The notes below the pieces were generated by a model. It made no database searches and was not told the origin of the DNA. It saw only the letters and a list, made by a program, of their open reading frames with translations. Both the position numbers and the translations under genes were made by a program. 64,000 nt of DNA from Stenotrophomonas sp. ATCM1_4 (GTDB taxonomy: Bacteria; Pseudomonadota; Gammaproteobacteria; Xanthomonadales; Xanthomonadaceae). Where the stretch lies: assembly GCF_004348115.1 (NCBI RefSeq), contig NZ_QPFB01000001.1:3860028-3924027 (forward strand), in the 5' to 3' direction. Of this stretch, positions 1 to 64,000 are shown piece after piece. How positions within the stretch are numbered: position 1 is the first letter of the stretch; each line of letters opens with the position of its first letter.

Positions 1-1
1 T

Positions 2-1192
2 GCACCCGTCGCCGGCCGCTGGCTGGCCGCGGCCGTGGCGCTGAGCCAGCCGCTGACCACGGCGCTGGCCGGTGGCATGCAGACCGAGTTGCCGATCGCC
101 GCCGCGCTGGCTTGGCTGTTCGCGCTCGTCGCCGGCCCCCGTGACGGCAGTTTCCGCTTCTGGCTGGCACTGGCCGTGCTGTGCGGCGGCCTGGCGGCGA
201 TCAAGACCTCCGCCGCGGTGATGGCCGTGGTGCCGTTGCTCTGGGCCCTGATCCGCCATCCATGGCCATCGCTGCCACGCATCGGCGCGGTGTTCCTGCT
301 GGGGCTGGCGGTCGCCGGTGCCAGCTACTTGCACGGCCAGGCCCTGGCCGGCAACCCGGTGCTGCCGCTGCTCAACGGCTGGTTCCAGTCGCCGTACTAC
401 GCGCCCACCAACTTCTTCGATGACCGCTGGCACAGCGGCTTCAGCCCGTCGCTGTTGTGGCAGATGAGCTTCCATACCGACCGTTTCCTCGAAGCGTCCG
501 CCGGTGGCGGCAGCTTCGTGCTGGTCGCATTGCTCGGCCCCTGGCTGCTGACGCTGTTCAACCGCGGCACCCGTGCCGCCGCCATCGCCGCCACGCTGGT
601 ACTGCTGCTGCCGCTGCTGCCCCTGCAGTACATGCGCTATGCCTATCCCGGGTTGGCGGTGTTGGCCGCCGTGCTGGTCACCGCGATGTGCCGGGTGAAC
701 CTGCGCCATGCCACGTGGATCGCGATCGGGCTGTGCGTGCTGCAGTTGTGCTTCCAGGCAAATGCACATTGGACGCTGCGCTACGGCGCCATCAAGCAGA
801 CCCTCAAGGCCGCAGGGCGCGATGCGCCCTTGTTCGAACGCTTCGCCCCCGAGCGGAACCTTGCCCGGGCCATTCGCGATACCGGCGGTCCCCGCGGCAA
901 CGTGCTGGTGCTGGATCCCACCAAATCGTTCTTCGCCGAGTTCGGTACTCAAGGTCGCACCATCACTTGGTACTCCCTGCCCCTCTCGCAGGCTGCAGCT
1001 GCTGCCGCGCAGGATGACAGTGGCCAGGCCTGGCGTGCACTGATGCAGGATGAAGGCATCAGCGACGTGATCCTGCGTAGCGACACCGTCACACCCGCGC
1101 AGCGCGCTGCACTGCAACTGGCAGGCGCCACCCATCGCCGGACGGTGCGACAGGCCGAGTGGTGGTCGCTGCCGGCGAAAAACACGCCATGA
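2..1192 (+). CDS. Membrane glycosyltransferase-like protein, 5' end missing
   Basis: The reading frame is open from base 2, so the true start lies before the window; the GTG at 35 is only the first in-frame start codon inside it. The visible part (about 395 residues) is rich in hydrophobic segments through roughly residue 240, followed by a soluble C-terminal stretch of about 130 residues. This layout resembles polytopic GT39/ArnT-like glycosyltransferases, but the catalytic N-terminus is not visible, so the class is inferred. Its stop overlaps the start of the GtrA-type gene (ATGA), which suggests translational coupling and a joint role in moving or attaching lipid-linked sugars. Confidence 0.6.
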   Translation, partial: APVAGRWLAAAVALSQPLTTALAGGMQTELPIAAALAWLFALVAGPRDGSFRFWLALAVLCGGLAAIKTSAAVMAVVPLLWALIRHPWPSLPRIGAVFLLGLAVAGASYLHGQALAGNPVLPLLNGWFQSPYYAPTNFFDDRWHSGFSPSLLWQMSFHTDRFLEASAGGGSFVLVALLGPWLLTLFNRGTRAAAIAATLVLLLPLLPLQYMRYAYPGLAVLAAVLVTAMCRVNLRHATWIAIGLCVLQLCFQANAHWTLRYGAIKQTLKAAGRDAPLFERFAPERNLARAIRDTGGPRGNVLVLDPTKSFFAEFGTQGRTITWYSLPLSQAAAAAAQDDSGQAWRALMQDEGISDVILRSDTVTPAQRAALQLAGATHRRTVRQAEWWSLPAKNTP

Positions 1193-1566
1193 CCCTCGCC
1201 CGCCAAGGCTGGCTGTTCCTGCTGATGGGATTCCTGCAGTGGATCCTGGATTGGGCGGTCACCGTGGTCCTGAGCCACTTCGGGGTCCCCTTGGAGGTGG
1301 CCAACGTCTGCGGGCGCATCACCGGCGCCCTGCTCGGCTTCTGGTTGAACGGCACGATCACGTTCTCCACCAGCACGCCGCTGGGCCGCCGGCACCTGGT
1401 GCGCTTCATCATTGCCTGGATCGTGCTGACCATCATCAGCACCTGGGCCGTCGGCTTGGTCGGGCACAACGCCGGCCTGCAGTACGCATGGCTGGCCAAG
1501 CCGGTGGTCGAAGCGGTACTGGCCGTCGCCAGCTTCTTCATCTCCCGCTACTGGATCTACCGCTGA
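1189..1566 (+). CDS. GtrA-like family membrane protein
   Basis: This 125-residue protein has four predicted membrane segments and the usual GtrA features: a conserved FWLNG motif after the second segment and a C-terminal FFISRYWIYR. GtrA-type proteins are thought to take part in flipping polyprenyl-linked sugars across the inner membrane for surface polysaccharide modification. An earlier in-frame GTG exists at 1159, but the ATG at 1189 overlaps the preceding stop by 4 bp and begins directly with family-like sequence, so I chose it. It forms an operon with the membrane glycosyltransferase-like gene. Confidence 0.85.
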   Translation: MTLARQGWLFLLMGFLQWILDWAVTVVLSHFGVPLEVANVCGRITGALLGFWLNGTITFSTSTPLGRRHLVRFIIAWIVLTIISTWAVGLVGHNAGLQYAWLAKPVVEAVLAVASFFISRYWIYR

Positions 1567-1744
1567 CGCGCTGCGGCGGCTGATGGCACCGTCATTTCCC
1601 TGCCACCCTGCCGCACCGGTTCACGTCCACCACGGCACGGAGCCCTCACTCGCCGCTTATCCGCTCTTCGGGGGAGGTGGTGGTCGCTGCGTCAGAGGGG
1701 CTTTCCACGGAGCTGGCACGCTTCCTCCAGCCTTGCAGCCGCCC

Positions 1745-1774
1745 AAACAAAAACGCCGGCCCAGGGCCGGCGTT
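1745..1774 (-). terminator. Rho-independent terminator of the atp operon
   Basis: A perfect 10-bp stem (AACGCCGGCC / GGCCGGCGTT, 3-nt loop) at 1752-1774 is followed on the minus strand by a T-rich tract (TTTTTGTTT). It lies 22 bp beyond the atpC stop codon. Confidence 0.9.
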
Positions 1775-1796
1775 CTTGCATGCGCTGCGGGCAGCC

Positions 1797-2219
1797 TCAG
1801 TGCTTGAGGGTGCGACGCAGACGCTCCAGCGCCTGCAACTGCGCGGTGACTTCGGCCAGACGCTGCTGTGCTTCGGCCAGCTCCATGGCTTCGCCACGGT
1901 TGGCGAGCACGCGCTCGGCTTCTTCCTTGGCCTTGCGCACGGCAGCTTCGTCGATGTCGGTGGCGCGGATGGCGGTGTCGGCCAGCACGGTCACGACCTG
2001 CGGCTGGACTTCCAGGATCCCGCCGGAGATGGCGAAATCCAGGTGCTCGCCAGCTGCCGTGGTGACCACGACCTTGCCCGGCTTCAGGCGGGTGATCAGC
2101 GGTGCGTGCTTGGGCGCGATGCCCAGCTCGCCCAGCTCACCGGTGGCCACGACCAGGGTCGCTTCGCCACTGAAGATCTGCTGCTCGGCACTGACGATGT
2201 CGCAACGGATGGTGCTCAT
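1797..2219 (-). CDS. atpC: F1Fo ATP synthase epsilon subunit
   Basis: This 140-residue protein is the epsilon subunit of the F1 central stalk, which inhibits ATP hydrolysis and couples rotation to the c-ring. An N-terminal beta-sandwich (about residues 1-85, including the conserved GELGI and APLIT motifs) precedes the C-terminal two-helix hairpin. Length and order are normal. It is the last gene of the operon and sits directly before a strong terminator. The 83-bp gap after atpD holds two small hairpins. Confidence 0.97.
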
Positions 2220-2241
2220 GGAAATCTCTTCGCCTGGTTGG

Positions 2242-2291
2242 GTGGGCCTGCGCCCACCGCAGGATGCCGCGAAGGCGGAGCGAACTCCGCC
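2242..2291 (-). other. Two small hairpins in the atpD-atpC spacer
   Basis: GGTGGGC/GCCCACC (2241-2247 and 2252-2258) and GGCGGAG/CTCCGCC (2274-2280 and 2285-2291) form two adjacent hairpins with 4-nt loops. They lie inside the operon mRNA between beta and epsilon. Neither has a T-tract, so they more likely affect processing or translation than termination. Confidence 0.55.
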
Positions 2292-2302
2292 CTATGCGGG
2301 AA

Positions 2303-4610
<2,308 letters not shown>

Positions 4611-4621
4611 CTCTTATTCCC

Positions 4622-4679
4622 GTAGAGCGGGGCTGAGCCCCGCTTTATCAGTGTGAAGCGGAGCATGGCTCCGCTCTAC
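4622..4679. repeat. Paired GTAG (SMAG-like) REP element between atpA and atpG
   Basis: Two hairpins lie side by side: AGCGGGGC-TGA-GCCCCGCT (4626-4644) and AGCGGAGC-ATG-GCTCCGCT (4657-4675). The element begins with GTAGAGCGG and ends with the complementary CCGCTCTAC, so it is two GTAG-headed repeats in inverted orientation. This matches the dimeric layout described for SMAG palindromes in Stenotrophomonas maltophilia. Confidence 0.8.
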
Positions 4680-4687
4680 ATACGCAG

Positions 4688-6235
4688 TTACCAGGTGCCG
4701 GTGCTCTTGAAATCGGAGATGCCCTTCTTGAAGGCCGCCTCGATCTCATCGTTCCAGCCACCGGTGGCGTTGATCTTGGAGACCAGTTCGCCGGCGGTGT
4801 TGGCAAAGTGCGCGTGCAGGCCGGCTTCGAAGGCCAGCAGCTTGTTGACCGGCACGTCGTCGAGGTAACCCTCGTTGACGGCGTAGATCGACAGCGCCTG
4901 GTCGGCGATGGACATCGGCAGGTACTGCTTCTGCTTCATCAGCTCGGTGACGCGCTGGCCGCGCTCCAGCTGCTTGCGGGTCGTTTCGTCCAGGTCCGAG
5001 GCGAACTGCGCGAACGCCGCCAGCTCACGGTACTGGGCCAGCGAGATACGGATGCCGCCGGACAGCTTCTTGATGATCTTGGTCTGGGCCGAGCCACCCA
5101 CGCGCGACACCGAGATACCGGCGTTGACGGCCGGACGGATACCGGCGTTGAACAGGTCGGTTTCCAGGAAGATCTGGCCGTCGGTGATCGAGATCACGTT
5201 GGTCGGAACGAAGGCGGACACGTCGCCGGCCTGGGTTTCGATGATCGGCAGCGCGGTCAGCGAACCGGTCTTGCCGGTGACCTTGCCTTCGGTGAACTTC
5301 TCCACGTACTCCTCCGACACGCGGGCTGCGCGCTCGAGCAGGCGGGAGTGCAGGTAGAACACGTCACCCGGGTAAGCTTCACGGCCCGGCGGGCGCTTGA
5401 GCAGCAGCGAGATCTGGCGGTAGGCAACGGCCTGCTTGGACAGGTCGTCGTACACGATCAGGGCGTCTTCGCCGCGGTCCATGAAGTACTCGCCCATGGT
5501 GCAGCCGGAGTAGGCGCTGATGTACTGCATCGCGGCCGATTCCGAAGCGGTGGCGGCCACGACCACGGTGTGGGCCAGCGCGCCGTTCTCTTCCAGCTTG
5601 CGCACGATGTTGGCCACGGTCGAGGCCTTCTGGCCGATCGCGACGTACACGCACTTGATGCCGGTGCCCTTCTGGTTGATCACCGCGTCGATGGCCATCG
5701 CGGTCTTGCCGGTCTGGCGGTCACCGATGATCAGCTCGCGCTGGCCACGGCCGATCGGGATCATCGAGTCGACCGACTTGTAGCCGGTCTGCACCGGCTG
5801 GTCGACCGACTTGCGCCAGATCACGCCGGGGGCAACACGCTCCACCGGGGCGGTCAGGTGGGTGCCCAGCGGGCCCTTGCCGTCGATCGGCTCGCCCAGC
5901 GCGTTGACCACACGGCCCAGCATTTCAGGACCCACCGGCACTTCCAGGATGCGACCGGTGGTCTTGGCCACGTCGCCTTCGCGCAGGTGCTCGTAGTCAC
6001 CCAACACCACGGCGCCGACCGAGTCGCGCTCCAGGTTCAGCGCCAGTGCGTAGGTGTTGTTCGGCAGTTCGATCATTTCGCCCTGCATCACGTCAGCCAG
6101 GCCGTAGATGCGCACGATGCCGTCGGACACCGAGGTGACGGTGCCTTCGTTGCGCGATTCCGCGGACAGGGCGACCTTCTCGATGCGGTTCTTGATCAGT
6201 TCGCTGATTTCGGAGGGGTTGAGCGTGGTAGCCAT
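4688..6235 (-). CDS. atpA: F1Fo ATP synthase alpha subunit
   Basis: This 515-residue regulatory subunit of F1 has the Walker A motif GDRQTGKT at residues 171-178 and the conserved ISVSRVGG segment that supplies the arginine finger to the beta-subunit site. An in-frame ATG two codons upstream (6241) would add only Met-Thr. I chose 6235 because [18 protein letters not shown] matches the usual N-terminus for this lineage. No unusual features. Confidence 0.98.
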
Positions 6236-6280
6236 CGTCAAGTCCTAGTGCCGGCAATCAAGCCGGACGTTAAATTGAAT

Positions 6281-6808
6281 TCAGTGTGCGAGCGCGGTCT
6301 GCAGGCGGGACAGCTTGCCCTTGAGCGAACCATCGATGACCACATCGCCGGCATCGATCACGGCGCCGCCGATCAGCGAAGCGTCCACCGCGGTCGATAC
6401 CTCGACGTCGCGGCCGAAGCGCCTGCGCAGCGCGGCCTTGATCTTTTCCAGCTCGTCAGCCGACAGCTCGGCCGCCGAGGTCACCGTGGCCTTGACCACG
6501 TTTTCGGCCTCGGCGCGCATCTGGTCGAACAGGCCGGCGATTTCCGGCAGCTGCTGCAGGCGGTGCGACTCGGCCAGCAGGTTCAGGAAGCGGCCGAAGG
6601 TTTCACCCGCCGCTTCCGGGGCCAGCAGGGCGACGGCGTCGCCGCGGCCCAGCTCCGGATTGGAGAGCAGGGCCGACACGCGCGGATCGGCGGCAACGCG
6701 GGCGGAGAACGCAAGCGCGTCCGACCACGGCGCGAACTTGCCTTCCTCGCGCGCAATCGCGAAAGCGGCGCGGGCGTACGGGCGGGCAAGCGTGAGGGCC
6801 TGGCTCAT
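6281..6808 (-). CDS. atpH: F1Fo ATP synthase delta subunit
   Basis: This 175-residue protein (OSCP homologue) links the top of F1 to the peripheral b-stalk. It begins MSQALTLARPYARAAFAIA, the typical N-terminal helix, and ends with the conserved region DASLIGGAVIDAGDVVIDGS, followed by LKGKLSRL. It starts only 3 bp after the atpF stop, consistent with coupled translation. Confidence 0.97.
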   Translation of the reverse strand: MSQALTLARPYARAAFAIAREEGKFAPWSDALAFSARVAADPRVSALLSNPELGRGDAVALLAPEAAGETFGRFLNLLAESHRLQQLPEIAGLFDQMRAEAENVVKATVTSAAELSADELEKIKAALRRRFGRDVEVSTAVDASLIGGAVIDAGDVVIDGSLKGKLSRLQTALAH

Positions 6809-6811
6809 CTA

Positions 6812-7282
6812 TCAGATCTCCGCGGCCAGCTCGTCGAGCAGCGCCTTGTGGGCGTTGGCATCGATTTCGCGCTTGAGCAGCTTTTCTGCGCCGGTCACGG
6901 CCAGGGCGGACACCTGCTTGCGCAGATCTTCGCGGGCACGGTTGGCGGCAGCGTCGATTTCGGCCTGGGCCAGTTCTTTCTGGCGGTTGGCTTCGGCGAT
7001 GGCTTCGTTCTTGGCGGCTTCAACGATCTGGTTCGCCCGGGCGTGCGCCTGGTCGATGATCTCGTTGGCCTTGCCACGAGCTTCCTTCAGCGCCTCGTTG
7101 ACCTTCACTTCGGCCTGGGCCAGGTCTTTCTGGCTGCGGTCGGCAGCAGCGAGGCCTTCAGCGATCTTCTGCTGGCGCTCTTCGATGGCCTTCAACAGCG
7201 GCGGCCAGATCTTGGTCGCGATGATCCAGATCAGCGCGGCAAAGGCCAGGGCCTGTGCAAAGAGGGTGAGATTGATATTCAT
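6812..7282 (-). CDS. atpF: F1Fo ATP synthase subunit b
   Basis: This 156-residue protein has one N-terminal membrane helix (about residues 5-27) followed by a long charged, alanine-rich helix rich in A, E, K and Q. That is the dimerising coiled coil of the peripheral stalk. Length matches the classical 156-residue b subunit. It lies 115 bp after atpE, the longest spacer in the operon, which contains a strong hairpin. Confidence 0.97.
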
Positions 7283-7314
7283 GAATTAGCTCGATCGCTG
7301 GTGTCGGGGGTGGC

Positions 7315-7334
7315 TGCGCCGCCGTGGCGGCGCA
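7315..7334 (-). other. Intercistronic hairpin between atpE and atpF
   Basis: A perfect 9-bp stem with a 2-nt loop (TGCGCCGCC-GT-GGCGGCGCA) lies in the 115-bp spacer downstream of atpE on the minus-strand transcript. No T-tract follows, so it is a candidate 3' stabilising or processing structure for the atpE segment, not a terminator. Confidence 0.6.
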
Positions 7335-7397
7335 ACCGAACCTTCATCCGAAGCCCGGCGCCTTCAGCAGGCACCGGACTGTCTCACTGCAGCTGGA

Positions 7398-7700
7398 TCA
7401 GCCTGCCAGCTTGGCGGCTTCGGCCAGCAGGGCAGCAGCCAGCGGGTTGGCGAAGGCCAGCAGCAGGCCAACGGCGACCGAGATGATGAATGCGGCGTCG
7501 ATCAGGCCGGCGGTGATGAACATGCGGACCTGCAGGACCGGGATCAGTTCCGGCTGGCGAGCGGCCGACTCCAGGAACTTACCAGCCATGATGGCCAGAC
7601 CCAGACCGGCGCCCAGCGCGGCCAGGCCGATCATGATGCCAACGGCAAGGGCGGTGGAGCTCTGAACTTGGGCGAGATTGGTCAGGACGGCGAAGTACAT
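7398..7700 (-). CDS. atpE: F1Fo ATP synthase subunit c
   Basis: This 100-residue proteolipid has two membrane helices joined by the polar loop ARQPEL. The proton-binding carboxylate is Asp68 in GLIDAAFII, and the first helix carries the glycine-rich [16 protein letters not shown]. The N-terminus is about 20 residues longer than the E. coli protein, as is common in this lineage. Many copies per complex form the rotating c-ring. Confidence 0.98.
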
Positions 7701-7773
7701 GGTTTTCTCCAGGAACTTAAGTAGCTAAGGGTGATGAAACGGATGAAGGTTGGAACTGGTTGAAGCTTGTAAC

Positions 7774-8571
7774 TCAGTGGCTGTCTTCCGACAGGCTCAG
7801 GTACACGATCGACAGCATCATGAAGATGAAGGCCTGCAGCGGGATCACCAGCAGGTGGAACAGCATCCAGCCAAGGCCGAACACGCCACCGGCAACAGCA
7901 CCGAACACACCGGCGCCGCCCAGCACCCAGATCAGCAGGAAGACGATTTCGCCGCCGAACATGTTGCCGAACAGTCGCATCGCCAGCGAAATCGGCTTGC
8001 TCAGCCACTCGACGATGTTGAGGATCAGGTTGAACGGCATCATCCACTTGCCGAACGGAGCGGTCAGGAACTCCTTGATGAAGCCGACCAGGCCCTTGGA
8101 GCTGAGCGAGAAGAAGACCATCAGGAAGAACACGCTGATCGACATGCCAAGGGTGGCATTGACGTCGGCGGTCGGGACCGGCTTCCACTCGGGAATGCCC
8201 ATCCAATGCAGCGGCGTGGCGATGAAATCGGCCGGGATCATCTTGAGCAGGTTCATCAAGAGGATCCAGAAGAAGATGGTGATCGCGATCGGCGTCACCA
8301 GCTTGCTCTTGCCGTGGTAGGTGTCCTTGGCCTGGCGGTCAACGAACTCCAGGCAGATTTCAACAAAGGCCTGCCACTTGCCCGGCACGCCGGCCGTGGC
8401 CTTGCGGGTCGCCATCCAGAAGGCGAAGACCATCAGCAGGCCCATCAGCACCGCGGTGACGATCGTATCGACGTGGATGGTCCAGAACGCGCCGCCGTCC
8501 CCGACCTTGGCGGTCAGATTCTGCAGGTGATGCTGGATGTAGGTGGTAGGGGTAAGAGCCTCGCCCGCCAT
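7774..8571 (-). CDS. atpB: F1Fo ATP synthase subunit a
   Basis: This 265-residue polytopic protein provides the proton half-channels. The essential arginine of the family is seen as Arg199 in SLAMRLFGNMFGG, and the C-terminal helices contain the usual GVFGLGWMLFHLLVIPLQAF segment. It is followed by atpE with 73 bp between them and preceded by atpI with 24 bp between them, the standard order. Confidence 0.98.
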   Translation of the reverse strand: MAGEALTPTTYIQHHLQNLTAKVGDGGAFWTIHVDTIVTAVLMGLLMVFAFWMATRKATAGVPGKWQAFVEICLEFVDRQAKDTYHGKSKLVTPIAITIFFWILLMNLLKMIPADFIATPLHWMGIPEWKPVPTADVNATLGMSISVFFLMVFFSLSSKGLVGFIKEFLTAPFGKWMMPFNLILNIVEWLSKPISLAMRLFGNMFGGEIVFLLIWVLGGAGVFGAVAGGVFGLGWMLFHLLVIPLQAFIFMMLSIVYLSLSEDSH

Positions 8572-8595
8572 GAGTCCGGAACCTTTATAAATGGA

Positions 8596-8961
8596 TCAAC
8601 GCCTGGCCAGAGCCAGAACCTGGAACATCAGCGCCACTGGAATTGCGGCCAGCAGCGCCAAAGGAGGAAGCCGCCACCAGACAAACGCCAGCACCAGCAC
8701 AACAACGATCAACACGATCTTCAGCGCGAACCCCAGGAACAGGCGGATCATTGCTGAACCGGCAGCCTGAACGCCGCCACCGAGCCCAACCCACGCCGCC
8801 AGAACGGTTCCCGCCACCACCGTCACGCCCGAGACGAGCGCGCCAAGTGCGTACTTCGGCCCCATGAACAGGAAGGCCAGAGCCAGGACCACCACTGCTG
8901 CCAGCGGATAGACCGCGGCGCGCAACATCAGTCGCCGACCCGCGTCAACGGAGTTCAGCAC
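8596..8961 (-). CDS. atpI: ATP synthase I-like assembly protein
   Basis: This 121-residue protein with four hydrophobic segments leads the operon. AtpI-type proteins are small hydrophobic factors thought to aid c-ring assembly. The frame stays open to an ATG at 9090, but that start would lie beyond the operon promoter. The GTG at 8961 (encoding MLNSVDAGRR) is preceded by AGGA at a plausible distance and gives the normal length, so I prefer it. Confidence 0.85.
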   Translation of the reverse strand: MLNSVDAGRRLMLRAAVYPLAAVVVLALAFLFMGPKYALGALVSGVTVVAGTVLAAWVGLGGGVQAAGSAMIRLFLGFALKIVLIVVVLVLAFVWWRLPPLALLAAIPVALMFQVLALARR

Positions 8962-9029
8962 GTCAAAGTGTCCTGCACAGGTGAATAAAGGGAACCGAGC
9001 CGCGCGTGGGCGCCTCATCGAGCCGCGAA

Positions 9030-9059
9030 AGTATAACAGCGGGACATTTTGCGAGACAA
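9030..9059 (-). promoter_or_regulatory. atpI: Candidate sigma-70 promoter of the atp operon
   Basis: On the minus strand TTGTCT (9059-9054) and TATACT (9035-9030) are separated by 18 bp, in an AT-rich patch unlike its surroundings. A start near 9023 would leave a leader of about 60 nt before atpI. Confidence 0.65.
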
Positions 9060-9238
9060 CCGCCATCAGCCTGCCCTTTTGACTATGCAAGTTGCCGCAT
9101 TTGCTGGTTTTTTCCCCCGCCCACCGGGGCCGGGCGGGCGGGCGATATTGCGCTGCAGCAGTGGGAACTTCCTGTCAACCGGCCTGTCAGATTGTCCGTG
9201 TCCGTCGACATTACTCGTCGAATGCCCCGGCGGACCGG

Positions 9239-9277
9239 GTGAGGTGGTGCCGCCCGTCCCCTGCGGCACCACCTCAC
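9239..9277. repeat. 14-bp perfect inverted repeat upstream of the outer-membrane gene
   Basis: GTGAGGTGGTGCCG (9239-9252) and its exact complement CGGCACCACCTCAC (9264-9277) flank an 11-bp spacer. It lies 126 bp before the start of the barrel gene. It does not begin with GTAG, has no T-tract, and could be a regulatory hairpin or the relic of another repeat family. Confidence 0.75.
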
Positions 9278-9402
9278 CGCACCTCTCGCCTGCTCCGTGA
9301 TTTCCGCCCGCGCATGCACATCGCGTGCACGCTCCGGTCACGTCGATGGCACGTGCGATCACCGATAGTCCATTGCTTTCCCGCAACACGAGAAAGCACG
9401 CG

Positions 9403-10227
9403 ATGCGCCAACTCAACCTCCTCCCCGTGATCGCCCCCTGCGCGCTGGCGCTGGGCCTGTTCCATGCATTGCCGGTGCACGCCGCCGAAGAGGACCCGCG
9501 CTTCACGCTGCGGCTGGGCGCGATGAACATCGACACCGACAACACCATCCGCGGCAGCACCGTGATCGGTGGCCAGCCGATCAACCTGTCCGAGGATTTC
9601 GGCATGGGCGGCAAGGAGTGGGAGCCGCGTGTGGATGGCCTGTTCCGCATCAGCGACCGCCAGCGCCTGATCTTCGACTACTTCAAGTACGACAAGGATC
9701 GCCGCCAGACGCTGGGCGAGACGGTGAGCTACGGCGACACCACGGTGCCGGCCGGCAGCTTCGTCAAGGGCGAGCTGAAGTACCAGGTGGCCACGCTGGT
9801 CTATGACTACTCGGTGGTGGACAGCGAGAAGTTCGACGTCGGCCTGCAGCTGGGCGCCGAGTACGCCAAGGTCAGCGCCGATGCCTATGCCGACCTGGGC
9901 GACCTCTACCAGGGCCGCTTCCTCAACGAGAAGACCGACGGCATCGCGCCGGTGGTCGGCGCGCGCCTGACGTTCACGCCCTCCGAGCACTGGCTGATCA
10001 ACCTGCAGGGCCAGTACCTCAACACGCGCTGGGGCAACTTCGACGATTACAAGGGCGACCTCAGCCGCGCCAATGCCATCGTGCAGTACAACTTCAACCA
10101 GAACTTCGGCATCTTCGCCGGCTACGACTGGTTCAAGCTGGATGCCGACAAGCGCGGCAGCGACGGCGTGATCGGACTGAAGCAGGAGTTCAAGGGCCCG
10201 CTGGCAGGCGTGAGCCTGTCGTTCTGA
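9403..10227 (+). CDS. Outer-membrane beta-barrel protein
   Basis: This 274-residue protein begins with a clear signal peptide (MRQLNLLPVIAPCALALG...PVHA, cleaved before AEED). The mature part shows alternating aromatic/hydrophobic strands and ends in LAGVSLSF, the terminal aromatic residue expected of Bam-inserted barrels. The ATG at 9403 was chosen because the signal peptide begins there; the frame extends further upstream without coding character. The exact family and any transported ligand cannot be told from the sequence alone. It is monocistronic, followed by a perfect hairpin. Confidence 0.8.
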   Translation: MRQLNLLPVIAPCALALGLFHALPVHAAEEDPRFTLRLGAMNIDTDNTIRGSTVIGGQPINLSEDFGMGGKEWEPRVDGLFRISDRQRLIFDYFKYDKDRRQTLGETVSYGDTTVPAGSFVKGELKYQVATLVYDYSVVDSEKFDVGLQLGAEYAKVSADAYADLGDLYQGRFLNEKTDGIAPVVGARLTFTPSEHWLINLQGQYLNTRWGNFDDYKGDLSRANAIVQYNFNQNFGIFAGYDWFKLDADKRGSDGVIGLKQEFKGPLAGVSLSF

Positions 10228-10237
10228 TCGACGGCGT

Positions 10238-10262
10238 ACGTGCCAGGCGTTGCCTGGCACGT
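10238..10262 (+). terminator. Hairpin downstream of the outer-membrane barrel gene
   Basis: An 11-bp perfect stem (ACGTGCCAGGC / GCCTGGCACGT, loop GTT) starts 10 bp after the stop codon. It lacks a T-tract, so termination is likely but not certain. Confidence 0.6.
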
Positions 10263-10342
10263 CACGCTGTGTGGTGGTGCCCAGCCCTGCCCGGCACGCG
10301 GCCTCGGCAGGAAAGCCCCTGCGGAGCTACCGGCCGCACTGT

Positions 10343-11050
10343 TTACAGCAGCTTGCCGTCCGCATCGGTGGCCGGTGCCGGGAACATCTCCACGGCGACG
10401 CAGAGGTAATCGGCCAGCGGCATCAGGCCCAGCGCGGCACGACGCGCATCAACCTGTTCGGGCGCCTCCATCGGCTTGGGTTGCCACCTGCTGCTGATCG
10501 CCGCCAGCTGGCTGCCATAGCGCTGCGGCTTGCCGGTGTTGACCAGCACGCGATCAACCAGCAACGCGTACTCACGCGCGGAGACTTCACCACTGTCCAC
10601 CTTCGGCGCCAGGCCCTCCAGCACCTGCTGCTGGAAGGCCGCATCGGTGTCGGCATGCTGCACCAGCAACCATGCTGCGGCCATGCCATCGGCGCCCACT
10701 TCACGCACGCCCGGCAGGCCGTGATGGTCGGCGACGATCCGCTTGATCCTCGGCAGGTTGGCCGCGTCCACCGCCAGCATCTTCGTGATCATCTCCTGCG
10801 ACCAGTCGCCGTCACGCGCATCCTGGTCGACGCGTGCCATTTCCAGCAGCTGCTCGCGCAGCTGTGGCGCACTGGGCGTGATGCCGGCCCATCGGCGCGC
10901 GTCCTCGGCCTTGCGTGCTTCCTCGGCCTTGGCGAAAACCGCCGCTCCGGGGCACTTCAGCAATGCCGCCGCCAGCTCCGGGTCTTCTTCCTCGGCGCAG
11001 GCGTTGCCTGCGCATGCCAATACCGCCATCACCGCGACCGCTCGCAACAT
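10343..11050 (-). CDS. Secreted DUF6624-like protein
   Basis: This 235-residue protein has a signal peptide (MLRAVAVMAVLACAGNACA, then EEED). The mature part contains HHGLPG...VGADGMAAAWLLVQHADTDAAFQQQVLEGL, which resembles the DUF6624 pattern of an alpha-helical domain of unknown function. Two in-frame ATGs (11056, 11050) are close together; AGGGAG sits 7 bp from the second, so I use 11050. It lies downstream of lpd on the same strand but is separated from it by a strong terminator, so it is probably transcribed on its own. Confidence 0.7.
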   Translation of the reverse strand: MLRAVAVMAVLACAGNACAEEEDPELAAALLKCPGAAVFAKAEEARKAEDARRWAGITPSAPQLREQLLEMARVDQDARDGDWSQEMITKMLAVDAANLPRIKRIVADHHGLPGVREVGADGMAAAWLLVQHADTDAAFQQQVLEGLAPKVDSGEVSAREYALLVDRVLVNTGKPQRYGSQLAAISSRWQPKPMEAPEQVDARRAALGLMPLADYLCVAVEMFPAPATDADGKLL

Positions 11051-11074
11051 TCCCATTCTCCCTGCGACATCCGG

Positions 11075-11105
11075 AAACAACGACGCCCCGGTGAAGGGGC
11101 GTCGT
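11075..11105 (-). terminator. Terminator of the aceF-lpd operon
   Basis: A 10-bp perfect stem (ACGACGCCCC 11080-11089 / GGGGCGTCGT 11096-11105, 6-nt loop) is followed on the minus strand by TTGTTT. It is 21 bp past the lpd stop. Confidence 0.85.
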
Positions 11106-11126
11106 GACGATCACTTCGTATGCAGC

Positions 11127-13262
<2,136 letters not shown>

Positions 13263-13279
13263 TGTCTTCTCCTGTGGGC

Positions 13280-13939
13280 TCAGCCGGCGTCTTCGCCGTA
13301 GAACCGGTCATGCATCTTGTCGAGCGCGCGTTCGATGCCCTCGTAGCGCTTCTCGTATTTTTTGTCCTTGCTGTGCGCCAGCTCGACCAGCAGCGCAGCC
13401 TGCTCCAGCAGCTCCGCCAGTTGGCCGCAACCGGGCCGCAACCCGCTGTAACGCTCGCCGTTGATGGTGAAGGACACCACCTCGCCATCGGTCACCGGTG
13501 CACGCGCAGCCACTTCGGGCGTGGCCAGGGCACTGGCCCATGCCGCCACCAGGCGCTGGGCCAGTGCATCGGGCAGGGGCGCCTGGGCGAACTCCGGCGA
13601 CTGGTCCAGGCGCAGGTTCACCCCGCCACGACTGGCGCCGCCGTCCCAGTTGTAGATGCGCTTGTCGGCCTGGCCGGCCAGCACCTGCCACTGGCTGCTG
13701 CCGGCGTCGCGCCGCAGCAGCACCTGGGTCTCCACGCCCCGCGCCGGCAACACCAGCAGCGACAGGCCATCTTCGGCCTGGCCACCCAGCAGCTGCGCGG
13801 CAGCCTGGCCGTAGTTGCCCACCGCCGGCGGCCAGCCTTCGCCGACCACCGCTTCGCACTGGCGAGCGGCCAGGGCCGGCGAGGATGCCAGCCCCAGCAA
13901 CGCGATCAACAGCGCCCGCTTGAGCGCGGCCGATGTCAC
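13280..13939 (-). CDS. Secreted protein of unknown function inside the PDH operon
   Basis: This 219-residue protein has a signal peptide (TSAALKRALLIALLGLASSPALA, cleaved before ARQCE) and two cysteines in the mature part (CEAVV and GCGQL). No known domain was recognised. The C-terminal third is charged and helical (LAHSKDKKYEKRYEGIERALDKMHDRFYGED). The start is a GTG overlapping the aceF stop as GTGA, and lpd follows after 17 bp, so it is translationally embedded between E2 and E3. An exported product in an operon for a cytoplasmic complex is unexpected. Confidence 0.75.
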   Translation of the reverse strand: MTSAALKRALLIALLGLASSPALAARQCEAVVGEGWPPAVGNYGQAAAQLLGGQAEDGLSLLVLPARGVETQVLLRRDAGSSQWQVLAGQADKRIYNWDGGASRGGVNLRLDQSPEFAQAPLPDALAQRLVAAWASALATPEVAARAPVTDGEVVSFTINGERYSGLRPGCGQLAELLEQAALLVELAHSKDKKYEKRYEGIERALDKMHDRFYGEDAG

Positions 13940-15315
13940 AGCAGCACGCGCCGCATGTCGGCCAGCACCTGCGACAGGTACGTGGTGAAGCGTGCGGCCA
14001 GCGCGCCGTCGATGACGCGGTGGTCGTAGCTCAGCGACAGCGGCAGCAGCAGCTTGGGGGCGAATTCCTTGCCGTTCCAGACCGGCTGGATCGAGGACTT
14101 GGACACGCCCAGGATGGCCACTTCCGGTGCATTGACGATCGGGGTGAAGGCGGTGCCGCCGATGCCGCCCAACGAGCTGATCGAGAAGCAGCCGCCGCTC
14201 ATGTCGGCCGGGCCGAGCTTGCCGTCGCGCGCCTTCTTCGCCAGCTCACCGGTTTCCTGCGCGATCTGCACCACACCCTTCTTGTCCACGTCGCGGATCA
14301 CCGGCACGACCAGCCCGTTCGGCGTGTCGGCGGCGAAGCCGATGTGGAAGTACTTCTTCAGGGTGAGGTTCTCGCCGCTGGCATCGAGCGAGGCGTTGAA
14401 CTCGGGGAACTTCTTCAGCGCCGCGGCGCTGGCCTTGATCAGGAAGGCGAGCATGGTCAGCTTGATGCCGGCCTTCTCGTTTTCCTTGTTCAGCGCCACG
14501 CGCAGGGCTTCCAGCTCGGTGATGTCGGCCTGGTCGAACTGGGTGACGTGCGGGATCATCGCCCAGTTGCGGGCCAGGTTGGCGCCGGAGATCTTCTTGA
14601 TGCGCGACAGCGGCTGCACCTCGGTCTCGCCGAACTTGCTGAAGTCCACCTTCGGCCACGGCAGCAGGTTCAGGCCACCGCCGGCGGGGGCCGGTGCGGC
14701 ACCGGCCACGGCCACGCCACCGCTCAGGGCGCCCTTGACGAACTTCTGCACGTCGGCCTTGGTGATGCGGCCGCCCTTCTCGCTGCCCCCCACCTGGGCC
14801 AGGTCCACGCCCAGCTCACGGGCGAACACGCGCACCGCCGGGCTGGCATACGGCACCTTGGACGGCAACACGCCTTCGGCGTTGAACTGCACCGGCGGGG
14901 TCGCCGGGGTGCCGGCCGGCAGCGCGTCTTCCTGCTGGATCTCGCGCTGGGCCAGCTTGTCGGCCACCGGGGCAACAGCCACCGGCTCGACCTTGGCACC
15001 GGTCTCGGCGGTCGGCTCGACCTTGGCCGGCGCGGCCGGGGCAGCTGCGGCGGCCGGCTTGGCGGCGCTCTCCTCGGCCACTTCGATCACGGCCACGACC
15101 TTGCCCTCGGACAGGGTGTCACCCACCTTGACCTTGAGTTCCTTGACCACGCCGGCATAGGCGGACGGCACTTCCATCGTGGCCTTGTCCGATTCCAGCG
15201 TGACCAGGCCCTGGTCCTTCTTCACCGTGTCGCCGACGGCAACCAGGATCTCGATCACCGGAATGTCGCTGTAGTCACCGATATCGGGGACAAGTGCTTC
15301 CTTGATTTCGGCCAT
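13936..15315 (-). CDS. aceF: Pyruvate dehydrogenase E2, dihydrolipoamide acetyltransferase
   Basis: This 459-residue protein has one lipoyl domain (residues 3-78, lipoyl lysine Lys44 in ESDKATMEVPS), an Ala/Pro linker, an E3/E1-binding domain around 155-190 (ASPAVRVFARELGVDLAQV), and a C-terminal catalytic domain. The active-site HRVIDG is at His432/Asp436. The ATG at 15315 is preceded by GGAG at 6 bp; the earlier in-frame ATG at 15330 is not needed. E1 (aceE) is not in the window. Its lipoyl domain is clearly related to the two on E3 but less alike than those are to each other. Confidence 0.95.
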   Translation of the reverse strand: MAEIKEALVPDIGDYSDIPVIEILVAVGDTVKKDQGLVTLESDKATMEVPSAYAGVVKELKVKVGDTLSEGKVVAVIEVAEESAAKPAAAAAPAAPAKVEPTAETGAKVEPVAVAPVADKLAQREIQQEDALPAGTPATPPVQFNAEGVLPSKVPYASPAVRVFARELGVDLAQVGGSEKGGRITKADVQKFVKGALSGGVAVAGAAPAPAGGGLNLLPWPKVDFSKFGETEVQPLSRIKKISGANLARNWAMIPHVTQFDQADITELEALRVALNKENEKAGIKLTMLAFLIKASAAALKKFPEFNASLDASGENLTLKKYFHIGFAADTPNGLVVPVIRDVDKKGVVQIAQETGELAKKARDGKLGPADMSGGCFSISSLGGIGGTAFTPIVNAPEVAILGVSKSSIQPVWNGKEFAPKLLLPLSLSYDHRVIDGALAARFTTYLSQVLADMRRVLL

Positions 15316-15347
15316 GAATAACTCCAGCAACAGTGAGGGAATCTCCT

Positions 15348-15376
15348 ATTGTGGCGTCCCCGGGCCGCAGCGCCAA
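15348..15376 (-). promoter_or_regulatory. aceF: Candidate promoter of the aceF operon
   Basis: On the minus strand TTGGCG (15376-15371) and CACAAT (15353-15348) are separated by 17 bp, about 33 bp before the aceF start codon. The -10 match is weak, so it may need an activator. Confidence 0.45.
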
Positions 15377-15402
15377 CCGCCTCCACTGAATTCGCCTACG
15401 TA

Positions 15403-15488
15403 TGTCCCTGGACAGCCACGCCCCAAGCCCGGCCGGGCGCGACGGTTGTCCCAGCCAGGCCATCAATACTGACCCGAACGGTTGTCCC
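15403..15488. promoter_or_regulatory. Three TGTCCC repeats upstream of aceF
   Basis: TGTCCC occurs at 15403, 15447 and 15483 on the plus strand. The last two are part of an 11-bp direct repeat ACGGTTGTCCC (15442-15452 and 15478-15488), and the first is half of the palindrome TGTCC-CT-GGACA (15403-15414). They lie upstream of the proposed aceF -35 and downstream of the glycosylase gene, so they may be operator sites. Confidence 0.45.
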
Positions 15489-15502
15489 TGATGTCCTGCC
15501 CG

Positions 15503-16057
15503 TCAACGGCCACGGGCCGTTGGGGCAGCTTGCGCGCCGGTTTCCAGCCACGGCTGAAGTGGCGCCCAGGCCGCGCGCAGGCGCGGCAATGTCCATGCCG
15601 CGTTGGCCGGACTGGTGGAAGGCAGCGCCAGCACCGGCAGCGCAGCCGCCAAAGGCGGCAAAGCCGGGGACACCCAGCGCCGGAACGCCGCGGCGGCGGC
15701 ACCGCCATTGCAGGCGATGGCGCGCAGCCCGGGCAGGCCCTGGATCAGCGCCGGCAGCGCATTGGGCACTTCGCTGCCCCGCTCGATGGCCGCATCCAGG
15801 CTGCCACTGCGCCGGCACTGGCCGATCACGTCCCAGACACCGACCCCGGACTGCAACAGGCAATGCAGGCGCTGCGTGTACTCCTGCGCGGGATCGAATC
15901 CGCACAACGCGCCCATCAACGGCCAGAAGCGGTTGCGCGGATGCGCGTAGTAACGCGCCTGCTGCAGTGACACCGCGCCCGGCATCGAACCCAGCACCAG
16001 CACCCGGCAATCCGCATTCACCTGCGCAGGCAATCCCTGCAGTAGCTGTTCGTCCAT
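15503..16057 (-). CDS. DNA-deoxyinosine/uracil glycosylase-like repair enzyme
   Basis: This protein of about 184 residues belongs to the uracil-DNA glycosylase superfamily. It has the N-terminal motif VLGSMPGAVSLQQARYYAHPRNRFWPLMG, whose GSMPG loop and following RNRFW are characteristic of the hypoxanthine-DNA glycosylase/Mug-like branch, and a C-terminal LPSTSPAN motif. These enzymes excise deaminated bases. The start is uncertain: ATG 16057 gives family-typical length, while the frame stays open to an ATG at 16144 inside the ompW upstream region. Confidence 0.85.
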   Translation of the reverse strand: MDEQLLQGLPAQVNADCRVLVLGSMPGAVSLQQARYYAHPRNRFWPLMGALCGFDPAQEYTQRLHCLLQSGVGVWDVIGQCRRSGSLDAAIERGSEVPNALPALIQGLPGLRAIACNGGAAAAAFRRWVSPALPPLAAALPVLALPSTSPANAAWTLPRLRAAWAPLQPWLETGAQAAPTARGR

Positions 16058-16108
16058 CACGCGCGCCACAACATCGTGAACGGACTTTGGGTGGTTTGTC
16101 CCGATTTC

Positions 16109-16162
16109 ATGGGGTTTCGTCCATTGCTTACTGAACGCATGCACAGAAAAAACCCCATGCGT
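16109..16162 (+). promoter_or_regulatory. Alternative hairpins upstream of ompW
   Basis: Two inverted repeats compete for the same bases: ATGGGGTTT (16109-16117) with AAACCCCAT (16150-16158), and ACGCATG (16135-16141) with CATGCGT (16156-16162). Both pair with the segment around 16150-16162, so they are mutually exclusive. They lie about 100 bp before the ompW start. Confidence 0.45.
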
Positions 16163-16259
16163 ACAGAGCGATTCATCTTCGCATCGCTAGGGTTTGCCAC
16201 GCCCCGCAACGAGGGCCTCGAAAACAACAATGTCCCGATAGAGAGACGAGGAGTTTGTT

Positions 16260-16901
16260 ATGCGTTCGATCAAGATTCTGAGCCTTGCCACCCTGGGCGC
16301 ACTTGCGCTTTCTTCCACTGCGTTCGCGCAGGACGGCACGGCTGACACTGCATCGGGCAAGCATTTTGCCGTGGTTGGCGGCGTTGCGCTGCTGCAGCCC
16401 AAGAGCGATCCGGTGGACGGCATCGACAAGTTCGATGGCGGCCCGGCCCCGACGCTGAGCGCCAGCTACTACTTCAACGACAACATCGCCGTGGAACTGT
16501 GGGGTGCTGCCGACAAGTTCAACCACCGCGTGCGCACCGATGGCGGCGCCAAGGCCGGCTCGGTCGAGCAGCAGCCGATCGCGCTGAGCGCGCAGTACCA
16601 CTTCGGCGCGGCTGACAACGTGTTCCGCCCGTTCGTGGGCGTGGGCTACTACGAGTCGAACTTCAGCAACGAGAAGATCGATGGCCTGTCCGGCACCGGC
16701 GACCACGTCGCCGTGGAAACCGCCAAGGGCGCCATCGGCACCGTCGGCGTGGACATGAACATCAACTCCACCTGGTTCGCCCGTGCCGATGCACGCTACA
16801 TGCACGCCCGTCCGGAACTGCGCGTCGCTGGCGCCGGCACCGGCCAGGACCTGAAGCTGGACCCGTGGACCGTGGGCTTTGGTATCGGCGCCCGCTTCTG
16901 A
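16260..16901 (+). CDS. ompW: OmpW family outer-membrane protein
   Basis: This 213-residue protein has a signal peptide (MRSIKILSLATLGALALSSTAFA, then QDG) and a small eight-stranded barrel pattern. It includes SYYFNDNIAVELWGA and FRPFVGVGYYESNFS, and ends GFGIGARF with the terminal Phe. OmpW barrels provide a narrow hydrophobic channel in the outer membrane. A strong GAGGAG ribosome binding site is 7 bp before the ATG. Termination is provided by a 13-bp hairpin 30 bp downstream. Confidence 0.92.
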   Translation: MRSIKILSLATLGALALSSTAFAQDGTADTASGKHFAVVGGVALLQPKSDPVDGIDKFDGGPAPTLSASYYFNDNIAVELWGAADKFNHRVRTDGGAKAGSVEQQPIALSAQYHFGAADNVFRPFVGVGYYESNFSNEKIDGLSGTGDHVAVETAKGAIGTVGVDMNINSTWFARADARYMHARPELRVAGAGTGQDLKLDPWTVGFGIGARF

Positions 16902-16931
16902 TTCATCCAGAACAAAGCAGCGGTTGATTCA

Positions 16932-16963
16932 ACAGGCACGGACCGTTCGCGGTCCGTGCCTGT
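16932..16963. terminator. Terminator after ompW
   Basis: A 13-bp perfect stem (ACAGGCACGGACC / GGTCCGTGCCTGT) encloses GTTCGC. A weak T-rich stretch (CTTCGTT) follows on the plus strand. It also lies beyond the convergent gene at 16991, so it may work in both directions. Confidence 0.8.
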
Positions 16964-16990
16964 CTTCGTTCACGCAGCCGCAGGGCGGCT

Positions 16991-17752
16991 TCACGGGGTG
17001 CCGTCTTCGCTCCATTGCAGGGCCAGGTAGTCGAAGCCGGATTGCAGGCGTGGCTTGATCACGTCGAAGAACGGCGAGACGTCGAAGTCGCGCGGCGTGT
17101 ACAGGCTGTAGTTGCGGATGTGCAGGATCTCCAGCCGCTGTTCGCGGCCACCGGCCTGCTCCAGCACCGTTTCGATCTCGGGCAGGATCGGGTAGCGGAT
17201 CGACTCGAATGCCTGCGCCAGCAAGGTCGAGCAGATCGCCTTGGTCGGTTCGCCGCTGCCCAGCGCGATCAAGCGCCGGCGCATGTTGCCGGGCACGGGC
17301 GGCTGGCGGATCAGGTAACGGGCCAGGTCGAACACGTTCTTCAGGTCGTAGCTGTAGCCCAGCCGTGCACGCATGAATGCGACCAGCTGTTCCACCACCA
17401 TCGGCGCCAGCCCCTGTGGACGGCAGATGCGCGTGTGCTGGTGGGCGAACTCGCTGAGCGGAATGCGCCGCACGCCCTGCTCCACGTCCACGTCGATCAG
17501 CATCGGCTGCGGCCGCCCGCCTTCGTGCAATGGCTCCTCGCCGATGTACAGCGCGGCGTGCGACCAGGTGGACTGGGTGAGGTACTTGATAGCCGTGGCG
17601 AAGCGGCTGTTGCCTTCCACCAGCAGCACGTCACCGCGTCGCAGCGTCCGCGCCAGCAACGCCGGGTCGCTGGTGGACGGCCGCATCTGGCGACGCCGTG
17701 GCTGGGCGAGGAAATGCGCCATCCGGCGTCCCAGCAGGTTCAACACGCCCAT
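16991..17752 (-). CDS. Permuted papain-fold (YiiX/C92-type) hydrolase-like protein
   Basis: This 253-residue protein has the permuted NlpC/P60 layout: a His in TWSHAALYIG (about residue 80) comes before a Cys in KAICSTLLAQAFE (about residue 190). GDVLLVEGNSRFATAIKYLTQ at the start of the domain is typical of the YiiX/YaeF group. Members are thought to be amidases or lipases acting on lipids or envelope peptides; the substrate here is unknown. No signal peptide is obvious despite a basic N-terminus, so it may be cytoplasmic or membrane-associated. Confidence 0.75.
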   Translation of the reverse strand: MGVLNLLGRRMAHFLAQPRRRQMRPSTSDPALLARTLRRGDVLLVEGNSRFATAIKYLTQSTWSHAALYIGEEPLHEGGRPQPMLIDVDVEQGVRRIPLSEFAHQHTRICRPQGLAPMVVEQLVAFMRARLGYSYDLKNVFDLARYLIRQPPVPGNMRRRLIALGSGEPTKAICSTLLAQAFESIRYPILPEIETVLEQAGGREQRLEILHIRNYSLYTPRDFDVSPFFDVIKPRLQSGFDYLALQWSEDGTP

Positions 17753-17812
17753 GGATACCCCCGGCAGGATCGTTGCACCAGCCTACCGGCAGCCCGGCGT
17801 GGCCGCCATGGA

Positions 17813-18376
17813 TCAGCGCACGCTGCGGTCGTAGCGACGATAGCGCAGGTGATGCCGTACCCGTCGCCGCAGCAACAGTGCGTACATGCCGGCATAGCCC
17901 AGCAGCAGGGCCGCCATCGCCAGCAGGCCGGCATGGCTGAGCCAGCCGCTTTGCGGCCAGGCCACGCCGTTCACCGAGGCCTGCCATCCTTGCACCAGGC
18001 CTGCCACCAGGCGCACCACGATCATCAGGGTCAACAGCAGCACCAGCGCCGTGCTGGGCTTGTAGAACAGCACGTCCGGACCCGGGTCGAACTGCGTGAG
18101 CCGGTAGCCCAGCACGCCGACCAGCAGCCCCACCAGCCATCCCAGGGCGGCATAGGCCCAGGCGTTGGTCCACCAGAAGCCGGCGATGGCGGTGAACACC
18201 ACGAACATCACGGTCGAGACCAGCGTGCCCCAGAAATTGAAGGTGATCAGCCAGGGCCGCGCCTGGCGTCGCGCGCCGCCGTTGCGCACGCGCTGCCACA
18301 GCGACAGCGGCAACAGCAGCAGCGCGATCGCAACGAAGACCAGCAGCCCCAGCGGCAGGGCGAACAGCATCGGCAT
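17813..18376 (-). CDS. Small polytopic membrane protein (DUF1453/CcdC-like)
   Basis: This 187-residue protein has four to five predicted membrane helices and a basic C-terminal tail (RRRVRHHLRYRRYDRSVR). The layout and the segment around YKPSTALVLLLTLMIVVRLV recall CcdC/DUF1453 proteins, but the match is by eye only and the function is unknown. ATG 18376 is preferred to the upstream in-frame start because the hydrophobic segment begins there. The next gene on the same strand starts 60 bp further on. Confidence 0.6.
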   Translation of the reverse strand: MPMLFALPLGLLVFVAIALLLLPLSLWQRVRNGGARRQARPWLITFNFWGTLVSTVMFVVFTAIAGFWWTNAWAYAALGWLVGLLVGVLGYRLTQFDPGPDVLFYKPSTALVLLLTLMIVVRLVAGLVQGWQASVNGVAWPQSGWLSHAGLLAMAALLLGYAGMYALLLRRRVRHHLRYRRYDRSVR

Positions 18377-18440
18377 GGTGTCAGGGTCCGTTCGTGATGC
18401 AGCGGGAACGGGGAGCATAGGCCGGCACGCGTGATGGCCG

Positions 18441-18462
18441 GTAGAGCGGAGCCACGCCCCGC
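18441..18462 (+). repeat. Single GTAG (SMAG-like) hairpin downstream of metQ
   Basis: GTAG at 18441 is followed by GCGGAGC-CAC-GCCCCGC, a 7-bp stem with one mismatch. It sits between the membrane-protein gene (start 18376) and the metQ stop (18520). Confidence 0.6.
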
Positions 18463-18519
18463 CGGGGCTTCACCGGGCACGCCCCTGCCGCGCGTGGCCC
18501 GGCACGAGCGGTGCGTGGG

Positions 18520-19314
18520 TCAGAACGCCGGCAGTACCGCGCCCTTGTACTTCTGCTCGATGAAGGCCTTCACTTCCGGGCTGGTCAGGGCCTTGGCCAG
18601 CTTCTGCACGCGGGCGTCGTCCTTGTTGTCCGGGCGCGCGACCAGGAAGTTCACGTACGGCGAATCGCTGCTCTCGATGGCCAGCGCATCCTTGGTCGGG
18701 TTCAGGCCCGCGTCCAGCGCGTAATTGGTGTTGATCAGCGCCAGGTCGACCTGGTCGAGCACGCGCGGCAGCATCGCCGAGTCCAGCTCGCGGAACTTCA
18801 GGCCCTTGGCGTTCTCGACGATGTCACGCTGGGTGGACAGGGCGTTGGACGGGTCCTTGAGCTTGATGACGCCGGCCTTGTCCAGCAGGATCAGCGCGCG
18901 GCTGTTGTTGCTCGGATCGTTCGGGATCACCACGTCGGCGCCGTTGGGCAGTTCGGCCAACGACTTGAAGCGACGCGAATAGGCACCGAACGGCTCGATG
19001 TGCACGCCGGTGACGGTGACCAGGTCGGTCTTGCGGTCACGGTTGTAGGCCTGCAGGTAGGGCTCGGTCTGGAAGTAGTTCACGTCCACCTGCCTCTGCA
19101 CCAACTGGTCGTTGGGCTGCACGTAGTCGTTGAACACGCGCACGTCGAGCGTGACGCCTTCCTTCTCCATCAGTGGCTTGACCACTTCCAGAATCTCGGC
19201 GTGCGGCACGGCGGTGGCGGCGACCACCAGCTTGGACGCATCGGCGGCCGGCTTGCCGCAGGCCGAAAGCGCCAGCGCGGCGGCGAACAGGGGGAAGGCG
19301 AGCAGCTTTTTCAT
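18520..19314 (-). CDS. metQ: Methionine ABC transporter substrate-binding lipoprotein
   Basis: This 264-residue NlpA-family protein has a lipoprotein signal ending in LALSAC, lipidated at Cys19. The mature part shows the family motifs ATAVPHAEILE, QVDVNYFQTEPYL and NTNYALDAGLNP. It captures D/L-methionine in the periplasm for MetNI. The ATG at 19314 was chosen because it places the lipobox correctly; the frame has a further ATG at 19353. It follows metI after 84 bp and ends the operon. Confidence 0.95.
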   Translation of the reverse strand: MKKLLAFPLFAAALALSACGKPAADASKLVVAATAVPHAEILEVVKPLMEKEGVTLDVRVFNDYVQPNDQLVQRQVDVNYFQTEPYLQAYNRDRKTDLVTVTGVHIEPFGAYSRRFKSLAELPNGADVVIPNDPSNNSRALILLDKAGVIKLKDPSNALSTQRDIVENAKGLKFRELDSAMLPRVLDQVDLALINTNYALDAGLNPTKDALAIESSDSPYVNFLVARPDNKDDARVQKLAKALTSPEVKAFIEQKYKGAVLPAF

Positions 19315-19398
19315 AGGAATCAGGATCCCGTGGGGAAGGATGGTGGACGGCATACCGTAACAGGCCAGCCGCGCGCAGGGCGCACGGCCTGACCCGGT

Positions 19399-20088
19399 TT
19401 ACTTGCGGCTGTAGTGTGCGACCAACCGGTCGCCAGCCATCTGCAGCAACTGGACCAGCACCAGCAGCAACACCACGGTGACCAGCGCCACGTCGGTGTG
19501 CGAACGCTGGTAGCCATCGCGGAAGGCCAGGTCGCCCAGGCCGCCGGAACCGATCGCCCCGCCCATCGCGGTGAAGCCGATCAAGGCGATGGTGGTGACC
19601 GTGGCACCGGCAATCAGACCCGGGCGCGCCTCCGGCAGCAGTACCTTGAACACCAGCTGGCGGGTGGTTGCGCCCATCGCCTGGCTGGCCTCGATCACGC
19701 CACGGTCCACTTCGCGCAAAGCGGTTTCGACCAGGCGCGCATAGAACGGCGCCGCGCCGACGACCAGCGGCAGGATCGCGCCACGCACGCCCAGCGAGGT
19801 GCCCATCAGGCCCAGCGTGACCGGGATCAGCACGATCATCAGGATGATGAAGGGCACCGAGCGCAGCAGGTTCACCAGCAGCGCCAGCACGCCGTAGACC
19901 ACCGGCTTGCGGTGCAGCTGCGGCGAACCGGTCAGGAACAGCAGCACGCCCAGCGGCAGGCCGATGGCCATGGTCAGCGGCAGCGAGCCGGCCAGCATCA
20001 GCAGCGTGTCGACGGTGGCCTGGCCGATGTCGGCCCACTTGCCGGCATCGAGGTGGCGGAAGAAGCCGCCTGCGGTTGCGAACATCAT
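19399..20088 (-). CDS. metI: Methionine ABC transporter permease
   Basis: This 229-residue permease has five membrane helices and the EAA loop [25 protein letters not shown] that docks on Met[17 protein letters not shown] and [13 protein letters not shown] are typical MetI segments. The N-terminus is about ten residues longer than in E. coli. Its ATG overlaps the metN stop by 4 bp (ATGA), so the two are translationally coupled. Confidence 0.95.
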
Positions 20089-21092
20089 TGGCGCAGCTCC
20101 TCCACGTGGACGCCGGCCGCAACGAAAACGGCCTGCGCGGCATTCTGGTCACCGCCGACCAGCGCGACGGTGAGCTGGCCATACGGCGTGTCCTTGATCC
20201 GGTCGATGCGGCCGGACAGAATGTTGTAGTCCACCCCGGTCTCGCGCGCGATGCGGCCCAGCAGCGGCTCGTAGGTGTCATTGCCGAGGAAGGTCAGGCG
20301 CACGATGCGACCGTTGACCGCGGCGTAGTCGCGCAGCTGCTCGCCTTCGTCCACGTGCTCGGACTCGGACACGAAGCGGCGGGTGGTGGGATGCTGCGGG
20401 TGCAGGAACACATCGGTCACCGGGCCCATCTCGACCAGGTGCCCGGCGTCGAGCACGGCCACGCGGTCGCAGACACGGCGGATCACGTCCATCTCGTGGG
20501 TGATCAGCACGATGGTCAGGCCCAGCTCGCGGTTGATCTTGCCCAGCAGCGACAGCACCGAGGCGGTGGTCTGCGGGTCCAGCGCGCTGGTGGCCTCGTC
20601 GCACAGCAGGATCTGCGGGCGCGTGGCCAGCGCACGGGCGATGCCCACGCGCTGCTTCTGGCCGCCGGACAGCTGCGCCGGGTACTTGCTGGCATGGGCT
20701 TCCAGGCCCACGGTGCGCAGCAGTTCGGCGACGCGCGCATCGATCTCGGCCTGCGCGGTGCCGGCCAGTTCCAGCGGGAAGGCGACGTTGGCCGCCACCG
20801 TGCGCGAGGACAGCAGGTTGAAGTGCTGGAAGATCATGCCGATACGGCGGCGCAGCGCACGCAGGCCGGCATCGTCCAGCGTGGTGGCGTCCTGCCCGTC
20901 GATGAGCACGCGGCCGCCACTGGGTTCTTCCAGGCGGTTGATCAGGCGGATCAGGGTGGACTTGCCGGCACCGGAATGGCCGATGATGCCGAATACCTCG
21001 CCGGCCTCGATCGTCAGATCAAGCGGATGCAGCGCGGTGATCGCGCGACCATCGACGACATAGGACTTCTGCAGGTTCTGGAACGCGATCAC
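20085..21092 (-). CDS. metN: Methionine ABC transporter ATP-binding protein
   Basis: This 335-residue ATPase has Walker [10 protein letters not shown], signature [15 protein letters not shown], and Walker [13 protein letters not shown], followed by ITHEMDVI. It also carries the C-terminal NIL/ACT-like domain (about residues 250-335) that senses methionine and inhibits transport. The frame stays open far upstream, but the GTG at 21092 gives [15 protein letters not shown], the standard start, and the usual length. The ribosome binding site is weak (AGG). Confidence 0.95.
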
Positions 21093-21361
21093 TGCCTGGG
21101 CAACCGGGGGGACAGAATGGGGGGGCGTGCAGCCTAGCAGCGCCGACCGCCCGGCGCGCGTGCTGATGGACGGAAGCTTATTCCTTTTGGTTCTAAGCTG
21201 GCATCTCCGGGGCTGCGGCTGGCCCACCGGGCCCCATCCCGACCCGAGCGCTGTCCTGCCCCTCCCCTGGACGCAGCCCAAGGGGACGACGGGGAAGATG
21301 CCTTCGGGTCCCGCCGGAAAGGCCCCCGGGATTCCCCCGCCTACGTGCCGCCGGCGCGGGC
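21093..21361. other. 269-bp region upstream of metN
   Basis: No gene is seen. An AT-rich patch at 21173-21197, unusual in these surroundings, contains the dyad GGAA-N5-TTCC (21173-21185) overlapping GCTTA/TAAGC arms, and is the likeliest place for metN regulatory sites. The rest is GC-rich with runs of Cs. No clear sigma-70 pair or SAM riboswitch could be recognised. Confidence 0.4.
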
Positions 21362-22258
21362 TCAGGGATGGTCGACCGGACCGGCCCGATGGGCCTGCTG
21401 GACCCGCTCGCGGTGCAACAGGTACAGGCCGCTGGCGACGATGATCGCCGCGCCGATCCAGGTCCAGCGATCGGGCAGCTTGTCCCACAGCATCAGGTCC
21501 CAGCCGATCACCCAGACCAGCCCGGTGTACTCCAGCGGCGCGATCAGCGAGGCCTGGCCGAGCTGGAACGCCTTGGTCAGCGCGATCTGGCCCAGCGCCC
21601 CGGCCAGGCCCATGCCGGCGATCAGGGCAGCGTGCTTCCACTGCAGCGGTTGCCACTGCGGCCAGGCCAGCAGGCCCGCACCCACCGCCATGATCAGCAG
21701 GAACCACACCACCATCGACTGCGGGGTATCGGTGCGGGTCAGCAGGCTGACCGTCACCGCGGCGATCGCGTAGGCCGTGGCCGCGATCAGCACCATCAGC
21801 CCGGGGAAGGAAATGAAACCATCCACGCCCGGGCGCAGCACCACCATCACGCCGAGCAGGCCGATGCCGATGGCCACCCAGCGGCGCGGCCCCACGTACT
21901 CACCCAGCAACGGCACCGACAGCGCAGCCACCAGCAGCGGGGCGACGAAGTAGATCGTGTAGGCGGTGGACAACGGCAGCGTGCGCAGCGCGTAGACGAA
22001 GCAACCGATCATCACCATGCCCAGCACGCCGCGCAGCAGGTGCAGGCCCCAGCGCACCGGGATGATCGAACGCGGGCCGGCGGTCATCAGCACCCACACC
22101 AGCACGAACGGCAACGAGGCCGCGCCACGCAGCGTGGTCACCTGCAGGGTGGGATAGCTTTCGGCCAGCATCTTCATGCCGGCATCCATCAGCGAAAAGA
22201 AGGCGACGGCGGCCAGCATCCAGATGATGGCGCGCGCGGGGGATTTGGTCACGGACAT
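21362..22258 (-). CDS. EamA/DMT-family membrane transporter
   Basis: This 298-residue protein has ten predicted membrane helices in two homologous halves of the EamA fold. The helix 3-4 region of the first half, [20 protein letters not shown], then LLGE, and the matching [20 protein letters not shown] region of the second half, are typical. Such carriers export metabolites or amino acids; the substrate cannot be inferred. The frame reaches far upstream, but ATG 22258 begins the first helix. It is divergent from the serine-hydrolase gene 84 bp away. Confidence 0.85.
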
Positions 22259-22342
22259 GGATCGATTATCCGCTGTCGCGCGCATTATCGGTAACCCCGG
22301 CCGGTGCGCTATGTTCAGCCCACATCGTGCCGGGAGATTCCC

Positions 22343-23455
22343 ATGCAAGCGAAGTGTCCGCGGTTGCCCGTTCCCCTCCGCCCGTTGCTGGCCTGCCTGT
22401 TGGGCACGCTGCCCTGGCCGTCGCTGGCCGGCGAGGTTCCCGACCCGCTTGCGCTGGCCCAGCTGGACGGCTTCGCGCTGGGCGTGGAAGCGGCCGGCAA
22501 GTTCTCCGGCGTGGTGCTGGTGGCCAACGGCGACACGGTGCTGTTCGAGAAGGCCTACGGCCTGCGCGACGAGAACGGCGATGCGCCGCTGCAGGCCAGT
22601 GACCGCCTGAACTTCGCCTCGGCCGGCAAGATGTTCACCAGCGTGGCGGTGCTGCAGCAGGTGGCCGCGGGCAAGCTCGGCCTGGACTCGCCGGTCGGGC
22701 AGGTGCTCAAGGACTATCCGAACCGGGCATTCGCCGACGGGGTAACCGTCCGGCAACTGCTCACCCACAGCGCCGGCGCCGGTGACATCGAGGAGCTGTT
22801 CGGTGCCACGCATTCCGCAGAGCGCGCCCGGCTGCGGACGCTGGCCGACATGATCGCGCTGCACGGTGGCCGTGCCCCGGAGTTCACGCCCGGCACGCAG
22901 CAGAAGTACGGCAACTACGGCTACATCGTGCTCGGCAGGATGGTCGAGGTACTGTCCGGGCAGGACTTCGAAAGTTACATCCGGCAGCACGTCCTCGCAC
23001 CGGCCGGCATGACCCGGACCGGCTTCGTGGACTGCAGCGACCCGGCCCCCGACCTGGCCGCGGGCTACGCGGAGGTCGACGGCAAGCGCGTGCGCAACTG
23101 CGCCACGCTGCCGGCGCGCGGTTTTGCCGCCGGCGGCGAGGTGGGTACCGCGCGCGACCTGCTGCGCTTCGTGCAGGCGTTGAACGCAGGCAAGCTGCTG
23201 CCTCCTGCCCTGCTGGCCGAGGCCACGCGCACCCAGCGCGAGTTCATGGGGCTGGGGTTCTTTGCCACCGGCTATGGCGAAGGCGTGCCGGAGCGCGATT
23301 TCCGCTGGGGCCACGGCGGCAGCGCCGACGGCATCTGCACCGACGTGCGCCACTACCCGCGCACCGGCGAGACGGTGGTGGTGTTGTCCAACAAGGACGC
23401 CCCGGCCTGCTATGCGGTGTCCAACCTGCTGCATGCGCAGTGGAAGGGGCCCTGA
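22343..23455 (+). CDS. Secreted beta-lactamase-fold serine hydrolase
   Basis: This 370-residue class C/beta-lactamase-like protein has a probable signal sequence ending near SLAG. The nucleophile motif is S93-AG-K96 (FASAGKMF), the tyrosine motif is YGNYGY around residue 195, and GHGGSADG replaces the third KTG-type motif. This HGG variant is common in esterases and D-aminopeptidase-like members, so true beta-lactamase activity is unlikely. ATG 22343 has GGGAG 7 bp upstream. Transcribed divergently from the EamA transporter. Confidence 0.85.
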   Translation: MQAKCPRLPVPLRPLLACLLGTLPWPSLAGEVPDPLALAQLDGFALGVEAAGKFSGVVLVANGDTVLFEKAYGLRDENGDAPLQASDRLNFASAGKMFTSVAVLQQVAAGKLGLDSPVGQVLKDYPNRAFADGVTVRQLLTHSAGAGDIEELFGATHSAERARLRTLADMIALHGGRAPEFTPGTQQKYGNYGYIVLGRMVEVLSGQDFESYIRQHVLAPAGMTRTGFVDCSDPAPDLAAGYAEVDGKRVRNCATLPARGFAAGGEVGTARDLLRFVQALNAGKLLPPALLAEATRTQREFMGLGFFATGYGEGVPERDFRWGHGGSADGICTDVRHYPRTGETVVVLSNKDAPACYAVSNLLHAQWKGP

Positions 23456-23512
23456 ACGCCGGCGCATCATGGCGGTGCTCTACCGGGGTGCAAGGCATCG
23501 CCTAGAATGGCG

Positions 23513-23518
23513 GCGGTT
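23513..23518 (+). promoter_or_regulatory. yajQ: Candidate -10 element of yajQ
   Basis: TAGAAT lies 22 bp before the yajQ start codon and is followed by GGCGGCGGTTTTC. The same arrangement, TACAAT followed by GGCCGCTGTTTTC, precedes the gene at 40696. The -35 is poor. Confidence 0.45.
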
Positions 23519-23540
23519 TTCATTGAACGGAGTTACCCCC

Positions 23541-24026
23541 ATGCCTTCCTTCGACGTCGTTTCCGAAGTTGACAAGCACGAGCTGACCAACGCCATCGAC
23601 CAGGCCAACCGCGAGCTGTCCACCCGCTTCGATTTCAAGGGCGTGGACGCCAAGTTCGACCTGGAGGACGAGAAGCTGATCAAGCTCACCGCGCCCACCG
23701 ACTTCCAGCTCAAGCAGATGGCCGACATCCTGCGCCTGCGCCTGTCGGCGCGGAACATCGACTTCCGCTGCATGGAGTTCGGCGACATCGAGACCAACCT
23801 GGGCGGCGCGCGCCAGCAGGTCACGGTCAAGCAGGGCATCGAGCAGAAGCTGGCCAAGCAGATCGCCGCCAGGATCAAGGAAGCCAAGATCAAGGTCGAC
23901 ACCCAGATCAACGGCGACAAGCTGCGCGTGAACGGCAAGAAGCGCGACGACCTGCAGGAAGTGATCGCACTGCTGAAGAAGGGCGAGTTCGAGCAGCCGC
24001 TGCAGTTCGACAACTTCCGCGATTGA
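23541..24026 (+). CDS. yajQ: YajQ family nucleotide-binding protein
   Basis: This 161-residue protein matches YajQ over its whole length (MPSFDVVSEVDKHELTNAID, then the RFDFKG and FDNFRD motifs), with two ferredoxin-like domains. In Xanthomonas, members of this family bind cyclic di-GMP and act with a LysR regulator to control virulence genes, so a signalling role is plausible here. It ends 18 bp from the convergent regulator gene. Confidence 0.95.
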   Translation: MPSFDVVSEVDKHELTNAIDQANRELSTRFDFKGVDAKFDLEDEKLIKLTAPTDFQLKQMADILRLRLSARNIDFRCMEFGDIETNLGGARQQVTVKQGIEQKLAKQIAARIKEAKIKVDTQINGDKLRVNGKKRDDLQEVIALLKKGEFEQPLQFDNFRD

Positions 24027-24044
24027 TCCAACGCTACGGCAGGG

Positions 24045-25151
24045 TCAGTCGCACTGCTGCAACTTGCGGTACAGCGTGGTGCGCGAGATGCCGAGCCGGC
24101 GCGCGGCCGCGCTGACATTGCCCTGGTGCAGTTGCATGGCTTCATGCACCGCACGCGTGCCCTGCGCACGCAGCGAGCCCTGCCCCGCCTGCCGCGCCGC
24201 CTCCGGGATGGCGATGCTGCCGCGCCGCGGCACCGGCGGGCGCAGGTACTGCACGTACACCGCCCGGTCCCCGCTGACCGGCACGCGTCGCGCCGCCCCG
24301 GCCTGCAGCAGGCGCCGCCGCTGGTGCACGTTGGCCGCAGCGAACAGGCCTTCCAGCATCAGCGCCGGCAAGGGGCCACGCCGTGGCAGGTCAAGCAGGC
24401 GCCGGGCGATGCGGTTGGCGGCACGGACGCGCCCGTTCTCCTCTACCGCCAGCAGCCCCTGGAACGGGGTGTGCAGCCAGCGTGGATCATGCTGCAGGGC
24501 CAGCAGGTGGCACGGGCGGCATTCGAGCATCAACCGGTTCTCCACCGACAAGGCCGCCTGGCGGAAGTAGTCCAGCAGCAGCGCGGCGTTGCGGTCGCCG
24601 TTGCCGGTGATGTCCAGCGCGCCCAGCACCTGGCCTTCCAACCCATGCAGCGGCACGCTCAGGCAGAAGGTGTGCGCGAAGTGGTCCAGGTAGTGTTCGT
24701 TGCCACGCACCAGCACCGGCAGGTCATCGGCCAGCGCGCAGCTGGGGGCAGTGGTGCCCAGGTGCGACTCGCGCAGCCGCCGGCCGAGCTGGATCGAGCG
24801 CAGCAGCGGCGAATCGGTCAGGCCGTGCTCGCGCTGGGCCACGATCCATCCCTGTGCATTCACGCAGAACAGGGTCCAGTGGCGGCCGCCGAACGCGGCC
24901 CACAGCCGGTCCAGTTCATACTGCACGCAGCGTGCCAGGCGCCGGTCGTCCGGGTGTTCCGGCAATGATGGACGGGCGATGCGCGGCTGCAGCAGCGGGG
25001 CCTCGCGCGGCGCGATGCAGGCCTGCCGCGAGCGTTGCCACGAGCGCAGCAGCGGGGGCGGCAGCAGGTGGACGGGTAGCGGTCCGCCTTCGGCGAACAC
25101 GTGGCGCGCATGGGCCAGCTGTTGCTGGCGCTCCTGGATGATCCCGGTCAT
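24045..25151 (-). CDS. AcoR-like GAF/Fis regulator without an AAA+ domain
   Basis: This 368-residue protein has the N-terminal half of AcoR-type activators: LLRSWQRSRQ near residue 35, then a GAF domain about 75-220 with SHLGTTAPSCALAD and GALDITG. A PAS-like segment follows at about 240-300. It ends directly in a Fis-type helix-turn-helix, GNVSAAARRLGISRTTLYRKL, at about 345-365. The sigma-54-interacting ATPase domain (GAFTGA, Walker motifs) is absent, so it cannot remodel sigma-54 polymerase. CAGGAG lies 8 bp before the ATG. It is third in the aldehyde/alcohol dehydrogenase operon and probably senses the substrate. Confidence 0.8.
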   Translation of the reverse strand: MTGIIQERQQQLAHARHVFAEGGPLPVHLLPPPLLRSWQRSRQACIAPREAPLLQPRIARPSLPEHPDDRRLARCVQYELDRLWAAFGGRHWTLFCVNAQGWIVAQREHGLTDSPLLRSIQLGRRLRESHLGTTAPSCALADDLPVLVRGNEHYLDHFAHTFCLSVPLHGLEGQVLGALDITGNGDRNAALLLDYFRQAALSVENRLMLECRPCHLLALQHDPRWLHTPFQGLLAVEENGRVRAANRIARRLLDLPRRGPLPALMLEGLFAAANVHQRRRLLQAGAARRVPVSGDRAVYVQYLRPPVPRRGSIAIPEAARQAGQGSLRAQGTRAVHEAMQLHQGNVSAAARRLGISRTTLYRKLQQCD

Positions 25152-25225
25152 CACGGCGACTCCTGCGGCTGGGCACGGCGGCGGCCTGCCCGCGTTGTGT
25201 GCATTCCCGACACCTCGTCCCGCCT

Positions 25226-26353
25226 TCAGCCGCCGATACGCAGGATCGGCTTGAGCGTGATGCCACGGCGGCTGTCCTCGGCCGCCTGGTTGATCTGCGC
25301 CAGCGGGTAGAACGTCACCAGCCGGTCGAACGGAAAGCGCCCCTGCAGGTACAACTGCACCAGTTGCGGGATGAACACCTGCGGCACGCTGTCGCCTTCG
25401 ACCACGCCACGGATGCTACGCCCGCCCATCAGCAGGTTGTTGACGTCGAAGCTGGCCTGGGTGCCCATCTTCGAAGCACCGACCACGCCGATCACGCCGA
25501 GCTTGGCCAAGGCGGTAACGCCCTGCTCCAGCACGTCGGCGCGGCCGGTGGATTCCAGCGCGTAGTCCACGCCACCAGGACTGATCTGCTGCACCGACGC
25601 GACGATGTCCTGCGTGCGGCTGTCGATGACATGGGTGGCGCCCAGTTCCCGCGCCAGCGCCAGCCGCGACGGCACCACGTCCACGGCGATGATGATGGCC
25701 GCACCCGCCACGCGCGCGGCCATCACCGCGCTCAGGCCGACCGCACCGGCCCCGTAGACGGCGAAACTGCTGCCGGGCGTGACCTTCATCGAGTTGATGA
25801 CCGCCCCGGCTCCGGTCTGGATGCCACAGCCCAACGGCCCCAACAGTTCCAGCGGTGCGTCGTCGGGCACCTTCACCGCGTTGTTCTCGCGCGCCAGGGC
25901 ATAGGTGGCGAAAGAGGACTGGGCGAAGAAGTGGTCGTGCAGCGGGGCGCCGTCGGCGTCCTCCAGCGCGTTGGAACCATCGGCCGCGGCGCCGCCGAAA
26001 TTCTGCGCATAGAAGTCGACGCAGTACGCGCCGTGGCCGCTGCTGCACGGCTTGCAATGCCCGCAGGCACCGTAGGCCAGCACCACGTGGTCCCCCACCG
26101 CGAGCCCCTTCACTTCCGGGCCAATCGCTTCGATCACCCCCGCGCCTTCGTGGCCAAGCACGATCGGCAACGGCACCGGGTAGTACTGGTCGCGCACGAT
26201 CAGGTCGGTGTGGCACAGGCCCGTCGCCACGATCCGTACCCGCACCTCGTCGCTGCGCGGGCCGCGGATGCGCGCCTGCTCGATACGGAAGGGTTGTTCC
26301 TTGCCGCGCACCACCGCCACGGTGATCTCGCGCGTTGCATCAATCGCATTCAT
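25226..26353 (-). CDS. Zinc-dependent aryl-type alcohol dehydrogenase
   Basis: This 375-residue medium-chain dehydrogenase has catalytic zinc ligands Cys47 (CHTD), His68/Glu69 (GHEG) and a later Cys in GPLGCG. The structural-zinc set is Cys97, 100, 103 and 111. The cofactor loop GAGAVGLSAV is followed by an acidic residue (AVDVV), favouring NAD+. It resembles benzyl-alcohol dehydrogenases of the XylB type. CAGGAG lies 6 bp before ATG 26353, and the aldehyde dehydrogenase gene ends 14 bp upstream, so alcohol to aldehyde to acid conversion is the likely pathway. The exact substrate is inferred. Confidence 0.85.
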   Translation of the reverse strand: MNAIDATREITVAVVRGKEQPFRIEQARIRGPRSDEVRVRIVATGLCHTDLIVRDQYYPVPLPIVLGHEGAGVIEAIGPEVKGLAVGDHVVLAYGACGHCKPCSSGHGAYCVDFYAQNFGGAAADGSNALEDADGAPLHDHFFAQSSFATYALARENNAVKVPDDAPLELLGPLGCGIQTGAGAVINSMKVTPGSSFAVYGAGAVGLSAVMAARVAGAAIIIAVDVVPSRLALARELGATHVIDSRTQDIVASVQQISPGGVDYALESTGRADVLEQGVTALAKLGVIGVVGASKMGTQASFDVNNLLMGGRSIRGVVEGDSVPQVFIPQLVQLYLQGRFPFDRLVTFYPLAQINQAAEDSRRGITLKPILRIGG

Positions 26354-26367
26354 GCCGGTCTCCTGGC

Positions 26368-27831
26368 TTACAGCGGGTAGGCAGGGGCATCGGCCTTGAT
26401 CGTCAGCCACTGCCACTGGGTGAACTCGTCGAGGTTGGCCGGGCCACCAATGCTGGTGCCGTTGCCCGAGATGCCCACGCCACCGAACGGGTTGAGCACC
26501 TCGTCGTTCACGGTCTGGTCGTTGATGTGCAACAGGCCGGCATGCAGGCGCTCGCCGAGCTTCAAGGCACGCCCGACGTTGGCGGTGATCACGCCCATCG
26601 ACAGGCCGTAGGGCGTGTCATTGGCCAGTTCGACCGCTTCATCGTCACTGTCGAAGGGCACCACCACTGCCACCGGGCCGAAGATCTCCTCGCCGAACGC
26701 GGGATTGTCACGGCCCACGTTGGCCAACACGGTCGGCGCGAAGAACAGGTCGCGGAACGTACCGCCGGCCGCCAGCGTGGCGCCGGCCGCGCGCGCGGCG
26801 TTGACGATGCCGATGGCGTGGTCGCGTTGCTGCGCATTGATCAGCGGCCCCAGTGCGACGTCCTCCTGCGCGGGGTCACCCACCTTCAGCTGCTTTGCCC
26901 TGGCCACCAGCTTTTCCACGAACGCCGCGTACAGGCCACGCTGCACCAGCACGCGCCCGGTCGCCATGCAGATCTGGCCCTGGTGCAGGTACGTACCCCA
27001 GGCGGTGTTGGCCACGGCCAAGTCGATGTCGGCGTCATCCAGGATGATCAGCGTGTTCTTCCCGCCCAGTTCCAGCGACACCTTCTTCAGGTGCTGGCCC
27101 GCGGTTTCGCCGACCTTGCGCCCGGCGGCGGTGGACCCGGTGAACTGGATCATCCGCACGTGCGGGTCGCGGCAGAGCGCCGCACCGGCGGCGCCGTCCC
27201 CGGGCAGGACATGCAGCACGCCTTCCGGCAGGCCGGCCAGTTCGAACAGGCGGGCGATCACCAGCCCACCGCACACGGCGGTGCGCGGGTCCGGCTTGAG
27301 CACCACCGCATTGCCCAGCGCCAAGGCCGGCGCGACCGCGCGCAGGGCCAGGTACAGCGGGAAGTTGAACGGCGAGATCACCCCGACCACGCCCAGCGGG
27401 CGCCGCCGCGCCAGGCTCAACCGCCCCGGCTGCGATGGCAGTACCTCGCCAACGGCACGGGAGGGCAATGCCGTCGCCTCGTGCAGCACGCGGACAACCA
27501 CCTTCAGCTCGGAACCGGCCTTGAGCCGCGTCGACCCGCCCTCGCGCACCAGCCAGTCAACGATCTCGCCGGAATGGGTTTCGGCCAGCACGGCGGCACG
27601 ACGCAGCACACGTGCGCGCACTTCGTGCCCGGCATTGGCCCATGCACGCTGCACGTGCACGGCCCGCGCCGCCGACGCGGCGATCTGCTCGGGCGAGGCC
27701 ATCGCCACCTGGCCCAGGGCACGCCCGGTCGCCGGCTCGCGTACCTCGCGCAGGATGCGTCCGTCCTGCCACTGCCCGACGAACTGCTTGCCTGACCAGA
27801 GTGCGGCCGGCAGGAAGGTCTGTACGCTCAT
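26368..27831 (-). CDS. Benzaldehyde-type NAD(P)+ aldehyde dehydrogenase
   Basis: This 487-residue ALDH has catalytic Cys288 (QGQICMATGR), general base Glu254 (LELGGKN) and Asn156 (SPFNFP), and cofactor motif FTGST. Length and the ALALGNAVVLKPDPRTAV segment match XylC-like benzaldehyde dehydrogenases. TGGAG is about 9 bp before ATG 27831. It is the first gene of a three-gene operon with the alcohol dehydrogenase and the AcoR-like regulator. An inverted repeat and three direct repeats lie upstream. Confidence 0.85.
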   Translation of the reverse strand: MSVQTFLPAALWSGKQFVGQWQDGRILREVREPATGRALGQVAMASPEQIAASAARAVHVQRAWANAGHEVRARVLRRAAVLAETHSGEIVDWLVREGGSTRLKAGSELKVVVRVLHEATALPSRAVGEVLPSQPGRLSLARRRPLGVVGVISPFNFPLYLALRAVAPALALGNAVVLKPDPRTAVCGGLVIARLFELAGLPEGVLHVLPGDGAAGAALCRDPHVRMIQFTGSTAAGRKVGETAGQHLKKVSLELGGKNTLIILDDADIDLAVANTAWGTYLHQGQICMATGRVLVQRGLYAAFVEKLVARAKQLKVGDPAQEDVALGPLINAQQRDHAIGIVNAARAAGATLAAGGTFRDLFFAPTVLANVGRDNPAFGEEIFGPVAVVVPFDSDDEAVELANDTPYGLSMGVITANVGRALKLGERLHAGLLHINDQTVNDEVLNPFGGVGISGNGTSIGGPANLDEFTQWQWLTIKADAPAYPL

Positions 27832-27845
27832 CACACACACTCCAC

Positions 27846-27861
27846 GCATCGCTTGCGATGC
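27846..27861 (-). promoter_or_regulatory. Inverted repeat next to the aldehyde dehydrogenase ribosome binding site
   Basis: GCATCGC-TT-GCGATGC is a perfect 7-bp dyad directly upstream of the Shine-Dalgarno of the gene starting at 27831. It could be a repressor site or a leader hairpin. Confidence 0.5.
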
Positions 27862-27931
27862 ATTGGATACCCCCACCCCGGCGTTGGCTATTAGCCGTGC
27901 CCGACAATCACGCAGACGCCCGCGCAGGCCG

Positions 27932-27998
27932 TCATTGCGGGACTTGCGGGTGTTTCATTACGGGACAGCCGGCGCTGTACCCGGTCTCATCAAGGGAC
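27932..27998. promoter_or_regulatory. Three direct repeats, probable regulator binding sites
   Basis: TCATTGCGGGAC (27932-27943), TCATTACGGGAC (27955-27966) and TCATCAAGGGAC (27987-27998) are spaced 23 and 32 bp apart, start to start. The second is embedded in TGTTTCATTACGGGACA, a partial dyad with TGT/ACA ends. They lie 100-167 bp upstream of the aldehyde dehydrogenase start, where an AcoR-like activator would bind. Confidence 0.6.
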
Positions 27999-28054
27999 AG
28001 CAGGCGTGTTGGAACCTCTACAATCGGCCCCCCAGCCAGCCCAAAGGGCCTGCC

Positions 28055-28624
28055 ATGACCGACTTCGCCGACCACCTTGCCCCCGATCCCATCGCCGTTA
28101 CCCGGAACTGGCTGGAGAAGGCGGTGATCGGCCTGAACCTGTGCCCGTTCGCCAAGGCGGTGTACGTCAAGCAGCAGGTGCGCTTCGTGCTCAGCGATGC
28201 GACCACGCCCGAGGCCCTGCTGGAAGAGCTCGCCGAGGAGCTGGTGCTGCTGCGCGACACCCCGGCCGAGCAGATCGACACGACGCTGATCATCCATCCG
28301 GACGTGCTGACCGATTTCCTGGAGTACAACGACTTCCTCGACAACACCGACGCGGTGCTGGAAGCGCTGGACCTGCCGGGCATCCTGCAGGTGGCCAGCT
28401 TCCATCCGCAGTACCAGTTCGAGGGCGTGGCCCCGGACGACGTGAGCAACTACACCAACCGCGCGCCCTACCCGATCCTGCACCTGCTGCGCGAAGACAG
28501 CGTGGAGCGCGCGGTGGCGGCCTTCCCCGACCCGGACGTGATCGTGGAACGCAACATCGCCACGCTGGACAAGCTGGGCGTGGACGGCTGGGAGCGGTTG
28601 TTGTCGGGCGAAAAGCCGCACTGA
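28055..28624 (+). CDS. DUF1415 family protein
   Basis: This 189-residue cytoplasmic protein matches DUF1415 along its length: NWLEKAVIGLNLCPFAK near the start, QVASFHPQYQFEGV, and APYPILHLLREDSVERAV, the most conserved block. The role of the family is unknown. The conserved Cys of LNLCPFA and His of SFHPQY are intact. A TACAAT -10-like element at 28017-28022 lies 33 bp before the start. Confidence 0.85.
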   Translation: MTDFADHLAPDPIAVTRNWLEKAVIGLNLCPFAKAVYVKQQVRFVLSDATTPEALLEELAEELVLLRDTPAEQIDTTLIIHPDVLTDFLEYNDFLDNTDAVLEALDLPGILQVASFHPQYQFEGVAPDDVSNYTNRAPYPILHLLREDSVERAVAAFPDPDVIVERNIATLDKLGVDGWERLLSGEKPH

Positions 28625-28645
28625 AACCCACGTGCGGCGCATGGC

Positions 28646-28664
28646 GCCGGGATTGCATCCCGGC
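28646..28664. terminator. Convergent-gene hairpin after DUF1415
   Basis: GCCGGGAT-TGC-ATCCCGGC is a perfect 8-bp stem between the stops of DUF1415 and the HAD phosphatase gene. It is followed by a 21-nt element seen again after motB. Confidence 0.55.
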
Positions 28665-28725
28665 CTGCGGGAGGGTCACCGGGCGAACCGCTTGCCCGCG
28701 CTGCCGTGAGGGAACCTGGCCGGGT

Positions 28726-29394
28726 TCAGCCCAGCCAGGGTTGCAGCATCTGGTGCACGTCGTGCAGCGAGCCGGTGATGCGGTGGCCCAGCGCGCGGAC
28801 GTCGTCGTCCGGCTCGAGCAGGTCGGGAATCTGGATGGTGGTCATGCCCGCCGCCAGCGCCGCGCGCACGCCGGTCGGCGAATCTTCCAGCGCCAGGCAA
28901 TGCTGCGGCGCCACGCCCAGCCGCGCCGCGGCGAGCAGGTAGATGTCCGGTGCCGGCTTGGAATGGGCCACTTCGGTGCTGGTGGCCACGGCCTGGAAAT
29001 ACGCCAACAGGCCAGCCGCTTCCAGTTTGCGCTGCGCCAACGGCGTGCGGGTGGCGGTGGCGACCGCGCGCGGCACCTGGTGCGCGTCCAGCAGCTCCAG
29101 CAGTTCGAGGATGCCCGGGCGCAACGGCACGCCGGCTTCGACGATGCCGTCGTAACGGGCATAGGAATCGGCCAGCAGCGCGTCGGTGCGCTCCACGCCC
29201 AGTGCATCGCCCAGCCTGCGGCGGGTAACCGCATCGGCCGAGCCCACCAGCGACAGCAGCAACGCGCGCGGCACCTCGTAGCCATGCGCGCGCGCAGTCT
29301 GTTCAAGGCAACCGAGCAGCGCGCGTTCGCTGTCCAGCATCAGCCCGTCCATGTCGAAGATCACCGCCTGCGGACGTGCCGGCAGCCCCGTCAT
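28726..29394 (-). CDS. HAD-superfamily phosphatase (subfamily IA)
   Basis: This 222-residue protein has the HAD motif I FDMDGLMLDSE (Asp14, Asp16), motif II ATAT, motif III lysine in STEVAHSKPAPDIYL, and motif IV ALEDSPTG. This is the pattern of beta-phosphoglucomutase/sugar-phosphatase-like enzymes that hydrolyse small phosphometabolites. The substrate is unknown. ATG 29394 is chosen because the motif lies 13 residues inside. It begins 5 bp after the rsuA stop on the same strand. Confidence 0.9.
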   Translation of the reverse strand: MTGLPARPQAVIFDMDGLMLDSERALLGCLEQTARAHGYEVPRALLLSLVGSADAVTRRRLGDALGVERTDALLADSYARYDGIVEAGVPLRPGILELLELLDAHQVPRAVATATRTPLAQRKLEAAGLLAYFQAVATSTEVAHSKPAPDIYLLAAARLGVAPQHCLALEDSPTGVRAALAAGMTTIQIPDLLEPDDDVRALGHRITGSLHDVHQMLQPWLG

Positions 29395-29399
29395 CAGGT

Positions 29400-30107
29400 T
29401 CACTGGGCCGCTCCGAACAGCGTCTGAAGATCGGCGGCCTGCAGTTGCCGCCATTGCCCCGGCTGCAACTGGCCCAGGTCCAGGCCGCCAATGCGCACCC
29501 GCTGCAGCGCCTGCACGTGGTTGCCGACCGCGGCGAACATGCGCCGCACCTGGTGGTAGCGGCCTTCGTGCAGGGTCAGGCGCACCTGGCGCGGGCCCAG
29601 CACCTCCAGTTCGGCCGGCAGCAGCGGCTTGTCGTCCGATTCCAGCAGCAGCGTGCCGCTGGCGAACTGCGCCGCCTCGTCACCGCGCAGGTCCTGCGCC
29701 AGCTCGGCGACGTAGACCTTGTCCAGGCGTGCCTTGGGCGAAACGATGCGGTGCAGCAGCTGGCCGTCGTCGGTCATCAGCAGCAGGCCGGAGGTATCGC
29801 GGTCGAGGCGGCCGACGCTGGACAGCACCGGGTCGCGGTCGCGGAAACGCTCGGGCAGCAGGTCGTAGACCAACCGCCCCTGGTCCTTGGTCGAGCAGGT
29901 GTAGCCGGTCGGCTTGTACAGCATCAGCGCCAGCCCGGGCGGCGGGTCCAGCGGTTCGCCGTCGACGCGGATGGCGTCGTGCTCAACCTTGTCGTCGGCA
30001 TACAGCACCTCGCCGTCGGCGTCGGTGATGCGGCCTTCGCGGAACATCCCCTGCACCTGCTTGCGGCTGCCGTAGCCGAGGTTGGCGATGTGCTTGACCA
30101 GCTTCAT
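29400..30107 (-). CDS. rsuA: 16S rRNA pseudouridine(516) synthase
   Basis: This 235-residue protein has an N-terminal S4-like domain (about residues 1-55) and the RluA/RsuA catalytic domain, with GRLDRDTSG containing the catalytic Asp102. LHEGRYHQVRRMF is the C-terminal family motif. RsuA modifies U516 of 16S rRNA. The assignment to RsuA over RluE/RluF rests on length and layout. It overlaps rsmC by 4 bp (ATGA), forming an rRNA-modification operon. Confidence 0.88.
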   Translation of the reverse strand: MKLVKHIANLGYGSRKQVQGMFREGRITDADGEVLYADDKVEHDAIRVDGEPLDPPPGLALMLYKPTGYTCSTKDQGRLVYDLLPERFRDRDPVLSSVGRLDRDTSGLLLMTDDGQLLHRIVSPKARLDKVYVAELAQDLRGDEAAQFASGTLLLESDDKPLLPAELEVLGPRQVRLTLHEGRYHQVRRMFAAVGNHVQALQRVRIGGLDLGQLQPGQWRQLQAADLQTLFGAAQ

Positions 30108-31159
30108 GCGCGGCCCCCGCGGGTGCCGACGATCACCTTGAAGCCGTCGCGCTCGGCCGCCACGCGCACCTGGCCGAAGCTCTCGTTGAGGATCTGCTCG
30201 TACGGCAGGTGGCGGTTGGCCACCATGAACAGCTGCCCGCCCGGGCGCAGTGCCTGCGCGGCCACGGCGATGAAGCGCTGGCCGATATCGGGGCGGTCTT
30301 CGCGCGCCGGGGTGTGGAATGGCGGGTTGGAAACGACGAAGTCATAGCGGCCGTCGATGCCGGCGGTGACGTCATGCCAGCGGAAGTCCAGCTTGGCGTT
30401 GCTGCCGGCCAGGTTGCGGCGGGCCAGCGCCAGCGCGCGTGATTCGGCTTCGTACAGGTCCAGCGCGGTGACCTTGGGGCAGCGTGCCAGCACTTCGGCC
30501 GACAGATACCCCCAGCCGGCGCCGAGGTCGGCGCCACGCCCGGCCAGGTCGGCCGGCAGCTGTTCAACCAGCAGCGCCGAGGCCGGGTCGATGCGGTCCC
30601 AGGCGAACACGCCGGGCCGGCTCTGGAAGCGCCCATCGACGATGCCGCGCGGCGCGTCCAGTGCCGCCCAGCGCTTGCGCAGGGCTTCGTCGTGACGGCC
30701 ATCGGCCGGCGCGGTCCAGTAGGTGCGGCAGTGGTTCTTGGTCAACTTGCCGCCCAGCCCGGCCAGCTGCTGCAGGTCGCTCTCACCCGAGCGCGCGCCC
30801 TCGTTGTTGGACTGGCAGGCAACCACGATGCCGCCCGGCGCCAACGACGACAGCGCACGGGCGAACAGCGCGCGGGCCTCATCACGCTGGCGCGGCGGCA
30901 GCACCAGCACCAGCGCATAACGCGTGTCGTCGGCGTCCAGCGCGTCCTCGTCCACCACCTGCCAGCCACTGCGCCCCAGCGCGTCGGCGAACGGGCGGAA
31001 GCTCTGCGCGCAGACCAGTTGCCCCGGCGCGGCGTGCTCGCGCAGCGGCCAGCCATCGCGGGCGCGCAGGAACAACACCGGGCCGGCCGGCCAACGCAGG
31101 CCGGCATGGGAAAAGGGCAGGAACAGGGTTTGCAGCGGGGCGTCTTGCAGGGCGGGCAT
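30104..31159 (-). CDS. rsmC: 16S rRNA (guanine-N2)-methyltransferase RsmC-like
   Basis: This 351-residue protein has the duplicated layout of RsmC/RlmG: a degenerate N-terminal half and a C-terminal SAM-binding domain with DLGAGWGYLSAEVL (motif I) and the catalytic VSNPPFH. The KLTKNHCRTYW segment links the two halves. RsmC methylates G1207 of 16S rRNA. It is translationally coupled to rsuA. Confidence 0.88.
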   Translation of the reverse strand: MPALQDAPLQTLFLPFSHAGLRWPAGPVLFLRARDGWPLREHAAPGQLVCAQSFRPFADALGRSGWQVVDEDALDADDTRYALVLVLPPRQRDEARALFARALSSLAPGGIVVACQSNNEGARSGESDLQQLAGLGGKLTKNHCRTYWTAPADGRHDEALRKRWAALDAPRGIVDGRFQSRPGVFAWDRIDPASALLVEQLPADLAGRGADLGAGWGYLSAEVLARCPKVTALDLYEAESRALALARRNLAGSNAKLDFRWHDVTAGIDGRYDFVVSNPPFHTPAREDRPDIGQRFIAVAAQALRPGGQLFMVANRHLPYEQILNESFGQVRVAAERDGFKVIVGTRGGRA

Positions 31160-31190
31160 GCCGGTACTTCTTGGAACGGGCCGTCCATTC

Positions 31191-31208
31191 TACCGGGGCT
31201 TGGCCCCG
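31191..31208 (-). terminator. Hairpin between DUF3247 and rsmC genes
   Basis: CCGGGGC-TTG-GCCCCGG forms a 7-bp stem in the 62-bp gap downstream of the DUF3247 gene on the minus strand. It lacks a T-tract. Confidence 0.4.
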
Positions 31209-31221
31209 GCCCACCGCAACG

Positions 31222-31527
31222 CTACAGGACCTCGCCCGGCCCCGGCTCGCCCAGCCGCAGCACCTGGCGGACGCTGTCCAGCCAGATCACGTGCTGCTGG
31301 GAGATCCGCGCCAGGTCGTCCAGGCGCACCATGGCGTTGACCCCGGCCTGCTCGGCCGGGTCGGAAAAGTGCTGCAGGCAAGGCCGCATCACCACCGTGC
31401 CGGCGACCCGGCTGCCGTCCTTGAGCACCAGCATCACCCGCGCCTGCCCCGGCAGTTCCCCCGCCAGGGTTTCAAGCGCGGCAATGGTCAGCGGGTCGGA
31501 ATAGACGTGGGGCGCGTAGAGGGCCAT
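31222..31527 (-). CDS. DUF3247 family protein
   Basis: This 101-residue protein looks like DUF3247, a small protein family of Xanthomonadaceae with an SH3-like beta-barrel: VMLVLKDGSRVAGTVVMRPCLQHFSDP followed by VIWLDSVRQVLRLG. The function is unknown. I use ATG 31527; a TTG at 31539 is in frame. It precedes rsuA/rsmC on the same strand. Confidence 0.75.
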   Translation of the reverse strand: MALYAPHVYSDPLTIAALETLAGELPGQARVMLVLKDGSRVAGTVVMRPCLQHFSDPAEQAGVNAMVRLDDLARISQQHVIWLDSVRQVLRLGEPGPGEVL

Positions 31528-31590
31528 GCGAGCGTCCAAGAGTGCTCGCCATCACATTAGCGGGGCGGCGCGTGAAACCGGCGCAAAGAT

Positions 31591-33609
31591 TCAGCGCGGC
31601 AAGCGGGCATCGCGGATGGCGCCCACCAGCTGGGCCACGCTGTACGGCTTGGCGATATGGCCCTGGAAGCCGGCCGAGAACGCACGGCGCCGGTCGTCCT
31701 CGCGGGCCAGCGCGGTCACCGCCACCGCCGGCAGTTCGGCCCCGCCGATGCCCAGCGTCTCGCGCAGGGTGGTGACCAGCCCGTAGCCGTCCATGCCGGG
31801 CATGCCGATGTCGCTGATCAGCACATCGAAGGCCGCGTGGCCACCCATGCCCAGCAGTTCCAGCGCTTCGGCGGCGCTGCTGACGGCCACCACCGAAGCA
31901 CCCTGCTCCTCCAGCAGGCGCTTGAGGTAGACCAGCATGTCCGGCTGGTCCTCGACCGCGAGCATGCGCAGCCCGGCCAGCGCGTGCGCGGCCACCACCT
32001 GTGCGCCGATCGGGCCACGCTGCACCTTGCGCCGCGGTCGCCCGTCCGCCTCGCGGGCGCGATGGACCGGCAGCCGCAGCCGGAAGGTGGCCCCCCGGCC
32101 CTCGCCGGCACTCTCGGCCGACACCGTGCCGCCATGCAGTTCGGTCAGCTGCTGGACGATGGCCAAGCCCAGCCCGAGCCCGCCATGGCGCCGGGTGGTG
32201 GTGCCATCGGCCTGGCTGAAGCGGCTGAACAGCTGCTGCAGGAACTCCGGCGCGATGCCGTCGCCGTCGTCGCTGACCCGTACTTCGTAATGCTCGCCGT
32301 CGCGCAGCACGCGGATGTGGATATGGCCTTCGACGGCGGTGAACTTGATCGCGTTGGAGAGCAGGTTGGAGAGGATCTGGCGGATGCGGGTGGCATCGCC
32401 CAGCACCTGGCAGGGGTGCTCGGGCAGCGACAGGGTCAGCTCCTGCGCCTTGCCTTCGGCCACCAGTTCCTGCGCGCGGACGGTGTCGCGCACCTGCTCG
32501 GCCAGGTCCAGCACCTCCACCTCCAGCTGCACCTTGCCCAGCAGCATGCTGCTCAGGTCGAGCATGTCCGACATCAGGTGCTTCTGCGTCATCGCGCTGC
32601 TGGCGATCACCTCCAGCCCCTTGCGCATCGGGTGGTCGGCGTCCATGCGCTGCAGCAGCAGCTCGCTCCAGCCCAGCACCGTGGTCAACGGCGTGCGCAG
32701 TTCATGCGACAGCGTGGCCAGGAATTCATCCTTCATCCGCGCGGTGCCTTCGGCGGCGTTGCGTGCGGCACGCTCGGCGGCGAGCAGTTCCTCGCGCGCC
32801 ATGTCGATCTCGCGGCGCTCGGTGACGTCCGGGCTGTTGCCGGCCAGGCCGATGAAGCGGCCGTCCGGGGAGAATCGCGGCACGGCATTCATCTCCAGCC
32901 AGCGCCATTGCCCGTCGTGGCGGCGCACGCGCACGCTCATGTGCAGCTCGCGGCGCTCGGCCAGGGCCGCTTCGAGTTCGTACCCGAACGGCGCCAGGTC
33001 GTCGGGATGCAGCAGCTTCTGCCAATGCCCGGGGCCGATGTCCACGTCCGGGGCCAGGCCGAAGTAGGTGCCGAAGGCGGCGTTGACGAAACGTACCTGG
33101 CCCAGGTCATCCAGCACCCAGACCGGCATCGGCAGGCCGTCGGCCAGCGCGCTGAAGCGCGCCTCGCTTTCGGCAAGCTCGATTTCCACCCGCTTGGCCT
33201 CGGAGATGTCGAAGAACAGCATCGCCACCCGGCATTGCTCCGGCGCACCGACGCGCACGGCCTCCACCGAGTACCAGCGGCCGAGCTCGCGCACCTCGCG
33301 CTCGAACTGCACCATCCGCCCTTCACGCACCACGTGGCCGAACAACTGGAACCAGTACGGCTCCACCCCCGGCAGCACCTCACGCACGCGCCGGCCGGTC
33401 ACCTCGGCCAGGCCGGTGATGCGCTCGAACGCGCGGTTGACCTTCAGGTAACGGAAATCGACGGCCTCCTCATTCTCGAACAGCAGCTCGATCACGCAGA
33501 AGCCGGTTCCCACCGCATCGAACACCTCCCGGTACAGGGAGGCATTCTCCAGGTCCAGGTCAGGCAGGTTGGGAAGCGGGCGGCGGATTTCGTGGTCGAA
33601 GGGGAGCAT
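31591..33609 (-). CDS. Hybrid sensor histidine kinase, PAS-PAS-HisKA-HATPase-REC
   Basis: This 672-residue soluble kinase has two PAS domains (about residues 25-135 and 145-270), a dimerisation domain with phosphorylatable His302 in SHELRTPL, and an ATPase domain with N, G1 (DDGDGIAP) and G2 (HGGLGLGLAI) boxes. A C-terminal receiver domain has Asp600 in LISDIGMPG. No membrane segment is seen, so it senses a cytoplasmic signal. No response regulator or output gene is adjacent, making it an orphan. It is divergent from the DUF3016 gene. Confidence 0.92.
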   Translation of the reverse strand: MLPFDHEIRRPLPNLPDLDLENASLYREVFDAVGTGFCVIELLFENEEAVDFRYLKVNRAFERITGLAEVTGRRVREVLPGVEPYWFQLFGHVVREGRMVQFEREVRELGRWYSVEAVRVGAPEQCRVAMLFFDISEAKRVEIELAESEARFSALADGLPMPVWVLDDLGQVRFVNAAFGTYFGLAPDVDIGPGHWQKLLHPDDLAPFGYELEAALAERRELHMSVRVRRHDGQWRWLEMNAVPRFSPDGRFIGLAGNSPDVTERREIDMAREELLAAERAARNAAEGTARMKDEFLATLSHELRTPLTTVLGWSELLLQRMDADHPMRKGLEVIASSAMTQKHLMSDMLDLSSMLLGKVQLEVEVLDLAEQVRDTVRAQELVAEGKAQELTLSLPEHPCQVLGDATRIRQILSNLLSNAIKFTAVEGHIHIRVLRDGEHYEVRVSDDGDGIAPEFLQQLFSRFSQADGTTTRRHGGLGLGLAIVQQLTELHGGTVSAESAGEGRGATFRLRLPVHRAREADGRPRRKVQRGPIGAQVVAAHALAGLRMLAVEDQPDMLVYLKRLLEEQGASVVAVSSAAEALELLGMGGHAAFDVLISDIGMPGMDGYGLVTTLRETLGIGGAELPAVAVTALAREDDRRRAFSAGFQGHIAKPYSVAQLVGAIRDARLPR

Positions 33610-33684
33610 CGGCGGGGCGTTCGGGGGGCGTACTCGGGCTGGCGGCGGCGCTGCTGCAGTCTGCGCAGCGGGCGATCCACAGGA

Positions 33685-33704
33685 CGTGATGATGAACCAT
33701 CACG
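33685..33704. promoter_or_regulatory. Dyad in the kinase/DUF3016 divergent region
   Basis: CGTGATG-ATGAAC-CATCACG has 7-bp arms and lies between the two divergent starts. A TTGACA hexamer at 33723-33728 could be the -35 of the DUF3016 gene, though no good -10 follows. Confidence 0.4.
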
Positions 33705-33795
33705 CAATCCGGGGCTGGCAGGTTGACAGCGTTCATTGCCGGCTCTCCCAACCCCGATCACACTTGGCCCATCCCAACCCACCGGAGTACGTGCC

Positions 33796-34365
33796 ATGAG
33801 AACCCTGACCGTCACCGGACTTGGCCTGGCCTGCCTGCTGGCGGTTGCCGGTGCCCATGCCAAGCCGCGCAACGTGTCCGACCCGGAGGCCCCGCGTGCC
33901 CTGCCCACCGAAGGTACGGTGCAGGTGCAGTGGACCGACCCGGCCCAGTTCACCGAGCTGCGCACCAGCCGCAACCGCTGGGAGGCCCAGCGCGGTGACT
34001 GGGTGGTGACCCTGGCCGAACACCTGCGCAAGCAGGCCGACAAGCGCCTGCCCGAAGGACAGAAGCTGGACGTGACCATCACCGACATCAAGCGTGCCGG
34101 TGACTACGAGCCGTGGCATGGGCCGCAGATGGACGACGTGCGCTTCCTGCGTGACATCTACCCGCCACGCATCAACCTGCAGTTCACCCTGACCGATGCC
34201 AACGGCCAGGTGATCGACCAGGGCGAGCGTCGGCTGTCGGACACCGGCTACCTGTTCAACAGCAGCCTGCCCAGCAACACCGATCCGCTGCGTTACGAGA
34301 AGCGCCTGCTCGACGATTGGCTGCGCCGCGAGCTGCAACCGGAACGCAAGACCGCCGGGCTGTAA
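33796..34365 (+). CDS. Secreted DUF3016 protein
   Basis: This 189-residue protein has a signal peptide (MRTLTVTGLGLACLLAVAGAHA, cleaved before KPRN). The conserved block VQVQWTDPAQFTE, then LAEHLRKQADKRLPEGQKLDVTITDIKRAG and the later DVRFLRDIYPPRI, is characteristic of DUF3016. It is probably periplasmic or surface-linked; the function is unknown. It is monocistronic with a hairpin downstream. Confidence 0.85.
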   Translation: MRTLTVTGLGLACLLAVAGAHAKPRNVSDPEAPRALPTEGTVQVQWTDPAQFTELRTSRNRWEAQRGDWVVTLAEHLRKQADKRLPEGQKLDVTITDIKRAGDYEPWHGPQMDDVRFLRDIYPPRINLQFTLTDANGQVIDQGERRLSDTGYLFNSSLPSNTDPLRYEKRLLDDWLRRELQPERKTAGL

Positions 34366-34390
34366 TTCCACCCGAACGGGCATTACCAGG

Positions 34391-34412
34391 AAGGGCCGCG
34401 CATGCGGCCCTT
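34391..34412 (+). terminator. Hairpin after DUF3016
   Basis: AAGGGCCGC-GCAT-GCGGCCCTT is a 9-bp perfect stem followed by CTGCATGG. The same stem and flank recur at 42436-42457 after the DUF3297 gene. Confidence 0.7.
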
Positions 34413-34437
34413 CTGCATGGGTGGCCGGCGGCGCGGC

Positions 34438-35514
34438 TTACTCGCCCAGGTAGACGCGCGGGGTGCGCTTGAGGCTGCACGGCAAGCGATAGGCGCTGGT
34501 GTTGCAGCGCGGGGCCAGCTCGGAAATGGTCGGCGCATTGCCCCACAGCTGCACGATGCTGCCGTGGCCCGCCTGCGGGTGGTCGGTGAGGTCGATGGTG
34601 AGCATGTCCATCGACACGCGGCCGATCAGTTGACCGGGCACGCCATCGATCAACACCGGCGTGCCATTGGGCGCGAACTGCGGGTAGCCATCGGCATAGC
34701 CCATCGCCACCACGCCGACGCGGGTCGGGCGCTGGGCGATGAACCGCGCGCCATAGCCCAGCGGCTCACCGACACCCAGCTCGCGCACCGCGATGACCCG
34801 CGACTGCAACGTCATCACCGGGCGCAACTGCGCCGCGTGCGGGCTGGGCTGCGGGTACAGCGGATCGGCGCCGTACAGCATCAGGCCCGGGCGCACCCAG
34901 TCGCTGCGCACGTCCGGCCAGCCCAGCAGCGCCGGCGAATTGCACAGGCTGGTCTCGCCGGCCAGGCCGGCGATGGCGTGCTGGAACACGTCCAACTGCT
35001 CGCGGGTTCGGTTGCTGTCCAGTTCGTCGGCGCGCGCCAGGTGGCTCATCATCACCAGCGGTCCCACGGTGGGCAGCGCGCTCAGGCGCGCGTGCGCATC
35101 GCGGAACTGATCCGGCGACAACCCCAGCCGGTGCATGCCGCTGTCCAGCTTCAGCCAGATGCGCAGCGTGGCATCGGTGCGGAAGGCTTCCACCGCCTCC
35201 AGCTGCCACGACGAGGACACCACCGTCCACAGGTCATGCTCGACGATCAGCGGCAACTCGGCCGCATCGAAGAAGCCTTCCATCAGCAGGATCGGCCCGC
35301 GGATGCCGGCCTGGCGCAGCTCCAGCGCTTCCTCGATGCAGGCCACGCCGAAACCGTCGGCCTCGTCCTGCAGCGCGCGTGCGCAGGTCACCGCACCGTG
35401 GCCGTAGGCGTCGGCCTTGATGATCGCCAAGGCCTTGCCGCCCCCCAACTGGCGGGCCAGCCGGTAGTTATGGCGCAACGCCTCCAGGTCGATCAGTGCC
35501 TGTGCCGGGCGCAT
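34438..35514 (-). CDS. alr: Alanine racemase
   Basis: This 358-residue PLP enzyme has the Schiff-base lysine Lys33 in [10 protein letters not shown], the catalytic tyrosine region GYGARF, and GYADGYPQ, followed later by [12 protein letters not shown]. It interconverts L- and D-alanine for peptidoglycan and for alanine catabolism. Its start shares one base with the dadA stop (TGATG), so it is coupled to D-amino-acid dehydrogenase. That arrangement marks it as a catabolic DadX-like racemase, though no second racemase is visible to compare. Confidence 0.95.
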
Positions 35515-36779
35515 CAGTGCTGTCCCTTGCCGTAGCGGAAGATGTCCAGGCCTTCGCTGCTGATCTGCGGCGTCCTGCCGCTCATCAGGTCGGCCAGGTA
35601 ACGGCCCGAGCCGGCGGCCATGGTCCAACCCAGCGTGCCGTGGCCGGTGTTGAGGAACAGGTTGCGGTACGGCGTGGCGCCGATCACCGGGGTGCCGTCC
35701 GGCGTGGCCGGGCGCAGGCCGGTCCAGAACGTGGCCTTGGACAGGTCGCCACCCTGCGGGTACAGGTCGTTGACCACCTTCTCCAGCGTGGCGCGGCGAC
35801 GCGCCTCCAGCGACAGGTCGAAGCCGGCCACCTCGGCCATGCCGCCGACGCGGATGCGGTCCTCGAAGCGGGTGATGGCGATCTTGTAGCTCTCGTCCAG
35901 GATGGTCGAGTTCGGTGCCATCGCCGCATCGGTGATGGGCAGGGTCAGCGAATAACCCTTCAGCGGGTAGACCGGCAGGCGCATCCCCAGCGGCGCCAGC
36001 AGCTGCGGCGAGTAACTGCCCAGCGCCAGCACGTACTGGTCGGCGGTTTCCAGCGCGCCGTTGACGCGCACACCGGTGATGCGGTCGCCGTCGCCCTGGA
36101 TCGCGCTGATGTCCTGGTCGAAGCGGAACTCCACGCCCGCATCGGCGGCCAGCGCCGCCAGCTTGCGGGTGAACAGCTGGCAGTCGCCGGTCTGGTCCTC
36201 GGGCAGCCGCAGCGCGCCGACCAGCAGGTCGGTCTTGCTGGCCAGCGCCGGTTCCACACGGGCGATGCCCTGGCGGTCCAGCACCTCGTACGGCACGCCG
36301 TACTGGCGCAGCACCTCGATGTCCTGGGCGGCGGCGTCGAGCTGCTGCTGGGTGCGGAACAGCTGGGTGGTGCCGAGCTGGCGGCCTTCATAGTCGATGC
36401 CAGTGGCCGCGCGCAGTTCGTTGATGCAGTCGCGGCTGTAGTCGGACACCCGCACCATGCGCGCCTTGTTCACCGCGTAACGGGCCGCGGTGCAGTTGCG
36501 CAGCATCTGCCACAGCCAGCGGTACTGGTTCAGGTCGGCGGTGGGGCGGATCGCCAGCGGCGCGTGTTCCTCGAACAGCCACTTGATGGCCTTGAACGGC
36601 ACGCCCGGGGCAGCCCAGGGCGAGGTGTAGCCAAAGGACAGCTGACCGGCGTTGGCAAAGCTGGTTTCCAGCGCCGGGCCCGGCTGCCGGTCGACCACGG
36701 TGACGTCATAGCCGGCCTGCCGCAGATACCAGGCACTAGTCGTGCCGATCACACCGCTGCCAAGCACCAGAACTCGCAT
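35514..36779 (-). CDS. dadA: D-amino acid dehydrogenase small subunit
   Basis: This 421-residue FAD enzyme oxidises D-alanine to pyruvate at the inner membrane. It has the dinucleotide motif [26 protein letters not shown] at the N-terminus, YTSPWAAPG, and the C-terminal [16 protein letters not shown] block. The gene is first in the dadA-alr operon and is transcribed divergently from an Lrp-type regulator, the classical arrangement for alanine catabolism. Confidence 0.95.
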
Positions 36780-36803
36780 TGCCCTCTCCTGACCCGATCA
36801 TTC

Positions 36804-36892
36804 CCTGCCCGGGAGTGGGCAGGCACTGGAAACGGCGCAGTATATTCAGGTCCTTCCAGAACTTTTCCCTGTATTGATTGGCAGATGCAGGG
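36804..36892. promoter_or_regulatory. dadA promoter and probable Lrp-type operator
   Basis: On the minus strand TATACT (36844-36839) is a good -10 about 60 bp before dadA with no recognisable -35. A dyad CCCTG-N16-CAGGG (36867-36892) is centred near -47, where an Lrp-type activator would sit. A small hairpin CCTGCCC/GGGCAGG (36804-36823) lies in the dadA leader. Confidence 0.5.
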
Positions 36893-36928
36893 TAATTTCT
36901 TGTTTCGTTCATCAAAAGCAGAATCCCG

Positions 36929-37408
36929 ATGGCCACCCGCAGCCGCGAACTGGACAAGATCGACCGCAGGATCCTGCGCATCCTGCAGCAGGAAGGCCGT
37001 ATTTCCTTCACCGAACTGGGCGAACGGGTGGGGCTGTCGACCACGCCCTGCACCGACCGGGTGCGCCGCCTGGAACGCGAAGGGGTGATCACCGGGTACT
37101 ACGCCCGGCTCGATCCACAGTTCGTGAAGGCCAGCCTGCTGGTGTTCGTGGAGATCAGCCTGGCCTACAAGTCCGGCGACATCTTCGAGGAGTTCCGCCG
37201 CGCCGCGCTCAAGCTGCCCAACGTGCTGGAGTGCCACCTGGTATCGGGCGACTTCGACTACCTGCTCAAGGCCCGCATCAACGAAATGGCCTCCTACCGC
37301 AAGCTGCTGGGCAGCACCCTGCTGACCATGCCGCACGTGCGCGAATCCAAGAGCTACATCGTGATGGAAGAGGTGAAGGAGACCTTGTCGCTGCCGATTG
37401 ATGAGTGA
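36929..37408 (+). CDS. Lrp/AsnC family regulator of dadA
   Basis: This 159-residue protein has an N-terminal helix-turn-helix (LDKIDRRILRILQQEGRISFTELGERVGLSTTPCTDRVRRLEREGVI, read over its length) and the C-terminal RAM domain (CHLVSGDFDYLLKARI). It closely resembles Lrp/DadR and lies divergently from dadA-alr. It probably activates dadA-alr in response to alanine; the role of global Lrp cannot be excluded. Confidence 0.88.
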   Translation: MATRSRELDKIDRRILRILQQEGRISFTELGERVGLSTTPCTDRVRRLEREGVITGYYARLDPQFVKASLLVFVEISLAYKSGDIFEEFRRAALKLPNVLECHLVSGDFDYLLKARINEMASYRKLLGSTLLTMPHVRESKSYIVMEEVKETLSLPIDE

Positions 37409-37477
37409 GTGGCCGACGGCAGGAGTCCCCCTCGCCTACGCCTTCGTCGCAAGGGCGGCGCAGTCAGGCGCGCTGCA

Positions 37478-37546
37478 GGGAGCGGGAGCGCCGTGCGTCC
37501 GCCCGCTCCCTTTCGTGCAGCAAAGGGGAGGGCTGGGGAGAGGCCC
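37478..37546 (+). terminator. Hairpin after the Lrp-type gene with an attached repeat
   Basis: GGGAGCGGG (37478-37486) pairs with CCCGCTCCC (37502-37510), followed by TTTCGT. The downstream strand (37508-37546) matches the right arm of the large inverted repeat at 51657-51785 at 32 of 39 positions. Confidence 0.6.
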
Positions 37547-37568
37547 ATTCACGCATGGAAAACACACG

Positions 37569-38000
37569 TCACCTCTGCGGCTTGGCTCCGGCCGGCGGCG
37601 GCACGATGCGCTGGCCGACGCCGCTCGGCTCGGTGGTGTGGTATCGCCCCGTCCGCGGGTCGAAGACCCGGTTCGGCCCGGCCTGGCGCATGCCTTCGAC
37701 CCGCTGGCCCTTGCTGTCGTAGATCGGGCGCATCGGCGGTGGCGGGGTCACCGGCTTGATCGGCGGCTTGGTCGGTCGTGGCGGCGGTGGCACCCGCGGT
37801 TGCGGGTCCTCGCGCTGCGCGTCGTCGCGGGTAGGCGGCGGCACGCTCGACGGGCGGGTGGCCGTCGGTGAGGTCGGCGGTGGCGAACCCGGAAGGCTCA
37901 CCGGCCGCGTGGCGGTCGGCGAGGCCGGGGCCTGCAACTGGGCCAGCGCCGTCACCGGCAGGAGCAATGCGACAAGCAATACCGTGGTCGTGCGGAACAT
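37569..38000 (-). CDS. Secreted proline-rich protein
   Basis: This 143-residue protein has a signal peptide (MFRTTTVLLVALLLPVTALA, then QLQAP) and a low-complexity Pro/Thr/Arg-rich middle with PTATRPVSLPG and PTATRPSSVPP repeats. The C-terminal segment, YDSKGQRVEGMRQAGPNRVFDPRTGRYHTT, is the most conserved-looking. No function is known; such proteins often lie in the periplasm or envelope. AGGGA precedes the ATG at 6-7 bp. The much longer open frame upstream lacks coding bias. Confidence 0.7.
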   Translation of the reverse strand: MFRTTTVLLVALLLPVTALAQLQAPASPTATRPVSLPGSPPPTSPTATRPSSVPPPTRDDAQREDPQPRVPPPPRPTKPPIKPVTPPPPMRPIYDSKGQRVEGMRQAGPNRVFDPRTGRYHTTEPSGVGQRIVPPPAGAKPQR

Positions 38001-38102
38001 CACCCGTCCCTGTCTGTATCCGGCTCGAAGCATGCACCCATTCGACTTGCATGGCGATGAACCGGCCACCACCATGGTTCCCTGCCCCACGGATTCCTCG
38101 CC

Positions 38103-38570
38103 ATGACCGCCTTCGACCTGACACCCCCCAGCACTGCACAACGTGATGCCCTCATCGCTGGCCTGAGCGAGGAGGAAAAGCGCGTACTGCTGCAGCACGG
38201 CACCGAGGCGCCGTTCTGCGGCGTGTTCCTGGACAACAAGCGCGAGGGCGTCTACTGCTGCCGGCTGTGCGCGCTGCCGTTGTTCCGCTCCAGCACCAAG
38301 TTCGACTCCGGCACCGGCTGGCCCAGCTTCTTCGCCCCGTTCGACCCGGCCCATGTCGGCGAGATCCGCGATACCAGCCACGGCATGGTGCGCACCGAGA
38401 TCGTCTGCGCCCGCTGCGGCAGCCACCTGGGCCATGTGTTCCCGGACGGCCCGCCGCCGACCTTCGAGCGGCACTGCCTGAACTCGGTGTCGCTGGGCTT
38501 CGTCGACCAGGGCCAGCCCTACCCCGACCCGTTGCAGCGCGGCGGCGCCGAGGCCGAACCGGCGCGCTGA
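38103..38570 (+). CDS. msrB: Peptide methionine-R-sulfoxide reductase
   Basis: This 155-residue MsrB has zinc ligands in CRLC and CARCG, the GTGWPSF substrate motif, GSHLGHVF, and the catalytic cysteine in HCLNSVSLGF. It repairs methionine-R-sulfoxide in proteins with thioredoxin as reductant. It is probably cytoplasmic since no signal peptide is seen. A GTAG repeat separates it from motA. Confidence 0.95.
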   Translation: MTAFDLTPPSTAQRDALIAGLSEEEKRVLLQHGTEAPFCGVFLDNKREGVYCCRLCALPLFRSSTKFDSGTGWPSFFAPFDPAHVGEIRDTSHGMVRTEIVCARCGSHLGHVFPDGPPPTFERHCLNSVSLGFVDQGQPYPDPLQRGGAEAEPAR

Positions 38571-38630
38571 GCCATCGCGCCGAGCGATGCCGGGCATGGC
38601 GGCGCCTGGCCGCCTGCACGCACGCCCTGC

Positions 38631-38653
38631 GTCGCGGCCAAGGCCGCGCCTAC
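38631..38653 (-). repeat. GTAG (SMAG-like) hairpin upstream of motA
   Basis: CGCGGCC-AA-GGCCGCG (38633-38648) is followed by CTAC at 38650-38653, so the minus strand reads GTAG then the hairpin. It is 54 bp before motA. Confidence 0.65.
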
Positions 38654-38706
38654 AGAATCCGGCGAGCGTGCCGACAACGGGATATCCCCTTCCCCGTGCC
38701 CGCACC

Positions 38707-39561
38707 ATGCTCATCCTCGTTGGCCTGCTCATCGTCATCATCAGCGTGCTCGGCGGCTACGTCGGCGCGCACGGCCGCCTGGGCGCGTTGTGGCAGCCTT
38801 ACGAGCTGGTCATCATCGGCGGCGCAGCGCTGGGCGCGTTCCTGGTCGGCACGCCGGTCAAGACCGTCAAGCAGACGCTCAAGGCCGTGGTCGGCGTCTT
38901 CAAGGGGCCGCAGTACAAGCGCCAGGACTACCTGGACGTGCTCAGCCTGCTGTACGAACTGCTCAACAAGGCCCGCCGCGAAGGCTTCATGGCGCTGGAG
39001 GACCACGTCGAGCGACCGCAGGAAAGCCCGGTGTTCGCCAACTACCCCAAGGTGCTGGCCGACCACCACCTGATGGACTTCATCACCGACTGCCTGCGCC
39101 TGATGATCGGCTCCAACATCGAGCCGCACGAGCTCGAGCCACTGCTGGAACTGGAGCTGGAAAAACACCACCACGAGGCCATCGAGCCGGCGCACGTGCT
39201 CAACAAGGTGGCCGATGGCCTGCCCGGCTTCGGCATCGTCGCCGCGGTGCTGGGCATCGTGATCACCATGGGTTCGATCGGCGGTGACATCAAGGAAGTC
39301 GGCGCCCACGTGGCCGGCGCGCTGGTCGGCACCTTCCTCGGCATCCTGCTCGGCTACGGCTTCATCGGCCCGCTGGCGGCGGCGGTGGAAGCACGCGCCG
39401 AACAGGACGCGCGCATCTACGAGTCGGTCAAGACCGCATTGCTGGCCTGCCTGCGCGGCTACAACCCAAAGATCGCGCTGGAGTTCGCGCGCAAGACCGT
39501 GCCCTCGGCACTGCGCCCGGGCTTCAGCGAGTTCGAGCAGCACCTGAAGTCGGTCAAGTAA
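38707..39561 (+). CDS. motA: Flagellar motor stator protein MotA
   Basis: This 284-residue protein has four membrane helices and the MotA signature: PGFGIVAAVLGIVITM, then GALVGTFLGILLGYGFIGPL, and the cytoplasmic loop containing PRRE-like charged residues (AEARAEQDARIYESVK region). With MotB it forms the ion-driven torque unit. ATG 38707 starts at the first helix; the frame extends upstream without coding bias. No other flagellar genes are nearby. Confidence 0.93.
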   Translation: MLILVGLLIVIISVLGGYVGAHGRLGALWQPYELVIIGGAALGAFLVGTPVKTVKQTLKAVVGVFKGPQYKRQDYLDVLSLLYELLNKARREGFMALEDHVERPQESPVFANYPKVLADHHLMDFITDCLRLMIGSNIEPHELEPLLELELEKHHHEAIEPAHVLNKVADGLPGFGIVAAVLGIVITMGSIGGDIKEVGAHVAGALVGTFLGILLGYGFIGPLAAAVEARAEQDARIYESVKTALLACLRGYNPKIALEFARKTVPSALRPGFSEFEQHLKSVK

Positions 39562-39571
39562 GGCAGCCACG

Positions 39572-40507
39572 ATGAGCGATACCAAGCCCACGGTGATCGT
39601 GCGCCGGGTCAAGAAGGTCCAGGGCGGCGGCCATCACGGCGGCTCCTGGAAGGTGGCCTACGCCGACTTCGTCACCGCGATGATGGCCTTCTTCCTGGTG
39701 ATGTGGCTGATGGGCAGCACCAGCAAGCCCGAGCGTGCGGCCATTTCCGAGTACTTCCGCAACCCCAGCCCGTTGAGCGGCACCAGCAGCACGCCGGCCC
39801 CGGGCATGGCCGGGCCGGGCGGTGCGAGCACGTCGATGATCAAGCTCGGCGGTGCCACCGACATCTCGCGCGGCAACAGCAACGACCCGTTCCAGAACAA
39901 GCAGGAAGCGGTGCCGACGCCGGTGGCTGAACGCGAGCGCGAACGCCAACGGCTGGAGGCGCTGAAGCAGGACCTGCAGGAAGCGATCAGCAAGAGCCAG
40001 GCGCTGGAACCGTTCAAGGACCAGTTGCTGCTGGACATCACCCCCGAGGGCCTGCGCATCCAGATCGTGGACCAGCAGAACCGGCCGATGTTCGACCTCG
40101 GCAGCGCGCGGCTGATGCCCTACACGCGGTCGATCCTGCTGGAGTTGTCGCACTTCATCAACCAGGTGCCCAACCGCATCAGCATCACCGGCCACACCGA
40201 CACCACCGCGTATTCGACGCAGCTGGGTTATGGCAACTGGGAACTGAGCGCCGACCGTGCCAATGCCGCGCGCCGCATCCTGATCGAAGGCGGCATGGAC
40301 GAGGCCAAGGTCGCCCGCGTGGTCGGCCTGTCCTCTTCGGTACTGTTCGACAAGGCCAACCCGCAGAACCCGATCAACCGTCGCATCAGCATCGTGGTGA
40401 TGACCAAGGAAGCCGAGGCCGCCGCCCTGAACGAGACCGAGTCGCTGCCGGTGCCTGCGCCCGGTGCGGCGCCGGTGGCAGTGGTAACGCCGCCTGCGGT
40501 GGAGTAA
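39572..40507 (+). CDS. motB: Flagellar motor stator protein MotB
   Basis: This 311-residue protein has an N-terminal cytoplasmic stretch, one membrane helix with the essential Asp32 in YADFVTAMMAFFLVMWLMG, and a C-terminal OmpA-like peptidoglycan-binding domain (ITGHTDTTAY, DRANAARRILIE). It anchors the stator to the cell wall. It lies 10 bp after motA. The tail past about residue 275 is alanine/proline-rich and variable. Confidence 0.95.
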   Translation: MSDTKPTVIVRRVKKVQGGGHHGGSWKVAYADFVTAMMAFFLVMWLMGSTSKPERAAISEYFRNPSPLSGTSSTPAPGMAGPGGASTSMIKLGGATDISRGNSNDPFQNKQEAVPTPVAERERERQRLEALKQDLQEAISKSQALEPFKDQLLLDITPEGLRIQIVDQQNRPMFDLGSARLMPYTRSILLELSHFINQVPNRISITGHTDTTAYSTQLGYGNWELSADRANAARRILIEGGMDEAKVARVVGLSSSVLFDKANPQNPINRRISIVVMTKEAEAAALNETESLPVPAPGAAPVAVVTPPAVE

Positions 40508-40660
40508 GGAGGCCGGGGGCATCCCGGGCCTGCGGGAGGGCATTCCACGCGGTTCCGGCCGATCCCCGCGCACCCCATTTCTGCCCCCTTTTGCACAACG
40601 AAGGCGAGCACGAGGGAGGCCCAAAGGGCGCCCATCAAGGCAGGAACAGGCCCGGGCGCC

Positions 40661-40666
40661 TACAAT
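40661..40666 (+). promoter_or_regulatory. Candidate -10 of the gene at 40696
   Basis: TACAAT lies 29 bp before the start codon and is followed by GGCCGCTGTTTTCC. This context is nearly the same as that before yajQ (23513-23518). Confidence 0.45.
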
Positions 40667-40695
40667 GGCCGCTGTTTTCCTTCTCTACCGAGCCC

Positions 40696-41172
40696 ATGTC
40701 CAAGCAGTCCAAAGCCAAGCGCGACAAGCGCAAGAAGCAGGCCCCACGCCGCCCGTTCGCCCGCCTGAACGCCCAGCAGCAGATCCAGAACCACGCCGTG
40801 CTGGTCAATGAAGAAGGCCAGGTCGTGGCGGCCATTGGCCTGCAGGGCAACGAATGGCTGCTGGCCATCGGCGGCCAGACCATGGGCAATGCCGATAACC
40901 CGGTGCCGATGCTGGCCATGCTCAAGCACCTGGCCAACGTGCAGGAGAAGGAAGGCCGCAAGGTCACGCTGGAATACTCCGCGCAGCTGCAGCAGATGAT
41001 CGACGACCTGGCCGCCGACGAAGGCAAGACCGCCGACGACTACCTGGCCGGCCTGGTCGCCGAATTCGAAGGCGTCGAGGGCGAGGAAGCCACGGACGTG
41101 GCCGAAGCCAGCGAAGCGGCCGAACAGGCCGATGCACCGACGGCCGACGCCGACGAACAGCCCAAGGCCTGA
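40696..41172 (+). CDS. Conserved protein of unknown function, basic head and acidic tail
   Basis: This 158-residue protein starts with a strongly basic stretch (MSKQSKAKRDKRKKQAPRRPF), has a middle domain LNAQQQIQNHAVLVNEEGQVVAAIGLQGNEWLLAIGG (read over its length), and ends in a very acidic Ala/Glu/Asp tail. I recognise no known domain. The polar charge layout suggests nucleic-acid or ribosome interaction, but this is inference. A DUF4031 gene starts 14 bp after it. Confidence 0.7.
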   Translation: MSKQSKAKRDKRKKQAPRRPFARLNAQQQIQNHAVLVNEEGQVVAAIGLQGNEWLLAIGGQTMGNADNPVPMLAMLKHLANVQEKEGRKVTLEYSAQLQQMIDDLAADEGKTADDYLAGLVAEFEGVEGEEATDVAEASEAAEQADAPTADADEQPKA

Positions 41173-41186
41173 GCCCCGGGCCGATC

Positions 41187-41462
41187 GTGACGGTCTATAT
41201 CGACGATGCGGTACATCCCTGGCGTGGCGAACGCTGGGCGCATCTGATGGCCGACACCCTGCCCGAGCTGCATGCGCTGGCGCAGCAGCTCGGGATTCCC
41301 CGCCGCGCCTTCCAGAACCTGCCCAGCGGCGTGCACTACGACGTGCCCGCGCCGCTGCGCGAGCAGGCCATCGCCCTGGGCGCGCAGCCGATTTCCCGCC
41401 ACACCGACCGCACCCTGATGCGCCAGGTGATCGCCAACGCCCGGGCGCTGTACCAGCCCTAG
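41187..41462 (+). CDS. DUF4031 family protein
   Basis: This 91-residue protein matches DUF4031: MTVYIDDAVHPWRGERWAHLMADTLPELHALA, then the conserved HYDV and a C-terminal RQVIANARALYQP. The start is a GTG at 41187. The function is unknown. It follows the charged conserved gene by 14 bp and is probably in the same transcript, and ends 22 bp from the convergent DUF6630-like gene. Confidence 0.85.
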   Translation: MTVYIDDAVHPWRGERWAHLMADTLPELHALAQQLGIPRRAFQNLPSGVHYDVPAPLREQAIALGAQPISRHTDRTLMRQVIANARALYQP

Positions 41463-41484
41463 GCACGGCGAGTGCCGGAATCGG

Positions 41485-42027
41485 TCAGAACGGGTCGCTG
41501 CCCGGGCGTACTTCCACGCCCAGCAACGAACACAGCGCCATCATCGCCTCGTCGTCGCGGCTGAGCGCGATCCAGCCGGCATAGGCATCGCCACCGGTGT
41601 TCCAGTTCCAGACCGAATAGCCGTGCTCACGCAGGCGGTCGTAGGCAATGCTCATCAGCGCCGGGACATCCAGGTCCTCGGCGAAATCCTCGTCGTCCAG
41701 GTCGCCGCCCCAGTCGATGCCCAGGTTCCAGCGCGCGGCCAGCTCCTGCAGCGCCGCGACGAAGGAATCGGTGTCCTTCCAGTCCACGTAGAAGCCGGCG
41801 CGCCAGTCGATGGCGTCCTTCAGGTCCCACAGCCAGCTTTCATCGGACGGATCGTCCTCGGCGCCGGCACGGGCTTCGCGCCAGGCATCGAACTGCTGCA
41901 GCGCCGCGTCCTCGTCACCGGGGTTGATCAGCCACAGCAGGTTCCAGACCCGCGCCGGATGGTCATCCTCGTCGAAGGTGGGTTGCAGTTCGTCGGCGTC
42001 TTCGTAATCGGCGCTGTTGTCGGGCAT
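41485..42027 (-). CDS. Acidic DUF6630-like protein
   Basis: This 180-residue protein is very acidic, with many Trp and Asp residues. It has ESWLWDLKDAIDWRAGFYVDWKDTDSFVAAL, WNLGIDWGG, and a C-terminal NTGGDAYAGWIAL that resembles SMI1/DUF6630-type cytoplasmic domains. The function is unknown. ATG 42027 gives a start at the charged N-terminus; an upstream in-frame ATG at 42069 overlaps non-coding sequence. Confidence 0.7.
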   Translation of the reverse strand: MPDNSADYEDADELQPTFDEDDHPARVWNLLWLINPGDEDAALQQFDAWREARAGAEDDPSDESWLWDLKDAIDWRAGFYVDWKDTDSFVAALQELAARWNLGIDWGGDLDDEDFAEDLDVPALMSIAYDRLREHGYSVWNWNTGGDAYAGWIALSRDDEAMMALCSLLGVEVRPGSDPF

Positions 42028-42156
42028 TGCAGTCTTCCACGGCGTGTTTGCCGCGCATTCTGCCGCCACGCGCCCGGCGGCGGAAGCCGTCCGCGCGCCC
42101 AGCGGTTATCCTGTGGCACGGAAGATGGCCACGGTGGCCGTCAATGAATCAGTGCC

Positions 42157-42405
42157 ATGAGCGATACCCCTCCCGATCACCTGGCGGTCAACCCGCAAAG
42201 CCCGTTCCATGATGCCGCCGCCCTCGAGCGCGGTGTCGGCGTCCGCTTCAACGGCATCGAGCGCGATGACGTGGAGGAGTATTCGGTCAGCGAAGGCTGG
42301 ATCCGCGTGCAGGCCGGCAAGGCCCGCGACCGTCGCGGCAACCCGATGACGCTGAAGATCAAGGGCGCGGTGGAACCGTACTTCCTTGAACTGAAGAACG
42401 CCTGA
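42157..42405 (+). CDS. DUF3297 family protein
   Basis: This 82-residue protein matches DUF3297 over its whole length (DHLAVNPQSPFHDAAALERGVGVRFNG, then GWIRVQAGKARDRRGNPMTLKIKG). The glutathione-transferase-linked or other role proposed for the family is not established. It is monocistronic, with a terminator-like hairpin 31 bp downstream. Confidence 0.88.
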   Translation: MSDTPPDHLAVNPQSPFHDAAALERGVGVRFNGIERDDVEEYSVSEGWIRVQAGKARDRRGNPMTLKIKGAVEPYFLELKNA

Positions 42406-42435
42406 TACCGGGACCACCGGTTCGGCAGGACACGC

Positions 42436-42457
42436 AAGGGCCGCCCACGCGGCCCTT
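42436..42457 (+). terminator. Hairpin after DUF3297
   Basis: AAGGGCCGC-CCAC-GCGGCCCTT is a 9-bp perfect stem followed by CTGCATT. It is the same stem as at 34391-34412. Confidence 0.75.
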
Positions 42458-42466
42458 CTGCATTCC

Positions 42467-42570
42467 CCGGTAGGAGCGGCCTCGGCCGCGAAGCCGATGC
42501 CGTCTGCAATTGCAGGCCCTGCGTGCGCGCAACGATTCCCCAGCTTCGCGCCTGAAGGCGCTCCTGCCGG
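42467..42570. repeat. Paired GTAG REP element between DUF3297 and the antiporter
   Basis: CCGGTAGGAGCG (42467-42478) is complemented at 11 of 12 positions by CGCTCCTGCCGG (42559-42570). Inside, GCGGCC-TC-GGCCGC and GCGCCT-GA-AGGCGC form two hairpins. The stop codon of the antiporter gene lies 2 bp beyond. Confidence 0.75.
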
Positions 42571-42571
42571 G

Positions 42572-44215
42572 TCATTCGCGTTGGCGGCTTTCCAGCAGGT
42601 CCAGGTTGCGGATCAGCTTGCGCGAGATCTCATCGGAGATCTGCCCGCGCCGGGTCAACCGGAACAATTCCTCGCGCTCGGCGTTGAGGCCGGCCGAGCG
42701 CAGGCTGCGATAGGCCTGCTCCATGCGCTTGATCTTGTCGGGGTCTTCATCCGGGCTGATGCCCTTGTCCAGGTTGCGCTGGTACAGCAGGCTGACCCGC
42801 GCCGCCGCGTCGTTGAGCAGCTGCACGTTGCCGGTGGGCTGGCCGTCGGCCAGTTCCTGGCGGGCCCGCTCCACCGCGACCAATGCGGCCTTGGACGAGG
42901 ACTTGCGGGCCAGGTCCTCCTCGCGCCGCGAGGTATCGTCCTTGGGCAGCTCCAGCCCGCGCAGCAGGCGCGGCAACAGCAGGCTGGCGGCGATCAACGA
43001 CACCAGGATCACCGCCGCGGCCAGGAAGATCACCAGGTCGCGGGCCGGGAAGGGCGCGCCGCTGGGGATCATCAATGGCAGCGTCAGCACGCCGGCCAGG
43101 GTGATCGCACCGCGCACGCCGGCCACCGACATCGCCAGCACCACGCGCAGCGGCGTGCTGGTGCCCTTCTCGCCGCGCATGCGCGCGCGCAGCAGGTTCC
43201 AGCGCAATGACAGCCACACGAAGGCCAGGCGCATCGCGATCAGGATGGCGTTGATCGCCAGCACGTAGACCAGCAGCCACCACGGGCTCTGGTGGCCGGT
43301 GACCGACATGGTCTCCACCGCGCGCTCGACGATGCCCGGCAACTGCTCGCCCAGCAGCACGAACATGATGCCGTTGAAGGTGAACTGCACCATGTTCCAG
43401 ACCGCGCTGCGCTGCACGCGCATGCTGCCGCTGATGCGGCCGGTCAGCTCGACGTAGCTCATGGTGATGCCGGCCGCGACCGCAGCCAGGATGCCGGAGG
43501 CGCTGAGCTCTTCGGCCAGCAGGTAGGCGGCGAACGGGATCAGCAGGTTGACCAGCAGGGCGGCACCGGGCTCCTCGCCGAAACCGCGCCACAGCCAGCG
43601 CTGGAAGGTGGACACGCTCCAGGTCACCGCCACGCCGATGGCCAGGCCGGCGAAGGCCACCCACAGGAAGGTCAGCGAGGCCTGCGCCAGCGAGAAGGTA
43701 CCGGTCATCACCGCCGCCACCGCGAAGCGGAAGCAGACCAGGCCCGAGGCATCGTTGAGCAGCGACTCGCCTTCCAGGATGTGCATCAGCCGCTTGGGGA
43801 TGGGCACGCGCGAGGCAATCGCGCTGACCGCCACCGGATCGGTCGGGGAGATGATCGCCGCCAGCGCGAAGGCCACCGCCAACGGCATGGTCGGGATCAT
43901 CCAGTGGATCAGCAGGCCGGCACCGACCACGGTGAACACCACCAGGCCGAAGGCCAGCTCCAGGATCGCGCCCTTGTCGCGGAACAGGCCCTGCTTGGGA
44001 ATGCGCCAGCCATCGAGGAACAGCAGCGGCGGCAGGAACAACAGGAAGAACATCTCCGGGTCGAGCGCATGGCCACGCTTGAACACCCCGGCGATCAACG
44101 CCCCCAAGCCGATCTGCACCAACGGCAGCGGCAGGGAAAAGGGAAGGATTCTTACCAGATAGCCGCTGGCGACGACGGCCACCAGCATGGCCAGGACGAC
44201 TTCGATCGTGTGCAT
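42572..44215 (-). CDS. CPA1-family Na+/H+ antiporter
   Basis: This 547-residue protein has about 12 membrane helices in the first 400 residues with the CPA1 motifs AAIISPTDPVAV, GESLLNDASGLV (ion-binding ND) and AGVRGAITLAGVLTLP. A charged cytoplasmic tail of about 130 residues follows, which is likely regulatory. It exchanges cations for protons across the inner membrane. The next gene on the strand, ygiD, is separated by 214 bp carrying another REP element. Confidence 0.92.
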   Translation of the reverse strand: MHTIEVVLAMLVAVVASGYLVRILPFSLPLPLVQIGLGALIAGVFKRGHALDPEMFFLLFLPPLLFLDGWRIPKQGLFRDKGAILELAFGLVVFTVVGAGLLIHWMIPTMPLAVAFALAAIISPTDPVAVSAIASRVPIPKRLMHILEGESLLNDASGLVCFRFAVAAVMTGTFSLAQASLTFLWVAFAGLAIGVAVTWSVSTFQRWLWRGFGEEPGAALLVNLLIPFAAYLLAEELSASGILAAVAAGITMSYVELTGRISGSMRVQRSAVWNMVQFTFNGIMFVLLGEQLPGIVERAVETMSVTGHQSPWWLLVYVLAINAILIAMRLAFVWLSLRWNLLRARMRGEKGTSTPLRVVLAMSVAGVRGAITLAGVLTLPLMIPSGAPFPARDLVIFLAAAVILVSLIAASLLLPRLLRGLELPKDDTSRREEDLARKSSSKAALVAVERARQELADGQPTGNVQLLNDAAARVSLLYQRNLDKGISPDEDPDKIKRMEQAYRSLRSAGLNAEREELFRLTRRGQISDEISRKLIRNLDLLESRQRE

Positions 44216-44398
44216 GCCCGTTCCACGGATTCACCACCACGGCAGCATGCTGCCGGCGCTGGCAGCGACGGTTGATTAACCCTTGGAAAACTATCACAGC
44301 CATGTGCAATGCAGCATGGCGTCGACGACACTGCAACAGGAGCGGCCCTGGCCGCCAAGCCGGTGCGGCGTGCAATCGCCGATGCCCGCGCGGGTGCA

Positions 44399-44433
44399 GC
44401 GAGGGTGAGCCTCGCGCCCCAAGCCGCGCCTAC
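44399..44433 (-). repeat. REP-like element overlapping the ygiD stop codon
   Basis: On the minus strand GTAG (44433-44430) heads GGCGCGGCTTGGGGCGCGAGG and is followed by the hairpin GCGAGG/CCTCGC (44399-44415). The TAG of GTAG is the ygiD stop codon. A related but degenerate GGAGCGGCC-type half lies at 44340-44360. Confidence 0.55.
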
Positions 44434-45230
44434 GCGGCCGCGTCGACCCCGTCGAAACGGTAGATGTCCATCGCCAGGAAACCCTGGTCGATGCCGGCAT
44501 CGATGCGCTGCGCGCCCAGTTGGTCACCGCCGGCGGCACCCATCGCGAAGTACAGCGGCAGCAGGTGCTCATCGGTCGGGTGGGCCTGTGCGGCGAACGG
44601 GGCCTGGCGGCGGTAATCGAACAGGGCCGGCAGGTCATCGGCCTCCAGCTTCTGCTCCACCCATCCAATGAACGGCCGCACGTACGGGGCCTCCTTGGCC
44701 TCGGAGTAGCTGTGCCAGTCATGCAGGTTGTGGGTGATGCTGCCCGAGCCGATCAGCAGCACGCCCTGCCCGCGCAGCGGTGCCAGCGCGCGACCCAGCG
44801 CGAACTGGTGCTGCGGGCCGAGCATCGGCTGGATCGAGACCTGCAGCACCGGGATGTCGGCCTGCGGGTACAGGTAGCGCAGCGGCACCCAGGCACCGTG
44901 GTCCAGGCCGCGCCGCGGGTCGATGCCCGGCTGCAGCCCGGCATCGGCCAGGCGCTGGGCCACCTCCTGCGCCAGCGCTGGTGCACCCGGGGCCGGGTAC
45001 TGCAGCTGGTACAGCGGCTCGGGGAAGCCGCCGAAGTCATGGATGGTTTCCGGCTGCGGGGCCGCCGAGACCAGCGGCGCCCGGCCCAGCCAGTGCGCCG
45101 AGGCCATGACGATGGCGCGCGGTCGCTGCAGGCCCGCCGCCAGTTCGGCCAGGCGCGGTCCCACCTGCCCCGGCTGCAGTGCAGTCATCGGCGAACCGTG
45201 GGAGATGAACAACGAAGGCAGGCGATTCAT
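44430..45230 (-). CDS. ygiD: YgiD-like 4,5-DOPA/class III extradiol dioxygenase
   Basis: This 266-residue protein has the class III ring-cleaving fold: FISHGSPM at the start, MASAHW, the metal-binding His in LDHGAWVPLRYLYP, and SGSITHNLHD. E. coli YgiD opens DOPA-like catechols with Fe or Zn; the natural substrate here is unknown. It is divergent from a LysR regulator 107 bp away, which is likely to control it. Its stop codon lies in a GTAG repeat. Confidence 0.9.
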   Translation of the reverse strand: MNRLPSLFISHGSPMTALQPGQVGPRLAELAAGLQRPRAIVMASAHWLGRAPLVSAAPQPETIHDFGGFPEPLYQLQYPAPGAPALAQEVAQRLADAGLQPGIDPRRGLDHGAWVPLRYLYPQADIPVLQVSIQPMLGPQHQFALGRALAPLRGQGVLLIGSGSITHNLHDWHSYSEAKEAPYVRPFIGWVEQKLEADDLPALFDYRRQAPFAAQAHPTDEHLLPLYFAMGAAGGDQLGAQRIDAGIDQGFLAMDIYRFDGVDAAA

Positions 45231-45337
45231 GGCAGGCTCCCGGCGTGGGAAGAACAGAAGTTGGGACGCAGCTTATTGCGCGGCAAAGGGGCAACAAATA
45301 GCCTCGACATCAACGTTTTATTGCAGGGATGGAAATA

Positions 45338-46225
45338 ATGGACACCATCGATGCCATGCGGGTCTTCGTCGCGGTCGTGGAGCGCAACGGCTTCAGTGCC
45401 GCTGCCGATGCCCTGAACCTGTCCACCGCGGCGGTGACCCGGCAGATCGCCGCGCTGGAGAAGCGCCTGTCCGCGCGCCTGCTCAACCGCACCACCCGGC
45501 GGGTCAGCCCGACCAGCACCGGGGCAACCTACTACCAGCGCTGTGTGCAGCTGCTCAACGAATTCGATGAGCTGGAAGCCTCGGTCGGCGCGCAGGCCCT
45601 GCAGCCGGCCGGGCGGCTGCGCATCAACGCGCCGGTCAGCTACGGCATCTCGCGCCTGGCGGCACTGCTGCCCGGTTACAGCGCGCGCTACCCGCAGGTA
45701 GAACTGGACCTGTCGCTGTCCGACCGCCTGGTGGACATGGTCGAGGAAGGCTTCGACCTGGCCATCCGCATCACCCGCCAGCCCTCACCCTCGCTGATCG
45801 CCCGGCGCCTGTCGCAGGCGCGGATCATCCTGTGCGCGGCGCCGTCCTACCTGGCCCGGCGCGGCGAGCCGGCCACGCCGCAGGCCCTGGCCGAGCACGA
45901 CTGCCTGGCCTACAGCTATTCCGACACCGGGGACGCCTGGACGCTGCAGGGGCAGCACGGGGACGTCAGCATCCCGGTGGTGCCGCGCATGCGTGCCAAC
46001 AACGGCGAGGTGCTGCGCGAGGCAGCCATCGCCGGCATGGGCATCATCGCCCAACCGGACTTCATCATCGACGTGGCGCTGGCCAGCGGCCAGCTGGTAC
46101 CGATCCTGCGCGACTGGACCGTGCCGCCGATCGGCATCCATGCGGTCTACGCCAGCCGCAGCCACCTGGCACCGAAGGTGCGCAGCTTCATCGACTACCT
46201 GGTGGAGTGCCTGGGCCCGGCGTGA
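45338..46225 (+). CDS. LysR-family transcriptional regulator
   Basis: This 295-residue protein has the N-terminal winged helix-turn-helix (MRVFVAVVERNGFSAAADALNLSTAAVTRQIAALEKRLSARLLNRTTRRV, over residues 5-55) and the LysR effector domain. ATG 45338 has GGGA 9 bp upstream; an ATG at 45329 in the same frame is too close. It lies divergently from ygiD, and the shared AT-rich gap probably holds its operator. The effector is unknown. Confidence 0.92.
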   Translation: MDTIDAMRVFVAVVERNGFSAAADALNLSTAAVTRQIAALEKRLSARLLNRTTRRVSPTSTGATYYQRCVQLLNEFDELEASVGAQALQPAGRLRINAPVSYGISRLAALLPGYSARYPQVELDLSLSDRLVDMVEEGFDLAIRITRQPSPSLIARRLSQARIILCAAPSYLARRGEPATPQALAEHDCLAYSYSDTGDAWTLQGQHGDVSIPVVPRMRANNGEVLREAAIAGMGIIAQPDFIIDVALASGQLVPILRDWTVPPIGIHAVYASRSHLAPKVRSFIDYLVECLGPA

Positions 46226-46234
46226 CCCCGGCGC

Positions 46235-49183
46235 TCAGGCCGCGTCACCCGGCTCGCCGAGCGCGGCGAGCAATGCCTCCAGCGCCATCGGCCGGCCCAG
46301 CAGGTAGCCCTGCACCTGGTCACAACCATGCGCGGCCAACCAGCGGTACTGCCCTTCGGTCTCCACGCCCTCGGCGATCACCGACAGGCCCATGCTGTGG
46401 CCCAGCGACAGCAGCGCACGGCAGATGGCGGCATTGCGCGGGTTGGTCTCCACGTCGGAGACGAAACTGCGGTCGATCTTCAGCGCGTCCAGCGGCAGGT
46501 GCTGCAGGTAGGACATCGACGAGAAGCCGGTGCCGAAGTCGTCCAGCGAGATGTGGATGCCCTTCTCGTGCAGGCGCTGCATGGTCTGCAGCGCCTGGGT
46601 CGGGTTGCGCATCAGGCTGCTCTCGGTCAGTTCCAGCTGCAACGCGCCGCGGCGCAGGCCGTACTCCTCCACCGCGTGGGTGAACTCGCCGGCCAGGTCG
46701 GTATTGAAGAACTGCACCGCCGACACGTTGACCGCGACCGACAGCTCGCCCCAGCCGGCATCGGCCAGCTGCCGCTGCGCCCGCGCCGCGGCGCGGGTGA
46801 CCCAGCGGCCGAGCGCGATGATCAGGCCAGTGTCCTCGCACAGCTGGATGAAGTCGCCGGGCGGGATGTAGCTGCCATCGGGCTGCGGCCAACGCAGCAG
46901 CGCCTCCAATGCCACCGGGCTGCCATCGGCGGCATGCCGGATTGGCTGGAAATGCAGCTCGAACTCGTCGCGGTCGATGGCCACGTGGATGCGCCCGGCC
47001 AACTGCAGGCGCTCGGTATAGCGGGTGGCCATGGCCTGGCTGAAGCGCGCCAGCGCCAACCCGCCTTCGCGAGCGGCATGGGCGGCCTGCGCCGCGCGGC
47101 CGATGACCTGCTCGGCCAGTTCGCCGTCGCGCGGGCAGCTGGCCACGCCGATGCGGGCCTCGAGCTGGTGGAAGGTGTCGCGGCCACGCACCGGTTCGGC
47201 CACCGCCGCCTGCAATACGTCCAGCGCCAGGGGCGCGGCCGCCGGGTCCAGGATGGCCAGGACGAAATCCTCGGCCGGCTGGTGCGCCAGCAGGCCATAG
47301 CGTGCGGCCAGCCCCCCCAGCCGCACCGACACCGCGCGCAGTGCGTCCTCGCCGGCTTCGCGGCCCAGCGTGTCGGTGATCATCTGCAGCCCGCGCAACT
47401 GCACGTGGGCGATGGTGTAGCCGCGCGCGCCGCCGTCCAGGCGCTCGCCCAGCGCGCGCACGGTCAACAGACCGGTACTGGAATGGTGGCTGGCCCGGTA
47501 CGCCAGCTCGTTCTCGAAGCGCAGCCGCTGGCTGACGTCCTCGGCCAGCACCAGGCAGGCCTTGCGCCCGGCGAAGTCCAGCAGCGCACTGTGGGCGACC
47601 ACCATGAAGCTGCTGCCGTCCTTGCGCAGATGGGCGCGCGCGATCAGCTGCTGCGGCGCACCACTGTTGATGCTGCGGATGGTCTGGCGCAGTTCGTCCC
47701 ATTCCTCGGGCGGGCGGATGTCCAGGATCGACATCCCCAGGAACTCCTCGCGGCTGTAGCCGTACTGGTCGATCGCGGCCTGGTTCACCTCCAGGAAGCG
47801 CAGGTTGACCATGTCGAAGATCCAGAACGGCGCCGGGTTGCGGTCGAACACCAGCCGGAACTGCCGCTCGGCTTCCTGCGCGCGGGCTTCCACGTGCACC
47901 CGCTCGCTGATGTCCACCACCGCGCCGGCCAGGTGCGCGGCGCCGCCGTTCGGGCCACGGACCTGGTCGCCACGCGCCGACAGCCAGCGGAACGAGCCAT
48001 CGGCCAACAGCAGCCGGAACGTGGCGTTGACCGCCCCCTGCCCTTCGCCGGCGGCATCGAGCACCTCGCGCAGCACCGCCACGTCCTCGCCATGCACGCG
48101 CGCGTACAGCGCCTGGAGGGTGGATGAACGTCCCTCCAGGCCCAGCATCTGCTGGGTCAGCGCCGACCAGTGCAGGGTCCGCCCGTCGCCACGGATCGAC
48201 CAGGTGCCGACCTTGCCCACTTCATGCGCCAGCGCCAGTTCGGCGGCGCCGGCCTGCAGTTCCTCGTTCAACTGCTGCTCGTGCGAGGCGCTGCGGCGCA
48301 GGCGCCCCATCAGGAAGCCGAAGCTGATCAGGTAGACCAGGTACAGGCCAGTGGCCGCGTACAGAAACACATACCAGCGCGCCATCACCTCACGGTAGGA
48401 CAGCGCGGTGTACAGGGTGAGCGGGTAGTCCAGCGGCACGCTCACCGCGGCGATGCGCTTCTGCCCGTCCGACGGGCTGTGGACCACCCCGCGCGGGACC
48501 ACCGAGGCCGACTGCGGCAGGATGATCATCGGCGACGGCAGCGTCCGCCCCACCAGGCCGGGGTCACGGCTGTGCGCCAGCAGCTGGCCATAACGGTTGC
48601 CGATGGACGCCACGCCATCGCGGCCCAGGTCCAGGCCGCTGACCACCTGCTGGAAGGTGCCCAGGCGTACCCGCGCCAGCAGCCACTGGCCGTTCTGCAT
48701 CGGCAGTGCCGTGCGCACCACCCAGTGCCCGCCCGGCAGTTCCTCCAGCGCGCCGATGTAGAGCTCGCCGCTGAGCAGCCGGTTCTGCGCGATCGTCCAG
48801 CTGTGCAGGGTGGGATCGCCCTGCCCCTGCGACAACGCCATGCCCTGGCCGTCCACCAGAGTGATCGAGGCCAGGTCGCGGTTGCGCGCCAGCACGCCCT
48901 GGATGTTGGCCTCCAGCAGCTGCACCGCCTTGTCCGGCACCTGCCGGTAGAACTCGCGGCCGTCGTTGGCGGTACCGCGCAGGGCGCGCTCCAGCGTGAC
49001 CAGTTGTGCCCGCATCAGGCGCTCGCTGCCCGAGGCCAGTGCCATGCTCTGCCGCTGCGCGCCTTCGATGCGGGTGCTGCGGTCGTTCCACAGCATCATC
49101 ACCAGCCCGACCGCCAGCAACACCGCCACCGCCGTGCCGGCGATGGCGATCACCCGCAACGGGTGCACGGCGCCCCGGCTCAC
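46235..49183 (-). CDS. Membrane PAS/GGDEF(degenerate)/EAL phosphodiesterase
   Basis: This protein of about 982 residues has two membrane helices (about 10-32 and 270-294) around a periplasmic sensor region of Cache type, two PAS domains (about 320-440 and 450-570), a GGDEF-like domain with PAEDF in place of GGDEF, and an EAL domain. The EAL domain keeps ALEALLRW, LELTESSL, LDDFGTGFSS, ALKIDRSFV and GYLLGRPM, so it is probably an active cyclic di-GMP phosphodiesterase while the GGDEF domain is not a cyclase. I chose the GTG at 49183 because third-position GC drops upstream of it. ATG 49273 and 49318 are alternatives. Confidence 0.88.
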   Translation of the reverse strand: MSRGAVHPLRVIAIAGTAVAVLLAVGLVMMLWNDRSTRIEGAQRQSMALASGSERLMRAQLVTLERALRGTANDGREFYRQVPDKAVQLLEANIQGVLARNRDLASITLVDGQGMALSQGQGDPTLHSWTIAQNRLLSGELYIGALEELPGGHWVVRTALPMQNGQWLLARVRLGTFQQVVSGLDLGRDGVASIGNRYGQLLAHSRDPGLVGRTLPSPMIILPQSASVVPRGVVHSPSDGQKRIAAVSVPLDYPLTLYTALSYREVMARWYVFLYAATGLYLVYLISFGFLMGRLRRSASHEQQLNEELQAGAAELALAHEVGKVGTWSIRGDGRTLHWSALTQQMLGLEGRSSTLQALYARVHGEDVAVLREVLDAAGEGQGAVNATFRLLLADGSFRWLSARGDQVRGPNGGAAHLAGAVVDISERVHVEARAQEAERQFRLVFDRNPAPFWIFDMVNLRFLEVNQAAIDQYGYSREEFLGMSILDIRPPEEWDELRQTIRSINSGAPQQLIARAHLRKDGSSFMVVAHSALLDFAGRKACLVLAEDVSQRLRFENELAYRASHHSSTGLLTVRALGERLDGGARGYTIAHVQLRGLQMITDTLGREAGEDALRAVSVRLGGLAARYGLLAHQPAEDFVLAILDPAAAPLALDVLQAAVAEPVRGRDTFHQLEARIGVASCPRDGELAEQVIGRAAQAAHAAREGGLALARFSQAMATRYTERLQLAGRIHVAIDRDEFELHFQPIRHAADGSPVALEALLRWPQPDGSYIPPGDFIQLCEDTGLIIALGRWVTRAAARAQRQLADAGWGELSVAVNVSAVQFFNTDLAGEFTHAVEEYGLRRGALQLELTESSLMRNPTQALQTMQRLHEKGIHISLDDFGTGFSSMSYLQHLPLDALKIDRSFVSDVETNPRNAAICRALLSLGHSMGLSVIAEGVETEGQYRWLAAHGCDQVQGYLLGRPMALEALLAALGEPGDAA

Positions 49184-49486
49184 GGAGACATCCAACGCAG
49201 CGGCAGTCGGCACACAGGTATCACGGGCATTCCAGGAAAGTTGGCGACGGGGGAGTCGGCAAGCGAACACCATTGACCGGTGGTCCCCTCGCAGCTGTTG
49301 TCTCCCCAGACACGGCATGCATCAAACGCACGACAGCATGCAGCACAACCACGGCGGCGTGAAGACGGGTTCACGATATTAAGCGGCACTTTGATACGGG
49401 TGGGTGATGCCAAGGGCCAGAATGGGCACTCCCGGTCACACTCCGCCCGCTCTAGACTTGGCGGTTTCACCGACACGGAATCTGCC

Positions 49487-51595
49487 ATGGTCCTGCAACG
49501 TTCCCTCCTGATGCTTGCCATCGGCGCTGCGCTCACGCTCAGCGGCTGCAACAAGGATGCCCCCCAGCCCGCGGCCGATGGCCAGGCACCGGCCGCGGCG
49601 GATGCGACGGCGGCGGCCAAGCCGCAGCTGGGCAGCTTCGGTTTCGATGCCGCCGGCATGGACCGTGCTGTCGCCGCCGGCGACAACTTCTTCGACTTCG
49701 CCAACGGCGAATGGGTCAAGCGCACCGAGATCCCGGCCGACCGCTCCAACTACGGCAGCTTCAACGTGATCGCCGAAAAGACCCTGGCCGACACCCGCGC
49801 GATCATGGAGGAAGCCGGCAAGGCCAGCGACGGCGAAGCCCGCAAGATCGGCGACTACTACGCCGCCTACATGGACGAAGCCGGCATCGAGGCGCGCGGC
49901 GCCGCGCCGGTGCAGCCGCAGCTGCAGGCCATTGCCGGCATCGCCGACAAGCAGGCCCTGGCCAAGGCTCTGGGCGGCACCCTGCGCGCCGACGTGGACC
50001 TGCTCAACGCCACCAACTTCTATACGCCGCACCTGTTTGGCGTATGGGTTTCGGTGGACCTGATGCAGCCGGACCGCAACGCGCCGTACCTGGTGCAGGG
50101 TGGCCTGGGCATGCCCGACCGCGACTTCTACCTGCAGGACGGCCGCATGGCCGAGCTGCGCAAGGTCTATGAAGGCTACGTGGCCCAGTTGCTGACGCTG
50201 TCCGGCGACACCGATGCCGCCGCCAAGGCCGCGCGCATCGTCGCCCTGGAAACCCGGATCGCCCGCGCCCACGCCACCCAGGAGGAGACCAACGACGTGC
50301 AGAAGGGCGCCAACGCTTGGAAGCAGGCCGACCTGGCCGCCAAGGCACCGGGCATGGACTGGGCGGCGTTCCTCGACGCGGCCGGCCTGTCGGCGCAGCA
50401 GGACTTCATCGTGTGGCAGCCCAAGGCCGTGGCCGGGCTGTCCCGGCTGGTGGCCAGCGAGCCGCTGGACACCTGGAAGGACTACCTGGCCTTCCACGCG
50501 CTGGACGAAGCCGCACCGTACCTGCCCAAGGCCTTCGCCGACGCCCACTTCGCCTTCCACGGCACCGCCATGAGCGGCACGCCGCAGCAGAGCGAGCGCT
50601 GGAAGCGCGCCGTGGGCCAGACCAACGACGCCATCGGCGAAGCGGTCGGCAAGATCTACGTCCAGCGCCACTTCGACCCGGCCACCAAGGCCCGTGCCGA
50701 CGAGATGGCCAGGAACATCATCGCCGCCTTCGCCAAGCGCATCGATGCGCTGGAATGGATGTCGCCGGAAACCAAGGCCCACGCCAAGGCCAAGGTCGCC
50801 GGGCTGAAGGTGGACATGGGCTACCCGAGCAAGTGGCGCGACTACAGCGCGCTGGAAGTCAAGCGTGACGACGCGCTGGGCAACGCGCAGCGCGCCTCGC
50901 TGTTCGAGTACCGGCGCAACCTCGCCAAGCTCGGCCAGCCGGTGGACCACAGCGAATGGGCGATGCTGCCGCAGACCATCAACGCGATGAACGTGCCGCT
51001 GGAAAACCGCCTGGTGTTCCCGGCAGCGATCCTGCAGGCGCCGTTCTTCGACGGTGCGGCCGATGACGCGATCAACTACGGCGCGATCGGCGCGGTGATC
51101 GGCCATGAGATCAGCCACGGCTTCGACAACGCCGGCGCCCTGTTCGACGAGACCGGCAAGCTGCACAACTGGTGGACGGCCGAGGATCTGAAGCAGTTCA
51201 ACGCCGCCGGCGATGCGCTGGCCGCCCAGTTCAACAGCTACGAGCCGTTCCCCGGCGTGCACGTCAACGGCCGCCTGACCCTGGGCGAGAACATCGCCGA
51301 CGTGGCCGGCCTGGCCACCGCCTACGACGCCTACCGGCTGTCGCTGCAGGGCAAGCAGGAACAGACGCTGGAAGGCTTCACCCCGGACCAGCGCTTCTTC
51401 CTGGGCTTTGCCCAGGCCTGGCGCAGCAAGGCCCGCGAGCAGGCACTGCGCAACTCGCTGCTGACCAACGTGCATGCGCCGGGCCAGTTCCGTGCGCTGA
51501 CCGTGCGCAACCTGGATGCGTGGTACCCGGCGTTCGAGGTCAAGGACGACCAGAAGCTGTACCTGGCCCCGGAAAAGCGGGTCAAGGTCTGGTAA
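49487..51595 (+). CDS. M13 (neprilysin/PepO-like) metallopeptidase lipoprotein
   Basis: This 702-residue protein has a lipoprotein signal (ALTLSGC, lipidated at Cys21) followed by an Ala/Pro linker and the M13 fold. NAGALFDETG follows the zinc motif VIGHEISHGFD (HExxH, about residue 540), and LGENIADVAGL supplies the third ligand. NAMNVPLENRLVFPAAILQ is the conserved substrate region. It probably degrades peptides at the periplasmic face. It is monocistronic with a strong hairpin downstream. Confidence 0.93.
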   Translation: MVLQRSLLMLAIGAALTLSGCNKDAPQPAADGQAPAAADATAAAKPQLGSFGFDAAGMDRAVAAGDNFFDFANGEWVKRTEIPADRSNYGSFNVIAEKTLADTRAIMEEAGKASDGEARKIGDYYAAYMDEAGIEARGAAPVQPQLQAIAGIADKQALAKALGGTLRADVDLLNATNFYTPHLFGVWVSVDLMQPDRNAPYLVQGGLGMPDRDFYLQDGRMAELRKVYEGYVAQLLTLSGDTDAAAKAARIVALETRIARAHATQEETNDVQKGANAWKQADLAAKAPGMDWAAFLDAAGLSAQQDFIVWQPKAVAGLSRLVASEPLDTWKDYLAFHALDEAAPYLPKAFADAHFAFHGTAMSGTPQQSERWKRAVGQTNDAIGEAVGKIYVQRHFDPATKARADEMARNIIAAFAKRIDALEWMSPETKAHAKAKVAGLKVDMGYPSKWRDYSALEVKRDDALGNAQRASLFEYRRNLAKLGQPVDHSEWAMLPQTINAMNVPLENRLVFPAAILQAPFFDGAADDAINYGAIGAVIGHEISHGFDNAGALFDETGKLHNWWTAEDLKQFNAAGDALAAQFNSYEPFPGVHVNGRLTLGENIADVAGLATAYDAYRLSLQGKQEQTLEGFTPDQRFFLGFAQAWRSKAREQALRNSLLTNVHAPGQFRALTVRNLDAWYPAFEVKDDQKLYLAPEKRVKVW

Positions 51596-51620
51596 CTGCC
51601 GGCTGGGTTTGAATGCGGTA

Positions 51621-51653
51621 CGAAGCACGGGCGCCTGAGGCGCCCGTGCTTCG
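51621..51653 (+). terminator. Terminator of the M13 peptidase gene
   Basis: A 15-bp perfect stem (CGAAGCACGGGCGCC / GGCGCCCGTGCTTCG, loop TGA) is followed by TTTACCC. It starts 25 bp after the stop. Confidence 0.85.
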
Positions 51654-51656
51654 TTT

Positions 51657-51785
51657 ACCCCTCCCCAGCCCTCCCCTTGGCTGCGCCAAAGGGAGGGGGC
51701 GGTTCCGCGTGGTCGGTCAGATCGCGGCGCACGCCGCCCTTGCCCCCTCCCTTTGGCGCAGCCAAGGGGAGGGTTGGGGAGGGGT
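51657..51785. repeat. 44-bp inverted repeat between convergent genes
   Basis: The arm at 51657-51700 is the reverse complement of 51742-51785 at 43 of 44 positions, with a 41-bp spacer. Each arm also contains a small internal dyad (CTCCCTTTGGC-type). It lies between the convergent M13 and MpaB-like genes. A partial copy is at 37508-37546. Confidence 0.85.
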
Positions 51786-51801
51786 CGCTTCTGCTTCTGC
51801 C

Positions 51802-52722
51802 CTAAGCCGGCCAGCGCATCAGGATCGCCGGGTCCTCCCCCACCCGCCGGCAGGCGCGCGTGGAGATGCCATCATCCAGGGCGATCCGGAACAGCGGCGC
51901 GACGCTGCGCAGCACGCGTGCGGCCACCACCGACTGCAGCTGCTGGCCGCGGCTGCGGCCCAGCAGGCGCGCCGCCCATTCCGGCAACAGCGCCGCGCCG
52001 GCGGCCAGGAACATGTCGCGTGACACCCCCGGCAGCGGCACCGGCAAGCGCACCGCACTGAGTACGTCCAGCACTTCGCGCGAGCGCTCGTCCATCCGCA
52101 GCTGCGGTTGCCGCGCGGCGAAGTACGCCTGCACCTGCGCCTCGCTGGCCGGCACATCACGTGCGCCCAGGGCCTCGGCCACGCGCCGGTATTCGTCGTA
52201 GTAGCGGTCGGCGATGGCCTGCGGTACGTCACGGCAGTAACGGCGGCAGCCTTCCAGAAAGCCATAGGCCTCGGTCACGTGCACCCAGGTCAGCAGCTCG
52301 GGATCCTCGGCGGTATACGCGCTGCCATCGGGCAACGTGCCGACCACCTGGGCGTGGATCTTCCGTACCCGCGCGATGAGCGCGTCCACCTCCGCCGCCG
52401 GCGCGTAACTGGTGCCGGCCACGAAACTGGTGGTGCGCCGCAACCGGCCGACCAGGTCCTGGCGGAAGTTGGAGTGGTCATAGACACCGGCCAGCGCACG
52501 CGGGTGCAGCAACTGCAGCATCAAGGCGCACAGCCCGCCGGCCAGCATGCCCGGGAACTCGGAATGAATACGCCAGGTGACGCTGCCCGGACCGAACCAG
52601 CCCGGGTCACCGGCTGGCACGTCGTAGTCCACGCCGTTCTGGTTGCGGGGGAAGGCATCAAGCACCCAGCGGCGGATCTGGGCGGTGGCAGCGGTGGAGA
52701 CACGTCGGGACAAGGGCAGCAT
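51802..52722 (-). CDS. MpaB-like oxygenase (DUF2236)
   Basis: This 306-residue protein resembles the MpaB/latex-clearing family: WFGPGSVTWRIHSEFPGMLAGGLCALMLQLLHPRALAGVYDHS, then LTWVHVTEAYGFLEG and a late YFAARQPQL. These proteins bind heme or related cofactors and act as oxygenases; the substrate here is unknown. ATG 52722 is the only start giving a family-like N-terminus; the longer frame lacks coding bias. It is convergent with the M13 gene. Confidence 0.75.
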   Translation of the reverse strand: MLPLSRRVSTAATAQIRRWVLDAFPRNQNGVDYDVPAGDPGWFGPGSVTWRIHSEFPGMLAGGLCALMLQLLHPRALAGVYDHSNFRQDLVGRLRRTTSFVAGTSYAPAAEVDALIARVRKIHAQVVGTLPDGSAYTAEDPELLTWVHVTEAYGFLEGCRRYCRDVPQAIADRYYDEYRRVAEALGARDVPASEAQVQAYFAARQPQLRMDERSREVLDVLSAVRLPVPLPGVSRDMFLAAGAALLPEWAARLLGRSRGQQLQSVVAARVLRSVAPLFRIALDDGISTRACRRVGEDPAILMRWPA

Positions 52723-53043
52723 GGCCGCTATCGTAGCCGGGCAGCCGCGCAACTGGCGTGTCCGACGCCGGTGACAGCCGCGTGGCAAGGCCCCCTGCCC
52801 GCCCGCGGACATGCCATGTGCGGGCGCAGCACGCCGACCGGATTTCAACTTCCGGCTCCATTACTTGCATCGTGGTGCGCTGCAAAAATCCGCCCCGCAG
52901 GCGGATCACCGCCGGTGGCCGGACGCGGAATCTTCGCGTTTTCCCCATTGCCAAGCGTGGTGAAAGTGCTAGAACTGGCCGTGCCTCACCGTTCCACGCT
53001 GCATCCGTCGCTCGTTCCAGATAGTTACTGCAAGGAGCTCACC
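52723..53043. other. 321-bp divergent intergenic region
   Basis: No gene is seen between the MpaB-like start and the gene at 53044. It contains a sigma-70-like promoter for the latter (see next entry) and an AT-enriched segment around 52850-52950. Short palindromes such as GACATGCCATGTGC near 52810 are present but not compelling. Confidence 0.5.
52948..52975 (+). promoter_or_regulatory. Candidate promoter of the gene at 53044
   Basis: TTGCCA (52948-52953) and TAGAAC (52970-52975) are separated by 16 bp. Transcription from about 52982 would give a 62-nt leader with AAGGAG at the ribosome binding site. Confidence 0.5.
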
Positions 53044-53646
53044 ATGATCGCGTTGTTCAAAGGTTTGGGGTTGTTGCTGCAAGACAACGAGCTGTACAAC
53101 AGCCCGTTCGAGAAACAGGTTGCACACTGGAAAGGGTTGAGCGACCAGCAGATCCGTGAGGAAGTGTCCTTGCTTGCCAAGGCCAAGTGCCAATGGCTGA
53201 TGGCCTCGATCGTGATCTGGCAGGCGTCCTCGCTGCTGATCCTTGGGCTGATCACCAACTATCTGTGGCGTGACGATTTCCATATCACCTTCACCCGCAT
53301 CGTGATCGTGCTGGGTTCGTGGGTGTCGATCCTGTTCGTGATCTGGTTCATGGCCAACATGTTCGACCACACCGCCGGCTTCGAGCGCTGGATGAAGGCC
53401 TTCAACAGCCGCGCCCGGATCAGCTCCGACGCCGACAGCGTCGACGACGTGGCCGAGGCACTGGACATGGCCAGGCATTATCCGGAGGTGCTGGATTACA
53501 AGCAGGCCGTCACCGCCAGCCGCGAACTGCGCCACGAGGACATCCGCATCATGCGCGAGCTGGGCCGCATGCGGCAGCACTCGCAACTGGTCGGCGAACT
53601 CAACCACATCGGCGACGACGGGCTGCGCCTGCAACCGGCGTTCTAG
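53044..53646 (+). CDS. Two-TM membrane protein of unknown function
   Basis: This 200-residue protein has two adjacent membrane helices at about residues 52-72 and 80-105, a conserved-looking N-terminal amphipathic start (MIALFKGLGLLLQDNELYNSPFEKQVAHWKGLSDQQIREEV), and a C-terminal cytoplasmic helical tail of about 90 residues. No known family was recognised. A good AAGGAG ribosome binding site and a promoter candidate show it is a real gene. It is monocistronic. Confidence 0.75.
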   Translation: MIALFKGLGLLLQDNELYNSPFEKQVAHWKGLSDQQIREEVSLLAKAKCQWLMASIVIWQASSLLILGLITNYLWRDDFHITFTRIVIVLGSWVSILFVIWFMANMFDHTAGFERWMKAFNSRARISSDADSVDDVAEALDMARHYPEVLDYKQAVTASRELRHEDIRIMRELGRMRQHSQLVGELNHIGDDGLRLQPAF

Positions 53647-53694
53647 CCCGCCCATGCCCGCGTCCTCCCGCCGGGACGACGCAACCTGCACCCC

Positions 53695-53719
53695 CATCGC
53701 CGCGCCCGTCGCGGCGATG
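53695..53719. terminator. Bidirectional hairpin between convergent genes
   Basis: CATCGCCGCG-CCCGT-CGCGGCGATG is a perfect 10-bp stem. It lies directly next to the stop codon of the gene at 53720 and 48 bp after the gene ending at 53646. Confidence 0.7.
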
Positions 53720-54049
53720 TCACTTGTGGATCGTCACCTGCTGCGCGAAGCCATCCGGCAGCCCGGTCATCTCGCGGGTGTAGCCCACCACCACGGCGAA
53801 ATCCATCAACGCCTCGCGGTTGCACACCTGGGCGCGTTGCCCGTCGGCGCACTGTTCGCGGTAGAGCTGGTAGAAGCAGCGACCGCTTTCACTCTGCAGG
53901 CACTGGAAGCGGGCCACGTCCTGCCGCACCGTGGTGCGGCTGAGCAGGCTGTGCTCGCCGCTGATGCGGGTGACCGAGGTCTGCCCCGGCGGCTCGCTGA
54001 AACCCAGCATCGACAACAGGCTGCCCAACAGCATGGTCAGGTAATGCAT
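53720..54049 (-). CDS. Small exported protein of unknown function
   Basis: This 109-residue protein begins with a hydrophobic segment (MHYLTMLLGSLLSMLGFSEP) that may be a signal or anchor, followed by a cysteine-containing domain (FQCLQSESGRCFYQLYREQCADGQRAQVCNREAL) with four cysteines. No known family was recognised. It is immediately downstream of the LytTR regulator on the same strand (22 bp) and could be part of that operon. Confidence 0.55.
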   Translation of the reverse strand: MHYLTMLLGSLLSMLGFSEPPGQTSVTRISGEHSLLSRTTVRQDVARFQCLQSESGRCFYQLYREQCADGQRAQVCNREALMDFAVVVGYTREMTGLPDGFAQQVTIHK

Positions 54050-54071
54050 GGCGATTCTCCTGGCAGCGGCG

Positions 54072-54845
54072 TTACATGCCGCGGAACAGACTCATGAAGG
54101 GTTGGCTGACCACCAGCGTCTCGCTGCGGTGCTTCAGGCGCAGCACGCCGCGGCCGGTATCCTCGCGGCTCACCGATGCCACCGCCTGCATGTTGACGAT
54201 GGTGGAGCGATGCACCTGGCGGAAGCGGTTGGGGTCCAGCGCCTCGGCCAGCTCGCGCAGCGAACTGCGCAGCAGCAGTTCCTCATCGGCGGTCACCACC
54301 GAGGTGTACTTGCTGTCGGCGCGGAAATACAGCACGTCCTCCAGCATCACCAGGCGGGTCTCGCGGCCGTTGCTGGCGGTGATCCAGGCCAGCGGCGGCG
54401 CCGCCTGTGGCGTGCTCGGTTGCTGCGCCAGCTGCCTGAGCAGGCGTTCCAGCAGGGTGGGATCCGGCAGCCCGGCCTGGCGTCGCGCCAGCACGCGCTG
54501 GCGGGTGGCCAGCAGGCGCTCGTCGGTGACCGGCTTGAGCAGGTAGTCCACCGCGCCCTGCTCGAACGCGGCGATGGCGTACTGGTCGTAGGCGGTGACG
54601 AACACCACCTGGGTCTGCGGGCTCACTGTCTGCAACGCGCGGGCGACGTCGATGCCGGTGACGCCGGGCATGCGGATGTCCAGGAAGGCCAGATCCGGTT
54701 GCTGGCTCTCCAGCGCTTCCAGGGCAGCCGCGCCGTCCTCGCACTCGGCCACCAGGTTCAACTCCGGCCACAGCCGCTGCAGTTGCCCGACCAGCGCCTG
54801 GCGCAGCAGCGGCTCGTCCTCGGCGATCAGGGCATCAAGACGCAT
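54072..54845 (-). CDS. LytTR-family response regulator
   Basis: This 257-residue protein has a receiver domain (residues 1-120, phosphorylated Asp56 in AFLDIRMPG, with Thr/Tyr and Lys in FVTAYDQYA and LLKPV). A LytTR DNA-binding domain (about 150-250, VLYFRADSKYTSVVTADEE and FRQVHRSTIVNMQAV) follows. It overlaps the partner kinase gene by 11 bp and is the output half of the pair. Confidence 0.94.
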   Translation of the reverse strand: MRLDALIAEDEPLLRQALVGQLQRLWPELNLVAECEDGAAALEALESQQPDLAFLDIRMPGVTGIDVARALQTVSPQTQVVFVTAYDQYAIAAFEQGAVDYLLKPVTDERLLATRQRVLARRQAGLPDPTLLERLLRQLAQQPSTPQAAPPLAWITASNGRETRLVMLEDVLYFRADSKYTSVVTADEELLLRSSLRELAEALDPNRFRQVHRSTIVNMQAVASVSREDTGRGVLRLKHRSETLVVSQPFMSLFRGM

Positions 54846-56172
54846 GTGGCACCTCCGGCAGCGGCGGCAGTACCGGTGCGCCGGCCGGCGATGCGACGCC
54901 GGGCACGATCGACAGGGTGGGCGGCGCCGGGGCTTTGCCCGTGTACGGCAGGCTGATGGTCGCGGCCACGCCGCTGGGGAAGTTGGACACCATCGCCAGC
55001 GCAGCCTGCTCGCCGCAGGTCAGGCGCAGCCGCTCACGCAGGTTCTTCAGCCCGATGCCGGTGCCGGCGGTGTGGGCGCTGATGCCCTGCCCGTCGTCGG
55101 CCACGGTGATGGTCAACTGGCCGTCGAGCGCACGCGCCAGGATCCAGACCGTGCCGCCGCCGGACTTGGGCTCCAAACCGTGCTTGATCGCGTTCTCGAC
55201 CAGGGTCTGCAGCGACATCGACGGCAGGCTGACCTCGTGCAGCGCCTCGGGCACGTCGATCTGCAGGGCCAGCCGGGCGCCCATGCGGATGCGCAGGATC
55301 TCCAGGTAGGCCTGCACGCGTTCCAGCTCCTGGCCCAGCGTGGACACCGACTGGTCGATGCCCGGCAGCGAGCTGCGCAGGTACTGGATCAGGTGGCCGA
55401 GCATCTGCTCGGCACGCTCGGGATCGGCCCGGGTCAGCACCTGTGCGTTGGCCAGCGTGTTGTAGAGGAAGTGCGGCTCGACCTGGGCATGCAGCAGATT
55501 GAGGCGGGCGACGGTGAGCTCCTTCTCGGCCTCGGTGCGCGCGGCGTGCTCCCGCTCCTCGCGGCGCAGCTCGGCGACCTTGCCACTGAGCGCATGGGTC
55601 ACGGCATCGGCGTTTTCGTAGTTGCTGCCTTCATCGAGCAGCAGCAGGTCCACCCAGGCCCCGGCATCGGGTTCGAACAGCAGGGTGACGCTGCTGGTGT
55701 CCGCGCCAGGGGTGACGCGGGCGGTGATCTGGTTGCGCTTGATCGCCAGCCGCGCCAGTGGGTTCCAGCGCGATGGCGGACGGTCGCCATAGGGGTCGGC
55801 GCGGCGCTGGGTGGCGCGCACCTGCAAGGTGCCGACCGAGCGTTCCATGTGCTCGATGCGCGGCATCTGGCCGATCACCTGCTCCAGCAGGGCGAAGGCG
55901 GTGGCCGCGTCCATCGGCAGTTCGACCTGGCGGCGGTGGCGGTTGGCCAGGGTCTGCGCGTCCAGGCGGTCGGCGACCAGCGCGACGCGCCGCACATGGC
56001 CGACGATCGAGGTCAGCGCGAACACCATCAGCGCCATCGCGGCCAGGCCGAAGATCCAGCCCGGCGCTTCGTCCATCCCGCTGAACAGCCCGCTCCACAG
56101 GAAGCCGGCGGCGATGAGCGTCAATGCCCATGCCAACAGGATGCGGAAACCCAGGAAGAGGCTGGCGAACAT
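54835..56172 (-). CDS. LytS/YehU-type sensor histidine kinase
   Basis: This 445-residue kinase has two N-terminal membrane helices (about 5-30 and 36-60), a cytoplasmic linker, the His_kinase motif VEPHFLYNTLANAQ with phosphorylatable His234, and a HATPase domain (LVENAIKHGLEPKSGGG, DDGQGIS, GIGLKNLRERL). It forms a two-component system with the overlapping LytTR gene. ATG 56172 is chosen; a second ATG at 56208 lacks a ribosome binding site. The proline-rich C-tail is unusual. Confidence 0.92.
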   Translation of the reverse strand: MFASLFLGFRILLAWALTLIAAGFLWSGLFSGMDEAPGWIFGLAAMALMVFALTSIVGHVRRVALVADRLDAQTLANRHRRQVELPMDAATAFALLEQVIGQMPRIEHMERSVGTLQVRATQRRADPYGDRPPSRWNPLARLAIKRNQITARVTPGADTSSVTLLFEPDAGAWVDLLLLDEGSNYENADAVTHALSGKVAELRREEREHAARTEAEKELTVARLNLLHAQVEPHFLYNTLANAQVLTRADPERAEQMLGHLIQYLRSSLPGIDQSVSTLGQELERVQAYLEILRIRMGARLALQIDVPEALHEVSLPSMSLQTLVENAIKHGLEPKSGGGTVWILARALDGQLTITVADDGQGISAHTAGTGIGLKNLRERLRLTCGEQAALAMVSNFPSGVAATISLPYTGKAPAPPTLSIVPGVASPAGAPVLPPLPEVPHAS

Positions 56173-56293
56173 GGTCGGACCTGATGGCGGGGAACTGGCG
56201 TCGAGCATAAGTGCCGCCCGCGCCGGCACAAGGGCCGTGCGACGAAACCCCGGAATCGGCGCCTGAACCCGGCCGCCGGCGGAGCGACCCCGT

Positions 56294-56743
56294 TCAGGCC
56301 GCCGACCGGGCCTTCTCGTAGCGCAGGTCGCCGTCGTCCAGCGCGGCCACCACTTCCCAGCCATGGCGGCGGTAGAAGCCATTGGCACGCACGTCCTCGT
56401 GCCCGTCGGTGCCCAGCCAGATCCGCGCATGGCGCGCGAACAGCGCCTGTTCGGCCGGCCGCGGCACCGCCGTGCCCAGCCCCTGCCCCTCGAAGCCGGG
56501 CTTGACGAACACCGCGAACAGGCAGGCATCGTCCAGGTCGACCATCGAGAACGCCACCGGCTGGCCCTCCACCTCCGCCAGCCACGCGCAGGGCGCGGCC
56601 GCGAGCATTGCGGCAAGCACGTCGGCATCGATGCCCAACTGCGCCATCTGCTCGCGCGAGAGATGGTTCTGGGTGACGCTGGTGCGGATGTCGAACAGCG
56701 CCGGGACATCAGCAACGGCGGCCGGCCGCACGGTGAATGCCAT
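56294..56743 (-). CDS. GNAT-family N-acetyltransferase
   Basis: This 149-residue protein has the GNAT acetyl-CoA motif GFEGQGLGTAV in the middle (about residue 80) and NGFYRRHGWEVV near the C-terminus. The substrate could be an amino group on a small molecule or protein. ATG 56743 has AGGG 7 bp upstream; a nearby ATG at 56758 is in frame. It follows the 665-residue secreted protein gene after 29 bp. Confidence 0.85.
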   Translation of the reverse strand: MAFTVRPAAVADVPALFDIRTSVTQNHLSREQMAQLGIDADVLAAMLAAAPCAWLAEVEGQPVAFSMVDLDDACLFAVFVKPGFEGQGLGTAVPRPAEQALFARHARIWLGTDGHEDVRANGFYRRHGWEVVAALDDGDLRYEKARSAA

Positions 56744-56772
56744 CGGGTTGCCCTGCATGTGCGTTGCCTGCT

Positions 56773-58770
56773 TCACTCGCGCCGCGATTGCCAGTTGGCC
56801 GGCAGCTCCCATTGCACCAGCGCATTGACGCAACGCCCCCACAGCCGTTGGCCATCCGGGCTCCACTGCAACTGGTTCAGCTCATCGCAGTGGGCATCGT
56901 CCGCACGCAGGCTCAGCGAACGACCACTGTCCAGGTTCCACAGCACCGCGGCCACATCGCCCGCCGTCGTGCCCAGGGCCAGCAGGCGGCCGTCCGGCGA
57001 GCCGGCGGCAACCTTGAGCGAGTCCCGCCCCGGCAGGGTCAAGGAGTAGCGCACCTTGCCGCTGTCCACGTCGACCACATGCATGCCCGGGTTTCGGCGC
57101 TCGCCGTCCATCAACACGAAGCCAACCGCGACCCAGCGCCCCGTGACTGAGCCGAACGGCTCGGGCGTCCATTGCGCCATGCCGATGTCATCGAACGGGT
57201 CCGCCGAACCGAAGCGCCGTGGCAGTGGCAGCACGCGCAGCACGCGGCCGGTGCCGCCATCAAGCTCGGTGAGGCCAAATACATCCTCGACCCAGGGATT
57301 GGCCATCGGGCCATCCCATTGCACGGGCTTGGACTGCGCGTTGCCGGGGAAGTCGCCGCGCATCACGTGCTGGCGGGGCGCGGCGAACTGCTGCGCGTAC
57401 TCCCAACGGGCACCGTCGGTGGTCGCGGCCTGCACCGGCGCCCACAGCTTGAACGTGTCGCGCTTGTCCACGTAGTCACGCAGGTACGCCAGCGGCACGC
57501 CGTTACCGTCGTGGAAGTAGCGCACGTAGCTGTCGCCGAGCACGCCCTTCTGGTCGAACGCCAGCGGATGCGTGCTCAGTGACCGGGCCACCGTGTCGTA
57601 GCGCATCACCTGCCCATCCACCAGCAGATGGGCCACCTGGCCGCGCGCGTCGGCGGCCAGCAGCCAACGGTTGGCGTGCGGTTGCGGTGACGTCCACAGC
57701 GTGCGCGGCGTGGCACCGTCGTCGGGCCGCCAATGCATCAGGGTGAACGGATATCGCTGGATCAACAGCACGCTGCCATCGGCCAGCACCTGCATGCCAT
57801 CGGCATCATAGGTCTTGAGCGAGGCCACCCGCTCGATGCGCAGCACGGCCTTGGCATTGAGCGTTGCCGCATCGGCGTCAGGCAGCTTGCGCTGTGGCTC
57901 GGCGATCGTGACCTGCGGCTGCGCCGCCGCGATCCACTCCGAGGCACCGGTACCGATGCGCATGCGTGCCCCGGGCAGCGCGCTCAACGCCTCGTATATC
58001 GGGTTGAACGCCTGCTCCGGCACGCTGCTGCGCTGCAGCCGCGCCTGCGGCCCGGTACTGAAGATGTTGGCGTCAGCCAGCGCGCGCAGCTGCCCGACCA
58101 CGCCACCGCCGGGATTGGGCCAGTCATCGCTGCGCCACACGGTCACCGCCGTGGCCGGTTGCCCCATCACCGCATCAAGCTGGGTCACGCGCACGTTGAG
58201 CGTGCTGGTGCTGCGCCCCATCGCCCCGTGCCGTTGGGTGATGCGGCCATCCCAGTAGCTGAAGGGCTGCTGCAGGTCCGGCATGCGTTCACCGTGTCCC
58301 TCGAAGCGGAACTGGCGCTCAAGCCGCGCCATGCGCCCGGGGATTTCCGATTCCAGCAGCGCACCGTCGCTGACGTACTGCTGCAGCTCGGGCAAGGCGT
58401 AGCGGCGCAGGTAGTCGCGCGTGAGTTCGGGCCGACGCGCCAGCAGGACATCGCCCCAGCCCTGGCCAATGCGTGCCACCAGGTTGTGGTTGTCTTCCCC
58501 GGCCACGGTTCCCAGCGGTTTGAGCGTGGCCTGCACCACCGGCAACACCTGCGCGTAGGGCAGGTCCACGACCATCTGCACCTGCGCCAGGCGCTTGCCT
58601 TCGCGGGCCAGCTGTGGGGAACGCAGCACGGAGGGAAGTCCGTTCTCGACGGCACCGGGGTCGGTGGGAACCACCTGCCAGTTCGGCGGCAAGGCCGCGG
58701 CGTTCGCCCATCCTGCGCTGCCCATGGCAAGCAGCCACAACGCGCGTTTCCATCTGCCAGCGTCCGCCAT
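56773..58770 (-). CDS. Large secreted protein with WD40-like C-terminus
   Basis: This 665-residue protein has a signal peptide (MADAGRWKRALWLLAMGSAGWANA, cleaved before AALPP). The N-terminal 280 residues are of unknown type; the C-terminal 300 show WD40-like repeats (AAGSPDGRLLALGTTAGDVAAVLWNLDSGRSLSLRAD and LQWSPDGQRLWGRCVNALVQWEL). No enzyme motif was found, so it is probably a periplasmic scaffold or binding protein. The acetyltransferase gene follows 29 bp later. Confidence 0.65.
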   Translation of the reverse strand: MADAGRWKRALWLLAMGSAGWANAAALPPNWQVVPTDPGAVENGLPSVLRSPQLAREGKRLAQVQMVVDLPYAQVLPVVQATLKPLGTVAGEDNHNLVARIGQGWGDVLLARRPELTRDYLRRYALPELQQYVSDGALLESEIPGRMARLERQFRFEGHGERMPDLQQPFSYWDGRITQRHGAMGRSTSTLNVRVTQLDAVMGQPATAVTVWRSDDWPNPGGGVVGQLRALADANIFSTGPQARLQRSSVPEQAFNPIYEALSALPGARMRIGTGASEWIAAAQPQVTIAEPQRKLPDADAATLNAKAVLRIERVASLKTYDADGMQVLADGSVLLIQRYPFTLMHWRPDDGATPRTLWTSPQPHANRWLLAADARGQVAHLLVDGQVMRYDTVARSLSTHPLAFDQKGVLGDSYVRYFHDGNGVPLAYLRDYVDKRDTFKLWAPVQAATTDGARWEYAQQFAAPRQHVMRGDFPGNAQSKPVQWDGPMANPWVEDVFGLTELDGGTGRVLRVLPLPRRFGSADPFDDIGMAQWTPEPFGSVTGRWVAVGFVLMDGERRNPGMHVVDVDSGKVRYSLTLPGRDSLKVAAGSPDGRLLALGTTAGDVAAVLWNLDSGRSLSLRADDAHCDELNQLQWSPDGQRLWGRCVNALVQWELPANWQSRRE

Positions 58771-58839
58771 CCGTGTTCCCTTGTCGCGATAAGGCCTGAC
58801 CTTAAGGGTTGGGGTGGTGACGGGGGAATCAATGGCCGT

Positions 58840-58897
58840 GATTGGGGTGCCCTTGGGTGCCCAAAGCCCAATCCCCCTCCCGTTTCCGGGAGAGGGG
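58840..58897 (-). terminator. Terminator region of the M28 peptidase gene
   Basis: Two adjacent hairpins follow the peptidase stop on the minus strand: CCCCTCCCG-TTTC-CGGGAGAGGGG (58874-58897, one bulge) and GATTGGG/CCCAATC (58840-58873) with an inner TTGGG-TG-CCCAA. The first resembles common Xanthomonadaceae intergenic GC hairpins. Confidence 0.6.
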
Positions 58898-58910
58898 CTC
58901 AGGGCGTGCG

Positions 58911-60560
58911 TTACCTGCGCTCGGCCGCGCTGGCATCGCGCGTGGCGCGGAATGCCTCTTCCGGGCTCCAGTTCGGCCAGTCACGCGAATTGGCCAGCTT
59001 CTCGCCCAGGGTGTAGACCACTTCCAGGTCACGCACCGCGCCGGCGAAGGTCCAGTCGGCCTGCCATTCGTCGCCCTGCTGGTGGTAGCGCTTGGCGGTG
59101 TAGTCGTCGGAGGCCTTCTTGCCGGCTTCCACGCCACCATCGATCCAGTCCTGGCCGGCCGAATACGACAACGCCGGCACGCCACGCTTGGCGAACGGGA
59201 AGTGGTCGGAGCGGAAGAACAGGCCCGCCTCCGGCTTCGGGTCCGGCGTGTAGTGCAGGTCCCATCCCTTGGCCACGTCCTTGAGCTGGTCCAGCAGTTC
59301 CATCTTCGCCGAACCGTAGATGCCGAAGTCACGCGACGGGCTGTACGGCGCCATGCCGTCCATGTTGATCACCGCCACCGTCTTGGACAACGGGTACAGC
59401 GGGTTGCTGGCGTAGTACTCCGAGCCCAGCAGGCCCTTTTCCTCGGCCGTCACCGCCAGGAACACCACCGAGCGCTGCGGCTTGGGCTGCGTGGCGAAGC
59501 CGCGGGCCAGCTCGACCAGCGCGGCGGTGCCGCTGGCGTTGTCCATGGCACCGTTGAAGATGCGGTCACCGCGTGCATCCGGCTCGCCCACGCCGATGTG
59601 GTCCCAGTGCGCGCTGTAGATCACCGTCTCGTCCGGGTGCGTGCTGCCTTCCAGCCGCGCCACCACGTTGTGCGAGGTGATCACCTCGTTGTGGACCTGG
59701 TAGTTGGCCGAGAACGTCTCGCCCTTGATCTCCACCGGCTGGAAGTCGCGCGACTGCGCCTGCTTCTTCAGCGTTTCGAAATCCAGGCCGGCGCGCTTGA
59801 ACATCGCCACCGCCAGGTCACGCTGGATCCAGCCTTCCAACGCCGGATGCGCCTCGGCGGGCTTGTCGCGCACCACGTCGAACATGGTGTTGGTGTTGGA
59901 ACCGGCCACCGTCGCCCAGCCGTAGGACGCCGGTGCGGTTTCGTGGACGATCAGCACGCCGGCCGCGCCCTGGCGCGCGCCTTCCTCGTACTTGTAGGTC
60001 CAGCGGCCGTAGTAGGTCATGCCCTTGCCGTCGAAATCACCCACGCCGGTCTCGAAGTCCGGGTCGTTGATCAGCACCACGGCGATCTTGCCCTTCAGGT
60101 CCACGCCCTTGAAGTCGTCCCAGTTGCGTTCCGGCGCCTTGACGCCGTAGCCCAGGAACACCAGCGGCGCGTCGGTGATGGCCACCTGGCTGTCGCCATT
60201 CATCGCGGCGCGCACGGCGATCTCCTGGCCCTGGGTCAGCGCCTGCGGCGTGCCCTGGCCGGTCAGCGTGAGCTGCGGCTTGCCGACGATGTCGCCCTTG
60301 AGCAGGGGCACGGCCTGGGTCCACAGGCGCTTGCCGTCCTTCAGGTCGCCGCCCGGCTGCAGGCCCGCGTCGGCGAACTGCCGGCTCAGGTAGGCGATGG
60401 TCTTTTCCTCGCCCGCCGAGGCCGGCGAACGGCCTTCGTAGGCGTCGGAGGAAAGCTCCTTCACGTCGGCCGAAATGCGGGCGCCGTCGAACTTCGGCGG
60501 GGCGGCCATCAGGGCCGTGGATACCGACATCGCCAACAGGCTGATTACTACACGCTTCAC
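58911..60560 (-). CDS. M28-family metallopeptidase (aminopeptidase-like)
   Basis: This 549-residue protein has a signal peptide (MKRVVISLLAMSVSTALMAA, cleaved before PPKF), a PA-domain insertion, and the M28 zinc site: His318/Asp320 in SAHWDHIG, Asp340 in GAMDNASG, Glu373/Glu374 in TAEEKGLLGS, then INMDGM and the late SDHFPF. It probably removes N-terminal residues in the periplasm. GGAGGT lies 5 bp before GTG 60560, which decides the start over an ATG at 60584. Confidence 0.93.
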   Translation of the reverse strand: MKRVVISLLAMSVSTALMAAPPKFDGARISADVKELSSDAYEGRSPASAGEEKTIAYLSRQFADAGLQPGGDLKDGKRLWTQAVPLLKGDIVGKPQLTLTGQGTPQALTQGQEIAVRAAMNGDSQVAITDAPLVFLGYGVKAPERNWDDFKGVDLKGKIAVVLINDPDFETGVGDFDGKGMTYYGRWTYKYEEGARQGAAGVLIVHETAPASYGWATVAGSNTNTMFDVVRDKPAEAHPALEGWIQRDLAVAMFKRAGLDFETLKKQAQSRDFQPVEIKGETFSANYQVHNEVITSHNVVARLEGSTHPDETVIYSAHWDHIGVGEPDARGDRIFNGAMDNASGTAALVELARGFATQPKPQRSVVFLAVTAEEKGLLGSEYYASNPLYPLSKTVAVINMDGMAPYSPSRDFGIYGSAKMELLDQLKDVAKGWDLHYTPDPKPEAGLFFRSDHFPFAKRGVPALSYSAGQDWIDGGVEAGKKASDDYTAKRYHQQGDEWQADWTFAGAVRDLEVVYTLGEKLANSRDWPNWSPEEAFRATRDASAAERR

Positions 60561-60629
60561 GCTGCACCTCCAGTGGTCAGACAACCTGTGGAGTGTAGCC
60601 AGCGCCGGGCAGGCTGGGGCAGTGCCCTT

Positions 60630-61871
60630 TTACACGGCCGCCGCCCGGGACAGCAGGACCTCCCGTTCCCGCGCGTTGCCGCTCAATTCGGCGGCCAGTT
60701 CGAACGCGACACGCGCCTCCGCGGCGCGGCCCAGCTTGTCCAGCAGGTCCCCGCGCACGGCCGCCAACGGGGCATAGCCCTTCAGCCGGGCATCGCCGGA
60801 CAGGGCTTCCACCAGCGGCCAGGCGGCCTCCGCTCCGCGAGCCTGTGCAATGGCGACGGCGCGGTTGAGTTCGATCACCGGCGATGGCGTCACCTGGCCA
60901 AGCCTCGTGTACAGCTCGGCAATGCGCTGCCAGTCGGTCTGTTCGGCGCGCCGCGCGCGGGCGTGGCAGGCGGCGATGCCAGCCTGCAGCACGTAGGCAT
61001 CCTCGGCACCGCCGAGCGCCTCGGCCGCGTCCAGCGCCTGCAGGCCGCGCGCGATCTGCAGCCAATCCCAGCGGCTGCGGTCCTGCGCCGGCAACAGCAC
61101 CGGTGCGCCGTCGGCGCCGGTGCGGGCACGCAGGCGCGAGGCCTGCAGCTCCATCAATGCGAGCAAGCCCAGCACCGCCACCGTGGATGGCAGCAGGCCG
61201 TTGAGTATGCGGACGAGCCGCAAGGCCTCCTCGCACAGCGCCGGGCGCATCCAGTCCTCGCCGCTGCTGGCGGCATAGCCCTCGTTGAAGACCAGGTAGA
61301 CCACCTCCAGCACCGACTGCAGGCGGGGCTGCAGGTCCTGGCGACGCGGCACCTCGAACGGCACCTGGCGCTCGGCCAGCAGGCGCTTAGCACGCACGAT
61401 GCGCTGGGCGATGGTGGCCTCCGGCTGCAGGTAGGCGCGCGCGATCTCGGCCGTGCTCAACCCGCACAGCAGGCGCAGGGTCAGCGCGACCCGGGCCTCG
61501 GCCGGCAGTACCGGGTGGCAGGCCACGAACACCAGCCGCAGCAGGTCGTCGCCGAAATCATCCAGGTACTCCCTCGCATCCGCCCCCATGGTCGGCTCCT
61601 GCAGCTCGTCCGTCAGTTCGGCCTGCACGTGCAGGCGCCGTTGTCGCAGGCGGTCGATGGCGCGGCGCTGGGCGGTGGTCATCAACCACGCGGCGGGATT
61701 GTCGGGCACGCCGTGCCGGGGCCAGTGCTCGAGCGCGGCCACCAGCGCGTCCTGGGCCAGCTCCTCGGCGCTGTCCAGGTCGCCCAGCATCCGGGCAAGG
61801 CGCGCGACCAGGCGTGGCGATTCCATCCGCCACACCGTGTCGAGCCTGCGCTGGAGTTCGGCATGTTCCAT
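60630..61871 (-). CDS. ECF42-like RNA polymerase sigma factor with C-terminal extension
   Basis: This 413-residue protein has a sigma-70 region 2 (about 10-85, DSAEELAQDALVAALEHWP and RRAIDRLRQRR) and region 4 (about 125-180, RLLCGLSTAEIARAYLQPEATIAQRIVRAKR). A helical TPR/DUF6596-like extension of over 200 residues follows, rich in alanine-leucine repeats. This layout and the link to DGPF (YCII) genes match the ECF42 group, in which no anti-sigma factor is seen. It is the last gene of a five-gene operon. Region 2.4 and the recognition helix are intact, so it is likely functional. Confidence 0.88.
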   Translation of the reverse strand: MEHAELQRRLDTVWRMESPRLVARLARMLGDLDSAEELAQDALVAALEHWPRHGVPDNPAAWLMTTAQRRAIDRLRQRRLHVQAELTDELQEPTMGADAREYLDDFGDDLLRLVFVACHPVLPAEARVALTLRLLCGLSTAEIARAYLQPEATIAQRIVRAKRLLAERQVPFEVPRRQDLQPRLQSVLEVVYLVFNEGYAASSGEDWMRPALCEEALRLVRILNGLLPSTVAVLGLLALMELQASRLRARTGADGAPVLLPAQDRSRWDWLQIARGLQALDAAEALGGAEDAYVLQAGIAACHARARRAEQTDWQRIAELYTRLGQVTPSPVIELNRAVAIAQARGAEAAWPLVEALSGDARLKGYAPLAAVRGDLLDKLGRAAEARVAFELAAELSGNAREREVLLSRAAAV

Positions 61872-61919
61872 CAGGCCGCGATCAAAGCACCCGCCGCCGC
61901 GGCCGGCAAGCGCCGGGCC

Positions 61920-62276
61920 TCACACATTCACGAACGGCTTGAAGCCACCCCAGAACATGCGCTTGCCATCGAACGGCACGTTCTGCGCGTTCATGCCGGC
62001 CAGGCGCGGATCGGCCATGGCCTTGGCATTGACGCGGTCACGGTGCGCGCGCGAGCGGAACAGCACGTAGGCGAACACCACCACCTCGCCGGGCTTGAGC
62101 TTGACCGCCTGCGGGAACGAGGTGTGCTTGCCCGGCTTGACGTCATCGGCCACCGCTTCGAGGTAGCCCAGCGCGCCGTGCTCCTTCCATACCTTGGCCG
62201 CCTTGCGGGCGATGCGCTGGTACTGGCCCAGCTTGTCCTGCGGCACCGGCAGTACATAACCATCGACGTAACTCAT
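61920..62276 (-). CDS. DUF1428 family protein
   Basis: This 118-residue protein matches DUF1428 (MSYVDGYVLPVPQDKLGQYQRIARKAAKVWKEHGAL, then VVVFAYVLFRSRAHRD), a small ferredoxin-like family akin to EthD/DGPF proteins. The function is unknown. It sits between VOC and sigma-factor genes in the operon and starts 19 bp after the preceding VOC gene. Confidence 0.9.
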   Translation of the reverse strand: MSYVDGYVLPVPQDKLGQYQRIARKAAKVWKEHGALGYLEAVADDVKPGKHTSFPQAVKLKPGEVVVFAYVLFRSRAHRDRVNAKAMADPRLAGMNAQNVPFDGKRMFWGGFKPFVNV

Positions 62277-62295
62277 CGCGATTCCTCCACTGGGC

Positions 62296-62700
62296 TCAGT
62301 TGGGTTCACCGTCCATGAAGGCGATCTCCCACAGGTGGCCGTCCAGGTCCTGGAAGCCACGCTGGTACATGAAGCCGTAGTCGCGCGCCGGCATCGGCTC
62401 GCCGGCGCCGGCCTTCAGCGCCTTGTCCACCAGCGCATCCACGGCCGGGCGGCTGTCCGCCGACAGGCAGGTGATCACCGTCGTCTGCGCACGTGCGTCA
62501 CCGACCGGAAGTGGCGTGAACGTCTTGAAGAATGGCTCCACCAGCAGCATCACGAAGATGCTGTCGCTGACGATCATGCACGCGGCGTTCTCGTCGGTGA
62601 ACTGCGGGTTGAAGTGGTAGCCCAGGGCACCGAAGAAGGCCTTGGAGGCCTCCAGGTCGCGCACCGGCAGGTTGACGAAGATCATCTGTGGCGTGGCCAT
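62296..62700 (-). CDS. VOC-superfamily protein (glyoxalase-like)
   Basis: This 134-residue VOC protein has the pattern MIFVNLPVRDLEASKAFFGALGYHFNPQFTDENAACMIV and the C-terminal FQDLDGHLWEIAFMDG. The metal-binding Glu (WEIAF) is retained, while the first-module ligand is less clear. The likely roles are metal-dependent chemistry on small substrates or resistance. ATG 62700 is 2 bp after the PhnB-like gene. Confidence 0.88.
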   Translation of the reverse strand: MATPQMIFVNLPVRDLEASKAFFGALGYHFNPQFTDENAACMIVSDSIFVMLLVEPFFKTFTPLPVGDARAQTTVITCLSADSRPAVDALVDKALKAGAGEPMPARDYGFMYQRGFQDLDGHLWEIAFMDGEPN

Positions 62701-62702
62701 GC

Positions 62703-63140
62703 TCACTGCCCCCCGTCCATCGGCTTCATGCAGTTGACCATCCACGGCTTGCCGTAGCGGTCGACCAGCATGCCCCAGCGGTGCGCCCAGAAGGTCTCGC
62801 CCAGCGGCATCTGCACCTGACCGCCATCGGCCAGTGCGGCGAACACGCGCTCGGCCTCTTCGATGCTGTCCACGTCGACGTTGATGGTGGTGGCGGCCTG
62901 CCCGTTTGCCGCGGGCCCATCGGCGGCCATCAGCACCGCGCCGCCGGCCTCGACCTGGCAGTGCGCCACCTGGTCGGCATCCGGGGTGAAGCCCCCGCAG
63001 CCCTCCATGTCCGAATCGGGGCCGGGTGGCATGTCGCCGTACTTCATCTCCGACACCACCTTGCCCCCGAGTGCCCTGGCATAGAACGCCATCGCTTCGT
63101 GGGTATTGCCGTTGAAACCGAGGAAGGGAATCAATCTCAT
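62703..63140 (-). CDS. PhnB-like VOC protein
   Basis: This 145-residue protein matches PhnB/DUF1338-type VOC domains (MRLIPFLGFNGNTHEAMAFYARALGG, then the late WGMLVDRYGKPWMVN). These are often metal-free or weakly metal-binding. The role is unknown; the gene lies between the YCII/DGPF gene and the second VOC gene in the sigma operon, with gaps of 24 bp and 2 bp. Confidence 0.88.
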   Translation of the reverse strand: MRLIPFLGFNGNTHEAMAFYARALGGKVVSEMKYGDMPPGPDSDMEGCGGFTPDADQVAHCQVEAGGAVLMAADGPAANGQAATTINVDVDSIEEAERVFAALADGGQVQMPLGETFWAHRWGMLVDRYGKPWMVNCMKPMDGGQ

Positions 63141-63164
63141 GGTCGTGCTCCTGTCGTTGCGGGG

Positions 63165-63593
63165 TCAGTTGTGCTCGATGCGGTCACGCAGACGCTGCTC
63201 CTGCGCGCGCAATTCCGGGGTGAAGGCTTCGCCGAAATCCTCGGCCTCGAACAGCGGCCGGATCTCCACCTCCACCGCGCTGCCATCGGCGCTGCTGAAC
63301 GGGGCACGCTTGAGCCATTCCACGGCTTCGTCCATCGAGCGCACCTGCCACAGCCAGAAGCCGGCGATCAGCTCGCGGGTCTCGGCGAACGGGCCATCGA
63401 TGACGCTGCGGCGCGTGCCTTCGAAGCGCACCCGCGCGCCGCGCGCACTGGGGTGCAGGCCTTCGCCGGCCAGCATGATGCCGGCCTTGACCAGTTCCTC
63501 GTTGTAGGCGCCCATCGCCGTCAGCTCAGCCTCGGTGGGCATCACCCCGGCCTCGGTGTCGGCATTGGCCTTCACGATCACCATCACTTTCAT
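63165..63593 (-). CDS. YCII/DGPF-family protein, first gene of the sigma operon
   Basis: This 142-residue protein has a ferredoxin-like YCII fold with the DGPF motif in IDGPFAETRELIAGFW, the feature that names the family. DGPF proteins co-occur with ECF42 sigma factors, and their biochemical role is unclear. ATG 63593 lies about 37 nt after the -10 of the sigma-type promoter (see the promoter entry). It opens the five-gene operon. Confidence 0.9.
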   Translation of the reverse strand: MKVMVIVKANADTEAGVMPTEAELTAMGAYNEELVKAGIMLAGEGLHPSARGARVRFEGTRRSVIDGPFAETRELIAGFWLWQVRSMDEAVEWLKRAPFSSADGSAVEVEIRPLFEAEDFGEAFTPELRAQEQRLRDRIEHN

Positions 63594-63636
63594 CACCGTC
63601 TCCGTCGCCAGCCCCATGCCGGCTCACATCCACTAC

Positions 63637-63663
63637 GACGAACCCGCGCGACAGGAATCGACA
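63637..63663 (-). promoter_or_regulatory. ECF-type promoter of the sigma/DGPF operon
   Basis: On the minus strand TGTCGA (63663-63658) and CGTC (63640-63637) are separated by 17 bp, before the DGPF gene. As I recall, -35 TGTCGA with a CGTC-like -10 is the target motif described for ECF42 sigma factors. This fits autoregulation by the sigma factor at the operon's end. Confidence 0.7.
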
Positions 63664-63756
63664 TTGCGCGCATGGAAATTCCTGAACGTATTCATGCGGC
63701 ACCGCAACAGCAGCGATGCGCGATGATGGGCGCTCCGGCCCCACCGTCCCCACCCG

Positions 63757-64000
63757 ATGAAATACCTGCTGCTGATCTACATCGACCCCGATCTGGCCCA
63801 GGCGCTGCCGGCCGAGGAATACGACGCCTTGATGCGCGGTTGCCTGCGCCATGCCGACACCCTGCAGGCGCAGGGGACGCTGCTGATGTCCCAGCGCCTG
63901 CAACCGGTCGAACGGGCGCGCACGTTGCGCACGCGCGCCACGCAGGCGCGCGTGACCGATGGACCATTCGCCGAAACCCGCGAACTGCTGGCCGGCTTCA
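63757..64000 (+). CDS. Second YCII/DGPF-family protein, 3' end outside the window
   Basis: An ATG at 63757 opens a frame of 81 codons that runs off the window. The visible protein starts MKYLLLIYIDPDLAQALPAE and contains TDGPFAETRELLAGF, the DGPF motif. It is the divergent neighbour of the sigma operon, with 163 bp between starts. I saw no TGTCGA element on its strand, so its promoter may differ. The remaining gene and any second sigma gene lie beyond the end. Confidence 0.85.
   Translation, partial: MKYLLLIYIDPDLAQALPAEEYDALMRGCLRHADTLQAQGTLLMSQRLQPVERARTLRTRATQARVTDGPFAETRELLAGF

Follow-up and report, generated by a model that had tools for sequence, protein, structure and literature searches.

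The window, a 64,000-nucleotide stretch of the Stenotrophomonas sp. ATCM1_4 genome, carries on its minus strand five adjacent genes encoding a YCII/DGPF-family protein, a PhnB-like VOC protein, a second VOC protein, a DUF1428 protein, and an ECF sigma factor that continues into a long helical region (Table 1). Coordinates and Pfam matches agree with the gene order, strand, and families given in an earlier note made from the sequence alone, as well as with its intergenic gaps of 24, 2, 19, and 48 bp (ATG starts as read in the sequence). For the first gene, 63593 (142 amino acids, beginning MKVMVIVKA) is a better start than 63617, lying 43 bp behind the promoter motif and agreeing with relatives, while the PhnB/YjdN-like protein scored 107.5 bits against NF007537, under the cutoff of 122. 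In sequence comparisons with Pfam and the PDB, the cargo proteins are typical members of the YbaA/DUF1428, YjdN/PhnB, and YCII families; here, however, members of these families are grouped behind one sigma factor promoter. A divergent YCII gene, absent from the earlier account, is present in 34 of 102 loci; a promoter of its own was considered and rejected, the motif being found on the strand of this gene in none of the 34.

Table 1. Features of the sigma factor operon and its surroundings (positions in the window)
Feature	Position	Strand	Length (aa)	Matches and remarks
ECF42-type sigma factor, last operon gene	60630..61871	-	413	PF04542, PF08281, PF20239 (DUF6596)
DUF1428 (YbaA-like) protein	61920..62276	-	118	PF07237 (2.8e-39); PDB 2okq YbaA
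VOC protein (Ble-like)	62296..62700	-	134	PF22677 (Ble-like_N), PF00903 (Glyoxalase); PDB 4gym
PhnB/YjdN-like VOC protein	62703..63140	-	145	PF00903 (Glyoxalase), PF06983 (3-dmu-9_3-mt); PDB 1u6l
YCII/DGPF-family protein, operon gene 1	63165..63593	-	142	PF03795 (4.3e-19); start matches relatives; PDB relative 1s7i
ECF42-type promoter TGTCGA-N17-CGTC	63637..63663	-		-35 at 63663-63658, -10 at 63640-63637; exact match
Divergent YCII (DGPF) gene, runs off window	63757..64000	+		PF03795 (5.6e-16); 124 aa in L152:8785-9159

The sigma factor matches Sigma70_r2 (residues 17 to 79) and Sigma70_r4_2 (residues 116 to 165), which marks it as being of the ECF type, and continues into an all-helical C-terminal extension of about 240 residues, in which DUF6596 is followed by TPR-like helices. 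Helices run from 177 to 412 in an AlphaFold2 model (mean pLDDT, 87.5), and Foldseek matches were to TPR proteins as well as to other sigma factors of the ECF type (best E value, 3e-3; none at 1e-3); as Pfam gave no TPR match at 1e-3, the extension is TPR-like by fold. The best 25 of 45 NCBIfam matches assign the sigma factor to ECF factors in general. A fused C-terminal regulatory extension and the lack of an anti-sigma factor also recall ECF41 (SigJ type), whose extension is, in the source passages, a SnoaL-like domain; in the present protein, Pfam at 1e-3 finds DUF6596 rather than SnoaL, and the extension is helical. None of the five operon genes matched an anti-sigma family (Pfam and NCBIfam), as the earlier note had claimed, and two YCII genes, the first of the operon and the divergent one, lie in the neighborhood of the sigma gene. 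The combination of sigma2 and sigma4 regions only, a TPR-type extension of the roughly 200-residue kind, a YCII neighbor, a TGTCGR-N17-CGTC promoter, and no nearby anti-sigma gene is shared, according to passages of PMC8999054 and PMC6180224, with the closest known systems, namely, Sven_0747, Sven_7131, and Sven_4377 of Streptomyces venezuelae, ECF-10 of Pseudomonas putida, and RpoE10 of Sinorhizobium meliloti. By its domains, extension, YCII neighbor, and promoter, the protein is a member of the known group ECF42, and the earlier assignment stands.

The motif ahead of the first gene was likewise correctly read as an exact TGTCGA-N17-CGTC. In Streptomyces, ECF42 promoters consist of TGTCGA and CG(A/T)C. 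Searched for loosely, such a motif occurs at chance level: at spacings of 15 to 19 bp the window holds 3 matches versus 0.92 expected (7 of 100 shuffles reach 3), at 14 to 20 bp the whole genome holds 113 versus 142 for the reversed control, and at exactly 17 bp it holds 11 versus 9 for the control. Loose matches were therefore rejected as evidence, and the operon motif is convincing because it is conserved across loci at a spacing of 17 bp. In 120 loci, 123 exact pairs were found at this spacing, versus 1 to 22 for any other single spacing between 8 and 27 bp; 115 of them sit in the interval from 110 bp upstream to 30 bp downstream of a called gene start (93 loci), N17 sites lie on the strand of the operon in 91 loci, and five scrambled controls gave no gene-start N17 site, two of them giving 14 and 2 sites at other spacings. 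None of the 115 conserved sites directly precedes the sigma gene. When CGAC was also allowed, 59 of 80 loci, drawn from many phyla, had the motif ahead of the cargo. Additional conserved bases, namely, T after TGTCGA, C at next-but-one positions, GTT before CGTC, and G after it, make up a 28-bp element. The earlier note had named loss of the motif from close relatives with an intact operon as evidence against its proposal; in all eight other same-genus genomes compared, the element is retained at its position, reading exactly CGTC in three (G029, G195, and G145) and CGTT in five (G163, G179, G124, G071, and G098), and an apparent loss in the latter was rejected as a change of CGTC to CGTT at an unchanged position. 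Judging from this conservation, the head of the operon carries what we regard as a real, predicted ECF42-type promoter. By our count, three RpoE10 promoters printed in the Sinorhizobium study have the form TGTCGG-N17-CGTC (PMC6180224), and among the matches listed in a literature search for TGTCGA sigma factor promoters, none was on ECF42 by title.

Scanning the genome, as the earlier note had suggested, was uninformative for loose matches and productive at full consensus, where a second site (G000:C1:3649586) was found 68 to 69 bp before a remote gene that we call DUF4287-like by resemblance, its protein having no Pfam match at 1e-3. The motif occurs on the same strand 28 to 134 bp before the match start in 16 of 30 DUF4287-like loci fetched (the distance in L219 was computed from listed positions) and in none of the 3 that come from genomes without the orthologue. 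A stricter 28-bp pattern, searched for in 198 genomes of the family, gave 362 sites, up to 9 per genome, in 103 of 116 sigma-bearing genomes and 7 of 82 others; after removal of those inside the fetched sigma loci, 271 remote sites were left, in 86 of 116 versus 7 of 82 genomes (Fisher, 1.6e-21). Most examined sites (87 of 95; 77 of 85 away from sigma loci) lie between genes and have a start on the same strand no more than 150 bp away, and 8 of 95 lie inside a gene or have no following start; all 20 sites of a control with 18-bp spacing lie inside genes, none with promoter-like placement. The 86 target genes include YCII (15), GST (13), DUF1428 (8), AHSA1 (8), 3-dmu-9_3-mt (7), Glyoxalase (6), MatE (5), MFS (5), and GFA (3) members, and none of the target families has two members among 61 control genes. 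Twelve strict sites fall in seven sigma-less genomes, with G116, a draft assembly in 180 contigs, accounting for six of these sites, and 13 sigma-bearing genomes have no strict site; four of the 13 (G018, G022, G033, and G067) hold a diverged paralogue only. The simple picture does not explain G048, in which the operon is of the CGAC type, yet the genome holds four strict sites of the CGTC type.

Residue 49 of the sigma factor was considered as a code for the third base of the -10 box, being Gln in 36 of 42 CGAC-type factors and Arg, Lys, or His in 102 of 121 CGTC-type factors. With three supported independent pairs, which agree on the direction of the trait in an average of 2.5 out of 3, nine CGTC-type factors that also have Gln, and the mismatch in G048, we treat it as a lead only.

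These observations are best accounted for, with a probability of about 0.85, by an ECF42 sigma operon with its own promoter and dispersed remote promoters, the activity of the sigma factor being set by its TPR-like extension. RNA polymerase with the ECF42 factor would start at TGTCGA-N17-CGTC and read the YCII gene, the two VOC genes, the DUF1428 gene, and the sigma gene, so that transcription of the latter from a promoter recognized by its own product would create positive feedback. The same holoenzyme would read scattered promoters, here at least that of the DUF4287-like gene and, in relatives, as many as eight more, whose genes are mostly of the detoxification type (small ligand-binding barrels, glutathione transferases, and efflux pumps). 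Published work on ECF42, as far as its passages go, suggests that the extension sets activity, probably by holding sigma4 in a working shape that a partner could alter. Since related genomes carry this promoter ahead of scattered genes of the detoxification type, the factor is probably a wider stress regulator; autoregulation of the sigma gene appears likely, although in Sinorhizobium overexpression of RpoE10 failed to increase expression of the gene upstream of it, which counts against autoregulation (PMC6180224).

Several other readings can be considered: (i) ECF42 may be the master switch of a dispersed regulon that defends members of this bacterial family against reactive or foreign compounds, and in which the small ligand-binding YCII, VOC, and DUF1428 proteins, besides acting as enzymes, load or unload the extension, reporting a compound back to the sigma factor, a reading that we consider doubtful, its master-switch half resting on the remote sites and its cargo-as-partner half being speculative; (ii) the five genes could form a self-contained autoregulated switch with the operon as sole target and the extension as built-in anti-sigma factor, as the earlier note proposed, and this would suit an operon that lacks an anti-sigma gene, has the motif at its head and the sigma gene at its end, and shows no conserved site directly before the latter, yet the second full-consensus site in the same genome and the 271 remote sites in relatives speak against self-containment and make it improbable; (iii) the 28-bp element could be the binding site of an unrelated stress gene regulator that has the sigma operon among its targets by coincidence, and it does hold more information than two bare boxes, but its fixed 17-bp spacing, its second box of CGTC or CGAC, and its placement mostly 30 to 85 bp before starts are those of a -35/-10 pair, its presence tracks the sigma gene across the 198 genomes, and it matches the ECF42 promoters printed for Sinorhizobium (PMC6180224), so that we regard this as very improbable; (iv) transcription from an ordinary housekeeping promoter, with the motif as a vestige, would fit the failure of the Sinorhizobium factor to activate its upstream gene (PMC6180224) and is the least credible of all, given that the element, unlike a vestige, is conserved with a single spacing in widely different bacteria and that a scan of 60300-64000 gave no sigma-70-type match, a weak test. 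A terminator scan was likewise negative.

The notion that the extension replaces an anti-sigma factor holds in part. Passages of PMC6180224, PMC8999054, and PMC9023288 agree on the extension as the probable seat of control in ECF42 factors, and in PMC9023288 it is mentioned as a proposal that activity is suppressed when a partner or ligand binds to the TPR region, which favors built-in inhibition; because published ECF42 extensions are also required for activity (PMC8999054 and PMC9023288), the extension is not simply a built-in inhibitor. The view of the VOC and DUF1428 proteins as little-described cargo fared similarly: VOC-type targets have precedents in ECF42, the Sinorhizobium study reporting two that are glyoxylase-like (PMC6180224), whereas DUF1428 was not found as ECF42 cargo or with sigma factors in a literature search partly judged by title. 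Searches for ECF sigma factors with DGPF, or with YCII and glutathione S-transferase or glyoxalase and tetratricopeptide, likewise returned nothing. Compared with known ECF42 systems, this operon has four cargo genes, including DUF1428, and many predicted remote promoters occur in one bacterial family; the Sinorhizobium study lists six raised genes (passages of PMC6180224), and the review passages name no large ECF42 regulon.

To conclude, this type of switch is already known, and the predicted dispersed regulon of detoxification-type genes is the useful new part. A 28-bp signature with little background and coherent remote targets provides a ready list of genes for ECF42 testing, and members of the CGTC and CGAC types can be used for work on promoter recognition. 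ECF42 factors are widespread; the predicted targets point to a role in dealing with small compounds that are reactive or foreign, and suggest that control of a scattered regulon by a sigma factor does not require an anti-sigma partner.

By itself the loose motif proves nothing, since it was matched 3 times in the window against 0.92 expected, 113 times in the whole genome against 142 for its reversed control and, at exactly N17 spacing, 11 times against 9. Judged by sequence conservation, however, the operon promoter is real. In 120 loci (119 fetched loci and the window), exact TGTCGA/CGTC pairs numbered 123 at spacing 17 and between 1 and 22 at every other spacing from 8 to 27; 115 of the 123, from 93 of the loci, fell near a called gene start (at most 110 bp ahead of it or 30 bp into the gene), and the sigma gene was never the first gene behind any of these 115 sites. 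Five scrambled-motif controls gave no near-start site at N17 in the same loci, two of them giving 14 and 2 at other spacings, and runs of CGTCGTC probably account for the eighteen near-start pairs at spacing 20. Close relatives have not lost the element, which is kept in all eight other same-genus genomes, with T as the final base of CGTC in five. Across many phyla (the best 80 loci among the matches listed), TGTCGA-N17-CG(T/A)C stood ahead of the cargo in 59 loci, and every printed site had spacing 17, though 16, 18 and TGTCGG were permitted; loose spacing counts across the entire loci were much noisier.

Both the group to which the operon belongs and its promoter type are already known, and re-reading of the window sequence confirmed the five minus-strand genes of the earlier note and their gaps of 24, 2, 19 and 48 bp. 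Its sigma factor is 79% identical to that of Stenotrophomonas sp. Iso1 and 75% to that of S. acidaminiphila, the nearest named relatives, which marks the source genome as a Stenotrophomonas. We place the first start as tabulated because starts in nine same-genus genomes (source genome included) lie 43-47 bp behind the motif and read MKVM. The operon shares a common upstream region with a divergent YCII gene; 34 of 102 loci have such a neighbor, never with an ECF42 motif on the strand of that gene. In one same-genus genome this gap is widened and holds nested palindromic repeats, and past the window edge the divergent gene is followed by a 1008-aa ORF resembling, by eye, a TonB-dependent outer-membrane receptor. 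A same-strand peptidase-like gene with weak aminopeptidase matches begins 69 bp past the sigma gene; a terminator scan between the two found none, so transcription read-through is possible. Only 16 of 102 loci have a same-strand gene less than 100 bp past the sigma gene.

Features of the ECF42 locus and related sites (window positions unless a locus or genome is named)
Feature	Coordinates	Strand	Basis
Promoter motif, TGTCGA-N17-CGTC	63663-63637	minus	sequence
YCII, first operon gene	start most likely 63593	minus	Pfam; start by comparison
PhnB-like VOC		minus	Pfam
Ble-like VOC		minus	Pfam
DUF1428		minus	Pfam
Sigma factor (Sigma70_r2, Sigma70_r4_2, DUF6596)	60630-61871	minus	Pfam
Sigma residue 49	61725-61727	minus	
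Divergent YCII (DGPF) gene, running off the window	63757-64000; whole, L152:8785-9159	plus	Pfam/sequence
Receptor-like ORF	L152:9526-12552		by eye
Palindromic repeats, same-genus genome	L065:3148-3653		
Remote site, source genome	G000:C1:3649585-3649612		strict pattern

The earlier note also took the operon to be self-contained, a view contradicted by strict sites away from it in the source genome and its relatives. A strict 28-bp pattern derived from 115 sigma-locus sites gave 362 matches in 110 of 198 family genomes, and its reverse gave none. Strict sites occurred in 103 of 116 sigma-bearing genomes (sigma match at E <= 1e-60) versus 7 of 82 genomes without the gene (Fisher 3e-32), a comparison that is partly circular; we therefore dropped every site within a fetched sigma locus (with roughly 5.5 kb of upstream and 1.5 kb of downstream sequence), which left 271 remote sites, in 86 of 116 versus 7 of 82 genomes (Fisher 1.6e-21). 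In this count one site each was assumed local in G020 and G104, whose loci lay outside the fetched set, while sites beside unfetched extra sigma copies and a G012 site separated from the sigma gene by about 2.7 kb were taken as remote. Under one gene-calling rule, 87 of 95 N17 sites (60 regions picked from the listed matches to cover many genomes, plus a single site from each of 30 genomes) lay between genes and had a start on their own strand no more than 150 bp away; ten of the 95 were sigma-locus sites, and 77 of the other 85 satisfied the rule. At 18-bp spacing the pattern gave 20 matches in the 198 genomes, all inside genes and none followed by a start.

Among 86 target genes, chosen under a laxer rule that took the highest-scoring reading frame after each site, matches were to YCII (15), GST_N_3 (13), DUF1428 (8), AHSA1 (8), 3-dmu-9_3-mt (7), Glyoxalase (6), MatE (5), MFS_1 (5), GFA (3), DUF4287 (2) and HlyD_3 (2); a single gene can count in two families. 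Among 61 control genes (neighbors of N18 sites and of chance N17 sites in the source genome), no target family had two members in the matches listed (25 of 68 families, ordered by count). The source genome has two strict matches, the operon and a site 68-69 bp ahead of a 71-aa gene whose product appears DUF4287-like by resemblance, with no Pfam match at 1e-3. TGTCGA-N17-CGTC preceded the DUF4287-like match by 28-134 bp, on its strand, in 16 of 30 fetched loci; the 14 without it there include three (L199, L207 and L214) from genomes lacking a sigma orthologue. Within the genus, 59 of 91 genomes had at least one site when CGTY was allowed, and the reversed pattern matched in 2; in 30 loci, many from near relatives, 26 sites were intergenic and followed by a start, the targets by eye being the operon, the DUF4287-like gene, stand-alone DUF1428 genes and one GST-like gene. 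A literature search whose coverage excluded the main ECF42 papers returned neither a dispersed ECF42 regulon of GST, MATE, AHSA1 and GFA genes nor a report of DUF1428 as ECF cargo.

The exceptions run in both directions. Seven genomes without the sigma gene hold 12 strict sites, and an orthologue search at 1e-6 found none in them, the only matches being two weak ones of general ECF type in G166; six of the sites lie in the 180-contig draft G116, where the missing sigma gene reflects either an assembly gap or recent loss. No strict site occurs in thirteen of the sigma-bearing genomes. Four of these hold only a paralogue, 45-50% identical, and paralogues whose promoter could be labelled (L141-L145, L150) have the CGAC type. 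The G048 orthologue (L118) has a CGAC-type operon promoter, yet its genome carries four CGTC-type strict sites elsewhere. The genomes of L141-L145 (G099, G129, G125, G072 and G181) each have an orthologue as well as a diverged CGAC-type paralogue (about 47-50% identity), and these cells possibly hold two insulated ECF42 circuits. Sigma residue 49, which lies in sigma2 ahead of a conserved Trp, is Gln with 36 of 42 CGAC promoters and Arg, Lys or His with 102 of 121 CGTC promoters; independent switches are too few for a proven recognition code.

In the AlphaFold2 model of the sigma factor (mean pLDDT 87.5; residues 86-107 below 50), the extension, residues 177-412, is entirely helical. The Foldseek matches include both TPR proteins and ECF sigma factors, with a best E of 3e-3, so the evidence for TPR character in the extension comes from fold and not from Pfam. 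The earlier note had the extension replacing an anti-sigma factor; a control element is likely, but not simply a built-in inhibitor, because, in the ECF42 papers cited, (i) the extension is required for activity (PMC8999054, PMC9023288), its partner being stated as unknown (PMC8999054), and (ii) a relayed suggestion is that a ligand on the TPR part may suppress activity (PMC9023288). In P. putida, antibiotic resistance rose two- to four-fold and biofilm increased when the factor was lost (PMC4613276), so the regulon's physiological sign is not self-evident, and RpoE10 overexpression raised six genes, some glyoxylase-like, its own upstream gene not being raised (PMC6180224). The sequences show the genes, the conservation of the promoter, the remote sites and their association with the presence of the sigma gene, whereas transcription, positive feedback and the class of signal are inferred. 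In the best reading, the ECF42 holoenzyme would transcribe its own operon, with positive feedback of the sigma factor, together with scattered detoxification-type genes.
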